Assembly: GCA_016871715.1 (NCBI GenBank)
Contig: VHCO01000018.1
Span: 1 to 58,398 of the forward strand
Source: Verrucomicrobiota bacterium
GTDB taxonomy: Bacteria; Verrucomicrobiota; Verrucomicrobiia; Limisphaerales; J093
Direction: 5' to 3'
Length of the DNA stretch: 58,398 bases
This document shows, in pieces, positions 1 through 58,398 of this stretch. The position numbers were made by a program, and so were the translations under genes. A model generated the notes under the pieces. The model worked only from the letters and a program-made list of their open reading frames with translations. It was not told where the DNA came from and did not search any database. How positions within the stretch are numbered: the stretch's first letter is position 1; each line of letters opens with the position of its first letter.

Positions 1-684
1 TCCCGCCTCAGCCCCGCTCTGAGACGCTCCCCCACTCCCGCCCGTGTACAAACTCAACAACCCCGAGCGCGCCTTCGCATCCCCAGCCACCGCAGCCGCG
101 TATCCGCAGTGCCGGTAATCCTTCGGATCCTCCACCAAACCCGCCCGCACCGCGTTCAAGTCGATGTACGCCGACACCGTCTCCAGCACTCCCGTCTGAT
201 CCTCGACCAGCACACTCCGAAACCGTTCCGCCCACAGCGTCCCAAACCGCTGATGCCGTATGTTGTACCACTTGCTGAACCGTTGCTTGAACTCCTTCAT
301 GAACGCCGACACATCCCCCATCCGCGCCAGCATCCGTTTCCGGATGTCCGCGTCCACCCGACCATGGTCGTGCAATCCCTTCTCGGCCTCATAGAGCAAC
401 CCGGCCTCTCGGGGCTTGGCCTTCCCGTAGAGGGCCTTCATGCGCTCGACCAGTTCCTCGTCGGTCGGGTTCTGCTCGGCCGGGACGCGGACCAAGACAT
501 GGAAGTGGTTGGACATGATACAGTAGGTGATGACCTCGAGGCCGCAGAAGGTGGCCAGGCGCCGGAGGAGCCGGACCAAGGTTTCTTTGCCGAGGTCATC
601 GAGGAGGCGTTGGGCGCCGACGATGCGGGACACGCAGTGGTACACGGCCGGTCGCCCTTTGACTTTGATGCGGGTCGTTCTCAT
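1..684 (-). CDS. REP-associated Y1/HUH transposase, copy 1 (3' end outside window)
   Basis: This is the N-terminal 228 residues of a single-strand DNA transposase of the IS200-like/RAYT superfamily; the frame stays open to the window edge. The start is ATG at 684, giving MRTTRIKVKGRPAVYHC. The HUH metal motif reads NHFHVLV (His60 and His62), and a candidate nucleophilic Tyr is in KWYNIRHQRFGTLW (about residue 140). The DNA is almost identical to the copies at 33545 and 58160; only a handful of residues differ from copy 2 (for example T3 for L, P12 for S, A125 for E). A TTGACA promoter lies about 75-105 bases upstream. The family nicks and rejoins single-stranded hairpins. Whether this copy is complete cannot be seen. 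Confidence 0.88.
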   Translation of the reverse strand, partial: MRTTRIKVKGRPAVYHCVSRIVGAQRLLDDLGKETLVRLLRRLATFCGLEVITYCIMSNHFHVLVRVPAEQNPTDEELVERMKALYGKAKPREAGLLYEAEKGLHDHGRVDADIRKRMLARMGDVSAFMKEFKQRFSKWYNIRHQRFGTLWAERFRSVLVEDQTGVLETVSAYIDLNAVRAGLVEDPKDYRHCGYAAAVAGDAKARSGLLSLYTGGSGGASQSGAEAG

Positions 685-759
685 TGGGATTGATCGAGGG
701 CTGGAGGTTCAACGTTGCAGGCTTAAGGCGGTACGCGCGCCAGTCCAAATGACGGGACG

Positions 760-788
760 AGGCTACTCGATGGATGCCTTCATGTCAA
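760..788 (-). promoter_or_regulatory. Sigma70-like promoter of transposase copy 1
   Basis: Read on the minus strand, TTGACA (788-783) is followed after 17 bases by TAGCCT (765-760). Transposase copy 3 has the same pair with an 18-base spacer, and copy 2 has TTGACA with 17 bases to CAGACT, although the surrounding leaders differ. The predicted transcript would have a 5' leader of about 70 bases before the ATG at 684. Confidence 0.55.
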
Positions 789-984
789 CGTCTTTCTTCC
801 TGTAATATTGCAGAAACTTCGAAGGACAAGCCAGGGCAACCAGCAGATGGCGGCGGGCGATCAGTGAAGTTCTGCAGCGCTGGGAATGGGAATTGGGAAG
901 GTAAGGGAATGGGAATGCGGTACGGCTCGATGTGGCGACCAGGATTGCGGAGCGGGAAGGGGAAGGATGGCGAGTTGCGAGGTA
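789..984. other. Intergenic region with purine-rich imperfect repeats
   Basis: No gene is seen here. From about 885 to 975 the plus strand is rich in short GGGAAT/GGGAAG repeats (GGAATGGGAA, GGGAAGG and GGAATG units). The stretch lies between the transposase promoter and the 3' end of the minus-strand sugar operon, so it could hold that operon's end. I see no clear hairpin with a T tract. Confidence 0.4.
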
Positions 985-2082
985 TTAGGCGTTGGGGGTA
1001 TTGGGTGGGGATGACTTTGGGTGGGATGTCTCATCCAGGGCGATGAGGGCACGGCCGAGCTTGCCCTGATCGAGGTCGTCCAGGGCCTGATCGATTTGGT
1101 CAAGGCGGTAAGCGTGGATGGGGATTCGGTCCAGGCGCAGTCGGCCGGACAAGTAGAGGTTGCAGTAGCGTGGCAGATCGTTGTCGGGCTGGGTCTCGCC
1201 TCCCCAAGTACCGCGGATGAGCTTACCTCGGATGAGGTCGAAGGGATCGAGCGTGATCCGCTCGCCATGTGCGAGGTTCCCGGCCAAGAGGCAGAGGCCT
1301 CCGGCATCGCGGACAGACCGGAAGGCGAGCTCCATGGTCTCGGGTCGGCCGGCCGCCTCGATCGCGCACTCCACGCCTCGGCCGCCGGTCAACTCGCGGA
1401 TGACCGTGAGCGGATCCTGATGGCGGGCATGGACGAGGTGGGTGGCGCCGGCCATGCGAGCCTGCTGCAGTTTGTGGTCCCGGACATCGACGGCGACGAT
1501 CGGGTTGGCCTCGGCGAAGGCGGCCGCCAGGATGGCGCTGAGTCCGATGCCGCCGGCGCCGAACACGGCCAGACTCGAGTTAGGCGGGAGCTTGGCAGCG
1601 TTGAGGACGACACCGGCACCGGTGGGGACGGCGCAGCCGAGCAGGGCGGCCTCGCGGAGGGGCATGGCCTTGGGGATGGGGGTCAGGCGGTTTTCGCACG
1701 TGACCGTGTACCGCATGAATGTGCTGATGGCTCCGGAGTTTACTGGGCCGTCGGCGCTGGGGTAGAGGGTCGAGGGCACGTCAACGCCGTTGCCCTTGAT
1801 CCAACTAAGCACGACAGGGTCGGCAGGTTTGACCTTAGCCACGCCTGGGCCGACGGCGAGGACGGTGCCCGAGCCTTCGTGGCCGAGGGTGTGAGGCAGG
1901 AAGCGGTCGGGGCCACGCTTGCCGCGCACTTCGAGGAGTTGGCTGTGGCAAACCCCGCTGTAGGCGAGTTCGACGAGGGCCTGGCCCGGTTTAAGGGGCG
2001 GGAGTTCGAGGCGTCTGAGGCGGAGCGGCTGACCGATTTGTTCGAGGACGGCGGCTTGGGTATGAGTGGGCAGCTCAGACAT
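985..2082 (-). CDS. Zinc-dependent alcohol dehydrogenase (MDR family)
   Basis: This 365-residue medium-chain dehydrogenase probably oxidises or reduces an alcohol/aldehyde, or a sugar hydroxyl, with NAD(P). The N-terminal GroES-like domain carries the catalytic zinc ligands: Cys45 in SGVCHSQ, His68-Glu69 in TLGHEG, and a later Cys in LLGCAVPTGAG. A Rossmann motif, VFGAGGIG, follows. The four-cysteine structural zinc loop of classical alcohol dehydrogenases is absent, replaced by VVLSWIKGNG. It is the last gene of the minus-strand sugar operon, 117 bases after the nucleotidyltransferase, so a role on a sugar intermediate is possible but unproven. Confidence 0.85.
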   Translation of the reverse strand: MSELPTHTQAAVLEQIGQPLRLRRLELPPLKPGQALVELAYSGVCHSQLLEVRGKRGPDRFLPHTLGHEGSGTVLAVGPGVAKVKPADPVVLSWIKGNGVDVPSTLYPSADGPVNSGAISTFMRYTVTCENRLTPIPKAMPLREAALLGCAVPTGAGVVLNAAKLPPNSSLAVFGAGGIGLSAILAAAFAEANPIVAVDVRDHKLQQARMAGATHLVHARHQDPLTVIRELTGGRGVECAIEAAGRPETMELAFRSVRDAGGLCLLAGNLAHGERITLDPFDLIRGKLIRGTWGGETQPDNDLPRYCNLYLSGRLRLDRIPIHAYRLDQIDQALDDLDQGKLGRALIALDETSHPKSSPPNTPNA

Positions 2083-2199
2083 GGGGGACTGGGATGACGA
2101 CAGACTGGAGCGTGGTGTCGTGGTGTCGTGGGGTGTGGGGGCGAGTGCGACCGCCGACGAACAATTGCGGCGGCGACGGTCGAGGGTGGGACGGCCAGC

Positions 2200-2943
2200 C
2201 TACGATGGGGGGGTGCAGGCGATGCGGACCTGGCCTTGGCGAACGGCAGCGCGCAATTGTTCGAGGCGCTCGGGCGAATCGACGGCGCAACGATACCCGG
2301 TGAGTGGGAAGCCGTACAAACGCCGAGTTGGGACGAGTCCAGGGAACACGTCGCGCGGGAGGTCGGAGGGCACGTGTGTGGGGAGGACTTCGAGGAATTC
2401 GGGCGCGAAGACGGCGAGGCCGGAGTTGGCCCATGGAGTGGCGGGGAAATCTTGCCGCTGCTGGTCGGTCGGTCGTTCGAGGAAGCCGACGATGCGGCCG
2501 TGCGGGTCGATGGCCACGGCGCTGTTGGAGTGGGGGCGTTGGTGGAGGAGCAGGGTGGCCAGGGCCTGCTTCTCGCGATGGAACCGGACCAGGGCGGTGA
2601 GGTCCTGGTCGGTCAGGACGTCGCCGTACTGGACGAGGAACGGCTCGGGGGAGTGGAGGAAGGGGCTGAGGTTGCGGACGGCTCCGGCCGTGCCGAGCAA
2701 GACCGGCTCGAAGGCATAGTGCAGTTGAACGCCCCAGGCAGCGCCGGAGCCGAAGTGGTGGCGGAAGAGATCGTCGCGGAAGTGGAGGTTGAGGGCGATC
2801 TGGTTGAAGCCGTGCGCGGCGGCATGCTGGATGAGGTATTCGAGGAGGGGTCGGCCTGCGACCTCGAGCAAGGGTTTGGGGGTTTCGCGGGTGAGGCTGC
2901 CGAGTCGGGTGCCGTAGCCGGCGCAGAGGATGAGGGCCTTCAC
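2200..2943 (-). CDS. Sugar-phosphate nucleotidyltransferase
   Basis: This 247-residue NTP-transferase has the nucleotide-binding start VKALILCAGYGTRLGSLT and the KPLLEVAGRPLLEY segment of the glucose-1-phosphate/mannose-1-phosphate nucleotidyltransferase family. The GTG start at 2943 overlaps the preceding phosphatase stop as GTGA, which fixes the start against a much longer in-frame extension of non-protein character. Coming directly after a heptose-bisphosphate phosphatase, it resembles HddC, which makes GDP-D-glycero-alpha-D-manno-heptose. The nucleotide and sugar cannot be read from the sequence. It may compete or act in series with the nucleotidylyl domain encoded at 12978. Confidence 0.85.
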   Translation of the reverse strand: MKALILCAGYGTRLGSLTRETPKPLLEVAGRPLLEYLIQHAAAHGFNQIALNLHFRDDLFRHHFGSGAAWGVQLHYAFEPVLLGTAGAVRNLSPFLHSPEPFLVQYGDVLTDQDLTALVRFHREKQALATLLLHQRPHSNSAVAIDPHGRIVGFLERPTDQQRQDFPATPWANSGLAVFAPEFLEVLPTHVPSDLPRDVFPGLVPTRRLYGFPLTGYRCAVDSPERLEQLRAAVRQGQVRIACTPPS

Positions 2944-3518
2944 GGGGCTTCGTGAATCCAACGCGCCGCAGCGGCGAGGGTGTCGCAGGTGAAGTTCGGT
3001 ACGAGGTTCGGCTCGAGGGGTTCGGCGGTTTGGATGAGGGGCGCGAGGTGCTGGCCGGTTCGGAGCCAGATGGTGCGGCAACCGGCTCGTTTCCCGGCGG
3101 CCACGTCGGTCAGGCGGTCGCCGACCATAAAGCTGGCAGACAGTTCGAGCTGACCGTCCAGGGCGGCTTGGCGGAGAAGGCCGGGGCGGGGTTTGCGGCA
3201 CGGGCAATCGATGCGGTAGGCAGGGAGGGTGGCGTTGGGGTGGTGGGGGCAAAAGTAGAAGCCGTCGAGGTCCGGTCCGCCGCGCGCCACGATGGCCTGT
3301 GCGACGGCGGCTTGGAGTCGGCGCACGTCGAGTTCGGTGGCCAGACCGCGCGCCACGACAGTTTGGTTACTGACGACGACGAGGCGGAAGCCGGCGGCCT
3401 TGAGCTGTTGGAGCGCGGCGGGGACGCCGGGCAAGAGTTGGATCTGATGTTCGCGCACGAGCAGGTCGACGTCCTCGATGAGGACCCCGTCACGATCGAG
3501 GAAGACCGCGCGTGGCAT
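2940..3518 (-). CDS. gmhB: D-glycero-D-manno-heptose 1,7-bisphosphate 7-phosphatase (HAD)
   Basis: This 192-residue HAD phosphatase has the nucleophile motif FLDRDGVL at its N-terminus, motif II VVSNQ, and the zinc-binding loop of GmhB proteins (CPHHP, then CPCRKP), followed by MVGDRLTDV. In the known heptose pathway it removes the 7-phosphate from heptose-1,7-bisphosphate after the kinase step and before nucleotidyl transfer; the operon encodes both flanking steps. I chose ATG at 3518 because the family begins a few residues before DRDG. A GTG at 3569 would add 17 residues of poor character. No GmhA isomerase gene is visible. Confidence 0.88.
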   Translation of the reverse strand: MPRAVFLDRDGVLIEDVDLLVREHQIQLLPGVPAALQQLKAAGFRLVVVSNQTVVARGLATELDVRRLQAAVAQAIVARGGPDLDGFYFCPHHPNATLPAYRIDCPCRKPRPGLLRQAALDGQLELSASFMVGDRLTDVAAGKRAGCRTIWLRTGQHLAPLIQTAEPLEPNLVPNFTCDTLAAAARWIHEAP

Positions 3519-3581
3519 GGCCGTTAGGCCCCGAGCCAGATCCCAGGCCAAATCTGGGCGAGTCAGCACGAGGCAGCGCCT

Positions 3582-4754
3582 TCAGGCGATGAGCGGCACG
3601 AGAATACGGCGCGGTTTGAGCTCGGCGATCCGGCGGTAGATGGGGCGCAGGCTTTCGAGCGAGGTGACGAGGTAGGAGCTGTCCGGCGGGGGGGCGACCT
3701 TGGCGGTGTGCCGGACGGTGACGGGCAGGTTTTGGTAGGTGGCACCGTCGCGGGCGGGGTCATCGTCGAGGATGCATTCGAGGCGGGAGAAGTCGGTGTG
3801 GAGATGGTAGGCGAGGGTGGCGAGCATGAGGCTGGCGCCGTAGCCGTAGACGGGGCGGGGCAAGGCCTCGAGCAGCTCGGCCATGAGGTTCATTTGGGTC
3901 CGATAGTTGGCGATGCGGGCTTCGAGGTGGCGGATGCGCCGGTCGAGGTCGAGCGCGGGTTGGGGTTGGGGGCGTTGGGCGCGGCGGAAGGCCAGCAACA
4001 GGGCTCCGCCGCAGGAGCCTTGGCGGTTGAAGGCGTGGGACAGGTACTCGCCGCCGCATTCCCAGAGCAGATGGCGGAAGGAGGCGAGGTCGTAGTAATG
4101 GAGATGCTGGTGGAAGACGGCGTCGAAGCGTTGCGCCTCGACCAAGTGCTCGAAGCAGGGCACCTCGATGACATAGAGGCAATCGGCGGCGCACTGTTGG
4201 AACCACTGGGCGATGACGTCGCGTGGGCGGGCAAGGTGTTCGAGGGTGTGCCGGCAGATCAACAGGTCGGGCGCCGGCAGGTCGTGGGCGAGGTCGACCT
4301 GCTCGACGAATCGTCCGAAGACCCGGATGCCGTCGAGCACTTGGCCGTCGAGGTCGGCGCAGATGGGGTCGATGACCGCGCAGTGCCGGCCGGGCGCGAC
4401 CAAGTGGCGGGCGACGAACAGGTCGTTCCCGCCCACATCGACCACGGAGGCGAACGACCGTGCGCGCGTGAGGTCGGCGAGGTACTCGAGGAAGAAGGTG
4501 ACGCCCTGCCGTGAGCTTTGGGAACGGCCGGTCCGGAAGGAGTATTGCTCGCTGGCGTAGAGGATTTCGGGGTCGAGCTGATGCCGGAGTTGGACATGGC
4601 CAGTGGGGACCGAGATGACGAGTTCCTGATCGTAGGCGAGTCGCGCGGCGGGGGAGTACGGGCCGAAGCGTTCGGTGAGGGGCAGAGCCGGGAGACGCCA
4701 CAAGGAATGGAACTCGCGGGCCTGGCTGATGCCGCAGGTGGCGATGGCGGGCAC
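3582..4754 (-). CDS. C-methyltransferase of the TylC3/NDP-sugar type
   Basis: This 390-residue protein has the three-part layout of NDP-hexose C-methyltransferases. The N-terminal part includes LPALPLTERFGP and DPEILYASEQYSFRTG. A SAM-binding core follows with VVDVGGNDLFVARH and CRHTLEHLARP. The C-terminal part (YGYGASLMLATLAY, then CILDDDP) resembles Methyltransf_14. Such enzymes add a methyl branch to a keto-sugar nucleotide using SAM. The N-terminal zinc site looks decayed: one Cys (Cys7) remains, and the usual CxxCG before QL is VPTGHVQL. It starts with GTG three bases after the FkbM gene stop. Confidence 0.85.
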   Translation of the reverse strand: MPAIATCGISQAREFHSLWRLPALPLTERFGPYSPAARLAYDQELVISVPTGHVQLRHQLDPEILYASEQYSFRTGRSQSSRQGVTFFLEYLADLTRARSFASVVDVGGNDLFVARHLVAPGRHCAVIDPICADLDGQVLDGIRVFGRFVEQVDLAHDLPAPDLLICRHTLEHLARPRDVIAQWFQQCAADCLYVIEVPCFEHLVEAQRFDAVFHQHLHYYDLASFRHLLWECGGEYLSHAFNRQGSCGGALLLAFRRAQRPQPQPALDLDRRIRHLEARIANYRTQMNLMAELLEALPRPVYGYGASLMLATLAYHLHTDFSRLECILDDDPARDGATYQNLPVTVRHTAKVAPPPDSSYLVTSLESLRPIYRRIAELKPRRILVPLIA

Positions 4755-4757
4755 GGT

Positions 4758-5627
4758 TCAGCTCCAGGGCATGGCCGGGCGGCGCGACAGGAAGAGGCTG
4801 CCGTCCTTGTAGCTGGTGGGCATGTCGTCGAGCGCGGCGACTTGGCCCCAGGCGAGTTTTTGGGCGAAGGCTCGCACGCCGATGCGTTGGGTGTGCGTGA
4901 AGATGGCGCGGGCGTTTTCAACGGAGCCGACCTCGAGGATCATGTCGGTGCCGTCCCAGAGTTCGGGGGTTGTCCCCAGAACGATGGCGCCCTCTTGGCC
5001 CTCGGCGTCGGTCTTGAGGAAATCGACGGTGGGCATGATGGCGGCGATCGACTCGACCCGCACGGGGAACCGTTCCAGATCGCCGTACGGGTTGGGTTTG
5101 GCGCCGGCGAGGTGACTGCTGGTGGTGTTGCCGAGCACGCGAACGAACTCGAGCGTGCCCGGCGCATCGGAAACGGCGGCCTCGACCACCTCGACGGAGG
5201 TGACGCGGTTCAGTGCGAGGCGGCGTCGCAACTGGGCGGCGTGGGCGGGATCCGGCTCGAAGGCCCGGACGGCCCAGCCGCACTTGGCCATGAGGATGCT
5301 GTGGAGCCCGAGGTTGGCGCCGATGTCCGCCGCGCGCTGATACCGGCGGCGGTTGGCCCAATAGAACGCGAAGATGATCAATTCATCCAAGCCGAAGAGG
5401 TCGAGGGTGTCGATGGCGCCCATCTGCGCGTACGGAAACACAAGCTCGCCAAAACCCCCTAAGGAAACCGCCTGCGGCTCGGTCGAGGCGAAGCCGGAAG
5501 CGGCTGCGGTGGTCGCGGCGAGGTGGTCGAGGATCCGGTAAGCCTTGGTCGCGCGCGGGTGTGCGGAGGGGAGTTCGCTCAGGGCTTCGAGCAGGTCGCC
5601 GAGCGGGAGGGGAGATCGCGGGGGCAT
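4758..5627 (-). CDS. FkbM-family methyltransferase
   Basis: This 289-residue SAM-dependent enzyme is of the FkbM family, typically sugar O-methyltransferases. Seen are the SAM site AADIGANLGLHSILMAKCG, the acidic loop AFEPDP, and the signature DFLKTDAEGQEGAIVLG. The ATG at 5627 was chosen because upstream in-frame sequence is Ser/Pro/Arg-rich and overlaps the transketolase gene. It lies 31 bases after that gene and just before the C-methyltransferase, so it probably caps a hydroxyl of the same sugar. Acceptor position unknown. Confidence 0.85.
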   Translation of the reverse strand: MPPRSPLPLGDLLEALSELPSAHPRATKAYRILDHLAATTAAASGFASTEPQAVSLGGFGELVFPYAQMGAIDTLDLFGLDELIIFAFYWANRRRYQRAADIGANLGLHSILMAKCGWAVRAFEPDPAHAAQLRRRLALNRVTSVEVVEAAVSDAPGTLEFVRVLGNTTSSHLAGAKPNPYGDLERFPVRVESIAAIMPTVDFLKTDAEGQEGAIVLGTTPELWDGTDMILEVGSVENARAIFTHTQRIGVRAFAQKLAWGQVAALDDMPTSYKDGSLFLSRRPAMPWS

Positions 5628-5658
5628 GGCTGGGTCCAGGCTGGGGCGGGAGGGCGGG

Positions 5659-6582
5659 TCAATGCGTGGCGGCGAGGCGGCGGGCTGCGCGGACGACGTG
5701 TTCTGGCGTGAGGCCCACTTGGGCGCAGAGCTCCGCGTACGTGCCGTAGCGGTGGATGAAGTCGTCGATGGCGATTTGCTCCGCGGCGACGCGCTCGAGG
5801 CCGAGGGCAGCGCGGAGGCAGAGGTTGAACAGGCCGTCGTGCGCGGAGAGTTCTTCGAGGGTGAGGAGGCAGCGGGTCTTTTCGACGCTGGCGCGCAGCA
5901 AGGGCGCGTCAAAGGGCTTGAGCGTGTGGAAATAGAGGACCTCGGCGGAGAGGCCGGCGCTGGCCAACTGCTCCGCAGCGGTCAAGGCTGTGCGGAGTTG
6001 GGTGCCCAGGGTGGCGAGGGTGACGTGACGGCCCTCGCGCACGCGGAGGCCGCGGCCCGGTGCGAGGTCGGCGGGCGCGAACTCGACTTCATGAGGCACC
6101 TCGGGGAGTCGGAAGTAGTTGATTTGGCCGTTGGTATAGAGGGCTTTGAAGAGCAGGTTAAACTCGATCGGGCTTCCGGGCACCAGGACCACGCTGCGTT
6201 TGAGGTGGCTCAGGAGCGACACGTCGGTGTAGCAATGGTGGCTGCAACCGAGCTGGGAGTAGTCAAAAGCGCCGCCGACCGAGACCAAGTTGAGGCTCAG
6301 GCGCTGGTAACCGAAGTCGAGTTTGATTTGTTCGTAAGCGCGTTCCGTGATGAAGGGGGCGATGGTGTGGACTACCGGGAGCAGGCCGACCTTGTTCAGG
6401 CCGGCCGCGAGGTTGACGATGGTGGGCTCGCAGATGCCGATGTTGTAGTACCGGCCCGGGCAGGCCCGGGCGAAGGGCTGGAGGATGCCGTGGCTGATGT
6501 CACCCACCAACACCACCAGCCGCGGATCGCGCGGCCCTAGCTCGAGGAGGGTGTCGGCGAACTCCTGGCGCAGTTTCTTCAT
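5659..6582 (-). CDS. Transketolase-like protein, C-terminal (pyrimidine-binding) half
   Basis: This 307-residue protein corresponds to the Pyr plus C-terminal domains of transketolase. The catalytic Glu lies in NIGICEPTIVNLAAGL, and the C-terminal domain includes LATLGTQLRTAL and TLEELSAHDGLF. Its ATG overlaps the stop of the N-terminal half as ATGA, so the two subunits should be made together and form one active ThDP enzyme. In a sugar operon such a pair could move a two-carbon ketol unit onto a keto-sugar. The alternative is a split transketolase supplying sedoheptulose-7-phosphate for the heptose route; the sequence does not decide. Confidence 0.87.
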   Translation of the reverse strand: MKKLRQEFADTLLELGPRDPRLVVLVGDISHGILQPFARACPGRYYNIGICEPTIVNLAAGLNKVGLLPVVHTIAPFITERAYEQIKLDFGYQRLSLNLVSVGGAFDYSQLGCSHHCYTDVSLLSHLKRSVVLVPGSPIEFNLLFKALYTNGQINYFRLPEVPHEVEFAPADLAPGRGLRVREGRHVTLATLGTQLRTALTAAEQLASAGLSAEVLYFHTLKPFDAPLLRASVEKTRCLLTLEELSAHDGLFNLCLRAALGLERVAAEQIAIDDFIHRYGTYAELCAQVGLTPEHVVRAARRLAATH

Positions 6583-7361
6583 GGCGCAAGCTCGCGCAGC
6601 ATGGCGGCGTACTCCTCGTCGGTCGGGATCCGGTGGTGCCACTTGCCATGGCCCTCGACGAAGCTGACGCCTTGGCCTTTGACGGTGCGCGCCACGACCA
6701 CGTTGGGAGGGCCTTCGGGGTGGAAGGCCAGTTGCGAGAAAGCGGCTTCGAGCGCGGTGGCGGAGTGACCGTCGATCACGCAAGTCACCCAGCCGAAGGC
6801 GCGCCATTTGGCGGGGAGGTCGTCGCGGGGCATGAGTTGGGCGGCGGAGCCGTTCCAGTCGACGATGGCACAGAGGTTGCCGAGCTGGAGGTTGGCGCCG
6901 ACGTTGGCGCTTTCCCAGATCGTACCCTCGTGGCATTCGCCATCGCCGAGCAAGGCGAAGACGCGGTTGGCCCGGCCCTGGATGCGCAGGCCGAGGGCGA
7001 TGCCCACCGCGGTGGGGAAGCCGTGGCCGAGGGAGCCGGTGCTGGCCTCGACACCCGGCACCGCCGTCATATCCGGGTGTCCGCCCAGGATGCCGGCGGC
7101 GGTGCTGTAGCGTTCGAGGTCGGCGTCGCTGAGAAAGCCGTATTTATGGAGGACCACGTAGAAGGCGCCGCAGCCGTGTCCTTTACTGAGGATGAAGTAG
7201 TCGCGGTCTTCCCACTGGGGGCGGCGCGGGTCGACGCGCAGGACGCGCCCGTAGAGGTGGTCGAGGATGTCGACGATCGAGTAGGAGCTGGGGATATGGC
7301 CTTCGCCGGATCGCTTCACCATCTGGGCAATCTGGATCCGGAGATCGCGGTTGAGGGTCAT
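6579..7361 (-). CDS. Transketolase-like protein, N-terminal (PP-binding) half
   Basis: This 260-residue protein is the diphosphate-binding half of a split transketolase. It has the ThDP motif LLGDGECHEGTIWES ending in IVDWNG, and the typical N-terminal blocks SGEGHIPSSYSIVDIL and FILSKGHGCGAFY. The ATG at 7361 was chosen on homology; the longer upstream reading frame is Arg/Pro-rich and out of character. It follows the SDR gene by 14 bases and is coupled to the C-terminal half by an ATGA overlap. Confidence 0.88.
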   Translation of the reverse strand: MTLNRDLRIQIAQMVKRSGEGHIPSSYSIVDILDHLYGRVLRVDPRRPQWEDRDYFILSKGHGCGAFYVVLHKYGFLSDADLERYSTAAGILGGHPDMTAVPGVEASTGSLGHGFPTAVGIALGLRIQGRANRVFALLGDGECHEGTIWESANVGANLQLGNLCAIVDWNGSAAQLMPRDDLPAKWRAFGWVTCVIDGHSATALEAAFSQLAFHPEGPPNVVVARTVKGQGVSFVEGHGKWHHRIPTDEEYAAMLRELAP

Positions 7362-7375
7362 GTCGAGGCGGTGGG

Positions 7376-8158
7376 CTAGCGGTCGGCGGGTTGGAAGACG
7401 CGGCCCTGACCGCCATCGGCCAGGAAACACGAACCGACACAGAACGAGGCGTGCTCCGAGCAGAGAAAGGCCACCAAGCCGGCGATTTCGTCGATCCGGC
7501 CGAAGCGTTGGATGGCCATGCGCTCGCGCAGGTACTTGGCGACATGCTCGGGCCGCTCGCGCGTGGCGGTGTCCCAGTAGCCACCCGGCGTGAAGACCGC
7601 CCCGGGCATGACGGCCGTCAAGATCACGTTGTCCGGCGCGACGAATCGGCCCAGGCTGCGCACATAAGCGTTGAGGGCGGCCTTGGCGGCGCAGTACGCG
7701 GGAGGCCCCTGGTTCTCGAGGGCGGCGATCGAAGAGACGTGGCAGATGCGGCCCCAACGAGCGGCGCGCATGGCGGGGAGGAATGCGCGATTGAGTTCGA
7801 GGGCGACCTCGACATTGAGGCGCATCACAGCGCGCCACTCGGAGAGTGGGCCGAGCGGGTCGGTGTAGCCCAGGTTGCCCCCGACGTTGTTCACGACGAT
7901 CTCGGGGGAACGGTCAAGCTGCTGCACGAACTCGATCAACCGTCCCGGCCCGTCGGCCGCCGAGAGATCGACCGCGCAGACGCGATGCCCAGCGGCGGCG
8001 CCGCCGAGGTCGGCCAGGAGTTGGTCCAGGTCGGTCGCGGTGCGAGCGGCGGCGAGAATGCGCGCGCCCTCCGCGGCCAGGGTACGGCAAATGCCCGCGC
8101 CCAGGCCGCGCCCCGCGCCCGTCACGAGGGCCAATTTGCCGCGCACGCCAAGGTCCAT
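7376..8158 (-). CDS. Short-chain dehydrogenase/reductase
   Basis: This 260-residue classical SDR has the cofactor motif LVTGAGRGLGAGIC, the NNVGG variant of NNAG, the catalytic Ser in HVSSIAAL and the YCAAK Tyr/Lys pair. Length and layout match FabG-like oxidoreductases. Its position between a methyltransferase (4-base gap) and the split transketolase suggests reduction of a keto group created during two-carbon branching or dehydration of the sugar. This is inferred from context only. Confidence 0.87.
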   Translation of the reverse strand: MDLGVRGKLALVTGAGRGLGAGICRTLAAEGARILAAARTATDLDQLLADLGGAAAGHRVCAVDLSAADGPGRLIEFVQQLDRSPEIVVNNVGGNLGYTDPLGPLSEWRAVMRLNVEVALELNRAFLPAMRAARWGRICHVSSIAALENQGPPAYCAAKAALNAYVRSLGRFVAPDNVILTAVMPGAVFTPGGYWDTATRERPEHVAKYLRERMAIQRFGRIDEIAGLVAFLCSEHASFCVGSCFLADGGQGRVFQPADR

Positions 8159-8162
8159 GCAG

Positions 8163-8816
8163 TTAGGGAATAAACCACCAGCAATCGCCCGTGTAGCCGA
8201 CTTCGGCGAACAAGCGGTGCCAATCCTCGACGGACAGGTAGGTCTCCGCAGTGAGGATCCAGTCCAGCAGCCGTTGGTGTTCGGATTCTGTGCGCCAGGC
8301 GTCGACGGTGACGAACTTGTGGGCGCGGCTGACGCGCTCGATTTCGCGCAGCGCCGCTTTGCAGCGGGCCAGGGGCAGATTATGGATGCTGTTGATGGAC
8401 ACCACCAGGTCGAAGGAGTTGTCCGGGTACGGCAGCTCGTCGGCCGATCCGAGGTCGATCAGCGGCCCCATGTGCGCGTGGGCGTGTTCCTTGGCATAGG
8501 CCGACACATCCAGACCGCGGACGGTTGCGTCCGGCAAGAACTGGAGGAAGTCGTACATGAGGAAGCCCTTGGCCGCGCCGACGTCCAGGATGTGGGCGTC
8601 GGGCGGGAGCCGGTAGTGCTCGACGAACCGGCGCGCGACCGGCAGCCAGCGGCCGTCATAGCGATAGCCGCCATACCCGTACCGCCGCTCGCCGTCGAAG
8701 AACTCTCGGTCGAAGCGCCGAGCGATGGCGCGGTCGGCGGCGGTCTTTTCCGCGCCGCGCTGGGCGACGTTGCGGTTCGCGGGCGGCAAGCGATCGAGGA
8801 GGTTGATTTCGGCCAT
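8163..8816 (-). CDS. Class I SAM-dependent methyltransferase
   Basis: This 217-residue protein has a Rossmann-fold SAM core. Motif I is HILDVGAAKGFLMYDFLQ, motif II includes VRGLDVSAYA, and the post-I acidic region is GSADELPYPDNSFDLVVSIN. I chose ATG at 8816 over a TTG two codons upstream. Its place between the E1-beta and SDR genes argues for a small-molecule (sugar) substrate. It is the third methyltransferase of the operon. Confidence 0.8.
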   Translation of the reverse strand: MAEINLLDRLPPANRNVAQRGAEKTAADRAIARRFDREFFDGERRYGYGGYRYDGRWLPVARRFVEHYRLPPDAHILDVGAAKGFLMYDFLQFLPDATVRGLDVSAYAKEHAHAHMGPLIDLGSADELPYPDNSFDLVVSINSIHNLPLARCKAALREIERVSRAHKFVTVDAWRTESEHQRLLDWILTAETYLSVEDWHRLFAEVGYTGDCWWFIP

Positions 8817-8840
8817 AGGCAACGCGCGGGTGGGCGGAGC

Positions 8841-9899
8841 TCAGAACGGTCCTGCGAAACTGGGATCGGGCACATCCAACCGGGCCGTCGGCGCCGGGGT
8901 CAAATCCGCCGGGTCCGTAGGCAAGCCCAACTGACGTCGTACCGCGGCGACGAGATGGATGGCGCGCGGGTAGTAGAGGTTGGCGAGAACGGGACTGGTG
9001 GGCGTGGGCAAATCCGGCGGACTCACTCGCGCCGGGGGCGATTTCAGCAGGGTCGGGTCCGTCTCGGCCACGCGGGCGACGATCTCGCCGCCGATCCCGA
9101 AGGAGCGGGTGCCCAGGTCAGCGACGACCAAGCGGCCGGTGCGGCGGACCGACTGGACAATGGTGGCGGTGTCGAGGGGGCTGATCGTGCGCAGATCGAT
9201 CACCTCCGCCTCGATGGCGAGCGGCGCCAACAGCTCCGCTGCGCGCAGGGCTTCGAGCGTCATGTAGGACGTGGCGACCAGGGTGACGTCCTTGCCGGGG
9301 CGAGCCACGCGCGCCCGGCCGAGCGGGACGGTATAATACCCTTCAGGCACGTCGCCGGAGACGTTATGCAGCCAACGATGCTCGAGGAAGACGATGGGGT
9401 TGTTGTCGGCCACGCTGGCTAGCAACAGGCCCTTGGCGTCGCTTGGGGTGGCGGGCAGGACGACCTTCAGGCCGGGGACATGGGCGAACCAAGCGTGCAA
9501 GCACTGGGCGTGTTGCGGTCCTTGACCCCAGCCACGGCCGATCAACATGCGGATGACCAGGGGCACCCGCATACGGCCTCCGAACATGTAGTGCCACTTG
9601 GCGGCCTGGTTGACGATCTGCTCGACAGCCAGCAGGGCGAAATCGATGCGTTGATGGGTCATGACCGGCCGCAGACCGGCCAGCGCCGAACCGATGGCGA
9701 CACCCGTCATTGCGTTTTCCGAGCAGGGCATGTCGAAGACCCGCGCCGCGCCGAACCGCTGCGCCAGGCCCAGGGTCGTGCCGAAGATCCCTTTCGGATC
9801 CGGAACGCCCAGCCCCATGAGGTAGACTGCTGGGTCGCGTTCGAGGGCCAAGGCGAGGGCCTCGTTCAAGGCCTGGCTGTAGGTCAAGGGGCGGGCCAT
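8841..9899 (-). CDS. Pyruvate/acetoin dehydrogenase-type E1 component, beta subunit
   Basis: This 352-residue protein has the transketolase-type Pyr and C-terminal domains of 2-oxoacid dehydrogenase E1-beta. The catalytic Glu is in MPCSENAMTGVAIGSALAG, and GGEIVAR lies in the C-terminal domain. It overlaps the alpha-subunit gene by 16 bases. There are no genes nearby for a lipoyl E2 or an E3, so an ordinary oxidative decarboxylase complex is unlikely. An attractive precedent is the avilamycin AviB1/AviB2 pair, E1-like proteins implicated in a two-carbon sugar branch. The acetyl-transfer role here is inference. Confidence 0.87.
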   Translation of the reverse strand: MARPLTYSQALNEALALALERDPAVYLMGLGVPDPKGIFGTTLGLAQRFGAARVFDMPCSENAMTGVAIGSALAGLRPVMTHQRIDFALLAVEQIVNQAAKWHYMFGGRMRVPLVIRMLIGRGWGQGPQHAQCLHAWFAHVPGLKVVLPATPSDAKGLLLASVADNNPIVFLEHRWLHNVSGDVPEGYYTVPLGRARVARPGKDVTLVATSYMTLEALRAAELLAPLAIEAEVIDLRTISPLDTATIVQSVRRTGRLVVADLGTRSFGIGGEIVARVAETDPTLLKSPPARVSPPDLPTPTSPVLANLYYPRAIHLVAAVRRQLGLPTDPADLTPAPTARLDVPDPSFAGPF

Positions 9900-10921
9900 G
9901 AATGGGGCGGGAGCTCGGGGTTAGGAGCTGGAGCGGCGGCCGCGTACAGGTCAGACGCGAGGTCGGCCGCGTTGGGGTAAGGGCTGGCCTTGGCATAGGC
10001 CACGGCGGCGTCGACTTCCGCGCGCGGCGCCAATTCAGCGGCCTCGAGTTCGGCGGCCGACACACCGGCCGCCTCGAGCGCGGCCCGCGCGCGCGACAGT
10101 GGGCAACGCGCTTGCCACTGGCGGAATTCAGCTTCGGTGCGGTAACCGAGCTGGTTGTCGTAGTTGGGGCCGCAGTGCTCGCGCCAGCGGTAGGTGGCGA
10201 ACTCGAGCAAGGCCGGCCCTTCGCCGCGGCGGATGCGGGCGATGGCTTCGCCGGCCAGGCGATAGACGGCGAGCACGTCGTTGCCATCGCCGCTGGCCGT
10301 GGCCAACCCGTGGCCGGCGGCCAGGTCCCGAACCGATCGCCCGGGCGGCTGCCGCACCTCGAGGGGCGAGTAAACCGAGTAAAGGTTGTTCTCGCACACG
10401 AAGAGGACCGGCAGACGCTTGAGGGTGGCGAAGTTCAGGCTTTCGTGGAAGACGCCCTCTTCGGTGGCGCCTTCGCCAAAGAAGGCGACGCTCAGCCTGG
10501 GTTCGCCCCGCATGGCCGCCCCGAGCGCCGCGCCGACGGCGATGGGGATGGTGCTGCCGACGATGGGCGTGGCGCCGAGGAAACCGGCTTCCAAATCCAC
10601 CAGATGCATCGAGCCGCCCTTGCCCCTCGAACAACCGGTCGCCCGCCCGTAGATCTCCGCCAGCATGGCCCGGAGGTCGCCGCCCTTGGCCAGGTAGTGC
10701 CCGTGCGACCGATGGCCGCTGAGCGCATAGTCCGCCGGCCCGAGGTGAGCGCAGACGCCCACCGGCACCGCCTCCTGCCCGATGCTCAGGTGCACCGGGC
10801 AACGCATGTCTTGCTCGGGATAAAGCTCCGCGATCCGTTCCTCGACGACCCGCAGGCGCACCAACTCGCGGTACAGCCGCAGCAGTAGAGCCGGCTCCGA
10901 CTCAGACATCGTGAGGTTCAT
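9884..10921 (-). CDS. Pyruvate/acetoin dehydrogenase-type E1 component, alpha subunit
   Basis: This 345-residue ThDP-binding subunit has the cofactor motif FFGEGATEEGVFHESLNFA ending in CENN, plus SGHRSHGHYLAKGG and RGKGGSMHLVD, which are typical of E1-alpha. The ATG at 10921 overlaps the stop of the upstream dehydratase gene as ATGA, which fixes the start. It pairs with the beta gene just downstream. The last 20 residues are Pro/Ala-rich. This is the second ThDP enzyme of the operon, separate in family from the split transketolase at 5659-7361. Confidence 0.88.
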   Translation of the reverse strand: MNLTMSESEPALLLRLYRELVRLRVVEERIAELYPEQDMRCPVHLSIGQEAVPVGVCAHLGPADYALSGHRSHGHYLAKGGDLRAMLAEIYGRATGCSRGKGGSMHLVDLEAGFLGATPIVGSTIPIAVGAALGAAMRGEPRLSVAFFGEGATEEGVFHESLNFATLKRLPVLFVCENNLYSVYSPLEVRQPPGRSVRDLAAGHGLATASGDGNDVLAVYRLAGEAIARIRRGEGPALLEFATYRWREHCGPNYDNQLGYRTEAEFRQWQARCPLSRARAALEAAGVSAAELEAAELAPRAEVDAAVAYAKASPYPNAADLASDLYAAAAPAPNPELPPHSWPAP

Positions 10922-11955
10922 GGCTGATGCACGTAGTCCCACGGTTGTCGCCGGAGAACCTCGAGATGGTGCCTCGCCCAGGCGATCGTCTCGGTGACGA
11001 TCCGGTCCAACGACGCTTGGGCGACCCAGCCCAACTCGTCGCGCGCCTTGGCGCAGTCCAGCAGGTACGCCGCATCGAGCCCGCGCCGCGCCGGCGCCAA
11101 ATCGACGCAGTCCGCAAACGCGCAGTTCAGGTGGCGACAGATGGTCTCGACGAGCCCGCGGATGGTCACGCTTTGGTCGGTGGCGAGGTGATAGGCCTCG
11201 CCCGGCCGGCCATGACGTGCGACGGCGAGCGTGCCCGTGCATACGTCCTCGATGTGGATGAACGAACGGGTCGAGGTGCCGCCCCCCTCGAGCTTGAGCT
11301 TCTGGCCGGTCAGCACGCTAAGAATGGTCCGGGGAACGATGCGGTAGAGCTGTTGGCCGGGCCCGCAGACGTTCGCGGCGCGCGTGAACACGACTGGAAA
11401 TCCATAGGCGCGGTGGAACGCGAGCAGGCTCAGGTCGCAGGCCGCCTTCGACACGGCATAAGGTGTGCTCGGGCGAAACGGAGCATCTTCGGTCACCTGG
11501 CCGGAAGTGCTGCCGTAGACTTCCGGCGTCGAGATTTGCACGAACCGCTTCAGGTAATCCCGCGTCCGCAGTCGGTCGTGGAGTTTCACCATCGACACGA
11601 CGTTGGTCTGGAACCATTGCTCGGGGTACAGCCAACTTTGGCCCACCATGCTCTGAGCCGCAAAGCAGAGGATCTGCGCCGGCTCGAACTCGTCCAGGAC
11701 CGCCAGGATTCGCTCGAGGTCATGGTTCAGGTCCAAGGCGTGAAAGCTGAAGCGGTCGTGCGAGCCCCACTTGTAGGGCAAGAAGGCCTCCACCGGCTCC
11801 GGCGACCGGCTGATCCCCACCACCGCGGCGCCGGCGCGCAAGGCGTGCGCCACGAAATGCGAACCCGAGAAGGAATTGCTGCCGATCACGGCCATGCGCT
11901 CGCCGCTGGCGGGGGCTGCCGCGGGTCGCGCGGCCGCTGCGGAGGAATCGCTCAT
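10918..11955 (-). CDS. NDP-sugar 4,6-dehydratase/epimerase (extended SDR)
   Basis: This 345-residue extended SDR is close to dTDP-glucose/GDP-mannose 4,6-dehydratases. It has STPEVYG where RmlB has STDEVYG, the catalytic PYAVSK, and GGGTSTRSFIHIEDVC in the substrate domain. The glycine motif is unusual: VIGSNSFSGSHFV in place of TGxxGFIG. An Ala/Pro tail of about 18 residues precedes it. If it is a dehydratase it would make the 4-keto sugar needed for later C-branching and C-methylation. Upstream gene 9 bases away; downstream E1-alpha overlaps by 4. Confidence 0.85.
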   Translation of the reverse strand: MSDSSAAAARPAAAPASGERMAVIGSNSFSGSHFVAHALRAGAAVVGISRSPEPVEAFLPYKWGSHDRFSFHALDLNHDLERILAVLDEFEPAQILCFAAQSMVGQSWLYPEQWFQTNVVSMVKLHDRLRTRDYLKRFVQISTPEVYGSTSGQVTEDAPFRPSTPYAVSKAACDLSLLAFHRAYGFPVVFTRAANVCGPGQQLYRIVPRTILSVLTGQKLKLEGGGTSTRSFIHIEDVCTGTLAVARHGRPGEAYHLATDQSVTIRGLVETICRHLNCAFADCVDLAPARRGLDAAYLLDCAKARDELGWVAQASLDRIVTETIAWARHHLEVLRRQPWDYVHQP

Positions 11956-11964
11956 GGAGGTCGC

Positions 11965-12981
11965 TTAGCGCAGGCCCGTCGCCTTCATCAACCGCACATT
12001 GTAGTAGCGGCTGTCTGTCATCGGATCCGGCAACCGTCCCGCCTGGAAGGCCGCCACCAGGTCGCGGGCGCCATCCTCGATGGTGCGGCGGGGCACGAAC
12101 CCCAGCGTGCGTCGGATCTTCTCGGAGGTGATGCGATAAGAACGGATGTCGTCGGAGGGGGTGGTAACAATCTCGACGCTGCGGCGCTCGGGCAAGGCCT
12201 GACCCACGACGCGCCGGACGACCTCGGCAGTCTCCGCCACGCTCACGTTTTGGTAGCCGGCGTTGAAGACCTGACCGGCGACCTGTTCCGTCGGCGCGCG
12301 CAGCAGCAACAGATAGAGATCGACCATGTCCTGGATGTGGAGGTTGGGTCGCATCTGCCGGCCGCCGAACACCGTGATCTTCCCGGCGTTGACGGCGTGG
12401 TTGGTCAGGATGTTGACCGTGAGATCGAGCCGTTGCCTGGGGGAGTAGCCGCAGATGGTGGCCGGCCGGATGCTGACGGTGGTGAACTGAGCCGCCTGGT
12501 GCTCGAAGAGGACCGGTTCGCACTGGGCCTTGTAGCGGTTGTAGATCGAGACGGGCACCAGCGGATGCTCCTCCGTGACCTCGGGCGCGTCGCTCACCCC
12601 GTACACGCTGCCCGACGAGGCGAAGATGAACCGGCCCACGCCCGCCTCCTTGGCGAGCCGCACCAGGGGGCCGAAGGCCTCGAAGTTGATGGTGCGACTG
12701 AGCTCGGCATCCAACTCGACGCTGGGGTCGTTCGAGATGCAGGCCAAGTGGATCACCGCCTGCACGCCCGCAACGGCGCGCCGCACCAGTTCCTGGTCAC
12801 GGAGATCGCCCTGGATCTCCTCGAGCGCCGCGTGCCCCCGCACGCCGGCCAGCGCCGCGGCGCCATAGATGTAGAGGTCCAGCACCCGCACGCGGTATCC
12901 CTCGTCCAACAACCGCGGGACGAGCACCGCGCCGACGTAGCCGGCGCCGCCCGTGACGAGAACAGTCTGCTGCCGATTCAT
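11965..12981 (-). CDS. NAD-dependent sugar-nucleotide epimerase
   Basis: This 338-residue extended SDR has the NAD motif LVTGGAGYVGAVLV, FASSGSVYG and the catalytic YNRYK. It resembles UDP-glucose 4-epimerases and the UDP/GDP-sugar epimerases of O-antigen loci. The ATG at 12981 overlaps the stop of the heptose kinase/adenylyltransferase as ATGA. With the dehydratase immediately after it, it likely sets a stereocentre or keto position of the nucleotide-activated sugar. Substrate not determinable. Confidence 0.86.
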   Translation of the reverse strand: MNRQQTVLVTGGAGYVGAVLVPRLLDEGYRVRVLDLYIYGAAALAGVRGHAALEEIQGDLRDQELVRRAVAGVQAVIHLACISNDPSVELDAELSRTINFEAFGPLVRLAKEAGVGRFIFASSGSVYGVSDAPEVTEEHPLVPVSIYNRYKAQCEPVLFEHQAAQFTTVSIRPATICGYSPRQRLDLTVNILTNHAVNAGKITVFGGRQMRPNLHIQDMVDLYLLLLRAPTEQVAGQVFNAGYQNVSVAETAEVVRRVVGQALPERRSVEIVTTPSDDIRSYRITSEKIRRTLGFVPRRTIEDGARDLVAAFQAGRLPDPMTDSRYYNVRLMKATGLR

Positions 12982-14501
12982 TTCAACAAGGCATGGATTT
13001 GGCCGGTGAGGTGGCGGCGGTCGATGGGTCGTTTGTTGCCCACAATCCCAACCGCCAGGGCGCCGGCCACGTTGCCCACAAAACCCACCACCTCGATCGG
13101 CGCGCGCTGCACCGCCAACAAGGAGGAGACCGAAAGGAACGCGTCTCCGGCCCCGATGCGGTCCACCACACGGCCCGCGAAGGCGGGGATTTCGACGAAG
13201 GCCTTCTCTTCTTTGAGGTAGCAGAGGCAACCGGCCTTGCCGCGGGTGATCGCAAATCCGTTGCAGTGAAAGCGCCGCGCGACGCTGCGGATCATGCTCT
13301 GCAGGTCCCCCCGACGGTCGCGGGCGTCGAGGCGAATCTCGTTTTCGGTCGTGGCCACGAAGTCGGCGCGGGGATACATCGAGATGGTGTGGTAGCCGAG
13401 GTTGCCCGCGTTCGCCTGGGCGTTGAGCGCCAGGAAGCGCGACTGGGAGGAGAGCATGCCGATGGCCTCGCGGCTCAAGAGGCCGTGCCCATAGTCCGCC
13501 ACGATCACCAGGTCCCGGTCGTCGATGGCCCACCCCAGCGCGTCGCAGAACCGCGCGTTGTCCTCCTCGTCGAGGTCGACGTCGTTGATCTCGTAGACCT
13601 CCATCATCTTGGTGAAGAAGTAGCTCTCGATGAGCCGCCGCTTCACGATGGTGGGCGCGTCTTTGCGGCGCAGGAGCGTCGGGCGCACGTTCGGCAGCAG
13701 ACTCGCACGGACAAACTCCTCCTGCGGATTCTGGTCGCCCAGCACGCTCAACAGGGTGACGTCGTCGCAGAAACCGGCCACGTGATTGGCGACGGCCAAA
13801 ATGCCCCCTGCAAATCTCTCCGACGAGAGGCTCTTGACCACGAGGGTGGGTTCCTTCGAGGACTTGCCGATCGCCGTGCAGTACTGGTACTCGTCGAGAA
13901 TGGTCTCGCCCACCACCAGCACCTTCAGCCCGCGAGCCTGGTCAAGCTGCCGGAGGATGTCCGCCCGAGGGTACCGGGCGGCGAACGACTCGAGGTAATC
14001 GTTGGTTTCCTTGGGCAAAAACGCGCGCTCGGGATGACTGAGCCGCGACACCGTCGCCGCAACTTCGTCCGTGAAGGCCAGGCGCCCCCCGTACTCGGCG
14101 AGCACCCGTTCTTCCTCGGCCGCGGGTCCAGCGGCAGCCAGCACCGGATCGGGCGGTTCACCCCCCTTCACGTACAGGTCCGGCTTGAGCGTGCCAAGGA
14201 GCTCGACAGCGGTCGGCCCGGGGCTCAACACCACGTAGTCCACGACTGCCAGCGCCGCCAGCGCCTCGCGCCGCAGCTCCTCGTTGAACCGCGTCGCGCC
14301 CGCATCCGAGTCCAGGTGCCGATCCGGGGTCACCGCCACCACCAAGACGTCGCCCATGCGCTTCGCCGCCTCGAAATGTTTGATGTGCCCGATGTGCACC
14401 AAATCGTACACGCCATGGCAGAGGACCACGCGGCGGCCCGCCTGCTGCAGCCGGGGCAGCTCGGCGGCCAACCCCTCAACGGACGCTAGCTTGGGGTTCA
14501 C
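12978..14501 (-). CDS. Bifunctional nucleotidylyltransferase/PfkB sugar kinase (heptose type, reversed domain order)
   Basis: This 507-residue protein has an N-terminal cytidylyltransferase-like domain (about 15-150) with LCHGVYDLVHIGHIKHFEAA, containing the HxGH motif, and VKGGE. Its C-terminal PfkB kinase (about 185-505) has DRIGAGDAFLS. E. coli HldE has the same two activities in the opposite order. It should phosphorylate and nucleotidylate a heptose-like sugar, with GmhB (2940-3518) acting between the steps. It is the first gene of the operon. GTG at 14501 is the best start I can support, because further in-frame sequence upstream is Arg/Pro-rich; the start is uncertain. Confidence 0.84.
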   Translation of the reverse strand: MNPKLASVEGLAAELPRLQQAGRRVVLCHGVYDLVHIGHIKHFEAAKRMGDVLVVAVTPDRHLDSDAGATRFNEELRREALAALAVVDYVVLSPGPTAVELLGTLKPDLYVKGGEPPDPVLAAAGPAAEEERVLAEYGGRLAFTDEVAATVSRLSHPERAFLPKETNDYLESFAARYPRADILRQLDQARGLKVLVVGETILDEYQYCTAIGKSSKEPTLVVKSLSSERFAGGILAVANHVAGFCDDVTLLSVLGDQNPQEEFVRASLLPNVRPTLLRRKDAPTIVKRRLIESYFFTKMMEVYEINDVDLDEEDNARFCDALGWAIDDRDLVIVADYGHGLLSREAIGMLSSQSRFLALNAQANAGNLGYHTISMYPRADFVATTENEIRLDARDRRGDLQSMIRSVARRFHCNGFAITRGKAGCLCYLKEEKAFVEIPAFAGRVVDRIGAGDAFLSVSSLLAVQRAPIEVVGFVGNVAGALAVGIVGNKRPIDRRHLTGQIHALLK

Positions 14502-14880
14502 AACGGTCGATGCGGGGCGCGAGGACACTTCGTGCCGGTCGGTTCCTCCCCAAGGAGAAGCCGGCCTGGGCAAGAACCAAGCCACACTGGGCCAAGCAGT
14601 TCGCGCGGTGGGGTGGGACCGGATCCTCCGTGGCCGTGCCACCCGCGCTTGCCCGCGGATCCTGCCTGAAACCGTGGGCGCGCGCCAGCGGAAAGCGCAG
14701 CGTGCGCAGGAGCACCAGGGCTCCTCTAAAGCCAGACGGTACGGGTGATGCCACGAACCACCTGGCCGATGCGGCGGCTCATTTTCGGAAAGAAAGTTCG
14801 ACAGGTGCGATCCCGCGCGCGTGGCTGTCGACGCGCCCAGGCCCGGGCCTCGGCATGCACGGCGCGGCGGGAAAAACGGT
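14502..14880. other. Upstream region of the sugar operon, no gene seen
   Basis: About 380 bases lie between the start of the minus-strand operon and the tRNA promoter. No reading frame here has protein-like composition. The operon promoter must lie here, but I found no convincing -35/-10 pair on the minus strand. Confidence 0.4.
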
Positions 14881-14909
14881 TTGACGCGAGCCTCGGCCGC
14901 CCCTAGATT
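14881..14909 (+). promoter_or_regulatory. Sigma70-type promoter of tRNA-Asn
   Basis: TTGACG (14881-14886), a 17-base spacer and TAGATT (14904-14909) lie 16 bases before the first base of the tRNA. This places the transcription start a few bases upstream of the mature 5' end. The spacing and position make this the best promoter in the window. Confidence 0.65.
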
Positions 14910-14925
14910 CGCGATCCCTCTGGCT

Positions 14926-16293
<1,368 letters not shown>

Positions 16294-16435
16294 AGCATGG
16301 GCGCAGCCTTGGCTGAGGTGGCAACGCTCGGGTCGCCGATTCGCGTCACGGAATCGGCTGGAATTGGAGCGAGCAAAGCGTTCACGGCAGGATCGCCGCT
16401 GCGCACGTTGGTGCGCACGTCGCTTGACGCTCGCG

Positions 16436-17368
16436 CTATGGGTCGCGGGCTTGGAACGTGGCGAGGAGCGGGCGGTGATCCGAGCCCACGCCCCAATTGG
16501 GCAGAGCCAGCACATAGGTGCCTTCGGGCTGCCACTCGCGAGCCAGGCCGGGGCTGAGCAAGATGTAGTCCACGCGCTGGTAAGTGTCCGCTTTGCCGTA
16601 GTGATGAGTCCAGGTCACGTTCCGCGGCGCATAGCGCGGATTGGGATGAGGCTGGTCATCGCCGTTGCGCTCTGCCGGCCGCGTATCGACCAGGGCCGTG
16701 CGCCCCCGGCCGATGACGGTGCGGATCGTGGTCGAGTCCTGGGTATCGTTGAGGTCTCCGACGACCGCCAGATTCGCCTGCGGATGGCGAGCCAGGAGCG
16801 CGTCGATCTTCCGCCGGAGCAGCGCCGCTTCCTGCTCGCGCAGTTCGGCCTCGTCCGCCGAACCCACGGCGCGCTTGGATTTCAAATGCGCCACCAGCAG
16901 AGTGAACCGGTAACCGCGGTTGACTTCCAGGTCGACTTCCGCAAAGCCACGGCTCGAGTGGAACCGGCGTCCCCGCAAGAGGAAGCTCTCGTTCGTATGA
17001 GACCGCCGCGCGACGATGGGGAACCGGCTCAGCACCGCGACGTAGATATTGGTGTCCCAGCCGCTGACGTGTTCCCAATGCGCGTAGTCCAGTCCCCGAC
17101 CCTTCAGGGCGGTCTGTAGCGCGAGCAGGTCGGTCGGGGGACCGATTTCCTGGACGGCCAGGACATCTGGGCGGAGGGCCTGGATCGATTCGTGGATCTT
17201 AGCGCGGGCGGGCTCGGGTTTGACAGACCGGGTCTCGGTGGCGCTGAGCACGTAGTTCTCAAGGTTGTACGTGGCCACGGTAAATGTCTCGGCCGCCGCC
17301 GCCAGTCGCAGGGCGGTCAGCGCGCCCCAAAACACCCAGGTCGCCGTCCACCCGCAGTCGGATTTCAT
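16436..17368 (-). CDS. Exported endonuclease/exonuclease/phosphatase-family protein
   Basis: This 310-residue protein has a signal peptide (MKSDCGWTATWVFWGALTALR, cleavage near AAA-ETF) and the EEP fold. Motifs seen are ATYNLENY, LAVQEIG (metal Glu), VAHLKSKR, VVGDLNDTQDS, RVDYILLSPG and the catalytic GSDHRP. The family hydrolyses phosphodiester or phosphomonoester bonds in nucleic acids, lipids or inositol phosphates. Export suggests scavenging of extracellular DNA or phosphate, but the substrate is open. ATG at 17380 is an alternative start four codons upstream. Confidence 0.87.
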   Translation of the reverse strand: MKSDCGWTATWVFWGALTALRLAAAAETFTVATYNLENYVLSATETRSVKPEPARAKIHESIQALRPDVLAVQEIGPPTDLLALQTALKGRGLDYAHWEHVSGWDTNIYVAVLSRFPIVARRSHTNESFLLRGRRFHSSRGFAEVDLEVNRGYRFTLLVAHLKSKRAVGSADEAELREQEAALLRRKIDALLARHPQANLAVVGDLNDTQDSTTIRTVIGRGRTALVDTRPAERNGDDQPHPNPRYAPRNVTWTHHYGKADTYQRVDYILLSPGLAREWQPEGTYVLALPNWGVGSDHRPLLATFQARDP

Positions 17369-17510
17369 GGGCTGCATCAAACCGCGCTCCCGCCACAGAA
17401 GTCAAAGGTGAATCCGACGCCGATCGCCAGCCCCATTCGGCAGTTGTCGCTCGGGCGCCGCTTCCGCTACAACAAGACGGTGCGCGCCCCCAAGGGCAGC
17501 GCGACCGTGG

Positions 17511-18905
17511 ATGAACACCAAAGACCTGATTCGGCTCGGCGTGCCGCCCGGGGAAGCCACCCGGCGCGGGATCGAGTTCATTTCGCGCTATATCCTCAAG
17601 GGACTTGACAAGTCTAAGCTGCCCGAGGCCGTGGCCGCGATGGTGGCCAACCCGGGGGCATATCTCGAGGACGAGTTGGGAGGTGAATTCGCTCGCGTCT
17701 TGGCGCGGGCCGATCGTCCCTTGCGACCGGCGGCGGCGCCTTGGCGGCAGTGGGGCGAGGGTCTCGAGCCGGAGTCGGTGAACCAGATGGCGCGGGCGTG
17801 CCAGTTGCCGGTGTCGGTGGCGGGAGCGCTCATGCCAGATGCGCATGTGGGCTACGGCCTGCCCATCGGCGGGGTGCTGGCCACGGATAACGCGGTGATT
17901 CCCTATGCTGTCGGTGTGGACATTGCGTGCCGGATGAAGATGACAGTGTTGGATCTACCGCTGCGCGAGCTCGAGCGCCAGCGGGAGCGGTTGGTCAAGG
18001 CCATCGAAGCCGAGACGCGCTTCGGCGTGGGGGCAACCTTCAAACAGCGCCGGACCCACGCCGTGCTCGACGCGGATTGGTCGGTCAGCCCGATCACCCG
18101 GCAGAACCAGGACCGGGCCTGGGCCCAGCTCGGCACCAGCGGCAGCGGCAATCACTTCGTCGAGTTCGGCGTTTTCACCTTACACGAGCCGGTGCACGGC
18201 TTGGGCCCGGGCGAGTATGTCGCCTTGCTCAGCCACAGCGGCAGCCGCGGCACCGGCGCGGCCGTGTGCGCGCACTACAGCAAGCTGGCCATGAACCGGC
18301 ATCCCGACTTGCCCAAGGAACACCGGCACTTGGCCTGGCTCGAGCTGGACTCCGCGGAGGGGCAAGAGTATTGGGCGGCGATGGACCTGATGGGTCGCTA
18401 CGCCGCGGCGAACCACGCGCTTATTCATCGGCACTTGGCCCGCCACCTCGGACTCGAAGTGTTGCTCGACGTCGAGAACCACCACAATTTCGCCTGGAAA
18501 GAGCGCCACCTCATCGCGGGGGTCGAGCGCGAGGTGGTCGTGCACCGTAAAGGCGCCACGCCGGCCGGGACGGATGTGCTGGGTATCATTCCCGGTTCAA
18601 TGGCTTCGCCGGGCTTCCTGGTCCGCGGCAAGGGTAACGCCGAGGCTCTCGAGTCCGCCTCACACGGCGCCGGGCGGGTGATGAGCCGCACCAAGGCGCT
18701 CGAGACCTTCGAGTGGGGCAAGGTGAACCGCCTGTTAAAGGAACGAGGCGTGAAGCTCATCTCGGCGGGCTTGGACGAAGTGCCGATGGTCTACAAAGAC
18801 ATTCACACCGTGATGGCGGCTCAGGCCGATCTGGTGTCGGTGCTCGGCCAGTTCGATCCTAAGCTGGTCAAAATGGCGCCGCACGGCGAGCGGCCGGAGG
18901 ACTGA
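17511..18905 (+). CDS. rtcB: RtcB-family RNA-splicing ligase
   Basis: This 464-residue RNA ligase has the RtcB metal and GTP sites: PDAHVGYGLPIGGVLAT, VGVDIACRM, GTSGSGNHFVE, SHSGSRGTG, VENHHNFAW, HRKGATPAG and the guanylylation region SHGAGRVMSR. RtcB joins 2',3'-cyclic phosphate or 3'-phosphate RNA ends to 5'-OH ends using GTP and Mn2+, for RNA repair or tRNA splicing. No archease, RtcA or RtcR gene lies next to it, so it stands alone. Cytoplasmic. A palindromic repeat follows the stop within 50 bases. Confidence 0.95.
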   Translation: MNTKDLIRLGVPPGEATRRGIEFISRYILKGLDKSKLPEAVAAMVANPGAYLEDELGGEFARVLARADRPLRPAAAPWRQWGEGLEPESVNQMARACQLPVSVAGALMPDAHVGYGLPIGGVLATDNAVIPYAVGVDIACRMKMTVLDLPLRELERQRERLVKAIEAETRFGVGATFKQRRTHAVLDADWSVSPITRQNQDRAWAQLGTSGSGNHFVEFGVFTLHEPVHGLGPGEYVALLSHSGSRGTGAAVCAHYSKLAMNRHPDLPKEHRHLAWLELDSAEGQEYWAAMDLMGRYAAANHALIHRHLARHLGLEVLLDVENHHNFAWKERHLIAGVEREVVVHRKGATPAGTDVLGIIPGSMASPGFLVRGKGNAEALESASHGAGRVMSRTKALETFEWGKVNRLLKERGVKLISAGLDEVPMVYKDIHTVMAAQADLVSVLGQFDPKLVKMAPHGERPED

Positions 18906-18949
18906 GCGTTCCCTTACTCATGAGTCGCCGAGGTGGACTACCAGGCGAC

Positions 18950-19031
18950 GGGCGGGCGCGCCATCCGCTGCACGCCGCGGTTTCCCAGGTCCACGGCGGT
19001 TGGCGGCGCGCAGCGGAGTGCGCGCCCTACC
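18950..19031. repeat. Palindromic intergenic element 1
   Basis: Two GC-rich arms (about 18950-18978 and 19003-19031) are imperfect inverted copies, with the cores GCGCGCCATCCGCTG and CAGCGGAGTGCGCGC, and enclose about 24 bases. It belongs to the same family as the elements near 23.6, 36.9 and 40.05 kb and is the most diverged. It sits between convergent genes (rtcB and the glycosidase-like gene), where it could also act as a terminator. A smaller GTCGCC/GGCGAC hairpin precedes it. Confidence 0.75.
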
Positions 19032-19060
19032 TGCAAACGGTCGGTTATACCGAGGTTCCG

Positions 19061-21466
19061 TCAGTCCTCCTTTATGAGCCACACCTCCGAGACGCGCGAT
19101 TGCTGGCGCCAGTTGAGGTGGCTCTCTGCCAGCGGGTCAAAGGTCAGGCGCAGCGTGCCACCCTCGAGCAGGTGCGACGGCACGGGGAACTCCTTAAACT
19201 GACCGATTTCCTTGCCGTAAACGGTGGGGCTCGCCAGTTCGCCGTTGAGCCGAAGTTTCACCTCGCCGTAGCCCGTGAGGCGGACGCGGTAGCGCGCCGT
19301 GGGCTCGAGGTGCTCGTACACGAGGGCCGCGGGCCAGTCCATGCTCGTCTGCCAAGAAAGCCGCGTGCGGCTCAGGCCCTCCTGCCACCACCAAAAGCCG
19401 GGCACCACCGTGCGTTCGAGGAGGGGATCGAGGTTGCTGGCGCCGTTCCGGAGCACGCGTGGCGATTTGCCGACGTGGCCGACCTCGTCATAGAAGCTGC
19501 CCGGGCCTGGGTGTTCCCAGCGGCGGATCGCCTCGAGGGCCCGAGCCCGCTCGGCTTCGTCCGGCAAAGCGCGGATGCGTTGAAACTCGTCCTCGAGCCA
19601 CCAACGGTTGTTGAGCGGGTAATCCACAAAGTCCAAGATGGCGCCGCGCTCGGCGCCGCTGGCCTGGTGCTTGGGCACGCTGGTCTGCAGTTGGACCGAC
19701 TCGAACAAGGCTTGGCACAACGACTCGATTCGGGCCCGCCAAGCGGGTTTCACCGGGTCGGCCACCGCCCGGTTCAGCACCGCTAGCGCGGCCTCGATCG
19801 CAGCGCCAGCCCCTCGAGCGGGTGCGCGGGCCAGCGCCCGGTTGGCCTCCTGTTCCAGAGCCGACTCGTACAACAGCCGGTGCCGCGTGTAGGCGTCGTA
19901 GTAGGCGCGCATCAGGCACAGTTGCCAACGCCAGTCACCCGCCAACTCCGGCGCTTGACCTTCCAACTGTTGCCAGAGCGCGAGGGTGGCATCCACGCCG
20001 CCGTTCCCGGCCAGGGGCCCTTCCCAGTTCCGCTCGAGGGCGAGGATGCCATCGGCGGCCAACTCCGCGACCGGCGATCCGAAGAAGCAACGGGCATATT
20101 CGACCAAGAGCGAACGCGGACTGGCCTCAGGATCCCAGCCCAGCCCGCTCCAGATCGCCTTGTTCACGTCGTCATGAACGCCGTCCGAGTACGTAATGAA
20201 CCCGTCGTCGTGCGGCACCAGCCAGTTCTGAACCCGCTTGTAGAAAGCCGGACGCGGATTGCAGGGCTCGCGGCCCAGGGTGAAGTTGTAGGCGGGGTCC
20301 CACCAAGGCACCGGGTACTGGCAACGAACGGTGTGGGTGATGTCCGGGTAATCGCGTAAACCATACTGGCGGGGCAACCGCGCGCGCGTCTGGGGGATGG
20401 ACGGACTGCTCGGGCCGGCCACCAAACCGCCGAACCACGCCGGCGTATGCTCCCGGATCCAATCGTGCACGTAGTCCACTCGCCGAGAGTTGAAGCCCTG
20501 CAGCGAGAGCCAGACCTTGGCCTGCGGATGATGCGGGGCGAGCAACTGAGCGAGCTCGCGCAAGTAGGGCATGACCAACTCGGGTTCATTGTGGCCCGGG
20601 TCGCCGCCCGGGACAAACACGCCGTTTAACCGCGGGCAATCGCGGAACAACGCAGCGTGCCGATCCAGCGCCGCCGCCCGCAGCGCTTCGTCTTGCAGAT
20701 CGAAGTCCGCCGGGACCCAGATCCAGTAGTCCACGTCGTAGCGCACGCAGATCTCGCTCAACGCGCGATTCATAACCTCGCGCGGCACGCGCAGGTGTGG
20801 GCTGGGACGGGTGTCCTCGAACGGAATGTTCTCGATGCTGTTTGCGCCAAAGAACGTCAACTCGCGGATGTACTGCTCGAATTGGCCCTGGTCCCAGCCG
20901 TCCCAACTGTTCGCCCGGTGGCGGTAGCCCAGTTGATGACCCCGAATCCGCTGGACTGGCGCGCTCGCCAGGTCAAGCCCAGCCGGGAACCGCGCCTGGC
21001 CTCGAACCCACTCGAGTTGGCGCAAGAATTGGCCGACGCCGAACAACGCCCCGCGCCCGTCGGCGCCCGTGATCCAGACGATCGGCGGCTGCGACGCCTG
21101 GGCTGCCACCCGCAGGCGAAAGCCCTCCGGCCGGTTCTCCGGCAGCTCCGCTCCCTCGCGCCGAGGCACCGTCCGGCCCCAGCCCGGATCGGTTGGCCCC
21201 GAGTTCAAGGCAATGACCGGGGCGCCCTCCGGCCACTGGGTCGCAATCGGCCAGCGCAAGCCTGTCCGCCGCTCGACCTCCTCGACCAACACCCGCGCGG
21301 CGGTCGCTTCCGCCGCCGGCCGTTCCCCCGAGCGCACCACAACGGTTGCCCCGGCCAGGTCCAAAGGCGCCGCGGCCGTTGCGGCCGAAGTAACCACCAA
21401 CGCCGTGGCCAGTCCGAACGGGATGCACCAAGCCCCGTGAATGACATTGCGAGTGTGAGTGTTCAT
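19061..21466 (-). CDS. Exported glycoside-hydrolase-like protein with GH67/GH20-type N-terminal domain
   Basis: This 801-residue protein has a signal peptide (MNTHTRNVIHGAWCIPFGLA, ending TSAATAAAP). The next 130 residues resemble the small non-catalytic domain of alpha-glucuronidases and hexosaminidases (AARVLVEEVERRTGLRWP, then GADGRGALFGVGQFLRQLEW). A TIM-barrel-like region follows with ANSIENIPFE, YWIWVPADFD and GVFVPGGDPGHNEPELV; then a helical region and a C-terminal beta domain. I infer an exoglycosidase acting on uronic or amino sugars. The catalytic residues are not certain and the family is not one I can name exactly. No neighbouring gene is co-oriented and close. Confidence 0.7.
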   Translation of the reverse strand: MNTHTRNVIHGAWCIPFGLATALVVTSAATAAAPLDLAGATVVVRSGERPAAEATAARVLVEEVERRTGLRWPIATQWPEGAPVIALNSGPTDPGWGRTVPRREGAELPENRPEGFRLRVAAQASQPPIVWITGADGRGALFGVGQFLRQLEWVRGQARFPAGLDLASAPVQRIRGHQLGYRHRANSWDGWDQGQFEQYIRELTFFGANSIENIPFEDTRPSPHLRVPREVMNRALSEICVRYDVDYWIWVPADFDLQDEALRAAALDRHAALFRDCPRLNGVFVPGGDPGHNEPELVMPYLRELAQLLAPHHPQAKVWLSLQGFNSRRVDYVHDWIREHTPAWFGGLVAGPSSPSIPQTRARLPRQYGLRDYPDITHTVRCQYPVPWWDPAYNFTLGREPCNPRPAFYKRVQNWLVPHDDGFITYSDGVHDDVNKAIWSGLGWDPEASPRSLLVEYARCFFGSPVAELAADGILALERNWEGPLAGNGGVDATLALWQQLEGQAPELAGDWRWQLCLMRAYYDAYTRHRLLYESALEQEANRALARAPARGAGAAIEAALAVLNRAVADPVKPAWRARIESLCQALFESVQLQTSVPKHQASGAERGAILDFVDYPLNNRWWLEDEFQRIRALPDEAERARALEAIRRWEHPGPGSFYDEVGHVGKSPRVLRNGASNLDPLLERTVVPGFWWWQEGLSRTRLSWQTSMDWPAALVYEHLEPTARYRVRLTGYGEVKLRLNGELASPTVYGKEIGQFKEFPVPSHLLEGGTLRLTFDPLAESHLNWRQQSRVSEVWLIKED

Positions 21467-21605
21467 CGGGCTCCATCTCAATCCAGCAACACCCCGCTGG
21501 GCAACTGAATTCCCCCATATTGGAGGGCGGAGCTCCGCGACGCCTTGGTCCCCCTTCGGGCTTCGCATTTCCGATCGCGCGTTTGTGATCGAGGGCTCGT
21601 GGAAC

Positions 21606-22823
21606 TCAGTTCCGGATGGCGTTCACGGCTGCGTCCTGAAAGACGCGCCGCAGATCCGAAGCGTCGCTGTTGGGTAACCTTGCCCGCTGAATCATCAGCA
21701 CCAAGATCAGGTCCTGTTTGGGGTCGGCCCAACTCTGCGTGCCATAGGCGCCACCATGACCGAAGGTGCCGGGCGCCAGCATGGCCGTCACACCCTGCGG
21801 TTCCTTGACGACCTGAAAGCCAAAACCCCAACTCATGCCGTCGGTGAACCCGGTCCTGAGCTCGCCGCTCTGTGTGTGGGTGAGTTGACGCACCGCTTCG
21901 GACGTGAGTAGGCGCTGGCCCTGCCACACACCATCCTGCAACATCATCTGGTAAAAGCGCGCGACGTCCGCCGCAGTCGAGAACAAACCGCCGGCTGGCC
22001 GGGGTGCGCGTTTCCGGTCCGCGAGTTCGCCTTGGATGAACGAGATGCCGATCTCTTCCAGACCGCCGCCAGCCTTGGGCTGGTATGACTTCGCCAACCG
22101 CCGCGCCTGGGCTTCGGTGGGCCAGAAGGTCGTGTCGCTCATCCCCAACGGACGCAACAACCGGCGCTCGAGAAACTCGGCAAACGGCTCGCCGGCGATG
22201 ACCTCGACGATGCGGCCGAGGGTGTTGATGCCGGGGTTGGAATACTCCCACTTGCTGCCGGGTGGGAACCGCAACGGCTGTTGCGAGTAGGCCACCACTT
22301 GCTCGGCCAGGGTCGAGTGCGGGCGCGGCGCCGGCACATCCGTCAAGCCGGACGAATGCGTGAGCAGCTCGCGAATCGTGATGGGGCGCGGCGAGCGGAC
22401 CAAGACCAGCCGCTCGTTGCTGCGCTCGGAGACCAGCCATTGGCCTTTGAACTCGGGCAGGTGTTTCTCGACCGGGTCTGCGACGTTCAGCTTGCCCTCG
22501 TCCTGCAACATTAAAACGGCGACGGCAGCCATCGGCTTGGTCATCGAGGCGATCCAGAACAAGGCGTCCGGACGCATGGGGGCGCCGGTGGCCAGGTCGG
22601 CTTGACCGATCGCGTCCACCCGCAGCACCCGGTCCTGGCGGGCGACGAGCGTGACCGCCCCAGCGATGGTTCGATCGTCCACGAACTGCTGCAGGGCGCG
22701 CGGGACGGTCTCGAGTGCGGTCGCGGCGTCGGCGGCCACCGCCCGCATCGAGGCGAGTAACACCCCAACGCTAGCGAGGAGAATTGCCAGGATCGGAGAC
22801 CGGAATCGGAATCGGGTTTGCAT
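21606..22823 (-). CDS. Serine hydrolase of the class C beta-lactamase fold
   Basis: This 405-residue exported protein (signal MQTRFRFRSPILAILLASVG) has the penicillin-binding-protein-like active site: SxxK in IASMTKPMAA, the tyrosine motif EYSNPG, and HGG in TFGHGGAYG in place of KTG. Family members include esterases, D-aminopeptidases and beta-lactamases, and HGG variants are commonly esterases. The start is ATG at 22823; the upstream in-frame extension is composition noise. Isolated gene on the minus strand between the glycosidase-like gene and the cupin gene. Confidence 0.86.
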   Translation of the reverse strand: MQTRFRFRSPILAILLASVGVLLASMRAVAADAATALETVPRALQQFVDDRTIAGAVTLVARQDRVLRVDAIGQADLATGAPMRPDALFWIASMTKPMAAVAVLMLQDEGKLNVADPVEKHLPEFKGQWLVSERSNERLVLVRSPRPITIRELLTHSSGLTDVPAPRPHSTLAEQVVAYSQQPLRFPPGSKWEYSNPGINTLGRIVEVIAGEPFAEFLERRLLRPLGMSDTTFWPTEAQARRLAKSYQPKAGGGLEEIGISFIQGELADRKRAPRPAGGLFSTAADVARFYQMMLQDGVWQGQRLLTSEAVRQLTHTQSGELRTGFTDGMSWGFGFQVVKEPQGVTAMLAPGTFGHGGAYGTQSWADPKQDLILVLMIQRARLPNSDASDLRRVFQDAAVNAIRN

Positions 22824-22944
22824 GGAGAACAGACTATCGAGAGCGGCGCTAGGCGTCCAATCCTCTCCGGGGCCGGTGCCACACATGCGCCCAGCCGCAA
22901 CCACCGTGGCGCCGTGCCCGCGCGCCATCCCGACACGCCTGGGT

Positions 22945-23349
22945 CTACCGGGATCTGAGCCCGTTCCACGGCGCTTCGCCACTCACATCCACCAACTCGT
23001 AGCCGCCTTCGCCCACACAAGGCGAGAGGACCACCAACAGCCTCGCGGTTTGCGCCCCGACATTGAAGGAGGCGTGGGCCACGTCGGCGCCGATGAACAC
23101 CGCATCGCCGGGCTTGAGCACGCGTTTCTCCTTCTCCAACCACTGCTCGATCTCGCCCGCCATCACATAGATGGTCTCCTCCTGGCGCGGGTGTTTGTGG
23201 AAGTTGTGGCCGAAGCCCGGCTCCAAGGTCACTTCAATCTCGCAAATGCTCTTGGCCTGGGTATCGGACGGCCGGCTGATCCAGCCCATCTCGCCCCAAT
23301 CCAGACGGTCGCGGGTGATTTCTTTGCCAATGACAAACTTGCCGTTCAT
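22945..23349 (-). CDS. Small cupin-domain protein
   Basis: This 134-residue single-domain cupin has motif 1 as HNFHKHPRQEETIYVMAGE and motif 2 around PGDAVFIGADVAHASFN, so it has the usual three His/Glu metal ligands. It probably binds a metal and acts as a sugar or small-acid isomerase, oxygenase or sensor; nothing in the context decides. ATG at 23349 is used; the longer in-frame sequence upstream runs through palindromic repeat DNA and is not coding. Confidence 0.8.
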   Translation of the reverse strand: MNGKFVIGKEITRDRLDWGEMGWISRPSDTQAKSICEIEVTLEPGFGHNFHKHPRQEETIYVMAGEIEQWLEKEKRVLKPGDAVFIGADVAHASFNVGAQTARLLVVLSPCVGEGGYELVDVSGEAPWNGLRSR

Positions 23350-23486
23350 GGTTTGCTTTCGTTCAGGTTGACTCTTCTTTTCTCGACTTGCCGGCCCGGC
23401 CCACGCAGGCCAGCCGTTTCGGCCAGGCTTAACATGGCCTAGCCTACCCGGAATGTGCCCGGGGGTGCAACGCCCTTGCTGTCTTG

Positions 23487-23595
23487 CCCGCCGAACCGCC
23501 CAACCCTTACCCAACGAACCAGGACCACCGGTAGGGCGAGGCTCCCGCCGAGCCGCCCAACCCCTTACCCAAAGAACAAGGACACCGGTAGGGCG
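23487..23595. repeat. Two 52-base direct repeats in tandem
   Basis: Units at about 23487-23538 and 23544-23595 share most bases: each begins CCCGCCGA, continues with CCGCCCAACC(C)TTACCCAA, and ends GGTAGGGCG. The second unit runs straight into palindromic element 2. This looks like serial insertion or duplication of related spacer elements. Confidence 0.7.
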
Positions 23596-23668
23596 CGCAC
23601 TCCGCTGCGCGCCGCAAACCGCGGTGGACACGGGAAGCAACGGCGCGCAGCGGACTGCGCGCCCTACC
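23587..23668. repeat. Palindromic intergenic element 2
   Basis: The arms 23587-23614 and 23641-23668 are near-perfect inverted repeats, with cores GCGCGCACTCCGCTGCGCGC and GCGCGCAGCGGACTGCGCGC, around a 26-base loop containing GTGGACAC. Ends read GGTAGGG and CCCTACC. Same family as elements 1, 3 and 4. It lies in a 415-base gap (23350-23764) that has no gene. Confidence 0.85.
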
Positions 23669-23764
23669 CCCCAGGCTGTAACCTATTCCGGGCTCTCATG
23701 AGGATGCCCGGTCGACCTCGCCCAGCCACCAGACAGGGTCTGCGACCGCCTGCGCCCCGAGCCA

Positions 23765-25252
23765 CTACCGCCTTCGCCTTCGCCCGCGCCATTCCCAGCC
23801 CCATGCCGTCATCACGCCTAAGGCGATCGTTCCCGCCAACAGCCCCAGCGCGACGAGCCCTCCGTGGTCCCAGTAGCCCTTGATCCCCAGAGCCAAAAAC
23901 ACCACGCCCCCCGCGCCGCTGAGCGCCGCCAGCGGCCAACGCATCCGCAGCGCCGGCGGCAGAAATCGCGCATCCGCCCACCAACTGAGCCCGGCGATCA
24001 ACCCGCACGCCAATACGCCTGTGAACAGGTTCGCCGGCGTTAGCAGCACCACCAGAGCCGGCGGGCTCCCGCTCCCCCGCACCAGGTGAAACACCAGACT
24101 CGCCCCCAACACCACCGCGCCGCCCAAGCCCGACCAGGCCAGCGCCCACGCGCGCAGCCGCTTGCCCTGCGCCGCCGCACCGCCCGCATCCCAACCGCGC
24201 ACGATCTCGCGCAGAGTCGGCGGCCCCACCTCGAGTGTGCCGTACAGCGTGCCGAACATGGCTAGGAACGCGCCCACGAAGTACAGCGGCTTGAGCCAGA
24301 TCCCTGCGCCCGTTACGAACTGGGCCTGCAAGGTCAACAGGTTGCTGCCGCTGGGCACCAAGCGTTGCGGACCGAGAACCAGGGCGCCGCAGGCCACGAA
24401 CACCGCGCTGAACACCAGCACCACCACGAAGCTCAGCGTGCAATCCACCAAAGGCGCCCGCAGCCACTGCCGTCCCGGATCAGCCGCGTTCCCGGCCATC
24501 GCCCTGAGGTCCGCCTCGCTCGCCGGTGGCCCACCGGCGCGGCCCCACCCTTTGTTCCGCAAATACGCGGTGTAGGCCAGGTAGTCGTACCCGCCACCGC
24601 CCAGCACGCCCGCATAAGTTGCCAGTTCGACCCAGACCGGCCGCTGCACCAACTCGGCGTGAGCCATCGCCCAGTCCGGATACGCCAATCGCCGCGGCAC
24701 GAAAACCCCCCCCAACAGCTCGAGCCAGTCCGGCTGCAGCAGTGCCAACGAAACGACCACGCACCCCAGCAGGGTGCCCACAATGACCAACTGGATCCGT
24801 TCGAGGCGGGCGTAGCCGCCCAACGCCACCAAGCCCAGCACCAACGCCAGCACCCCTAGACCCCACGCAAAATGGGCAGCCCCACCAAGGGCAGGCTCGG
24901 TGCCGGTCAACCACGCCACCAAGCTGCCCAGTGTCCCGGCGTGAAATCCGACCCAGATCGGAAAGCCGAGCGCCGCCAACACCAGGAACACCCCGGGCAA
25001 CCACCCCCGCGGCCCCGGCAGCGCCATCCACCGCTCGAAGGGATGCACCCCCGTGAGCACCATATGCCGCGCCGTGGCGAAGACCAACCCCCACTTCAGC
25101 GCCAGCACCACCAGAAACAGAAACAACAACCGGTACCCAAACAGCGCCCCGCCCCGGGCCGAAAAGATCAGCTCGCCTGAGCCAATCGTCAGCGACGCCA
25201 ACACCGCCCCTGGGCCAAAGCAGGCAACCCATCCCGCCGGGTTGCGGCTCAT
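23765..25252 (-). CDS. Nramp-family divalent metal transporter homologue
   Basis: This 495-residue integral membrane protein has about 11 hydrophobic segments. The first contains FGPGAVLASLTIGSGELIF, matching the conserved broken helix of Nramp/SLC11 transporters, though the canonical DPGN metal-binding motif is replaced by TIGSGE. It therefore may not carry Mn2+/Fe2+ like MntH and could use another ligand. An Arg-rich C-terminus (RGRRRRR) marks the cytoplasmic end. ATG at 25252 places the start at the family border; in-frame sequence up to 25363 is less likely. Divergent from the dehydrogenase gene at 25358. Confidence 0.78.
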   Translation of the reverse strand: MSRNPAGWVACFGPGAVLASLTIGSGELIFSARGGALFGYRLLFLFLVVLALKWGLVFATARHMVLTGVHPFERWMALPGPRGWLPGVFLVLAALGFPIWVGFHAGTLGSLVAWLTGTEPALGGAAHFAWGLGVLALVLGLVALGGYARLERIQLVIVGTLLGCVVVSLALLQPDWLELLGGVFVPRRLAYPDWAMAHAELVQRPVWVELATYAGVLGGGGYDYLAYTAYLRNKGWGRAGGPPASEADLRAMAGNAADPGRQWLRAPLVDCTLSFVVVLVFSAVFVACGALVLGPQRLVPSGSNLLTLQAQFVTGAGIWLKPLYFVGAFLAMFGTLYGTLEVGPPTLREIVRGWDAGGAAAQGKRLRAWALAWSGLGGAVVLGASLVFHLVRGSGSPPALVVLLTPANLFTGVLACGLIAGLSWWADARFLPPALRMRWPLAALSGAGGVVFLALGIKGYWDHGGLVALGLLAGTIALGVMTAWGWEWRGRRRRR

Positions 25253-25357
25253 CAAGGCCGGCGGCGGCGGGCGAACAGCGGCTTGCGACACGGCCGGGTT
25301 TTCGCCCACACCCGCTGCCCCTGGCAAGACCGAAAGCGTTGCGTTACACTCCGGCCC

Positions 25358-26356
25358 ATGCATGCCCGCGCACGCGTGGTGATCACCGACCTCCTCACCG
25401 AGCCGCTCGATCTCGAACGTCAGGTCCTGGACGACCTCGCCGACCTGGCCGCCTTGAACGCCAACACCGAGGAGGAACTGGTCGGTCGCATCGAAGATGC
25501 CGACGCCCTCATCCTCTACCACAAGCTCACCCTGACCCGGCGCACCCTCGAACGCCTCGAACGCTGCAAACTCATCGTCCGCGGCGGCGTCGGCTTTGAC
25601 AACGTGGACATCGCCGCCGCCCGCCAACGCGCTATCCCTGTCGCCAACGTCCCCGACTACGGCACCGAGGAGGTGGCCGACTCAGCCATCGGCATGATGC
25701 TGGCCCTCACCCGCGGGTTCCATCTCCTCAATCACCGCCTCCAACGGGACCGCGACGCGGACTGGACCCATCGCCACGCCGCCCCGCTGCACCGGCTCCG
25801 GGGCCGCGTCTTCGCCGTGATCGGCCTCGGGCGCATCGGCACCGCTGCGGCACTCCGCGCTAAAGCCCTCGGCATGGACGTCGCCTACTACGACCCCTAT
25901 ATCCCCCGCGGGCGCGACAAAGCCCTCGGCGTCCGCTGCGTGGACACCCTCGACGAGCTGCTAGCCCAGGCCTGCGTGGTGAGCCTGCATTGCCCGCACA
26001 CGCCCGAAACGTTGCACCTGCTCAACCGCCAGACCCTCGCGCGGTTGCCGCGCGGCAGTTACGTCGTCAACACCGCCCGCGGCGCCGTTGTGGATGTGCT
26101 GGCCGTACTCGAAGCCCTCGCCTCCGGCCACCTCGCCGGCGCCGCCATCGACGTCCTCGAACACGAACCGCCTCCGGCCGACCACCCGTTCCTCGCCGCC
26201 TGGCGCGACCCGCAACACCCCGCTCACGACCGCCTGATCTTGAATCCGCACGCCGCCTTCTACTGCGAGCAAGGCTCTCACGACATGCGCGTGAAAAGCA
26301 GCCAGAACATCCGCCGGGTTCTCCTCGGCCAGCCACCCCTCAACGTGGTGAACTAA
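25358..26356 (+). CDS. D-2-hydroxyacid dehydrogenase (CtBP-like)
   Basis: This 332-residue NAD-dependent dehydrogenase has the catalytic Arg in VNTARGAVVD, the later Glu near VLEHEPP and the His in LNPHAAFYCE. The Rossmann motif is VIGLGRIGTAAALRAKALGMD and the substrate loop is IVRGGVGFDNVD. The layout is that of the C-terminal-binding-protein subgroup. It should interconvert a 2-keto acid and a D-2-hydroxy acid. A TACACT box at 25345-25350 lies 7 bases before the ATG, so the message may be leaderless. Confidence 0.88.
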   Translation: MHARARVVITDLLTEPLDLERQVLDDLADLAALNANTEEELVGRIEDADALILYHKLTLTRRTLERLERCKLIVRGGVGFDNVDIAAARQRAIPVANVPDYGTEEVADSAIGMMLALTRGFHLLNHRLQRDRDADWTHRHAAPLHRLRGRVFAVIGLGRIGTAAALRAKALGMDVAYYDPYIPRGRDKALGVRCVDTLDELLAQACVVSLHCPHTPETLHLLNRQTLARLPRGSYVVNTARGAVVDVLAVLEALASGHLAGAAIDVLEHEPPPADHPFLAAWRDPQHPAHDRLILNPHAAFYCEQGSHDMRVKSSQNIRRVLLGQPPLNVVN

Positions 26357-26538
26357 GCGAACCCCGTCCGCGATCGCCCCAGCGCCAGCCGGTGGCCGCG
26401 TGCCGGACAGATCCCACCGTGATGGTATACCGCGTTGATAGAGACGCGTCTAAAGGCGGAGATGCAGTATTGGGCGACAGAACCGGCACTTTTTGCTTAC
26501 ACCGGCGCAGGCAACGCCTCTATACTCCTTCGCATCGC

Positions 26539-27939
26539 ATGAACACGGCTCGCACACGCACAGCTTCCACCTCGTCTTTGTCCTTCGCGTTAGCGCCTTC
26601 GTCGGCCTTGCCGCGGTTGTCCACCGGCGCGCGGCGCCTGTCGCGTCGGCGGTTCCTTGCGAGCGGCCTGAGCTTGGGAGCATTCGGCTGCGCGTTGCCG
26701 ACGTGGATCGGCCCGGGTGTGTTGGCAGCGGAGGGTCGCCCTGGGGCCAACGACCGGATCCGCGTTGGGTTCATCGGGATTGGGCGGCAGGCCGGGGGGT
26801 TACTGGCGATGTTGCCGGCGTTTCGGGAGGTGCAAGTGGCGGGGTTTGCGGATGTGAATCTGAAGCGGGCACAGGCTGCCGCCGAGAAGCACCGGACCGT
26901 GGCGATGCAGGATTACCGCCGGTTGCTGGAGCGCAACGACGTGGACGCGATCATCACGGCCACGCCCGAGCAATGGCGCGGGCCAATCTGCATTCAGGCA
27001 TGTCAGGCGGGCAAGGATTTGTACGTCGAGAAGCCGATGAGCCTCACGATCCGCGAGGGAAGGTTGATCGTGCAGGCGGTGCGCAAGTATGGCCGGGTGT
27101 TTCAGACCGGCAGTCAGCAGCGGTCGATGTGGCCCAACCATTGCGGGTGCAAGCTGGTGCGCAGCGGCGCTCTGGGCAAGATCAGCCGCGTGATCGCCCA
27201 CAACTACCCGAGCCCGTGGGAGGGTGCGTTACCGGGGGAACCGGTGCCCGAGGAGATCGACTGGGACCTCTGGTGTGGCCCGGCCGAGCCGGTGCCGTAC
27301 AATAAGGACCTTTACCTGCCGCGGGCGAACCCCGGCTGGCTCTCGTTCCGCCCTTACTCGGGCGGTGAAATGACCGGGTGGGGCTCGCACGGTTTTGACC
27401 AGGTGCAATGCGCGCTGGGCATGGACGAGAGCGGGCCGGTCGAGATCTGGACCGAAGGACCGAAGTTCGATCCGCCTACGTACCGCGCCTCGGAGTCCAA
27501 GGCACGCGGCGACAAGATCTGCAGTGAACCGAAGGTCTTCATGCGTTACCCCGGTGACATCGTCATGGAACTGGGCAATGGCCCGATGGGAGGCGCGATC
27601 TTCATCGGCGAGAAAGGACGGTTGACGATCGACCGTGGGGTCTGCCGGTCCACGCCTACCGAGATTGCGGATGAGGCGCTGGTGAACCGCGAAGCGGGAT
27701 TCACCGAGAACCACCTCCGCAACTGGATCAACTGCCTCAAGACACGCGCGCGCCCGATTGCGGATGTCGAGATCGGTCATCGCTCGGCCACCATCTGCCA
27801 TTTGGGCAACATCGCTCGCTGGACCGGCCGTCGCCTGCGTTGGGATGCCCAGAAGGAGGTCTTTCCGGACGACACCGCCGCGAACGAGCTACTGGATCGG
27901 GCGCGGCGCAAGCCCTACGAACTGCCGAAAACCGTCTGA
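26539..27939 (+). CDS. Tat-exported Gfo/Idh/MocA-family oxidoreductase
   Basis: This 466-residue protein has a twin-arginine signal (RRLSRRRFLASGLSLGAFGC), then the NAD(P)-binding domain with IRVGFIGIGRQAGG, and the catalytic-lysine motif YVEKPMS. A C-terminal beta domain includes WGSHGFDQVQ and GEKGRL. Such exported oxidoreductases are common in the Verrucomicrobiota/Planctomycetota and act on sugars or inositols, carrying the cofactor with them. A good -10 box (TATACT, 26521-26526) stands only 12 bases before the ATG, so the leader is very short. Confidence 0.9.
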   Translation: MNTARTRTASTSSLSFALAPSSALPRLSTGARRLSRRRFLASGLSLGAFGCALPTWIGPGVLAAEGRPGANDRIRVGFIGIGRQAGGLLAMLPAFREVQVAGFADVNLKRAQAAAEKHRTVAMQDYRRLLERNDVDAIITATPEQWRGPICIQACQAGKDLYVEKPMSLTIREGRLIVQAVRKYGRVFQTGSQQRSMWPNHCGCKLVRSGALGKISRVIAHNYPSPWEGALPGEPVPEEIDWDLWCGPAEPVPYNKDLYLPRANPGWLSFRPYSGGEMTGWGSHGFDQVQCALGMDESGPVEIWTEGPKFDPPTYRASESKARGDKICSEPKVFMRYPGDIVMELGNGPMGGAIFIGEKGRLTIDRGVCRSTPTEIADEALVNREAGFTENHLRNWINCLKTRARPIADVEIGHRSATICHLGNIARWTGRRLRWDAQKEVFPDDTAANELLDRARRKPYELPKTV

Positions 27940-27967
27940 GGCCGCCACCGACCAACTCGAAACGAGG

Positions 27968-29200
27968 CTACTCCGCCGCCCCCGGCAAGGGCAAGGGTTT
28001 GCTAGTGAGCAGGCCAATGCCGCGGCCTTGGTTGCCGACGGCACAGTAGAACAGGTAGAAAGTGTCGTGGGCCGGCTGGTAAACGAGTGAAATCTTGTGG
28101 GCGTAGGTCCGGTCCAGCCCAGTCGGGTGTCCGCCGGCTCGGTAAAGCGGCTCGGGGTGCTGGGTCCAGGTCAGTAGATCTCGCGAGAAGGCGGCCATAA
28201 TGTGCGCCGCCCCTTTCCCGTCGACGCCGAAGTAGAACATGGTCCAGTGATCGCCGTCCCGAAAGACCTTGGGATCTGAACCGAAGCGTTCGTCGAAACC
28301 GCCAGGGGTGTTCCGGATGACTGGGTTACCATCATGCCGGGCCCAGTCGAGGAGGTTCGTCGAGAAGGCGAGACCACTTTGCTCGATCGATCCGCGCGCA
28401 GCGTTGTAGAAGTTGTAGAACCGACCGGCGTCCTCGACCAGCCAGGGCTGATAAATGCAGTCCCGCTCCCAGGCTCCGCACCCGGGATCGTGCACCGACA
28501 GGATGTACCGGTCTTGGGCCCGCCGCCAGACCAGGCCGTCGTCGCTACAGGCCACGCCTTCGTAGCCGGGGCGCAGCTCGTATCCCCCCAGACGCGGGTA
28601 AGCACCGTACAGCGACCAAAACTGGCCATTCCACCGCTTCAAGCGCCGTGCGGCCTTGATCTCGTACGATTCGTACAGGTAGGCCCCGAGCACGCAGCCG
28701 CCGTGGTCAAATTCACCCGGCGGCCCGAAACCCAATGCGCGCCGGTAGTGGGTCCAGTGCAACAGGTCGCGGCTTTCGGCGATGAACGAGTTGTAGCCCT
28801 GGCCGTCGAACCCGATAAACGACATGTACCAGCGCTCGTCGTCGGGGAGCTGGTACACGGTGGGCACGTCGGTGTTCTTGAAGGCTTCCGCGCCTGGGAT
28901 GTTTGGGGCGGCAGGCATGACGTGGGTTGGGTAGTAGTGCCATCCGCGATAGGGCGCGGCCCACTGGTCGAGCGTGGCTCGGTCGAGTGTGGCACCAGCC
29001 CCGAGATCGGCGGTGTCGGCGGCCCAGCCTGCCCCCATAACCCACCACAAGAGCGCCTGGGACCAGAGTGCGGAACCCAGGCGCCCTGCCCGACATCCGC
29101 CCGCGCCAGGGTGCCGCCCGCTGGTCCGGCCCCGTCCGCTGTCCTGGCAGCGTTCGCTGACCCCTGCGGACTCCTGCGGTGGTTCAAGGTGTTGGCTCAT
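27968..29200 (-). CDS. Five-bladed beta-propeller glycosidase-like protein (GH43/GH32-like)
   Basis: This 410-residue protein has an odd polar N-terminus (about 45 residues) before a hydrophobic stretch ALLWWVMGAGWAADT that could be a signal or anchor. The rest repeats propeller blades with ERWYMSFIGFDGQGYNSF, AESRDLLHWTHY, FGSDPKVFRDGDHWTMFYFG and FSRDLLTWTQHPEP. The blade motifs fit the GH43/GH32/GH130-like clans, suggesting hydrolysis of an arabinose, xylose or fructose linkage. ATG overlaps the stop of the upstream isomerase gene as ATGA, so the two are coupled. Confidence 0.75.
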   Translation of the reverse strand: MSQHLEPPQESAGVSERCQDSGRGRTSGRHPGAGGCRAGRLGSALWSQALLWWVMGAGWAADTADLGAGATLDRATLDQWAAPYRGWHYYPTHVMPAAPNIPGAEAFKNTDVPTVYQLPDDERWYMSFIGFDGQGYNSFIAESRDLLHWTHYRRALGFGPPGEFDHGGCVLGAYLYESYEIKAARRLKRWNGQFWSLYGAYPRLGGYELRPGYEGVACSDDGLVWRRAQDRYILSVHDPGCGAWERDCIYQPWLVEDAGRFYNFYNAARGSIEQSGLAFSTNLLDWARHDGNPVIRNTPGGFDERFGSDPKVFRDGDHWTMFYFGVDGKGAAHIMAAFSRDLLTWTQHPEPLYRAGGHPTGLDRTYAHKISLVYQPAHDTFYLFYCAVGNQGRGIGLLTSKPLPLPGAAE

Positions 29201-30609
29201 TCGTGCAGGTAGATGTCCCAACCGAGGTACTTGCCCAAGGCCTCGCGCAGGCCGGCGGCGATGCGCGTGGGATTGACGGCCACGTGATGCTCGAAGCCGT
29301 TCTCGCAGATGTGGCGCAGCAGTTTCTGGTATTGCGGGATGCGCACCACGCCGTAGCCACCGAAGGTCTCGAGGGGATCGCTCGTCAGTTCTCCCTCGCC
29401 CACATAGGCGCGAAGGTTGCCCGCGGCATCATCGGTGCTGGCGCGCAGGTACGTGAACGCGGAGGTCTTAACGCGGCCGATCACGGTGCCATAGGTGTTT
29501 TCCTTGCCCACGGTCCCGGCGATGATCTCCTGATAGTCCATCTTGGGCGGTGTGGCAAAGATGTCCTTGGGGAGGTTCGAGCAATGGAAGATGACGCCCT
29601 TGTCGGGGTCCTCGCCGTAGTTGTTGTTCCAATCGACCAGAGCGCTGGGTTGGCCGCTGGCCTGGGCCATGGCGTACATGGCGACCGTCCCCATGATGTC
29701 CACCTCGCAGGCGCTGCTGAGGCCCAAGTTGCTCATCATGCTCATCAGCGTGCAGGGCACGACGCCGAAGTACTCTTCCATGGCCGTCCAACATTGGATG
29801 GCCGTGGCGCGCAACCGCGTCGCTTGCATCCAGTCGTCCACCACGACGCCGAACTTGGCCATTTTGAGCAGCGCCGGTCCCGGGATCGACTTGGCCTGGA
29901 CGTAGGCGTGGATTTCTTTGAGCTTGGCCTGCACGGCGGCATGGTCGTCCGACAACCGGCCAATTCGGCCGAACGCCTCCGACAAATCGAGCGTCTCGAC
30001 GCTGATGCCGGCTTGTTCGAGGAGTTTCTCGCTGTAGCGGACGGTGTTGAAGGCGGTCGGGCGCGCGCCTAGGGCGCCGATGCGCAGGTTCCGGAGGGCG
30101 CGCAAGGTGCGGCAGGTAACGGCGAAGTCCTGCAGGTCTTGGGCGAAGGTGGGGTGACTGGGGTGGCAGGTGTGGAGGCGGGTGAGGGTGAAGGGGATGC
30201 GGTATTGGCGGAGGTTATTGCAGACGGACATTTTGCCGCAGAAACTGTCGCGGCGATCTTTGATGGTCATGGCGTGCGGGGCGTCGTTAAAGGCCTGGAC
30301 CAACACCGGCACCTTCAGGCCCGACCAGCGCAAAGCGTTGGCCACACCGCGTTCGTCTCCGAAGTTCGGCAAGGTCACCAACACGCCATCGATTCGCTCC
30401 GCCTCTTGGCGAAACAAATCCGCGCAGCGCTGCGCGTCGGCCAGCGACTCGACGGCGCCGAACTTAGTGGCGCCGGCCTCGAGCAGGACCGGTTTGATCC
30501 CAGCCTGGGCGAGCGCCTCGAGGATTTCGCGACGGCCAGTCTCGCAGAGGTGGCCGGGAAAGAAACCGCGGTTGCCGACAACGACGCCTAAGGTGAGTTG
30601 GGTCTGCAT
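29197..30609 (-). CDS. L-fucose/L-arabinose isomerase-family protein
   Basis: This 470-residue cytoplasmic protein has the metal-site pattern of FucI/AraA isomerases: Glu in [15 protein letters not shown], Asp in [13 protein letters not shown] and His in IFHCSNLP. The N-terminal half has the Rossmann-like region ([18 protein letters not shown]) of the family. It should interconvert an aldose and a ketose, in keeping with the coupled glycosidase downstream releasing the sugar. The exact sugar is unknown. It overlaps the upstream YbjQ gene by 22 bases. Confidence 0.85.
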
Positions 30610-30995
30610 AAGTCTTCGAGTCTGGAGGGGTTAGAGCCGGTTGGGACGTTGGCGTGGGTCGAAACGGGCTCGACGCACACCGCCGTCCCGTAACAGAGGA
30701 CTTCGGAAACGCCTTGGGCAATCTCCGTGGCGTCATAGCGCACACCGATGACGGCGTTGGCGCCCAGTTGGGCTGCATGTTCGAGCATCAGCCGGTAGGC
30801 ATCGTCCCGGGCGCGTTCGCACAAGCTCGTGTACAGAGAGATGTTCCCGCCGAAAATGGTTTGGATGCCGGCGCCGAACGTGCCGAGGATCGAGCGCGAC
30901 CGGACGATGATGCCGCGCACGACCCCGAAGGAACGCACGGTGCGGTACCCTGGCAGATCGAACGTCGTGGTGGTGAACGGATGGGTGTGGCTCAT
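30588..30995 (-). CDS. YbjQ-family (DUF74) protein
   Basis: This 135-residue protein has the YbjQ fold signatures: [21 protein letters not shown], then [29 protein letters not shown]. The family forms small pentamers and its function is not settled; some links to heavy-metal binding have been suggested. First gene of a three-gene operon with the isomerase and the propeller glycosidase. The last 30 residues are less conserved and overlap the next gene. Confidence 0.85.
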
Positions 30996-31058
30996 GCGTG
31001 TCGGGCGCTCGCACCGGTTCGGCGGCGGCAGGACCGATCTGGGTCGCGGCCCCCGCGT

Positions 31059-32087
31059 TCAAAACGAAAACTTCAATCCTACGATCCCCTCGAACGTGCC
31101 GGCCAGGTCGAGGGTAGCCTCTTTGCCGCCGCCCGCGACGCTGGTGTCGCCCAGGTGCCGGTACTGGCCACCGGCGAACACGCTCATCGTGTCGCCCAGC
31201 CGGAACTCGAGTTGGGCCTGGCCGAAAAAGCCGAGCAACCAAGCGTCGTCCTGGAAGCGGCCCACGCGCGCAGGGGGCGGCCCTCCGGCAGCGGTCAGGC
31301 CCAGCGTCTCCGTGAAGCTGAGTTCGTGCTGAGCGTAAATCGCCCCTAAACCGCCGCTCAATTGCGCCGACAGCCGCCGATAAATCGGCACCTCGACGAA
31401 CGGCCCCAACTTGAACCCGAGCAACAGCGCGTCCACCTTCGCGCTCGTCGCGGACCACGCGGGCAAGGTCGTAGTGAGGCTGGCCGCCGCGGCGGAACCG
31501 ATGACCGGTCCCGGCCCGGCGAACGTTCCCGCATACGGCGCCGGCGGAGGGCTGATGCCGCCCAGGCTGTAACTGTCCGTAGTGCGGCTCAGCGTGCCGT
31601 TGATCGTGTCACTTTCCTCGAGCAACACGTCCAGCGAGCTGAACCCGCCCAAGATTCCCCACGTTATAGTGGTGGCCGGCCCCAGGCCGAACCTCCCCAG
31701 CACTCGACCGTACAACAGCTCGAACCCAGCCTGCGGATCTTCTTGCAGCGTGTCCACCATCCCGTCGCGCGGCGATCCCGTGCTAATGCTCAAGGCGAGA
31801 GAATCCCCAACAATCTGGTCGGCGCGGTCGTAGCCCCAATACCAGGTCGACCCACTGGCGCCACTGCTGTCAGGCCGCACGAACCCATCGTCGTAGGCCG
31901 GCGGCACATTCGCCGCCACGGCGCCGTTCCGCAGCTCAGCCTGGATGTTGAAACTGAAGCGTGCGCCAATGAACACGCGGTTCCGATCTACTCCCACGTC
32001 GTCCTCGAAGGGGAGGACCTCCGCGCCGAAAGCGCTGGCCAGACCCGCGGCTGCGCCAAGGGTCGAGAATTGTCGAATCGTTTTCAT
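31059..32087 (-). CDS. Predicted outer-membrane beta-barrel protein
   Basis: This 342-residue protein has a signal peptide (MKTIRQFSTLGAAAGLASAFGA). Many alternating hydrophobic strands follow, for example RVFIGARFSFNIQAEL, PFVEVPIYRRLSAQLSGGLGAIYA and LEFRLGDTMSVFAGGQYRHLG. The last residue is Phe (GLKFSF), the usual signal for outer-membrane insertion by BamA. Its job is unknown; a pore or structural barrel is likely. 57 bases from the Calx-beta gene, in the same direction. Confidence 0.8.
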   Translation of the reverse strand: MKTIRQFSTLGAAAGLASAFGAEVLPFEDDVGVDRNRVFIGARFSFNIQAELRNGAVAANVPPAYDDGFVRPDSSGASGSTWYWGYDRADQIVGDSLALSISTGSPRDGMVDTLQEDPQAGFELLYGRVLGRFGLGPATTITWGILGGFSSLDVLLEESDTINGTLSRTTDSYSLGGISPPPAPYAGTFAGPGPVIGSAAAASLTTTLPAWSATSAKVDALLLGFKLGPFVEVPIYRRLSAQLSGGLGAIYAQHELSFTETLGLTAAGGPPPARVGRFQDDAWLLGFFGQAQLEFRLGDTMSVFAGGQYRHLGDTSVAGGGKEATLDLAGTFEGIVGLKFSF

Positions 32088-32144
32088 AGGGTACGCCAAA
32101 GCCTTTCAGGCATGCGACCGGCCCACCGCGGGGCGCGGCGATCG

Positions 32145-33197
32145 CTAGGGCAACAGCAGGATCTGGTAAAAGCGCGCGCCTTGAGCGGCCGGTTTGCTCG
32201 CCGTCTTCGGGGGGCCGTCGTCGAACCACTGCACGAGGTTGCCCGCCGCGGTGACTGGAGGGAACACCTGCCGCCAGGGCGCCTCCACCGAGTCCCGGTA
32301 CTGGACCAGGTACCGCCGCCCGGGAGTGGCGTTGAACTCGATCAAGAACCGGCCCTGGTTGAGGTCGGTCGTCAGCGGCTGCAGTTCGACGCGGAGAATC
32401 GGGTCAAAGGGCGTCCCGGCCCAGGGCAAGGCCACCGGGGGGATCGCGAACTCGGCGCGGTAAACCGGCGGCCCGAACGCCCAACGATTGGCCCGGTAGA
32501 ACTCCAACAGGAACTCCACCCTCGACCCCGGACTCCACGGACCCACGGCCTCAACATACGGCAGGTCGTTCGTGGTCCGGCCGTGCGCATTGTGAAGCTC
32601 AACATCGGCCGGCAGCCCGCGCACGACCAATCGCACGGAGTTGGTATTGGTCCCGCCTAAGTTCGTAAACCGAACCACCTGCTCGAACAGGCCCGACTGT
32701 CGGTTCAGCACCAGATTCGTCAGGGGAGGCGGCGGTGCCAGCGCTTCAATCGACCCCAGGTCGTCGCTCACGATAACCACCCGACCCGTGTCCGTCCCGA
32801 GCACAGCGCCCACCGGCTCACTCAAGCGTACATAGAACCCTTCGTCCGGCTCGACCCACCGATCTCCCAGTACCTCAACCTCGATGAGCCAGTTCGTTAC
32901 CCCAACCGCAAAGGTGACTTCCGTCGGCGGCACCCCCACGTAATCCTCGCCAGCCTCCGCCGTGTCATCCACCGTGGCGTACCGGACACTGACCGGACCA
33001 GCGGCCGCGCTGGACAAACTGAGGAAAAGCGCCACTCGAGTCGACCCCTCGTCTCCTTCACTGACCGTCGCAGAGCTGATACTGAGCGACGGCAGCCCGG
33101 GCGGCGCGGCAGCCAGCGCCCCCGGTTCCATCAGCCCCAGGGCTACCCCAACGAATAAGCCCCTGACCAGCGTTAGCGAAGCGATCGAATCATTCAT
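32145..33197 (-). CDS. Exported Calx-beta domain protein
   Basis: This 350-residue protein has a signal peptide (MNDSIASLTLVRGLFVGVAL, ending GALAAA) and one Calx-beta domain at about 37-145 (SISSATVSEGDEGSTRVALF, then the acidic DDTAEAGEDYVG). The C-terminal half is beta-rich and ends with RRYLVQYRDSVEAPW and a RFYQILLL tail, a form common at the ends of exported verrucomicrobial proteins. It probably binds Ca2+ or acts in surface adhesion. ATG at 33197 has a GGGAAG ribosome site seven bases upstream, which I prefer to ATG at 33212. Confidence 0.78.
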   Translation of the reverse strand: MNDSIASLTLVRGLFVGVALGLMEPGALAAAPPGLPSLSISSATVSEGDEGSTRVALFLSLSSAAAGPVSVRYATVDDTAEAGEDYVGVPPTEVTFAVGVTNWLIEVEVLGDRWVEPDEGFYVRLSEPVGAVLGTDTGRVVIVSDDLGSIEALAPPPPLTNLVLNRQSGLFEQVVRFTNLGGTNTNSVRLVVRGLPADVELHNAHGRTTNDLPYVEAVGPWSPGSRVEFLLEFYRANRWAFGPPVYRAEFAIPPVALPWAGTPFDPILRVELQPLTTDLNQGRFLIEFNATPGRRYLVQYRDSVEAPWRQVFPPVTAAGNLVQWFDDGPPKTASKPAAQGARFYQILLLP

Positions 33198-33544
33198 CGC
33201 ATGACTTCCCATGACTGACGAAATGGCAGCCCACCGAATCGGGACGGCGATCGCCACGAGCCTCACCCGCCCGCGGCGCGTGACGCCATGCCGAGGACCC
33301 GTCCCCACACATCCTACTGCGGTCGTCCCCCGCACGAACGTGCCCTGTTCTTGACGGGCTGGACGCGGGAAGTCAAACCAAAGTTCCTTGCCCCGATCCA
33401 ACAACCCAAGCCCGGACCCAACACCCCTTCCCCAACCCGCCGCTCCTCACGGCGAACCTCCCGCCCTCACAAGGCCAGCGTCCCAACCCAACACCCAGCT
33501 CGCCCTGCAACACCCGCCCTGCCTCCCTCACACGCTCACCCGAC

Positions 33545-34711
33545 TCACGAGATTGCCTCAACCCGCAAGTCCCGCAACGCACTCAAACCACCCAACGGCA
33601 CGCCCCGGATCGGCCGCGCCCCACTCCGCCGCTTCGCCCCGAACCGCTCCCGATGCGCCAGCCACACCGCGTCCACAAACCCCTTCGACCCCAGCACCAC
33701 CCCATCCGTCATGTGCCGTATCCGCAACCGCAACGCCTCGCCCAAGCTCAACTCCCCGCCCTTCTTCAACACCCGCCTTATTTGCTCCCGACTCATCGCC
33801 ACCCTCCCGCTGCCCACAGACACCCCCCCACGCACAAACAACCGCCGCCGATACTCCGCCCCCACCTCCTTCCACTCACGCACCCTTGCCTTCCGCGGTT
33901 CCTCGCACCCCTCTGCAGCCTGTGCGCCGGCCAAGAACGGAGCGCGGGCATCTTGCCCGCGGGTCCCTGTCCCTGCCCCTTCATCTTCCGCTGGTACCCG
34001 CACCTCTGCCCCCGCCGTCTGGCCCCCTCCCGCGCAAGTCCCGCCCCGTGACGCTCCCGCACTTCCGCCCGCGTACAAACTCACCAACCCCGACCGTGCC
34101 TTCCCGTCCCCGGCCGCCGCCGCCGCGTACCCACAGTGCCGGTAATCCTTCGGATCCTCCACCAATCCCGCCCGCACCGCGTTCAAGTCGATGTACGCCG
34201 ACACCGTCTCCAGCACCCCCGGCTGATCCTCGACCAACACGCTCCGGAACCGTTCCGCCCACAACGTCCCAAACCGCTGATGCCGTATGTTGTACCACTT
34301 GCTGAACCGCTGCTTGAACTCCTTCATGAACTCCGACACGTCCCCCATCCGCGCCAGCATCCGTTTCCGGATGTCCGGGTCCACCCGACCATGGTCGTGC
34401 AACCCCTTCTCGGCCTCATAGAGCAGGCCGGCCTCTCGGGGCTTGGCCTTCCCGTAGAGGGCCTTCATGCGCTCGACCAGTTCCTCGTCGGTCGGGTTCT
34501 GCTCGGCCGGGACGCGGACCAAGACATGGAAGTGGTTGGACATGATGCAGTAGGTGATGACCTCGAGGCCGCAGAAGGTGGCCAGGCGCCGGAGGAGCCT
34601 GACCAAGGTTTCTTTGCCGAGGTCATCGAGGAGGCGTTGGGCGCCGACGATACGGGAGACGCAGTGGTAAACGGCGGATCGCCCTTTGACTTTGATGCGG
34701 GTCAGTCTCAT
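33545..34711 (-). CDS. REP-associated Y1/HUH transposase, copy 2 (full length)
   Basis: This 388-residue protein is the only complete copy of the three. The Y1 domain (1-200) has His60-Phe-His62 in MSNHFHVLV and a candidate catalytic Tyr140 in SKWYNIRHQRFGTLW. A low-complexity Gly/Ala linker (about 200-265) follows, then a C-terminal helical domain with MSREQIRRVLKKGGELSLGE and VVLGSKGFVDAVW. The family processes hairpin DNA in REP elements. Promoter-like TTGACA-17-CAGACT lies at 34772-34744. The linker codes through a small palindrome at 33945-33961. Flanks show no obvious IS ends. Confidence 0.9.
   Translation of the reverse strand: MRLTRIKVKGRSAVYHCVSRIVGAQRLLDDLGKETLVRLLRRLATFCGLEVITYCIMSNHFHVLVRVPAEQNPTDEELVERMKALYGKAKPREAGLLYEAEKGLHDHGRVDPDIRKRMLARMGDVSEFMKEFKQRFSKWYNIRHQRFGTLWAERFRSVLVEDQPGVLETVSAYIDLNAVRAGLVEDPKDYRHCGYAAAAAGDGKARSGLVSLYAGGSAGASRGGTCAGGGQTAGAEVRVPAEDEGAGTGTRGQDARAPFLAGAQAAEGCEEPRKARVREWKEVGAEYRRRLFVRGGVSVGSGRVAMSREQIRRVLKKGGELSLGEALRLRIRHMTDGVVLGSKGFVDAVWLAHRERFGAKRRSGARPIRGVPLGGLSALRDLRVEAIS
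33945..33961. repeat. Short palindrome inside the transposase linker
   Basis: GCGGGCATCTTGCCCGC is a hairpin with GCGGGC/GCCCGC arms inside the coding linker of transposase copy 2, read as RGQDARAP. I recall the same short motif as a frequent spacer in related genomes, which would suggest in-frame acquisition, but that is memory rather than something shown here. Confidence 0.45.
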
Positions 34712-34743
34712 AGGGTCATTCGCATCGACAAATGATGGCGCTC

Positions 34744-34772
34744 AGTCTGCAAATAATGGATGCTGGTGTCAA
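34744..34772 (-). promoter_or_regulatory. Promoter-like pair of transposase copy 2
   Basis: On the minus strand TTGACA (34772-34767) is followed after 17 bases by CAGACT (34749-34744). The position relative to the ATG at 34711 (about 33 bases) differs from copies 1 and 3, but TTGACA with the preceding GTT is shared by all three. Confidence 0.4.
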
Positions 34773-34815
34773 CGTTAAAAAACCAGTTAGATTAATATAG
34801 CAAGAGGCTAGAGTG

Positions 34816-34840
34816 CCAGGACGCTTGGCTGTTGTCCTGG
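34816..34840. other. Short hairpin upstream of the FAD oxidoreductase gene
   Basis: CCAGGAC (34816-34822) and GTCCTGG (34834-34840) form a 7-base stem around an 11-base loop. It lies between the divergent transposase and oxidoreductase genes, in the predicted leader of the latter. It could be an operator or an RNA leader hairpin; there is no T tract. Confidence 0.35.
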
Positions 34841-34910
34841 ATGGAGCTCTGGCGTAGCGTTGCGTGACCAGGCTTGCGCCAACTGCGCCAACAGTAATAA
34901 CAGCAACGCA

Positions 34911-36761
34911 ATGAAGACCAACACTGACCATAGCGATAGCGCGATCCCACGCAGACAGTTCCTCCGCATGGTGGGCGGTGTCGGTCTGACGGCGGCCGTG
35001 GCTCCGGGCTATTGCTTCGGGGGGCCTGGGCGGGTCAGTCCGGGCGTTCTACTCGAGGCGGCGTCCTTCGCCAAGCGCGGGGGTTGGGTGCTGGACACAC
35101 AGCACTACCAACAGATGGGCGGTTGCTACCTGCTGGCACACGGGCTGGGGCGACCGGTGGCCCCCGCAAAGAGCCAGATCAGCCTGCCCGAGGCGGGCCG
35201 CTGGCACATGTGGGTGCGCACGCGCAATTGGTGCCCGGGAAACTGGGAGGCACCCGGGCGCTTCAAGGTGCGCGTGAACGGAGTCGAGCTGGCGACAGCC
35301 TTCGGGACCGCCCCGGGCTGGGCGTGGCAGCCCGGCGGACCGATCGAGGCCCCTGCCGCAGGGGAGGTGTCCGTCGAGTTGTTGGATCTAACCGGTTTCG
35401 ACGGCCGTTGCGATGCCCTGTTCTTCTCCAGAGAGCCAGCGCCCCAGCTTCCGAACGAGGACTTGGTCGAGCTAGCGGCGTGGAAGGATCGCCTGGCCGG
35501 GCGGCAAGGGCTACCGATCGAGACCAGGGCGTTCGACGTTGTGATTGTTGGCGGCGGGATTGCCGGCTGCGCTGCCGCGCTCACGGCGCGCTCGCAAGGC
35601 CTCGAGGTGGCGCTGATTCAAGACCGACCCATTTTCGGCGGCAACGCCAGTGAGGAAGTCCGCGTCCACACGATTGGTATCCCGGGCAAGGGCAGCAAAC
35701 TCCTGAGCACGATCGACACCGAGCATTATCCCAACGGCGACGCCTTGGCCAAGGAAGACCAGAAGAAACGCGAAGCCACGATGGCGGCATCGGGCGTCCA
35801 GCTATTCCCGCTGCACCTCTGCTGTGGTCTGGAGAAGGTCGGGGACCGCATCGCAAGCGTCGAGGCGCGCGAGGCCACCTCGGGGCTCCTCCGGCGGTTT
35901 CGCGCCCCGATCTTCATTGACTGCACCGGGGACGGTTGGCTGGGGTATTGGGGTGGTGCGCAGTGCCGCTACGGTCGCGAGGCCAGGACTGAGTTTGGAG
36001 AGGCGTGGGATCTGCACGGCGACTTGTGGAGCCCGGCGGAGGCCGACGGGCGGGTGATGGGCGCCAGCGTGCTTTGGAACTCGGAACGGACCGGTGAAGG
36101 GTCGAGCTTTCCCGAGGTGCCCTGGGCGAGGCCGGTGGCCAAGGAGCACGCGGCCATTAACGGCGAGTGGTATTGGGAGTATTCGGCGAACGACTTGGAC
36201 CAGATCCGGGACGCGGAGCGGATTCGCGATCATCTCTTGCGTGCCATCTACGGTTCGTTTGCGAATGCGAAGCGGAACCCGAACCACGCCAGCGTGGCGC
36301 TCAAGTGGGTCGCTTACGTGGCGGGGAAACGGGAGTCGCGCCGGATCATGGGCGATTACTTATACACCATGCGCGACATGATGGAACGGCGCCGGTTCCC
36401 AGACGCCGTGGTCGAAGAGACCCGCGAGATCGACGCGCATCATCAGCTTGCCGAGACGGGTTCCCCGGTCGATTTCCTCTCGAAAGCGATGTTCTACAAG
36501 ACCGGCGGGATGTACTACGTTCCCTTCCGCTGCCTATACTCGCGCGATGTGGCCAATCTCATGATGGCGGGGCGTTGCTTTAGTTGCTCACACATCGGTC
36601 TGTGCGGCCCGCGCGTGATGAAGACCTGCGGCCAGATGGGGATCGCCACCGGGTATGCGGCGGCGCTGTGCAAAAAGCACCGGGCCACCCCGCGTCAGAT
36701 TGGTCAGCAGCATATTGTCGAGCTACGCCAGTTGATCGGCTACGGACCGTCCCAGAGCTGA
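34911..36761 (+). CDS. Exported FAD-dependent oxidoreductase
   Basis: This 616-residue protein has a Tat-like signal (IPRRQFLRMVGGVGLTAAVA). A beta-rich domain at about 35-180 looks like a carbohydrate-binding module (WHMWVRTRNWCPGNW, then GRFKVRVNGVEL). The FAD-binding Rossmann fold then starts with FDVVIVGGGIAGCAAALTAR, and a C-terminal FAD segment contains LMMAGRCFSCSHIGL. The family (FAD_oxidored) includes proteins annotated as xanthan-lyase-linked oxidoreductases. It likely acts on a sugar outside the cytoplasm. The start is ATG at 34911, placing the twin-arginine correctly. Confidence 0.86.
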   Translation: MKTNTDHSDSAIPRRQFLRMVGGVGLTAAVAPGYCFGGPGRVSPGVLLEAASFAKRGGWVLDTQHYQQMGGCYLLAHGLGRPVAPAKSQISLPEAGRWHMWVRTRNWCPGNWEAPGRFKVRVNGVELATAFGTAPGWAWQPGGPIEAPAAGEVSVELLDLTGFDGRCDALFFSREPAPQLPNEDLVELAAWKDRLAGRQGLPIETRAFDVVIVGGGIAGCAAALTARSQGLEVALIQDRPIFGGNASEEVRVHTIGIPGKGSKLLSTIDTEHYPNGDALAKEDQKKREATMAASGVQLFPLHLCCGLEKVGDRIASVEAREATSGLLRRFRAPIFIDCTGDGWLGYWGGAQCRYGREARTEFGEAWDLHGDLWSPAEADGRVMGASVLWNSERTGEGSSFPEVPWARPVAKEHAAINGEWYWEYSANDLDQIRDAERIRDHLLRAIYGSFANAKRNPNHASVALKWVAYVAGKRESRRIMGDYLYTMRDMMERRRFPDAVVEETREIDAHHQLAETGSPVDFLSKAMFYKTGGMYYVPFRCLYSRDVANLMMAGRCFSCSHIGLCGPRVMKTCGQMGIATGYAAALCKKHRATPRQIGQQHIVELRQLIGYGPSQS

Positions 36762-36895
36762 GCCGTTAGGCAACCCGCCGCGCGCTCGGCGTGCGGGCAG
36801 GGGCGTTTGCGCTCGCGTTCTGGGGATGGTAAGCTCCCGCCCATCGTGCATGGTTGCCTCATCGTCGGACTCGGGAGCCACCGCTGCATGTCGGC

Positions 36896-36980
36896 GGCAG
36901 GGCGCGCCGTCCTCTGCGCGCCGCGCCTACGGCCTGGGGGCACGGAACGCTGCGGCGCGCAGAGGACTGCGCGCGCTGCC
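36896..36980. repeat. Palindromic intergenic element 3
   Basis: Arms 36896-36924 and 36952-36980, with cores GCGCCGTCCTCTGCGCGC and GCGCGCAGAGGACTGCGCGC, form an almost perfect inverted repeat with a 27-base loop. Ends read GGCAGGG and GCTGCC. It ends 45 bases before the ATG of the PQQ-type propeller gene at 37026, so it would be part of, or just upstream of, that gene's leader. Confidence 0.85.
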
Positions 36981-37025
36981 CAGATTGGGTCTCTACCGAG
37001 ATCCCAGCAGTCACGATCATTGTCT

Positions 37026-38417
37026 ATGATGAATCCCTCGTCTCCGTCCCTGATACCATCGCGCGCAAGCGGCAGGTTGGCCTGTGTCTTGCGTGTTGCC
37101 GGCCCGTTTGACCTCCGGAAGCCGCGCGCGTCGAGTTGGTTCCCGCTGAGCGTCGCGCTCGCTACTCTCGCGGTTGCGCTTTCGGTACCTCCGGGGGTTG
37201 CGGGTGAGCCGGAGAACTGGCCGAGCTGGCGCGGCCCGACCTTTAGCGGCAGCACGACTCGAGGCGAGTATCCGGTTCGCTGGGAGGCTGCGCATGCGCT
37301 TTGGAAGGTCGCCCTCTCGGGCAAAGGCTCATCGAGCCCGATTGTCTGGAACGACCGGATCATCGTGACCGCTCCGGCGGAGGGGCAGGATAGCGTGTTG
37401 GCGTTCGACCGGTCGGGTCGGGCCCTGTGGCAGACGGCGGTGGGGAACGCCAGCCCGCCCAGGCACCGGACGCTGGGATCGAGCTCGAACGCCTCGCCGG
37501 TCACGGATGGCGATGGTCTATTCGTCTACTTTCGGAGTGGCCGACTCGCCGCTCTCGAGCTCGACGGGACGGTCCGCTGGAAGCTGAATCTGACCGACAA
37601 GTTCGGCCCGGAACAACTCTTCTGGGACACCGGCACTTCGCCGGTGCTGGCCGGTAAGTTCGTGGTCATGGCGCGCCTGCACGGTGGCGAGTCGTGGATT
37701 GCGGCGTTTGACCGAGGCACCGGCGAGCTGCGATGGCAACAGCCGCGCAATTACACGACCCCGACCGAGAACAACAACGCGTACACCACCCCGCTGGTCT
37801 ATTCGCACGAGGGCAAGACGGCGCTCCTGGTCTGGGGGGCCGATCATTTGACGGCGCATGACGCCAGCGACGGTGCCTTGCTGTGGTCGTGCGGCGGGTT
37901 TAACCCCCAGGGCACAGGCTTCTGGCCGGCCATCGCTTCGCCTCTGATCGTGGGCGAGATGGTGGTCGTCCCGGTCGGCCGCGACGATCGCCCCGGTCAA
38001 GCCCGCGTTCACGGCATTGGGTTAGGCGGCCGCGGCGATGTGACGGAGTCGCGCCGGGTCTGGACGCGCGAGGACCTGGGCGTGTTTGTGGCTACACCGG
38101 CCGAGTACGAAGGGCGCGCCTACTTGCTGCGGCATCGCGGCGAGGTGGTGTGTCTGGACCCGAAGACCGGCCAGACCGTCTGGACCGGGGCCTTCCCGCG
38201 CGAGCGAACCAGCTACTACGCTTCCCCCCTCATCGCCAACGGTACCCTCTACGCCGCGCGCGAGGATGGCGTGGTCTTCACCGCGCGGGTGGGGGAGAAG
38301 TTTGAGTTGTTGGCGGAAAACCCCATGGGCGAACGCATCGTGGCCTCGCCGGTCCCGATGTCGAACCGGCTCCTGCTGCGCGGCGATCAGCACCTGTTCT
38401 GCATCGGCGCCGATTAG
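37026..38417 (+). CDS. Exported PQQ-type beta-propeller protein
   Basis: This 463-residue protein has an N-terminal basic region and a hydrophobic signal (FPLSVALATLAVALSVPPGV). Repeated PQQ-like propeller blades follow: NWPSWRGPTFSGST, SVLAFDRSGRALWQTAV, AAFDRGTGELRWQQPRNY, LTAHDASDGALLWSCGGF and VVCLDPKTGQTVWTGAF. The repeat AxDxxTGxxxW is diagnostic for the fold. Such proteins can be quinoprotein-like enzymes or assembly scaffolds (BamB-like). No cofactor-binding Cys pair is visible, so function is open. A paralogue follows 60 bases downstream. Confidence 0.85.
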   Translation: MMNPSSPSLIPSRASGRLACVLRVAGPFDLRKPRASSWFPLSVALATLAVALSVPPGVAGEPENWPSWRGPTFSGSTTRGEYPVRWEAAHALWKVALSGKGSSSPIVWNDRIIVTAPAEGQDSVLAFDRSGRALWQTAVGNASPPRHRTLGSSSNASPVTDGDGLFVYFRSGRLAALELDGTVRWKLNLTDKFGPEQLFWDTGTSPVLAGKFVVMARLHGGESWIAAFDRGTGELRWQQPRNYTTPTENNNAYTTPLVYSHEGKTALLVWGADHLTAHDASDGALLWSCGGFNPQGTGFWPAIASPLIVGEMVVVPVGRDDRPGQARVHGIGLGGRGDVTESRRVWTREDLGVFVATPAEYEGRAYLLRHRGEVVCLDPKTGQTVWTGAFPRERTSYYASPLIANGTLYAAREDGVVFTARVGEKFELLAENPMGERIVASPVPMSNRLLLRGDQHLFCIGAD

Positions 38418-38455
38418 GGGCTCGAAAGCCAGCACCGCGGACTTGACCGCCGCGC

Positions 38456-38470
38456 AAGGTCAGCGACCTT
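38456..38470. other. Small perfect inverted repeat before the second propeller gene
   Basis: AAGGTC-AGC-GACCTT (six-base arms, three-base centre) ends 7 bases before the ATG at 38478, where the ribosome should bind. It could be a translational hairpin or an operator; no experiment is implied by the sequence alone. Confidence 0.35.
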
Positions 38471-38477
38471 AGGCGCC

Positions 38478-39842
38478 ATGAAACATCACCGGTCCTTTCT
38501 GAACCCGCTGCGGGCGGCGCTCCTCGGGGCGCTGGCTGCCTCGACCTTGGCCGTGGCCGATGACTGGCCGCAGTGGCTCGGGCCTCAACGCGATGGCGTC
38601 TGGCGCGAGACGGGGATCGTCGAGAAGTTCCCCAGTGGCGGGCCGCCCGTGCGTTGGCGCACACCGATCGGTGGCGGGTTCACCGGACCGGCGGTGGCGA
38701 GTGGCCGCGTCTACCTCATGGACCGCCAACTTCCGGAGGGCACGCGGAACCCATCGAATCCCTTTGACCGTGGCTCGATTCCCGGGCGGGAGCGTGTCCT
38801 CTGCCTCAACGAAGCCGACGGTCGAGTGTTGTGGCAGCACAGCTACGATTGCCCCTACACGGTGAGCTACGCCACTGGGCCGCGCGCGACACCGCTAGTC
38901 GCTGGCGGCAAGGTTTACACGCTGAGCGCCGAGGGCCACCTGTTTTGCTTCGAGGCGGACACGGGCAAGGTTGTTTGGTCGCGCGATTTCAAGCAGGACT
39001 TCGGGGCCAAGACGCCAGTCTGGGGCTTTGCGGGGCACCCGCTGCTGGACGGGCCCCGGCTCATCTGCCTGGTCGGGGGCGACGGCGCCGTCGCCGTGGC
39101 GCTGGATAAAGAGACCGGCCAAGAGCAATGGCGCGCCCTCACGGCGAAGGAACCTGGGTATTGCCCGCCGACGCTGATCACGCATGCCGGCCGGCGGCAG
39201 GTGATTCTTTGGCATCCCGAGTCGGTGAACGCCCTCGAACCGGAGAGTGGGAAGGTGTTGTGGTCGGTGCCGTTCGAGTCGCGCGCCGGGCTAAGCGTGT
39301 CGACGCCGCGGTTGGCTGGCGACGGGCTCTTTATCACGACCTTCTACAACGGCTCGCTGTTGTTGCGGTTGGGCGCGGGCACACCGGAGGTGGTCTATCG
39401 CAGCCAGAAGGCAAGCGAGAAAGACACCACGGAGCTGCACTCGATCATCCCCACCCCGTTTATCGAAGGGGGCCATGTCTACGGGGTGTGCAGCTACGGC
39501 CAGTTGCGTTGTCTGAAGCTCGATACCGGCGAGCGCGTTTGGGAAACGCTCGCCGCCACCACCCCCGAAAAGGAAACCCGCTGGGGCAACGCGTTTCTGG
39601 TGAAACACCAGGACCGCTTTTTCCTATTCAACGAGCGCGGTGACCTGATCATCGCCAAGCTCACCCCGCTCGGGTACCAGGAGCTCAGCCGCGCCCACCT
39701 GCTCGATCCCACCAACCCCGATCCTGGCCGGCGCGTGGTCTGGTCGCATCCGGCCTTTGCGAATCGATCCGTCTACGCGCGCAACGACGTCGAGCTGGTC
39801 TGTGTTTCGCTCGCCGCCGCCGAGCCAGCACCGGCTGACTGA
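38478..39842 (+). CDS. Exported PQQ-type beta-propeller protein, paralogue
   Basis: This 454-residue protein has a signal peptide (MKHHRSFLNPLRAALLGALA) then propeller blades: DDWPQWLGPQRDGVWRE, VLCLNEADGRVLWQHSY, LFCFEADTGKVVWSRDF, AVALDKETGQEQWRAL, LEPESGKVLWSVPF and LKLDTGERVWETLA. It shares the WPxWxGP N-terminal signature with the gene just upstream, so the two are likely an old duplication forming a two-gene operon (60-base gap containing a small inverted repeat). Substrate unknown. Confidence 0.85.
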   Translation: MKHHRSFLNPLRAALLGALAASTLAVADDWPQWLGPQRDGVWRETGIVEKFPSGGPPVRWRTPIGGGFTGPAVASGRVYLMDRQLPEGTRNPSNPFDRGSIPGRERVLCLNEADGRVLWQHSYDCPYTVSYATGPRATPLVAGGKVYTLSAEGHLFCFEADTGKVVWSRDFKQDFGAKTPVWGFAGHPLLDGPRLICLVGGDGAVAVALDKETGQEQWRALTAKEPGYCPPTLITHAGRRQVILWHPESVNALEPESGKVLWSVPFESRAGLSVSTPRLAGDGLFITTFYNGSLLLRLGAGTPEVVYRSQKASEKDTTELHSIIPTPFIEGGHVYGVCSYGQLRCLKLDTGERVWETLAATTPEKETRWGNAFLVKHQDRFFLFNERGDLIIAKLTPLGYQELSRAHLLDPTNPDPGRRVVWSHPAFANRSVYARNDVELVCVSLAAAEPAPAD

Positions 39843-40020
39843 CCGGTCGTCGGCCGTCGCTGCGGGTGTTGGCTCAGGCCAAAGCTGTGGTTGTCCTTGT
39901 ATCCGTTGGGACGGGGCTTGAGTCGGGTGACGCGCGCGCCTATCGATGTCGGCGCGGTGAAGTCCGACGACGGGCCGGCCGCGGGCCGGTCGCGATGGTA
40001 GGGAGCGTTCATGTGGATGC

Positions 40021-40108
40021 GGAGGTAGGGCGCGCAGTCCTCTGCGCGCCGCCAACCAATGTGGACACCGAAAGCCGCGGCGCGCAGAGGACTGCGCGCC
40101 CTACCTCC
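40021..40108. repeat. Palindromic intergenic element 4 (perfect 32-base arms)
   Basis: Arms 40021-40052 and 40077-40108 are exact reverse complements over 32 bases, beginning GGAGGTAGGGCGCGCAGTCC and ending CCCTACCTCC. They enclose a 24-base loop containing GTGGACAC, the same loop core as element 2. As a folded strand it would be extremely stable. It lies in the 779-base gap 39843-40621. Confidence 0.9.
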
Positions 40109-40424
40109 ATAACCCTTAACCCGTCGGTCCGGGCTTGTGAGCCTCCGCGGGGCGACCGCCGCGACAGCGCGTGATGAGCCGTCGGCTTTACATCCCGACC
40201 ACAGCGCGGGTTCAACCCCGTGCGACATTGCGACATGGCAGACTCTCCGGGTCGCGGTCTTCTGTGCGGTGGAAGTATGTCTGTCAACTACCAAAAACCT
40301 GGCCTACTATGTTATGCGCCCTTGCGATCGGCCCGTTCAGCAAGACGGTGGCCGATGCCGCCCGCGACGTCGAGTTGCCCCTCAAGCGGTTGCGCGATTT
40401 GGTGTGAACTGCGCCAGAGCGATT

Positions 40425-40597
40425 GCGGGGAGATCGTCCCGGCTGCCGAGGGACTGCTCAAGAGCGGCGTCTTTCCTGGGTTGTGGCTTGATGCTGCGGC
40501 GTTGCTGCGGGGTGACCTCAAAGCCGTCCTGGCCGCGCTGCGGCGCGGTCTGAACAGCCCCCACCACGCCCAATTCGTGTCGACAAACCTCCGCTGA
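40425..40597 (+). pseudogene. Uma2-family endonuclease C-terminal remnant
   Basis: The reading frame from about 40425 to the stop at 40597 gives EGLLKSGVFPGLWLDAAALL, then GDLKAVLAALRRGLNSPHHA. This matches the C-terminal signature of Uma2-type (DUF820, PD-(D/E)XK) proteins, which are very common in such genomes. The N-terminal two thirds with the nuclease core is missing; upstream sequence in other frames contains only short non-matching pieces. I therefore call it a decayed gene. The rest of the 39843-40621 gap holds palindromic element 4 and nothing else I can support. Confidence 0.7.
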
Positions 40598-40621
40598 CCT
40601 CGGCGGCAAGGCCCCGGGCCG

Positions 40622-41788
40622 CTAGCGGGCGGGCGTCCCCGCGGGCAACGGCCCATACACTCGAACACCATATGGAGGGAACTCGTCGGTCACCCGACCT
40701 TGGTCGGGCGCCAACTCCCGTTCCTCGGCCAACACGGGGATCGGCAAGTCCGTGGGCCGCGGCAGGGCGAAGTGGAGGCGGTGGGCCTCGGCGGTGGTGT
40801 TCACGCCCAGGATGTACTCACCGGCCGGGACAATGGCGCTGCCCGAGCGCACCCGCAACCAGACCAACTCGACGCTGCTCGACAGGGCGGCATTGAACCG
40901 GCGCGCGGGGTCCTCATACACAAACCGCTTGGGCCACCACAGGTGCTCTGCCAAGAACAACGGCGTTCGCTGGTTGACTTCCTCGACCACCGCCTGCACC
41001 GCTTGCCAAGCGGTCGGATGCTCGCTGAGCCGCCAGCGGCCGTCGTCGTAGGCGTAGAAGAACAGGCCGGTGGCGCGCTCGACCAACGCGCCGTAGGCCA
41101 TGCACCGCAGTTCCGCGTAGGTCGGCGGGCGGAAATCGTCGCGGCGCTCGGACATCAACTCGGGATACAGGCTCCAGTCGAAGGTCTGGAGGACGGCGAC
41201 CAAGGGCTTGCGTGGGCCCAAGGCGAGCCGGGCCTGGCGGAGGTGTTGCCCGAAATTCGCCAGGGGCAACCACGGGACCGGGTAACGGTCGAGCATGGTG
41301 ATGTCCGTGATGTTGGCGTAGTGGAAGGATTCGTACCCCTGCATCAGGGCGAGCGCAGTCGGCTTGCGCGCCCCGATCCGCTTGAAGTATGCGTGCGCCG
41401 CCTGCACTTGCCCAGGCGGCACCTGGTTCAGATCCGGTTCGTCCACCACGTACCACGCCCACAACGCCGGATGCCCATCATACCGGCTCACAGCCGCCCG
41501 GAAGTGCGGGCCAGCGGAGGTGCCTGGGCTTGCCAACACGCGTAACCCGGCGGCGCGGGCGGCGTCCAGGAAGGGCGTGGTTGCCGGCCCCTGCACCAGG
41601 TTAAAACCCGCCGCGCGCAGCACAGGCAACTGGTTGGTGTCGCGCACGCCGTACACCCCTACGGGATAAAAGCCCGCGCCCGGATGGCGGCAACCGGCGA
41701 CTAGCGCCAGGAGGCTGGCCAGTATCCAACCGGCGGTCGCGCGTGAGCCGCTGCGCCCTGGACCGGATCGCTCAGGTTCAATCGCCAT
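40622..41788 (-). CDS. Lipoprotein with a TIM-barrel glycosidase-like domain
   Basis: This 388-residue protein has a lipoprotein signal (TAGWILASLLALVAGC, lipobox LVAGC). A barrel-like domain follows with FYPVGVYGVRDTNQLPVLR, ALWAWYVVDEPDL, ITMLDRYPVPW and ATGLFFYAYDDGRW. The DEPD motif sits where glycosidases of this fold carry the acid/base Glu. A small C-terminal beta domain (VELVWLRVRSGSAIVPAG) follows. It is probably a membrane-anchored glycoside hydrolase or carbohydrate-binding protein; the family is not certain. Start ATG 41788; 41821 is possible. Confidence 0.68.
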   Translation of the reverse strand: MAIEPERSGPGRSGSRATAGWILASLLALVAGCRHPGAGFYPVGVYGVRDTNQLPVLRAAGFNLVQGPATTPFLDAARAAGLRVLASPGTSAGPHFRAAVSRYDGHPALWAWYVVDEPDLNQVPPGQVQAAHAYFKRIGARKPTALALMQGYESFHYANITDITMLDRYPVPWLPLANFGQHLRQARLALGPRKPLVAVLQTFDWSLYPELMSERRDDFRPPTYAELRCMAYGALVERATGLFFYAYDDGRWRLSEHPTAWQAVQAVVEEVNQRTPLFLAEHLWWPKRFVYEDPARRFNAALSSSVELVWLRVRSGSAIVPAGEYILGVNTTAEAHRLHFALPRPTDLPIPVLAEERELAPDQGRVTDEFPPYGVRVYGPLPAGTPAR

Positions 41789-42036
41789 CGCCCCTCTTCT
41801 CGGTCTGCCGGATCGGCTCATGCGGCGCCAGCATGGAGACGGGCTCGGCCTGCAGGCAAACAAAACCTGCATCCGCCAGGATGGGTGTGGACGCGGGGAG
41901 CGGACGATCCAGGTCGGCGTAGCCCGGTTGTTTCACGCGTGTTCTTGCGCTGCCCGGCGTAGGATTCCGTCATGCCGGTCGGTTTCGCCGGAAGGAGTGC
42001 GCACGCTATCGGCAGACTCTCGTTTATGCCAAGCTC

Positions 42037-42396
42037 TCATCCGTATCTCCGCAACCCCAGCCCAACCACGACACCGACTCCGACATGCAGCGCGGCAATC
42101 GCCAGAAAGACCAAGCGGAAAGTGCGGTCCCGGGTCTTGTGGCGGAAGAAGACCTGGCCGACAAACGCCCCCGGGGTCGCGGCGCACAACGCCATGAGGT
42201 GCAAGGCGAGCTCGGGCACGCGCCGCAACCGCGCTCGAGCGAGGAACTTGTCGTAGCCGTAAGCGAGCGTTGTCGCCAGGTTCACGCCGCCGGCCAGGCT
42301 CCAGAGCGGCGAGACCCCTGACGCGGCCAGAGCCACCGCTATCGCGATGGCCCCGCCCGCGAAAGCCAACATCACCGTCCAACCGAACCGTGTCAT
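42037..42396 (-). CDS. DUF1294 small membrane protein
   Basis: This 119-residue protein has about four hydrophobic segments and the DUF1294 signature AYGYDKFLARARLRRVPELALHL, then GAFVGQVFFRHKT. Function unknown for the family. It follows the MIT-AAA ATPase gene by 13 bases in the same direction, so it is the likely last gene of the ESCRT-like operon. Because DUF1294 proteins also occur alone, the link may be only positional. Confidence 0.85.
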   Translation of the reverse strand: MTRFGWTVMLAFAGGAIAIAVALAASGVSPLWSLAGGVNLATTLAYGYDKFLARARLRRVPELALHLMALCAATPGAFVGQVFFRHKTRDRTFRLVFLAIAALHVGVGVVVGLGLRRYG

Positions 42397-42409
42397 GGCC
42401 CGGGCCCGC

Positions 42410-43528
42410 TCATTTGAACCTGGCCTGGGCGAACTTCTTGTACTCTCTCATCATCTCGGGTGTGGCGCTCGAGGGGATGGTCTTGAGGGCCTGCTCGATG
42501 TCGTCTTGGGTGAGGAGGTTGGCGGCACCGCCGATGCTGCGCCTGAAGCCGGTGCGCTTGGCGGATTGGAGGATGGCCACAATGTCCGAACCGGTGTAGC
42601 CATCCAGCCGCGCGGCTAACACCCGAGCGTCGAGCCCTGCCTCGACCGGTGCGCCCCCCAGGTTCCGTTGCACCATGAACTCGCGGGCGGCGAGATCGGG
42701 CAGGTCGACGAAGATCTTCTCGTCGAACCGGCCGGTGCGGAAGACGGCCTCGTCGATGTCCCAAGGCTTGTTGGTGGCGCCCAACAGCAGGAGGACGTTC
42801 GGGGACTCCTCGAACCCGCCGACCTCGGCGAGGAATTGAACGACGATACGGTTATCGACCACCGAGTTCCCGCCGCGCTTGGGCAGTAGCCCGTCCAGGT
42901 CGTCCAGGAACAGAACCGAGAGCGGCCGGGAACGGGCCGTCTGGATGAGCTTGCGCAGGCGCTGTTCGGATTCGCCGTGCCACTTGGACCGGATCTCGGC
43001 GCCGGTTGCGTAGAAGAAGGCCGCCTCGAGCTCGCCTGCGACGGCCTTGCCAAGGGTCGTTTTCCCATTGCCCGGCGGACCGAACAGCAGGATGCCGCCG
43101 CCGGCGCGGATGCCCCATTCTCTGGCCTTGTCCGGGTGCTTGAGCGGCTCGATGACCATCTCGGCCAGCTTCGCCTTGACGGCGTCCATGCCGGCGATGT
43201 CGGTTAGCCGCACGTTGGGTTTCTCGGTAACCAGCCAATCCTCTTCGCCTCGAACGGCATCCCCTCCCGCCTCGCGCACGGCACGCGGGGCGCTTGGCCG
43301 GGCGGATCCCCGGGGCGCCTTAGCCTGGAGTTCCTCGCCCACCTCGATCAACTCGCGGGCTTCCCGCAGGTGGGCCTGGCGCACTTTGCCGTCGCACTTC
43401 TCAGCCAGCTTGAGGGCGAATTCGCCCGCCTTCGCCAGGTGAAATGCCGCCTTGCGCAGGGCGCCCTCGTTCATGGACCGCTCGGCCAGGGTCGCATGCT
43501 CGCGTTTCTTGTCGGCATCGAAACTCAT
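42410..43528 (-). CDS. Vps4-like AAA ATPase with MIT-like N-terminal domain
   Basis: This 372-residue protein starts with a three-helix region at 8-70 (AERSMNEGALRKAAFHLAKA, then HLREARELIEVGEEL), patterned like a MIT domain. The AAA module has Walker A GPPGNGKTT (150-158), a pore loop SKWHGESE (181-188), Walker B FLDDLD (207-212), sensor 1 GATNKPWDIDEA (250-261) and candidate arginine fingers Arg264 and Arg267. KWxGESE and ATNxPWxID are hallmarks of the Vps4/katanin/spastin (meiotic) clade. The C-terminus (QDDIEQALKTIPSSATPEMM) resembles the final Vps4 helix. Walker B has Asp where Glu is usual. The ATG overlaps the stop of the Snf7-like gene (ATGA). Predicted to disassemble ESCRT-III-like filaments. 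Confidence 0.85.
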   Translation of the reverse strand: MSFDADKKREHATLAERSMNEGALRKAAFHLAKAGEFALKLAEKCDGKVRQAHLREARELIEVGEELQAKAPRGSARPSAPRAVREAGGDAVRGEEDWLVTEKPNVRLTDIAGMDAVKAKLAEMVIEPLKHPDKAREWGIRAGGGILLFGPPGNGKTTLGKAVAGELEAAFFYATGAEIRSKWHGESEQRLRKLIQTARSRPLSVLFLDDLDGLLPKRGGNSVVDNRIVVQFLAEVGGFEESPNVLLLLGATNKPWDIDEAVFRTGRFDEKIFVDLPDLAAREFMVQRNLGGAPVEAGLDARVLAARLDGYTGSDIVAILQSAKRTGFRRSIGGAANLLTQDDIEQALKTIPSSATPEMMREYKKFAQARFK

Positions 43529-44184
43529 GGCGCGTTCCCCTCGATAATCTTGCGGGCGCGCGCGCGCAATCCAGCGGTCTCATCCGCCTCCTTGACCGCG
43601 CGTTCGGCGCTCTCGCGGGCGCGGCCGGAGCGGCCTCCGCCCGACTCCTCGGCCACCTCGTCCTCGAGTTCTTTGAGCATCTGGTCCAGGCTCGGCACCT
43701 GATCGGCCAAGGAGCTCTCGACGCCTTCCATTTCCTTCGAGTGGAGCTTGTCCCAGATCTTGTCCGTGTCCACTTGATCGCCCAGCTTGTCCTCGACCTC
43801 GCCGAGGACGTCGGCCACCTTGTCGGGGTCGATGTGGACGACGGTGTTGATGGCGCCGAGAGCGGCGGCGAATTCTTGATCGGTCTTGGACAACTCGAGC
43901 TTGGTCAGAAGCTGCTCGAAGACCCACTTCTTGGTTTCGAGCTTGGACATCATGACCTCGCTGGCGCGCACCGTCTGCAGGCACCGTTGAGCGGCGCCTT
44001 TCTGGCCGTCGCGCAGGTAATCGCGCGCCTCTTTCCACTTGGCGTCGCGGTCTTTTTTGAGCCGGCCGACGCGGTCCTTGACGGCGTCCACCGCGTTCTC
44101 CGCCTCCCGAAACGCCTTGCGGCGACGCCGTTTGGCTTCGAGCTCGCGGTCTTTCTTGGATTTCAACAGGTCTCCGAGTGCCAT
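43525..44184 (-). CDS. ESCRT-III (Snf7)-like coiled-coil protein
   Basis: This 219-residue, highly charged helical protein follows the ESCRT-III layout. A basic N-terminal helix (KKDRELEAKRRRRKAFREAE) leads to a second long helix containing ARDYLRDGQKGAAQRCLQTV and KLETKKWVFEQLLTKLELSK. Next comes IDPDKVADVLGEVEDKLGDQ, matching the Snf7 stretch around DIDKVDDTMDEI, then an acidic helix SLDQMLKELEDEVAEE in the place of a MIT-interacting motif. It is translationally coupled to the MIT-bearing AAA ATPase. I infer a membrane-binding filament protein. No membrane segment or signal, so cytoplasmic face. Alternative: an unrelated coiled coil. Confidence 0.75.
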   Translation of the reverse strand: MALGDLLKSKKDRELEAKRRRRKAFREAENAVDAVKDRVGRLKKDRDAKWKEARDYLRDGQKGAAQRCLQTVRASEVMMSKLETKKWVFEQLLTKLELSKTDQEFAAALGAINTVVHIDPDKVADVLGEVEDKLGDQVDTDKIWDKLHSKEMEGVESSLADQVPSLDQMLKELEDEVAEESGGGRSGRARESAERAVKEADETAGLRARARKIIEGNAP

Positions 44185-44251
44185 AGGTTCTCCTGGGTTT
44201 GGAGGTTGATTGACTGGGGTGATTGGGTGTGCCCTGATCGGTGAAGCGGCC

Positions 44252-44854
44252 TCAGGCCTGGTCCGCTTCGAGCTGCTTGAGGAAGGCCGCTGTGTTGTCC
44301 GAGAAACCTTCCGCCTTCTCCGCCCCGGCCGTTGCCGGAGCGGGCGCCGCGGCCAACTCCGCCTCTGCCTGCGCGGTCCGCACGCGCAGCGCCTTGAGGC
44401 TCTCCATCGCCTGGTCGGCGCGCTCAGCGGCGTCGATGGCTTCTTCCAGTTGGACCGCCACGGCGTCGATCTGCTCCTCCTGCACGCTGCCGGCTAGGAG
44501 GGCCGCGAGCTCCCGCATTTTGCTCAGCAGCGCATGGGTAGCGTCCATGTTGTTGAGCTGGATCTCGTGCTCGCGCAGCAGGGGTTGGAGCCGCCCGACC
44601 ATGCGCTCGATCTCCCGGCCGAGCATGGTCTTGGCGATGCCCTTCTTGCCGTCGTGCTCGCGCTTGCGATGCAGGATGCGCGTCTCGGCCCGCGTGGCTT
44701 CGTCCCGCAGCGCGCTCAGCCGATCCTCGGCCTCGGTGAGCCGCTGATTCGCCTCGTCCGTTGCCTTCTGCATCCGCTGCAGGTCCGACGGCTCGAGGCC
44801 GATCTTGCTCCGGAGTTTACCGGCCACTTCTCCCAGCACTTCTTTGATGTTCAT
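44252..44854 (-). CDS. Coiled-coil protein, possible second ESCRT-III/PspA-like subunit
   Basis: This 200-residue protein is almost entirely helical. It begins MNIKEVLGEVAGKLRSKIGL, a possible amphipathic membrane-binding helix. Heptad-rich hairpin helices follow: RLTEAEDRLSALRDEATRAE, then a basic turn LHRKREHDGKKG, then EIERMVGRLQPLLREHEIQL. A shorter acidic helix AVAVQLEEAIDAAERADQAM and an Ala/Pro linker with a C-terminal helix (FLKQLEADQ) complete it. The outline resembles PspA/Vipp1/ESCRT-III folds, but no signature proves it. 67 bases before the Snf7-like gene; likely partner or regulator. Confidence 0.65.
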   Translation of the reverse strand: MNIKEVLGEVAGKLRSKIGLEPSDLQRMQKATDEANQRLTEAEDRLSALRDEATRAETRILHRKREHDGKKGIAKTMLGREIERMVGRLQPLLREHEIQLNNMDATHALLSKMRELAALLAGSVQEEQIDAVAVQLEEAIDAAERADQAMESLKALRVRTAQAEAELAAAPAPATAGAEKAEGFSDNTAAFLKQLEADQA

Positions 44855-44886
44855 ACTTGGTATAGGATTTCGCGAGTTCCGCACGT

Positions 44887-45732
44887 TCAGATTTCCAACT
44901 TGAGCGCGTAGCTCATCACGGCAACGTTGTAGAGGAAGGCCAGCCCCACCAGCCCAAGAAACGCCAGCGCGATGAACCAGCTCCCCAAGCCGCCTCCCAA
45001 CAGGAGAAAAGCGAGCACGCCGTCCACCACCGTGTAGATAGCCAGAGCCCACGCGTTGGCACGATTGGACTCGCGGCGGACGGTGGCGCGGATGAAGCCG
45101 ATCGTGAACACGGGCAAGAGCAGTACCGCCAACGCCCAACCGAGAAACCGCTGCGCCGGGCCGAACCCTTCGCCGCCAGCCACCGCCCCCGGGACTGACA
45201 GCAGGCCCGGTTCGAGTTGCTTCACGTACCTCTGGTCGAGCAGAAGATCCCCGCTGCGCACGTCGGCCAAAGAGAGCTCGAGCTCCAGCCGGGCGCCTTC
45301 GGGATAGGACTCGAACACATCCACCTGCCCGAAGATGACCCCAGCGACCCCGCGGCCCCGCGCGCGCGTCAGCGCCAACCCGATGCTCCCCACGGGCGTA
45401 ACCCTCAGGCGGAGCGACCTCTGGATCTTCTCCTCGAGGCTGGCATCCCGCAGGTCCAGCACCCCCGACTCGAGAATCAACGCCCGCAACCGGTCGGTGA
45501 GGTAGTCCGTGGGATCGTTCGCCAGGTGCAGCAGGACAGCCGAATGCAGCGGGCCGCGCGCCTTCCGCAGGTCCTCGACGATCTGCGGCAGAAGTTGGTC
45601 GGCAACTTCGCGGCGACGTTGACTCACCTGGGGCTTGGCCGGCCCGAAATGGGTCCAGGCTTGATGGGCCATGTAGGCCATCAACGCCACGGTGCCCACC
45701 AAGGTCAGCAGACCCCAGAAGAGCTTGGACAT
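44887..45732 (-). CDS. Multi-pass membrane protein leading the ESCRT-like operon
   Basis: This 281-residue protein has one N-terminal membrane helix (about 5-22), a soluble domain (about 28-190) and three C-terminal helices (about 195-215, 228-247, 251-275). The soluble domain includes GRGVAGVIFGQVDVFESYPE and LSLADVRSGDLLLDQRYVKQ, a pattern like TolB-N/LpoB-type periplasmic domains (a beta sheet with a dxxtGxxl strand). An anchor or envelope-stress sensor for the downstream coiled-coil proteins is a reasonable inference. Start uncertain: ATG 45732 or 45741, or GTG 45759. It lies 32 bases before the next gene. Confidence 0.7.
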   Translation of the reverse strand: MSKLFWGLLTLVGTVALMAYMAHQAWTHFGPAKPQVSQRRREVADQLLPQIVEDLRKARGPLHSAVLLHLANDPTDYLTDRLRALILESGVLDLRDASLEEKIQRSLRLRVTPVGSIGLALTRARGRGVAGVIFGQVDVFESYPEGARLELELSLADVRSGDLLLDQRYVKQLEPGLLSVPGAVAGGEGFGPAQRFLGWALAVLLLPVFTIGFIRATVRRESNRANAWALAIYTVVDGVLAFLLLGGGLGSWFIALAFLGLVGLAFLYNVAVMSYALKLEI

Positions 45733-46055
45733 GCGGCACATATTCAAGAGACTTTTCACCCAGTCAATCGTTTTGCGGCCCGCGCCGGCGTGAGCCGAAC
45801 CGCCGACTCCGCCCGCACCCGCTTTCCCTCGATTACCCCCAGACGCAGCTTTTCATTCATGACCCTTGCTCCTTGTTGCGTTTCCCCCCCCGAGGCAGGC
45901 CCACCGGCACAAGGCGGCAGGCGCGTGAATGCGAACGAGGTTCTTGCCGTAGACAACCTCGGCCGGCGGCGGCTGACTTCTCCCGCTGTGGCGCCCGTGT
46001 GGGTGCGGCGGGGCGGCGCTGGTCGTCCGGCTGAAACAGAGCGGACCTCTCGATC

Positions 46056-49000
46056 ATGAGCATGAAACAGTACTCGCGCAGAATGGCGCCCCCAGTGCGG
46101 GCGCGCGCGGCGGCGCTGGTAGCCGCCCTGGGCATCGGTGCGACGGTGGCCCGCCTCGCCGCCGAGACGGCCTACCCAATCGTCGAGACCCGATCCAGCT
46201 ACGCCGCCCCGCGGCATGCAGGCGAAACCCGCCTCGGCAGCCTGGGATCGATCAACCAATACCCGCAACAGACCCTCGTTACGCTCGAACCTGGCTGGGG
46301 CCATGTCGACGGTGCGCCGCGCGGCTATCTTCGCTTCCGCTGGCAGTTCCGCTCGGCCGACCTCGAGGAGTTTGCCGGCTTCTTTGCCACGTTGGGCCGG
46401 ATCGGCATCGATACCGTGCAGCCTGACGGCACGCTGGGTCCGACGCTGGATCTCCGCGCCGACTCGACCCTGGATCTGGACGACCTCAGCGCGCTCGGCG
46501 GCGAGGCCCTCTCGGTCGAGGCCCTCCGCATCGTCCTGCGCGGAGACGGCCGCGACCAAGACCTCATCGTGAGGTTTGAACTCGAGGACGGTCTCGGCCG
46601 CAAAGGCGCCTTCCGCAGCGCCCTGAGCCTGCGGGGAACGCAGCCTCGCACGCTCGACATCCCGCTCGGCAGTTTCCCAGCCTCGATCGACCGAACGATG
46701 GTCAAGCTGGTGGCGGTCGTGATCGAGCGGTTGCATGCCTTCGACCAAATCCGCAACCCGGATGCAGGCGGCTTTGACCTGCTCGAACTGGCCTGGGTGG
46801 ACCAGGATGCACCCGCGCGCGGGGTGGACGCCCTGCTGGGCCGGTCAGACCGCGAGTTCGTGCTCGAGTTGGCCCGGGCCGATTTCGAAGCCCTCTGGCG
46901 CCTCGCGGACACGGCCACCGGGGCGTCACTGGACCGAACCCTGTTCCGGGACTTGATCCACTGGGGCGCGACCGGCTGGTTGATGGCGTCGCTGAAGCCG
47001 GCGGTGGACCTTGGATGGATCCCGCTCGCGGAAGCCGAGGAACGCGCGCTGCGCATCCTACGGTTCTTGGATCAGGATGGGCGGTGGGGAGATGGCGCGG
47101 CGGGCTTCGTTGGAAATAGCCGGGGTGTGGCCTATCGCTTCGGCGGCATCGATCCCTCGGGCTTGCACGGATCGCTCACCGGCACCCGCAAGATCGACGG
47201 GCACCGCGTGAACGCCGTCGAGGCGAGTGTCATCGACACCGCGCTCCTACACCTGGGCATCCTGACTGCGGCCGCGGCGTTCGACGGCGATTCGGATTCT
47301 CAACGGGAAATCCGGCAGCGCGCCAACGCCGTGCTCAACCGCACGCGATGGCCCGAATTGCTCGATCCGGTCACGGGCCAACTCTACCTGGCCTGGAAGC
47401 CTGCGCGGCAGACCGAGGGACCCTTCTTCGCTACCCCGGCAGCCTTTGGCGGTTACTGGGCTAGCCACGACGCGGCGGGAATGCGGCCTCTGACGATCGA
47501 TTACGCCACCAGCGAAGGGTACATGGCCGCGTTGCTCGCGGTCGGGAGTCAGGCGCACCCCGTATCCGCATCCGCGTGGTACAAGATGATCCGAGCTGTG
47601 GTTGCGCCCGCGGGTGAGCCGGTCGTGCTGACGTGGCCCGGGCCATGGTTCACTTATGCCTTCCTGACAGCGACCTATCTGGCGCCCGATCTGGGGCCAG
47701 ACCGGGGCGCCGAATGGGGTTCCCTGTCCGTTGACTGGCGGGCGAACACAGCCGCGGCGCTCCGGGGTCTGCAAGCCCTCGGCCCGAGCGACCGATTGCT
47801 GCTGCCGGACGCCTGCGAACTGCCCGACACCACGTACGTCGCCCAAGGTCTTCCGGGACTCGCCGTTGACCCGATGGCACATTTCACAGGGACAGTCACC
47901 CCCTACTCTTACCAGATGGCCATTGGCCTGGGAGAAGACGTGGCTGCCCCGGCGATCGCGGAGCTGCGGCGGTTGCTGCGGCAGTTCGCGGACCTGTGGG
48001 ACCCTTGGCTGGGTGTGCTCGATGCCGCACACCCGGACCTGGGCAGTTTCGACACCACGGCGCCCGTGCTGCGCCGTGCGGGGCCGTGGGTCCAGAACCA
48101 AAAATGGCCGCTGAACGCCGGTGCCGCCTTGCTGGCCCAGATGAATTACCTCAGCGACGGCGTCATTTGGAAGACGGCCGCCCAACACCCCGTCATGCAA
48201 CGCGCCCTCGATGCCATCTACCGCGATGCTGCGTCTCCGTCGCGCCAGATCATCCTACTCCGTCCGTGGGGCCATGACGCGTGGAGCGCGGCGGCTGGTC
48301 CGCTTTTATTGGCCGTTCCGGATCATTATGCGGAGGTCATCCACCTGTTCGCGCCCGACGGCGCGGAACTCGATCCGATCACCTATGAACAGATCGGTGA
48401 ACTCCTGCAGGCCAACAGCCTTTCCGTCGAGCGCTCAGGCGGGCCCGCCGGGCTCAGGGACGCTGCCGTCCTGCCCGATGGCACCATCGCGGTGCTCATC
48501 GCCGGGCCCGGTCAAGACGCGATCCTCAAGCTTGCTGCCGACCGATCCCTGAGCTTGCTGGCGACCGGCTTCGAGGTCAGCGCGCGCGGGGACGATACCG
48601 GCCACACTCGGATGGCCGCAGGGGGCAATCCTGGTCACTTGGTCGTCAGTTCTCAGTGGCCGATCGGGGTGGCGGTCCTGAACCTCGAGGGGGTGCTGCA
48701 ACGCACCATCGGACTCCCGCAGCGGCCTGCCGGGTTGGCGTTCGCCTCGAGCGACAACCGGTTGTATGTCCTCTACCCTGACGGAGAAGTGGTCGTCCTA
48801 CCCGCTGGACTCGACCCAACCGCTGCTCCTGCCAAACTGGCGCAGCTCCCGGTGGGCGGGCGCGACTTGGCGTATGCATCGGAGTGGCGCGTGAGCCAAC
48901 CGTCGCTCGTGGCCGCCGGCGCTGACGGCAGGCTGTATCAAATCGTCCTGGGCTCAGGTGAGGTCAGACTTCTCGAAGGGGAGGGTCTCGCGGGCGTTGT

Positions 49001-49289
49001 GGGCATCGACGTGCGCGGCGACCGCGCGGTGTTGGCCCAGGACGAATGGGCCATCCTCGACATTGCCCCGAGCCAGCGCCTGGCCCGCTTGTGGTCGCCC
49101 CAGTGGCGTGACGGCACCTTCCGTTGCTGGATCGATGCCCCAACCGGCGCCGCGCTCGTCCCCGAGGCCTCGGTGGACCTCAAATCCTGGACGCCTGCCG
49201 GGCAGATCGTCCCGCAGAGCCCGTGGTTGCGACTCGAAGATTCCGCCGTGGCTGGGCCCGCGCGCTTCTACCGCGTTCGCCTCGAGTAG
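46056..49289 (+). CDS. Large exported glycoamylase-like protein with C-terminal propeller
   Basis: This 1077-residue protein has a signal peptide (MKQYSRRMAPPVRARAAALVA), a beta-rich N-terminal region to about 250 and a helical region. A glycoamylase-like (alpha/alpha-toroid) domain at about 300-640 has AFGGYWASHDAAGMRPLTID, YATSEGYMAALLAVG and WPGPWFTYAF. The last 300 residues form propeller-like repeats (DAAVLPDGTIAVLIAGPG, LVVSSQWPIGVAVLNLEG) and end in a short beta domain (FYRVRL). It probably acts on beta- or alpha-glucans outside the cell. Divergent from the ESCRT-like operon across 320 bases in which I see nothing else. Confidence 0.72.
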   Translation: MSMKQYSRRMAPPVRARAAALVAALGIGATVARLAAETAYPIVETRSSYAAPRHAGETRLGSLGSINQYPQQTLVTLEPGWGHVDGAPRGYLRFRWQFRSADLEEFAGFFATLGRIGIDTVQPDGTLGPTLDLRADSTLDLDDLSALGGEALSVEALRIVLRGDGRDQDLIVRFELEDGLGRKGAFRSALSLRGTQPRTLDIPLGSFPASIDRTMVKLVAVVIERLHAFDQIRNPDAGGFDLLELAWVDQDAPARGVDALLGRSDREFVLELARADFEALWRLADTATGASLDRTLFRDLIHWGATGWLMASLKPAVDLGWIPLAEAEERALRILRFLDQDGRWGDGAAGFVGNSRGVAYRFGGIDPSGLHGSLTGTRKIDGHRVNAVEASVIDTALLHLGILTAAAAFDGDSDSQREIRQRANAVLNRTRWPELLDPVTGQLYLAWKPARQTEGPFFATPAAFGGYWASHDAAGMRPLTIDYATSEGYMAALLAVGSQAHPVSASAWYKMIRAVVAPAGEPVVLTWPGPWFTYAFLTATYLAPDLGPDRGAEWGSLSVDWRANTAAALRGLQALGPSDRLLLPDACELPDTTYVAQGLPGLAVDPMAHFTGTVTPYSYQMAIGLGEDVAAPAIAELRRLLRQFADLWDPWLGVLDAAHPDLGSFDTTAPVLRRAGPWVQNQKWPLNAGAALLAQMNYLSDGVIWKTAAQHPVMQRALDAIYRDAASPSRQIILLRPWGHDAWSAAAGPLLLAVPDHYAEVIHLFAPDGAELDPITYEQIGELLQANSLSVERSGGPAGLRDAAVLPDGTIAVLIAGPGQDAILKLAADRSLSLLATGFEVSARGDDTGHTRMAAGGNPGHLVVSSQWPIGVAVLNLEGVLQRTIGLPQRPAGLAFASSDNRLYVLYPDGEVVVLPAGLDPTAAPAKLAQLPVGGRDLAYASEWRVSQPSLVAAGADGRLYQIVLGSGEVRLLEGEGLAGVVGIDVRGDRAVLAQDEWAILDIAPSQRLARLWSPQWRDGTFRCWIDAPTGAALVPEASVDLKSWTPAGQIVPQSPWLRLEDSAVAGPARFYRVRLE

Positions 49290-49310
49290 CCACCGTGACG
49301 AGGAACCCGC

Positions 49311-49338
49311 GCCGGCAGGGGCAGAGGCCCCTGCCGGC
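49311..49338. terminator. Strong hairpin between convergent genes
   Basis: GCCGGCAGGGGC (49311-49322), loop AGAG, GCCCCTGCCGGC (49327-49338): a perfect 12-base stem, 22 bases after the glycoamylase-like stop and before the 3' end of the convergent transglutaminase-like gene (49450). Its position fits a bidirectional terminator, but there is no T tract on either side, so it could instead be a spacer palindrome. Confidence 0.55.
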
Positions 49339-49449
49339 GGTCCGGCGAGAAGCCAGAATGCACCGGTCCCGCGACGACGACTACGAACCAGGCGTTGCCG
49401 AATGCCCGTTTCCCTGTCGGAGACCGGTGAGACTACAACGGGAGATCAA

Positions 49450-50679
49450 TCACTCCGCATACATCGCTGTCTTAGCCTTCTGGAAGGTGGCGCCCGGCGG
49501 GTCTCGACTGGTGGCGGCTTGCGTGATCTCGACGGTCGAAACCGGGCCTTCCACGCCAAAGGCATTGACCGTCTTTGCTTCCAGCCGATTGATGCCGGGG
49601 CGAAGTCCCCAATGCAGCGTGTCGCCGGTGGAAGTCCAAGGGCCGCCATCCCGGCGCACACGGTATTCCTTGAAGTTCGGTGTCAGGGTCCGGAGCGTGA
49701 CGCGGAGTTGGTCGTGTTCCGGCGCCAGACTCACCGCCGCCTGTCCAATCGGGAAGTACAGGTCCGTCTCTGGATGGGCGGGCATGGGGCGGGTATGCCA
49801 GCGGGTGCCTTCGCAAAGCCGGTCTTTCACGATCACCATCCGGCCGTAGTCGAAGCCGGTGTCCATCGTGTCCGTGTTCGGGATGTAAGCGGTGAAGCCG
49901 TACTTGTCGAGCTCGTCCACGGGCACCGTCAGATCGCCGAACCCAGCGAACCGCCCCAGGAAGATCGGCAGGTCCGCCTTCCGGTGTTTCTTCCGCTCCT
50001 TGCCGACGACGAAGACCAGGTCCCGGCCATCCCGATAGAACCATTCCTGTCGAATCTCGTAGGCGTTGAGGGGAACGCCGTCCTTCTCGATGAACATCTT
50101 CGCCGTGGGATCCATCATAATCCACTTGCGATACTGGTTGGACCAAATCTCCGTGGTGGAATGCTCGGTGGAGCCGCCCCCGGGCTTGTCCTGGTGCCGG
50201 CGCAAGGCGAGCGGCCGGTCAACCCACCCCAGGCTCGCGGCCGCCGAAACGAAGAGCTGCGCGTACTGGGTACAGAAAAACGCCGCGCCGTTTTCAATGC
50301 CCTCGAGAATCTCGATCGCGCCCTTCGCCTCGACGGTGGGGCGGCCGAACCGCTTGAAGCGGCCGTGGACCCAGTCCAGCAACAATACCTGCCGGTCGAA
50401 TTCATCCCGGCCCGGCGCCACCACTGCGTCGAGTTGGTAGCGCTGGCGCAATTCCCGGAGCTTGGGATTGTCCGCGGAGTCGAACCGGAAGCGTTGGGTG
50501 TACTCGCTCTCGACGAACGGGAGCGCGTCCAGCTTGGTGACGGTCGCGGCGCCTCTGGCCATTTCGAACGTGGCGCCTTCCTTCAATGGCGCGGCATCGA
50601 TCTGCGCCAGGACTGCCACCGTAAGGACCAAGAGCGAGATTGCGCGACCGTTCCTGAGAATCTTCTGAAATACGATCAT
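49450..50679 (-). CDS. Exported transglutaminase-like protein
   Basis: This 409-residue protein has a signal peptide (MIVFQKILRNGRAISLLVLT). A transglutaminase-like cysteine-peptidase core carries Cys136 in NGAAFFCTQYAQLFVSAA, His173 in STEHSTTEIWS and Asp190 in KWIMMDPTAKM, giving a complete Cys-His-Asp triad. The C-terminal part is beta-rich (HDQLRVTLRTLTPNFKEYRV), Ig/Fn3-like. Such proteins cleave or cross-link peptides at the cell surface. The start is ATG 50679; an upstream in-frame ATG-like start at 50721 adds a Cys-rich stretch of unlikely type. Confidence 0.82.
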   Translation of the reverse strand: MIVFQKILRNGRAISLLVLTVAVLAQIDAAPLKEGATFEMARGAATVTKLDALPFVESEYTQRFRFDSADNPKLRELRQRYQLDAVVAPGRDEFDRQVLLLDWVHGRFKRFGRPTVEAKGAIEILEGIENGAAFFCTQYAQLFVSAAASLGWVDRPLALRRHQDKPGGGSTEHSTTEIWSNQYRKWIMMDPTAKMFIEKDGVPLNAYEIRQEWFYRDGRDLVFVVGKERKKHRKADLPIFLGRFAGFGDLTVPVDELDKYGFTAYIPNTDTMDTGFDYGRMVIVKDRLCEGTRWHTRPMPAHPETDLYFPIGQAAVSLAPEHDQLRVTLRTLTPNFKEYRVRRDGGPWTSTGDTLHWGLRPGINRLEAKTVNAFGVEGPVSTVEITQAATSRDPPGATFQKAKTAMYAE

Positions 50680-50793
50680 GCACTCGCAGGATGGATTTAT
50701 GGGGCAAATCAAGCAAGCCAAGTCAAAGCGATCGGGCGGTGAGGCTCTGGAGTCGCATTGTGAATTGCCTTTGATGGATGGCGTCCAACGACC

Positions 50794-51678
50794 ATGAAAG
50801 CTTCCGCCCCACCACTGGTGGCCAGTCTACCCCGGCCAAGCAGCCTCGTCCGCCCCATGGCCTGTTGCCTTCTGGCACTGATCTGTTGGGCGCTTCAATT
50901 AGAGGCTGCCCCGCGACGCATCTACATCCTTACCGATCTGGAAGGGGCCAGCGGTGTTTATCAATTTGCCCAGACCCGCGAGCCCGGCACTCCGCTCGGT
51001 GAAAAGGCCAAGGAATATCTGATGGGCGATATTGCCGCCGTAGTGCGCGGCTTACGATCGGCCGGAGTAACCGAAATCCTGGTCCTGGACGGCCATGGCT
51101 CGCAGGCCTTCGTTCCCCACCTGATGGAACCGGGTGCCAAATACATCACCGGCAAGCCGCGCCCCGGCCCGCCGCTCTACGGACTGGATGACTCCTTTGC
51201 GGGGCTGATTCAACTGGGTGCGCACGCCATGATGGGCACTCCCGATGGCGTGCTTCACCACACCCAATCCTCCCGCGGCGAGAACCGGTATTGGTACAAC
51301 GGCGTCGAATCCGGTGAGCTCGCTCAATGCGCCGCGGTTGCTGGGCACTACGGGGTGCCAACGATCATGGTGACGGGGGACGAAGCAACCTGTCGGGAGG
51401 CCGACAAATTCTTCGGCACCAATTGTGTGACCGTAGCCGTCAAGCGAGGCATTTCGCGCGAAGCGGCGGTGCTGTATCCGTTCGATGAAACGCGCCGATC
51501 CCTTTACGAGGGTGCCCAACGAGCGGTGGCCGCCATTCCGCATTGCCAGCCCTACAAACTTTCGCTACCCATCCAGGCCCGAAAGGAGCACCTGGTGTTC
51601 GATTCTCCCACCGCTCCCGGCCGCAAGGTCAGCAAAGAGGGCATCATTGAGGATGTCACGAAGCTGCTGGAGTTCTGA
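50794..51678 (+). CDS. Exported M55-family D-aminopeptidase (DppA-like)
   Basis: This 294-residue protein has an N-terminal signal (MACCLLALICWALQLEA within a longer basic region) and the DppA fold: RIYILTDLEGASGVYQF (metal Asp/Glu), ILVLDGHGSQAF (His), GAHAMMGTPDGVLHHTQSS and GVPTIMVTGDEATCREA. The family hydrolyses D-amino acid peptides such as D-Ala-D-Ala using two zinc ions. Export is unusual, because B. subtilis DppA is cytoplasmic. It precedes the beta-helix gene by 22 bases in the same direction. Confidence 0.87.
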   Translation: MKASAPPLVASLPRPSSLVRPMACCLLALICWALQLEAAPRRIYILTDLEGASGVYQFAQTREPGTPLGEKAKEYLMGDIAAVVRGLRSAGVTEILVLDGHGSQAFVPHLMEPGAKYITGKPRPGPPLYGLDDSFAGLIQLGAHAMMGTPDGVLHHTQSSRGENRYWYNGVESGELAQCAAVAGHYGVPTIMVTGDEATCREADKFFGTNCVTVAVKRGISREAAVLYPFDETRRSLYEGAQRAVAAIPHCQPYKLSLPIQARKEHLVFDSPTAPGRKVSKEGIIEDVTKLLEF

Positions 51679-51700
51679 CCTGCGACGATACAATCTCCCA

Positions 51701-53596
51701 ATGCGCAGCAAACAAATGAAGGAGACGATCCTCGCAGGTTGTTCACCTGTCAAAAGCGGCAGCCTGGCAAGCGTTCGCTGCAAGGAGGCGATTCTCCTGG
51801 TGCTCTCGTTGCTGGCCGGAGGCGACGTGTCGGGATTGGAATACTGGATCTCCACCACCGGCAATGACGCCAATGCAGGAACTAGGGAGCAGCCTTTCGC
51901 CAGACTGGAGCGCGCGCGAGACGCAGCGCGCGAGGCAAGGAAGGCCGGACAACTCAAGGCCGGGGTCGCCGTATGGTTGCGGGGAGGCACTTACACGCTG
52001 GACAAGTCCTTCGAACTGGGCGCGCAGGACTCCGGAACCGCCCAAGCCCCGGTCGTGTATCGGGCCGTGGCGGGCGAGGAGGTGCGGTTGGCAGGCGGAG
52101 TCCAGATTCCATCCACCGCCTTCCAACTGCTGACCAACGCCGGGGTCCTCCAGCGTCTTGAACCTTCTGCCCACGGCAACGTGTTCCAAGTGGACCTGCA
52201 GGCCAGGGGCATGGCCCATTACGGCAGTCTTACCCGCCGGGGCGGCATCGCGCGAGAGACACTGCCCTCTGCGTTGGAGCTGTTTTTCAACGACCGCCCC
52301 ATGCCCCTGGCGCGCTGGCCGAATCAGGGCTGGACGCGAATCGCCGCTGTTCCGGACGGCCCCGCCGGTGAACGCTTCCGTTACGACGGCGACCGTCCAA
52401 GCCGTTGGGTGGAGGGGGAGGACATCTGGGTTCACGGATATATGAACCGCAACTGGTGCGACACGTACGAACGCGTTGCGGCCATCGATCTCAGGCAACG
52501 CGAAATCCGCACCGCTCCACCCCATGACTATCGCGGCTACAAGGCCGGTCAACGCATCCGCGTTCTGAACGTGTTGGAGGAATTGGACGAACCGGGGGAA
52601 TGGTATCTCGACCGGGTCACCGGCATCCTTTACTTCTGGCCGCCTGGTCCCATCGCATCCGGCCGGGTCACTGTTTCACTGCTGGAGACGCCGCTGGTGG
52701 TGCTGCGCAATTGCGAACACGTCACCCTCCGGGGCTTGATTCTGGAATGCACCCGCAGTTCCGGCGTGGAGATCCTCGGCGGCCATCACAACCTCGTGGC
52801 CGGATGCACGCTGCGGAACCTCGGCACGATCGCGGTGGCCCTCGGCGGGACGGTGCCCGATCTGGAACGTCGCATCTACAAGGACACCCTGTTCACGCTG
52901 AACGCCGGCACGGACAACGGCGTCGTCTCCTGCGATATCCATGACACCGGCGAGTACGGCGTCGTTCTGGGAGGCGGCGACCGCAAGACGCTCGCAGCCG
53001 GCCGCAATTACGCGGTCAACAACCGCATTCACGACTTCGCCCGCTGAGTCCGGACCTACCGGCCCGCGGTGTTTCTCCACGGCGTCGGCAACCGCGTCGC
53101 CCATAATCGCATTCACGACGCGCCGCACAACGCCGTGCTGTTCTGGGGCAATGACCACCTGCTGGAGTTCAACGAGGTCTATCGCGTTTGCATGGATACC
53201 GGCGATGCCGGCGCGTTCTACATCGGACGCGACTGGACGCAGCGCGGGCACGTCATCCGCTACAACGACTTCCACGACCTCGGCGCGACGTTGAGCGGGG
53301 AGTCCGGCTTCAATGCGGTGATGGCCGTGTATCTGGACGATACGGCGTGCGGGACGACCGTCTATGGCAACATCATGCGCCGGATCAACCACGCCATCCT
53401 GATCGGCGGCGGGCGGATGCCCGAAGCCATCCAGAAACTGGTGACCGTCACGGACAACCTTACGAAGGACGATCCCGGCCTCGTGTCGCCCGACACAGGG
53501 GATTTCCGACTAAAGGACGATTCGGCCTCGCGGAAGCTGGGTTTCAAGCCCATCCCGTTCGAGAAGATCGGGCTATACAGAGATGAATACCGCTGA
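51701..53596 (+). pseudogene. Right-handed beta-helix protein with an in-frame TGA
   Basis: About 632 codons with one in-frame TGA at 53045-53047. The part before it (448 residues) has a signal-like stretch (CKEAILLVLSLLAGGDVSG), the start EYWISTTGNDANAGTREQPF and beta-helix coils up to NNRIHDFAR. After the stop the same frame continues without a gap: RTYRPAVFLHGVGNRVAHNR, then VYRVCMDTGDAGAFYIGRDW, to a normal end. The family has an aromatic residue (often Trp) here, so TGG to TGA is the simplest change. It could be a polysaccharide lyase or epimerase. It may be a recent null allele, a read error or a site of read-through. Confidence 0.78.
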
Positions 53597-53651
53597 CCAT
53601 GGCTCCGTTTCATCCGGGACATACGGCATGAACCCAGTGAAAGCTCATCCA

Positions 53652-55553
53652 ATGAACCAAAACAAGTCCTCGACGATCAGCGTCAATGGTGGCCTCGCCA
53701 CGATGCTGTGCTCCGTTCTCCTCGCCGGATTTGCCTCCGCCGCGCCCGACTCGAAGGCATCGCCCATCGCCGAAGGATTTGGAGCCCGTGCGGCCGGCGG
53801 CAAGGGCGGGCGGGTGATCGAAGTGGCCAACTTGAACGACCGCGGCCCAGGCTCGCTCCGCGAGGCGCTCTCAGCCCGCGGGCCGCGCATTATCCGCTTC
53901 GCGGTGGAAGGCACCATTGCGTTGGATTCGCCGCTGGTGGTCACAGAGAGCCAGGTAACCCTGGACGGCGAAACGGCACCCGGCCAGGGAATCACGGTGC
54001 GGCATCACGGGATTCACTTCCGTGGCAACTGCAAGGACATCATCGTCCGGCATCTGCGCATCCGGGTGACGACGGGCGGCAGTTCGGGCGACTGCCTGCT
54101 GTTCTGGGGCCTGGACGGCGGCACGGTCGAGCGCGTGCTGGTGGAGCATTGCTCGCTCATGGGCGCCACGGACGAGAACGTCAACACCTGGGGCCAGGTC
54201 CACGATGTCACCTTTCAATGGACCATCATCGCCGAAGGCCAACCGCCGCACAGCATGGGATGGCTCTCAGGCGCCGGCTCGGACTGCATCACCATTCACC
54301 ACTGCCTGTTTGCCAGCAACGCGGATCGAAGTCCCAGGATCGCGGGCGGGATTTACGACGTCGTCAACAACGTGATCTACAATTGGGTCCATCACAATGC
54401 GTCCAAGATCGGTGGCGGGGCGCGCGTGAACTTGGTCAACAACACCTTCATCGCCGGCCCGCAATCCACCGCCACCGAAGCCTGCATCCTGCCGGAAGAT
54501 CCCGACCAAGGCACCCAACTCCACCTCGCGGGCAATGTCACCCCGCTCACCCCAACCGGCGCCGAGAATCAGTGGCTCAATGTCACCTACTGGCAACCGA
54601 AGGACGGCAAGTGGATCGAGCGCCGCCCGGCGCCGGAGACATTTCTAGCAGCCAAACCGTTCGCCGTTGCCCCCGTGGTCACTCAGTCCGCGAAGGAGGC
54701 TTGCGAGCTGGTTCTCGCCCGCGCCGGAGCCAGAGTGCGCGATGCCGACGATCTGCGCGTCCTGCAGGAAGTCCGGAACCGGGCCGGGAAGACTCTCGCA
54801 GTCCGCCACGCTCCACCCCAATCGGCCGTCCGTCCGGCCTACACGACTTACACCAACTTCAACCAGGTTCTGGAGGGGCGTGGCGCTCGCTATCCGGTCT
54901 TAACCAGGATTTCGGATCCCGGAACACCCGAGCGCCCCGTCTGCTTCTTTAGCAGGGGACGGAACCCCTCAGGCACGCGGTTTATCGCCTTCGTCAAGGC
55001 CGAAGGACTCAATGAAGCCTATTCCATAGGATCCGATGGCGCCGATGTCCGATATCTGTATCGCTGGCCCAGCCACCATGCCTGGCTGGATGACAACCGG
55101 ATTTTCGACTTCGGGCATCACCGGCTGCCCGACGGCAGTCCGGCCCGGCGCGGCTATTATCTGTTCAAGGACGATGGCACCGGCAAAGCCAAGGGACTGC
55201 TATGGCCGGTGGATGTGAACGATGGGTATGGCGGAGACGGCCACGGAAGCTTCGTTCCCGGCACCGGCGGAGACTGGATCGTCTCGGACACTTACGCCAT
55301 GCACGGCTTTCAACATCTGTTCCTGTTTCACCGGCCCTCGAAACGGTTCGTGCCGCTGGCCAAGTTGAAATGCGACCGGCGCATGGACATTGGCGATGGG
55401 GAACATCGGGTGGACTTGCATCCGCGCCTGAGCCGCGATGGCCGCACGGTCTCCATTGATGCCACGCACGAGGGGCTGGGGCGGCAGATGTGCCTCATGG
55501 ACATCGGCCCCATCCTCGACCATCCACCCAAGCCTCAACTGTCAGGCGAATGA
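53652..55553 (+). CDS. Pectate lyase-like beta-helix fused to a propeller domain
   Basis: This 633-residue exported protein (signal MNQNKSSTISVNGGLATMLC, ending AGFASAAP) has a PL1-like beta-helix at about 40-340: GRVIEVANLNDRGPGSLREA, GPRIIRFAVEGTIAL, DIIVRHLRIRVTTG, SDCITIHHCLFASNADRSPR and VNNVIYNWVHHNASKIGG. A C-terminal region from about 430 looks like a TolB/oligogalacturonate-lyase-type propeller (SHHAWLDDNRIFDFGHH, then GGDGHGSFVPGTGGDWIVSD). A fusion of pectate lyase and oligogalacturonate-lyase-like parts would cleave pectin in two steps. ATG 53628 is an alternative start. Its stop overlaps the next gene's start (ATGA). Confidence 0.8.
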   Translation: MNQNKSSTISVNGGLATMLCSVLLAGFASAAPDSKASPIAEGFGARAAGGKGGRVIEVANLNDRGPGSLREALSARGPRIIRFAVEGTIALDSPLVVTESQVTLDGETAPGQGITVRHHGIHFRGNCKDIIVRHLRIRVTTGGSSGDCLLFWGLDGGTVERVLVEHCSLMGATDENVNTWGQVHDVTFQWTIIAEGQPPHSMGWLSGAGSDCITIHHCLFASNADRSPRIAGGIYDVVNNVIYNWVHHNASKIGGGARVNLVNNTFIAGPQSTATEACILPEDPDQGTQLHLAGNVTPLTPTGAENQWLNVTYWQPKDGKWIERRPAPETFLAAKPFAVAPVVTQSAKEACELVLARAGARVRDADDLRVLQEVRNRAGKTLAVRHAPPQSAVRPAYTTYTNFNQVLEGRGARYPVLTRISDPGTPERPVCFFSRGRNPSGTRFIAFVKAEGLNEAYSIGSDGADVRYLYRWPSHHAWLDDNRIFDFGHHRLPDGSPARRGYYLFKDDGTGKAKGLLWPVDVNDGYGGDGHGSFVPGTGGDWIVSDTYAMHGFQHLFLFHRPSKRFVPLAKLKCDRRMDIGDGEHRVDLHPRLSRDGRTVSIDATHEGLGRQMCLMDIGPILDHPPKPQLSGE

Positions 55554-57061
55554 GTCCTCGATTCCAACATCTCGTTCATTGGACCGCCTTGGCCGCGCTG
55601 GGGCTGTTGCACAACGCAGCCGCTGGACCCTGGCCCGTGAGCCAACAACCCGAACTGAAACAGGCGTTCGAACGCGCGCCGGCCCTGCAAACCGAATCCC
55701 TTGGCGAACCGGCGCGCGGCGTGAACGTCTGGGAACGCTGGCTGGTGCCCAATCCCGACGGCCAGTCCTGGGACGTGCTCCAGATTTACTTCAAGGAATA
55801 CTATGGCCCGACGTGGCTTTGCGCCGTGGACCTTGGCACGGGCGAGGTGAAGAAACAGCGGTTGCCGGACGATCACCAGTTCTACCTCTCCGGCAGAGCG
55901 CTCGGCTTCGATGGCAAGTATTACATCGCCACGCCTTACGCGAAGACCTGGAGCATGGCCTTGTTTGTTTATGACCCGGCGACGAACACCATCGAGGAGC
56001 GGGGAGAGATTGTTCCCGGTCTTGGCGGCGAGGTTCGGCCGCTGGTGACTGGGCCGGATAGACGCATCTACGGCACCGGCGACGACTACGTGGGCACGTT
56101 CATCTTCGATCCCAAGACCGACCAGACCATCTATTCCGGGCCGCGCACCGGCTTGGCGCCCTACACCGGTATCGTTTGCGACGGGAAGCTTTATCAAAGT
56201 GGCTATCCCGGCGGGCCACTGTTCGTCTTCGATCCGGCGCAGCCGTGGACGCTCGGCAAGGGCGGGCCGCCCGGCGATGCGCCTCCAGACCGGGGCGACC
56301 GCCGCAGCAATCCCCGTCTTATCGGTGAGTTTTATCGATCCACTCGGGTTGGGCTGATGCACAGTTCTGCGCTCGGCGCCGATGGGCGCGTCTACTTCGG
56401 CGGTTTCGGCTTGCGGCATTACACCGGTGGCGGTTTCGGCTGGTACGATCCCAAGACGCGGAAGCTGGACGGCTTCTGGAAGCCGTTGAGCGATTACGCC
56501 GTGCATTGGGTCACCCCGGCGCTCGACGGAAACGTGATTGTCATTTCGACGCGCCGGGCGGCGGATGAACTGAACAACAACCAGGCACCGCCCGAAGCCA
56601 GGCTGTTGGTCTTCGACGTGAACGCGCAGATGATCGCGCGCGAGATGGTGCCGGTGGCGAAGGCCCGGACCACCGGCTTGATTGCTGAAGTCGCCCCCGG
56701 CCGGCTGCTCGGGCTGACCTCGGTTCCAGCCCAGTCCGACCGCAGCATCCTCTACGGTGTGGACGTCAACACGGGCGAGACGCTGTTCACCAAGGAACTA
56801 CCGTCTCCCGTTTCGAAGGACACCTCATGGCCGCATTGGGTGGACCCGTCCTACGAATATCACGCCTTCGTCCGCGGCCCCGATGGGTCCGTGTGGACCT
56901 GGCTGAAGGATGTGCTGGTGCGCATTGATCTCCAAGATGCCAGCGTCCATGTCGTGGGTAAAGTCAATCCCGTCGGCTGGCCGACCTTCGTGGGCCGCGA
57001 CCTGTACCTATCCGGCAGCGAACAGTTGCGCCGCTTTCGTGGGATTGCGCCAGCACCGTAA
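55550..57061 (+). CDS. Exported beta-propeller protein of the pectin-type operon
   Basis: This 503-residue protein has a signal peptide (MSPRFQHLVHWTALAALGLL) and repeated propeller strands: WLCAVDLGTGEVKKQRLP, ALFVYDPATNTIEERGEI, GTFIFDPKTDQTIYSGP, PLFVFDPAQPWTLGKGG, FGWYDPKTRKLDGFWKPL and LYGVDVNTGETLFTKEL. The layout fits a seven- or eight-bladed propeller, possibly a lyase or binding protein. The ATG at 55550 overlaps the pectate-lyase fusion stop as ATGA, so they are co-translated. Catalytic residues not recognised. Confidence 0.8.
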   Translation: MSPRFQHLVHWTALAALGLLHNAAAGPWPVSQQPELKQAFERAPALQTESLGEPARGVNVWERWLVPNPDGQSWDVLQIYFKEYYGPTWLCAVDLGTGEVKKQRLPDDHQFYLSGRALGFDGKYYIATPYAKTWSMALFVYDPATNTIEERGEIVPGLGGEVRPLVTGPDRRIYGTGDDYVGTFIFDPKTDQTIYSGPRTGLAPYTGIVCDGKLYQSGYPGGPLFVFDPAQPWTLGKGGPPGDAPPDRGDRRSNPRLIGEFYRSTRVGLMHSSALGADGRVYFGGFGLRHYTGGGFGWYDPKTRKLDGFWKPLSDYAVHWVTPALDGNVIVISTRRAADELNNNQAPPEARLLVFDVNAQMIAREMVPVAKARTTGLIAEVAPGRLLGLTSVPAQSDRSILYGVDVNTGETLFTKELPSPVSKDTSWPHWVDPSYEYHAFVRGPDGSVWTWLKDVLVRIDLQDASVHVVGKVNPVGWPTFVGRDLYLSGSEQLRRFRGIAPAP

Positions 57062-58038
57062 CATTTTGTCTGACGGCTTTCGTCTCGGCGGAGGTGCTTG
57101 CGAAGCCAAACCGGGCATTTCGTTCGCACTGGTCAAGGCCGCCAGTACGCGGCACGCTTGCGCCGCATCAACAACCCGTCGTGACCGCAAATACACCTTG
57201 GAGCAAGGCGCGAGCGAGGAAGGATCCCGCGAGTACACGGAGAAGGGCGGTGAGCTTTACGCCGAGGGTAGCACGGGCGATTCGCTCGTTGACGCGATGG
57301 ACCGGAAGATGACTGCGTTCCTTTGCGTGCGTCTCGCCTCGCTGGCGGCAGGGCCGGCGTCGGCCTGCTCATCATCGGTCCGGATGCGGGAGGACCGTCC
57401 GGCTTGGGCCTTGACACGAATGCGCTCACCGCCTACCTGGAAAAGGGCGGCAGGGCGTTCTTCTTGCCCTGTACCCAGACCCACACTTGGCTTGGCGCCA
57501 CCCTAAAGCCGGCTCCCGCCGGTTTCGCCGGATCGCTGTCCGCACCCGAGTGGCCGGAAGCAAGCGGCCTCAGCGCGTCCGACCTTCGCTGGCGCAGTCA
57601 TCTGGACGCCCCCCTTGGGTTCTGGGTGGCGGCTTGGAGGTTGGGGCGGACGGCTTGATTGGCCGCAAAGTCATCGGAACAGGCGTGGCGGTGTTCTGTC
57701 AGGTGGACCCGGACTGCTTCCGGGCAGACGAGCAGACCTATTTCCGCTACACGCGCTGGCGGGCTACCCGTGCCGTGGCGCAACTGCTGGCCAACCTGGG
57801 GGCCAGCTTCATCGTGGACCGCAGTATGTTCCATCCTCGTGGGTTTGCTGGCCGGTTGGGCTGGTCCGTGGGCCCAACCGGTGATCAGTCGGGTCCGCAA
57901 GCCACGGGCCCCCGGCCTGGCTCAACCGCATCTCTGAATCCCACGCTGGCGATTCCTCAGCCCCTCGGCCACTATCACCCCGATCACCGCACCGATATTC
58001 CGATGGGCGATAACCCCTACCGCTACTATCGCTGGTAG
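57062..58038 (+). pseudogene. Frame-shifted C-terminal remnant of a glycoside hydrolase
   Basis: Two frames carry consecutive parts of one protein end. Frame one, about 57330-57625, gives VGLLIIGPDAGGPSGLGLDT, AYLEKGGRAFFLPC and ASGLSASDLRWRSHL. From about 57630 the sequence goes on in another frame: GADGLIGRKVIGTGVAVFCQ, RADEQTYFRYTRWRATRAVA and QLLANLGASFIVDRSMF, up to the stop at 58038. These resemble the C-terminal parts of large exported beta-galactosidase-like enzymes. The catalytic domains are missing and 57062-57320 has no matching frame. It is decayed, next to transposase copy 3. Confidence 0.68.
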
Positions 58039-58105
58039 CGATGCTTAACCTCACCAACGCCATGATGCTCGACGAGTTGATAATTATCTTCCAGTGTTAT
58101 TGATG

Positions 58106-58135
58106 TTGACAGCCAGTCGCCTCTTTGCGTAGCCT
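58106..58135 (+). promoter_or_regulatory. Sigma70-like promoter of transposase copy 3
   Basis: TTGACA (58106-58111), an 18-base spacer and TAGCCT (58130-58135) precede the ATG at 58160 by 24 bases. The same hexamers appear at copy 1 with a 17-base spacer although the surrounding DNA differs, which supports selection for these boxes. Confidence 0.55.
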
Positions 58136-58159
58136 GCGCCTCACCTAACCAGTGAACCC

Positions 58160-58398
58160 ATGAGACTGACCCGCATCAAAGTCAAAGGGCGATCCGCCGT
58201 GTACCACTGCGTGTCCCGCATCGTCGGCGCCCAACGCCTCCTCGATGACCTCGGCAAAGAAACCTTGGTCAGGCTCCTCCGGCGCCTGGCCACCTTCTGC
58301 GGCCTCGAAGTCATCACCTACTGCATCATGTCCAATCACTTCCATGTCCTGGTCCGCGTCCCGGCCGAGCAGAACCCGACCGACGAGGAACTGGTCGA
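58160..58398 (+). CDS. REP-associated Y1/HUH transposase, copy 3 (5' part, cut by window edge)
   Basis: The first 79 residues are identical in sequence to copy 2, including MRLTRIKVKGRSAVYHC and the HUH motif NHFHVLV. The gene runs off the window. It is on the opposite strand to copies 1 and 2. Such high identity among three copies in 58 kb points to recent spread or gene conversion. Confidence 0.88.
   Translation, partial: MRLTRIKVKGRSAVYHCVSRIVGAQRLLDDLGKETLVRLLRRLATFCGLEVITYCIMSNHFHVLVRVPAEQNPTDEELV

What the first reader, a model, noticed from the sequence alone, without database searches (positions are those of the whole stretch)
42410..45741. Candidate bacterial ESCRT-III/Vps4-like membrane-remodelling operon
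Four consecutive minus-strand genes encode a multi-pass membrane protein, a coiled-coil protein, a 219-residue protein with Snf7-like layout and an AAA ATPase with a MIT-like N-terminus. Seen directly: the ATPase has SKWHGESE and GATNKPWDID, motif types of the Vps4/katanin/spastin clade. The coupled protein has basic N-terminal helices, IDPDKVADVLGEVEDKL and an acidic SLDQMLKELEDEV helix, in the order found in ESCRT-III. Established: bacterial PspA and Vipp1 belong to the ESCRT-III superfamily. Inference: this is a fuller system with its own disassembly ATPase. I cannot say from memory that such a pair has been characterised in bacteria.
Basis: partly seen in the sequence, partly recalled or inferred. 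Interest (0 to 1): 0.95.

Follow-up and report, generated by a model that had tools for sequence, protein, structure and literature searches.

The report
Bacterial ESCRT-III and Vps4-like operon
A bacterial gene cluster carries a relative of ESCRT-III, the protein that bends and cuts membranes in eukaryotes and archaea, and its gene overlaps that of an ATPase predicted to pull it apart; published accounts place this pairing outside bacteria, so bacteria likely have their own version of the machine.

Summary
On the minus strand, 45732-42410, lie a membrane protein, a coiled-coil protein, a Snf7-domain protein (PF03357 over its cut-off) and an AAA ATPase overlapping it by 4 bases; a DUF1294 gene follows 13 bases later. 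The ATPase has a confidently predicted N-terminal three-helix bundle with some MIT-like profile similarity, though Pfam's MIT model misses it. In a small AAA tree it branches beside Vps4/katanin/spastin (91/92, not decisive). In 387 genomes of the phylum, 16 carry this MIT-AAA and all 16 have a Snf7 gene in the same locus. [quoted passage not shown] one 2024 survey mentions bacterial Vps4-like ATPases and Snf7 loci with AAA ATPases. I read it as an ESCRT-III/Vps4-type operon in Bacteria; polymerisation, membrane binding and remodelling are inferred. Patchy distribution and, in relatives, neighbouring caspase-like and papain-like proteases suggest an accessory envelope-stress or cell-death role rather than division.

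The parts
44887..45732 (-). membrane protein, 281 aa: N-terminal TM, soluble domain of about 170 residues (weak LpoB/CsgG-like matches), about three C-terminal TMs; proposed membrane anchor or sensor
   Evidence: hydropathy; found by tblastn in 11 of 21 other loci, two of them weakly; alignment A5; model hits; at E<=1 LpoB matches 2 of 11 (best 0.05) and CsgG 1 of 11 (0.087)
44252..44854 (-). coiled-coil protein, 200 aa, fast evolving; position like archaeal CdvA (order recalled)
   Evidence: no Pfam family over its cut-off; one homologue besides itself (59%) in the large protein search; syntenic copies in L044 and L046; no detectable homology to Snf7
43525..44184 (-). Snf7/ESCRT-III-like protein, 219 aa
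   Evidence: PF03357 29.7 bits, cut-off 27.3; PDB sequence matches are Snf7 (4 of 4 at E<=1; 4 of 5); model matches CdvB, Snf7; basic first part, acidic middle part
43546..43569 (-). C-terminal MIM1-like motif LRARARKI (residues 206-213 of the Snf7-like protein), predicted docking site for the ATPase N-terminus
   Evidence: relaxed motif, chosen after seeing the tails, in 26 of 26 A1 rows (1.0 expected) and 12 of 27 A4 rows (1.2 expected); strict form 0 of 26 and 2 of 27; co-divergence with the MIT-like bundle
42410..43528 (-). MIT-like + AAA ATPase, 372 aa (Vps4-like)
   Evidence: PF00004 119 bits; NCBIfam CdvC collinear 9-368 to 12-366 of 370, 182.8 bits, under its cut-off of 650; trees
43310..43528 (-). 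N-terminal three-helix bundle, residues 1-73, MIT-like
   Evidence: helices 3-20, 24-43, 47-70; PDB best 2mpk, E 0.0063; profile comparison 22.4, 0 of 200 column shuffles as high
42037..42396 (-). DUF1294 small membrane protein, probable fifth gene of the cluster
   Evidence: PF06961 59.7 bits; 13-base gap; also next to the membrane-protein gene in 2 of 21 loci, L027 and L054

Best explanation
The window holds an operon-like cluster whose products are predicted to form an ESCRT-III-type filament on the inner membrane and the Vps4-like AAA ATPase that would take it apart. Shown: a Snf7-domain gene overlaps, by 4 bases, the gene of an AAA ATPase whose N-terminus is predicted as a three-helix bundle, and the pair recurs across bacterial families, often with a similar membrane protein and a coiled-coil protein. 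Inferred mechanism: the membrane protein senses or marks a site in the envelope; the Snf7-like protein, with its basic hairpin, polymerises on the inner leaflet, perhaps on the coiled-coil protein as CdvB does on CdvA (recalled); its C-terminal MIM1-like tail is bound by the MIT-like bundle of the ATPase; the ATPase ring threads subunits out, so that the polymer reshapes, reseals or severs membrane and is recycled. The likely occasion is envelope damage or a cell-death response, not routine division.
For: Snf7 over Pfam's cut-off; 24 of 27 copies from 22 loci match PF03357 at E<=0.01. Among 14 control genomes only Sulfolobus rings for PF03357, and under the cut-off. Coupling: the 22 loci were found through Snf7; an ATPase of the A2 type (A2 was built from an ATPase-only search; hits over 200 bits counted) is present in 21, always on the same strand, within 31 bases of a Snf7 gene in 17 of the 21; in the 22nd (L053) the contig ends. 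In 387 genomes 14 have Snf7 by A1 and 16 the bundle by A3; a broader Snf7 model finds the gene beside the ATPase in the other two as well (L074, and L075 whose ATPase is very divergent). Tree: family plus its second AAA domains one side of a branch 97/97; with Vps4/katanin/spastin 91/92. MIT-like. Tail; partial r(MIT, tail) 0.46, 0 of 2000 permutations. In L046 the AAA domain and Snf7 core are only 41% and 18% identical to the window's, but bundle and tail are 55% and 54%. Own genome: one Snf7, no PspA. FtsZ matches in 16 of 20 carriers tested and patchiness, 4 of 14 genomes of the family, speak against a division role.
Confidence: 0.72

Rival explanations
1. It is a PspA/Vipp1-like membrane-patching system whose ATPase is a CDC48-type remodeller that merely travels with it; filaments repair membrane passively.
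For: [quoted passage not shown] PMC11237479 notes PspA with other AAA ATPases; in the listed best 60 PDB matches CDC48/p97 leads (two-domain sums), and TIGR01243 201.5 bits exceeds CdvC 182.8.
Against: PF04012 (PspA) is not matched by the protein; family with CDC48 as one clade rejected at p-AU 0.0385; the CdvC match runs the full length while CDC48 starts at residue 100; bundle and tail co-diverge.
Confidence: 0.14
2. It is primarily a defence or programmed-cell-death module: the ESCRT-like parts control membrane rupture or resealing downstream of caspase-like and papain-like proteases. (This overlaps the best explanation, which leaves the occasion open.)
For: Caspase domain genes in L027 and L035, papain-family protease in L027, DUF4384 in L027 and L036 by Pfam; by reading, similar proteases in L009, L036, L037, L038; a diversity-generating retroelement directly before the pair in L009; patchy distribution.
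Against: No such gene was seen beside the window's cluster; padloc hits only the ATPase, through IetA, TRIP13 and mads_8 models; Pfam gives Band_7 in L029 and a trypsin-like protease in L032 instead.
Confidence: 0.3
3. It is a cell-division or vesicle-budding machine like archaeal CdvABC, with coiled-coil, ESCRT-III and Vps4 genes in the same order (order recalled).
For: Gene order coiled coil, Snf7, MIT-AAA in window, L044, L046, L027; CdvA, B and C are co-located (PMC7615534, passages).
Against: FtsZ matches in 16 of 20 carriers tested; most relatives lack the pair: 371 of 387 genomes by both models and 10 of 14 in its family. The coiled-coil protein has no Pfam match to CdvA.
Confidence: 0.1
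4. The similarity is superficial: charged helical proteins beside a generic AAA ATPase acting on another substrate, such as the coiled-coil protein.
For: Weak structure scores with BAR ties; Pfam MIT absent.
Against: Pfam Snf7 over cut-off and in 24 of 27 copies; PDB sequence matches are Snf7 in 4 of 4 and 4 of 5; coupling in 16 of 16 genomes.
Confidence: 0.08

Closest known systems
Archaeal Cdv system (CdvA, CdvB, CdvC)
   Same: coiled-coil, ESCRT-III and MIT-AAA genes in the same order (order recalled); ATPase of similar length, collinear with the CdvC model; fold matches to CdvB and archaeal Vps4
   Different: bacterial; has a membrane protein with about four TMs and DUF1294; coiled-coil protein not detectably CdvA; 16 of 20 carriers tested have FtsZ matches
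Eukaryotic/Asgard ESCRT-III and Vps4
   Same: Snf7 domain, basic-acidic polarity, C-terminal MIM1-like tail, N-terminal three-helix bundle on an AAA ATPase that branches beside Vps4/katanin/spastin
   Different: no ESCRT-I/II partner found by Pfam among the neighbours scanned; Pfam MIT and Vps4_C not met for the window protein; TGRFD arginine-finger loop, more like CDC48; three relatives have two AAA domains (L036, L037, L038)
Bacterial PspA/Vipp1 (PSP response)
   Same: same superfamily; membrane-stress role is a likely shared function
   Different: window protein matches Snf7, not PspA_IM30; it has its own ATPase
Bacterial Vps4-like ATPases and Snf7-AAA loci mentioned in PMC11237479
   Same: that paper (passages; section 18) reports VPS4-like ATPases moved to bacteria (ACB74714.1) and Snf7 homologues with a TM segment next to AAA ATPases (OGG56892.1)
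   Different: in its Vps4-like cases snf7 is said to be displaced by a TPR/6TM protein, and the other loci are described as operons with transporter genes; a soluble Snf7 + MIT-AAA + coiled-coil + membrane-protein set is not described in what I saw. Its tables S2-S3 and web app were not seen.

Membership tests
ESCRT-III (Snf7 family) | Snf7 domain PF03357 over curated cut-off | tested here: met
   29.7 bits against 27.3; 24 of 27 copies at E<=0.01
ESCRT-III (Snf7 family) | basic N-terminal half, acidic C-terminal half (recalled hallmark) | tested here: met
   +11 for residues 1-98, -16 for 99-182; first part positive and middle part negative in 27 of 27
ESCRT-III (Snf7 family) | alpha1-alpha2 hairpin followed by alpha3 to alpha5 | tested here: inconclusive
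ESCRT-III (Snf7 family) | C-terminal MIT-interacting motif | tested here: inconclusive
   relaxed MIM1-like pattern 26 of 26 and 12 of 27, strict 0 of 26 and 2 of 27; binding not tested
ESCRT-III (Snf7 family) | polymerises on and remodels membrane | not testable with these tools
   needs purified protein
Vps4 | N-terminal MIT domain by curated model PF04212 | tested here: not met
   0 of 21 bundles at E<=10
Vps4 | N-terminal three-helix MIT-like bundle | tested here: inconclusive
   model pLDDT 90-98; 2mpk E 0.0063; profile score 22.4 against shuffled maximum 19.0; four of six single MITs score under a TPR consensus
Vps4 | AAA domain in the Vps4/katanin/spastin clade | tested here: inconclusive
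   sister with 91/92; not seen when a long extra row was kept
Vps4 | Vps4_C domain PF09336 | tested here: not met
   absent for window protein at E<=1; 14 of 33 relatives at E<=1, best 0.001
Vps4 | gene neighbourhood with ESCRT-III | tested here: met
   16 of 16 genomes; 17 of 21 loci within 31 bases
Cdv system | CdvA homologue | tested here: inconclusive
   no Pfam match; family diverges fast
PspA/Vipp1 | PspA_IM30 domain PF04012 | tested here: not met
   not among the matches at E<=1; none in own genome

The most novel reading that the evidence does not exclude
Bacteria possess a complete ESCRT-III/Vps4 machine: a bacterial branch of the MIT-AAA ATPases, sister to Vps4, katanin and spastin, that docks on the C-terminal tail of a true Snf7 filament protein and drives ATP-dependent membrane scission or resealing as part of an envelope-damage and cell-death module with its own membrane anchor.
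Probability: 0.54. Interest if true: 0.93.

Novelty: new variant of a known kind. Interest (0 to 1): 0.84.

Why it matters
[quoted passage not shown] A bacterial pair, conserved as neighbouring genes and with co-diverging docking parts, would change that picture, give a small system in which ESCRT-III disassembly could be studied in bacterial cells, and bear on whether the ATPase partner is as old as ESCRT-III itself or was acquired.

Tried and rejected
Homology of the coiled-coil protein to Snf7: none by profile comparison. Mobile carriage: the Snf7-like protein has no match in plasmids or phages, and neither it nor the ATPase has a relative in viral contigs by the word patterns used. Exclusion with PspA: 0 of 20 carriers over the PspA cut-off, 2 weak matches, but only 38 of 387 genomes of the phylum are over it, so this says little. 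Replacement of FtsZ: matches in 16 of 20 carriers, none over that model's cut-off. Searches were given 20 of the 24 carriers then known (G805, G812, G813, G854 left out). Acidic helix as MIM: partial r 0.12 against 0.46 for the tail. Amphipathic N-terminal helices: mostly not above shuffles. IetA/IteA anti-phage ATPase similarity: 104 bits against a cut-off of 510, generic AAA. Promoters and terminators: no sigma-70-like site (0.3 expected), 5 terminator-like sites (3.3 expected, sd 1.8). The side of the membrane protein's soluble domain was not determined. Families missing from the two VIA lists, such as MIT entries, were barely tested there.

Rows dropped: the second AAA tree left out own_L002 (long branch) and L056 (partial); both trees left out L005, L007, L053, L055 and AAA hits under 100 bits, and other AAA proteins of the own genome. 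The neighbourhood counts left out G812 and G813 (same genus code as G814, which is in as L055). The co-divergence test used 18 loci rows, dropping L033 and L034 (no tail), and left out L053, L055 and L056; one Snf7 copy was used per ATPase. One search listed 120 of 294 proteins and 26 were aligned (A1); one search listed 120 of 1692 and 33 were aligned (A2).
Full report
What is there. On the minus strand of the window, reading from 45732 down, lie a membrane protein (44887-45732), a coiled-coil protein (44252-44854), a 219-residue protein (43525-44184) and a 372-residue AAA ATPase (42410-43528), with gaps of 32, 67 and -4 bases, then DUF1294 (42037-42396) after 13 bases. The membrane protein has one N-terminal and about three C-terminal hydrophobic segments around a soluble domain, and most of the ten relatives aligned with it show the same pattern. 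GC content does not stand out from the flanks.

AAA tree. With 36 rows including one long-branched AAA of the same genome, the known families fell together and the bacterial family outside them. Without that row and a partial one, the bacterial family and its second AAA domains are one side of a branch (97/97), they join Vps4, katanin and spastin against CDC48 and FtsH with 91/92, and a clade with CDC48 is rejected at p-AU 0.0385. The sampling is small and the test was chosen after the first tree.

Coupling across genomes. The Snf7-like model finds 14 of 387 genomes of the phylum, in eight family codes, 4 of 14 of the window's own family, one of them weakly, 13 of 197 in another class of the phylum and 1 of 392 in the phylum of the Phycisphaeraceae genome, that one being the centre itself. 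The MIT-like bundle model finds 16 of 387, among them all 14; the model was built from loci in those genomes, so the overlap is partly by construction, but the two further genomes also have a Snf7 gene next to the ATPase once a broader model is used (L074, L075). The ATPase of L075 is very divergent (27.8 bits with A2, 24.5 with A3). Of 22 loci found through Snf7, 21 show the ATPase (A2 hits over 200 bits counted), always on the same strand, downstream of Snf7 in 20, and within 31 bases in 17; in L053 the contig ends. A2 was built from a search with the ATPase alone. The membrane protein is found by tblastn in 11 of 21 loci searched, two of them weakly and one of these 8 kb away, at up to 56% identity. 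In L044 and L046, from the same family, the order membrane protein, coiled coil, Snf7, ATPase is the same as in the window.

A docking motif. The Snf7-like proteins end, after a variable linker, in a conserved basic motif. A relaxed MIM1-like pattern, chosen after seeing the tails, occurs in 26 of 26 rows of A1 (1.0 expected from shuffled tails; these rows are close relatives) and 12 of 27 of A4 (1.2 expected); the strict form occurs in 0 of 26 and 2 of 27. Pairwise divergence of this tail follows that of the MIT-like bundle beyond what the AAA domain and the Snf7 core explain (partial r 0.46; 0 of 2000 permutations, 18 rows). L046 is the clearest case: AAA domain and Snf7 core are 41% and 18% identical to the window's, bundle and tail 55% and 54%. 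A scan along the protein also shows 0.56 for residues 38-63, unexplained, and the tail value falls to 0.38 (18 of 2000) when the window, L044 and L046 are left out. L033 and L034, which lack the tail, have the two bundles least like the window's of the 19 compared (24% and 19%).

What else travels with it. By Pfam, caspase domains occur in L027 and L035, a papain-family protease in L027, DUF4384 in L027 and L036, Band_7 in L029 and a trypsin-like protease in L032. Twenty neighbour proteins were scanned in those two calls, not all neighbours. By reading only, similar proteases are in L009, L036, L037 and L038. In L009 a diversity-generating retroelement stands directly before the pair: two 110-base repeats with 17 differences, 16 of them at template adenines, with a reverse transcriptase-like ORF by reading. 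P0058 shows the same repeat-coded peptide in frame before a Snf7 protein. None of these was seen beside the window's cluster.

How it most likely works. Shown: the genes, their coupling and their family similarities. Inferred: the membrane protein anchors or triggers the system; the Snf7-like protein polymerises on the inner leaflet; the ATPase binds its tail with the MIT-like bundle and extracts subunits; membrane is reshaped or resealed. FtsZ matches in 16 of 20 carriers tested and the patchy distribution speak against a core division role; neighbouring proteases in some relatives suggest stress or cell death.

What is known. [quoted passage not shown] PMC7615534 (passages) says that bacteria lack a clear Vps4 homologue. 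PMC8281802 (passages) and PMC7618577 (passages) describe no bacterial Vps4 partner where I looked. PMC11237479 (passages; section 18) reports Vps4-like ATPases in bacteria with snf7 displaced, and Snf7 homologues with a TM segment near AAA ATPases. My searches (listings) showed no title or abstract describing the set seen here; no preprints were held and no supplementary tables were read. I file it as an ESCRT-III/Vps4-like system in bacteria, a new variant of a known kind, with the ATPase as a sister lineage rather than a certified Vps4.

Noticed in passing
L009:1-110 and 1654-1763: Diversity-generating retroelement: 110-base repeat pair, 16 of 17 differences at template A, reverse transcriptase-like ORF between by reading, directly before Snf7, MIT-AAA and a caspase-like gene; P0058 shows the same repeat peptide before Snf7.
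   Followed up: partly
L036:6372-8762, L037:941-3166, L038:6462-9482: Relatives of the ATPase with the MIT-like bundle followed by two AAA domains, like a Vps4 and a CDC48 in one chain.
   Followed up: partly
L027:10755-15793, L035:13161-14618: Papain-family and caspase-family protease genes next to the ESCRT-like cluster; anti-sigma-like zinc-finger proteins by reading in L036-L039.
   Followed up: partly
L036:5680-15089: Four Snf7-like genes and two MIT-AAA genes within 10 kb, suggesting co-polymers.
   Followed up: no
43996-44073 (residues 38-63 of the Snf7-like protein): This hairpin segment co-diverges with the ATPase bundle more than the tail does (partial r 0.56); no explanation.
   Followed up: no
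1-684 (-) and 58160-58396 (+): Both ends of the contig carry nearly the same transposase-like ORF (MR.TRIKVKGR.AVYHCVSRIVG...), so the assembly probably broke at a repeated element.
   Followed up: no
42410-43528 and relatives: Walker B reads FLDD in the window and several relatives and FLDE in others; effect on hydrolysis unknown.
   Followed up: no
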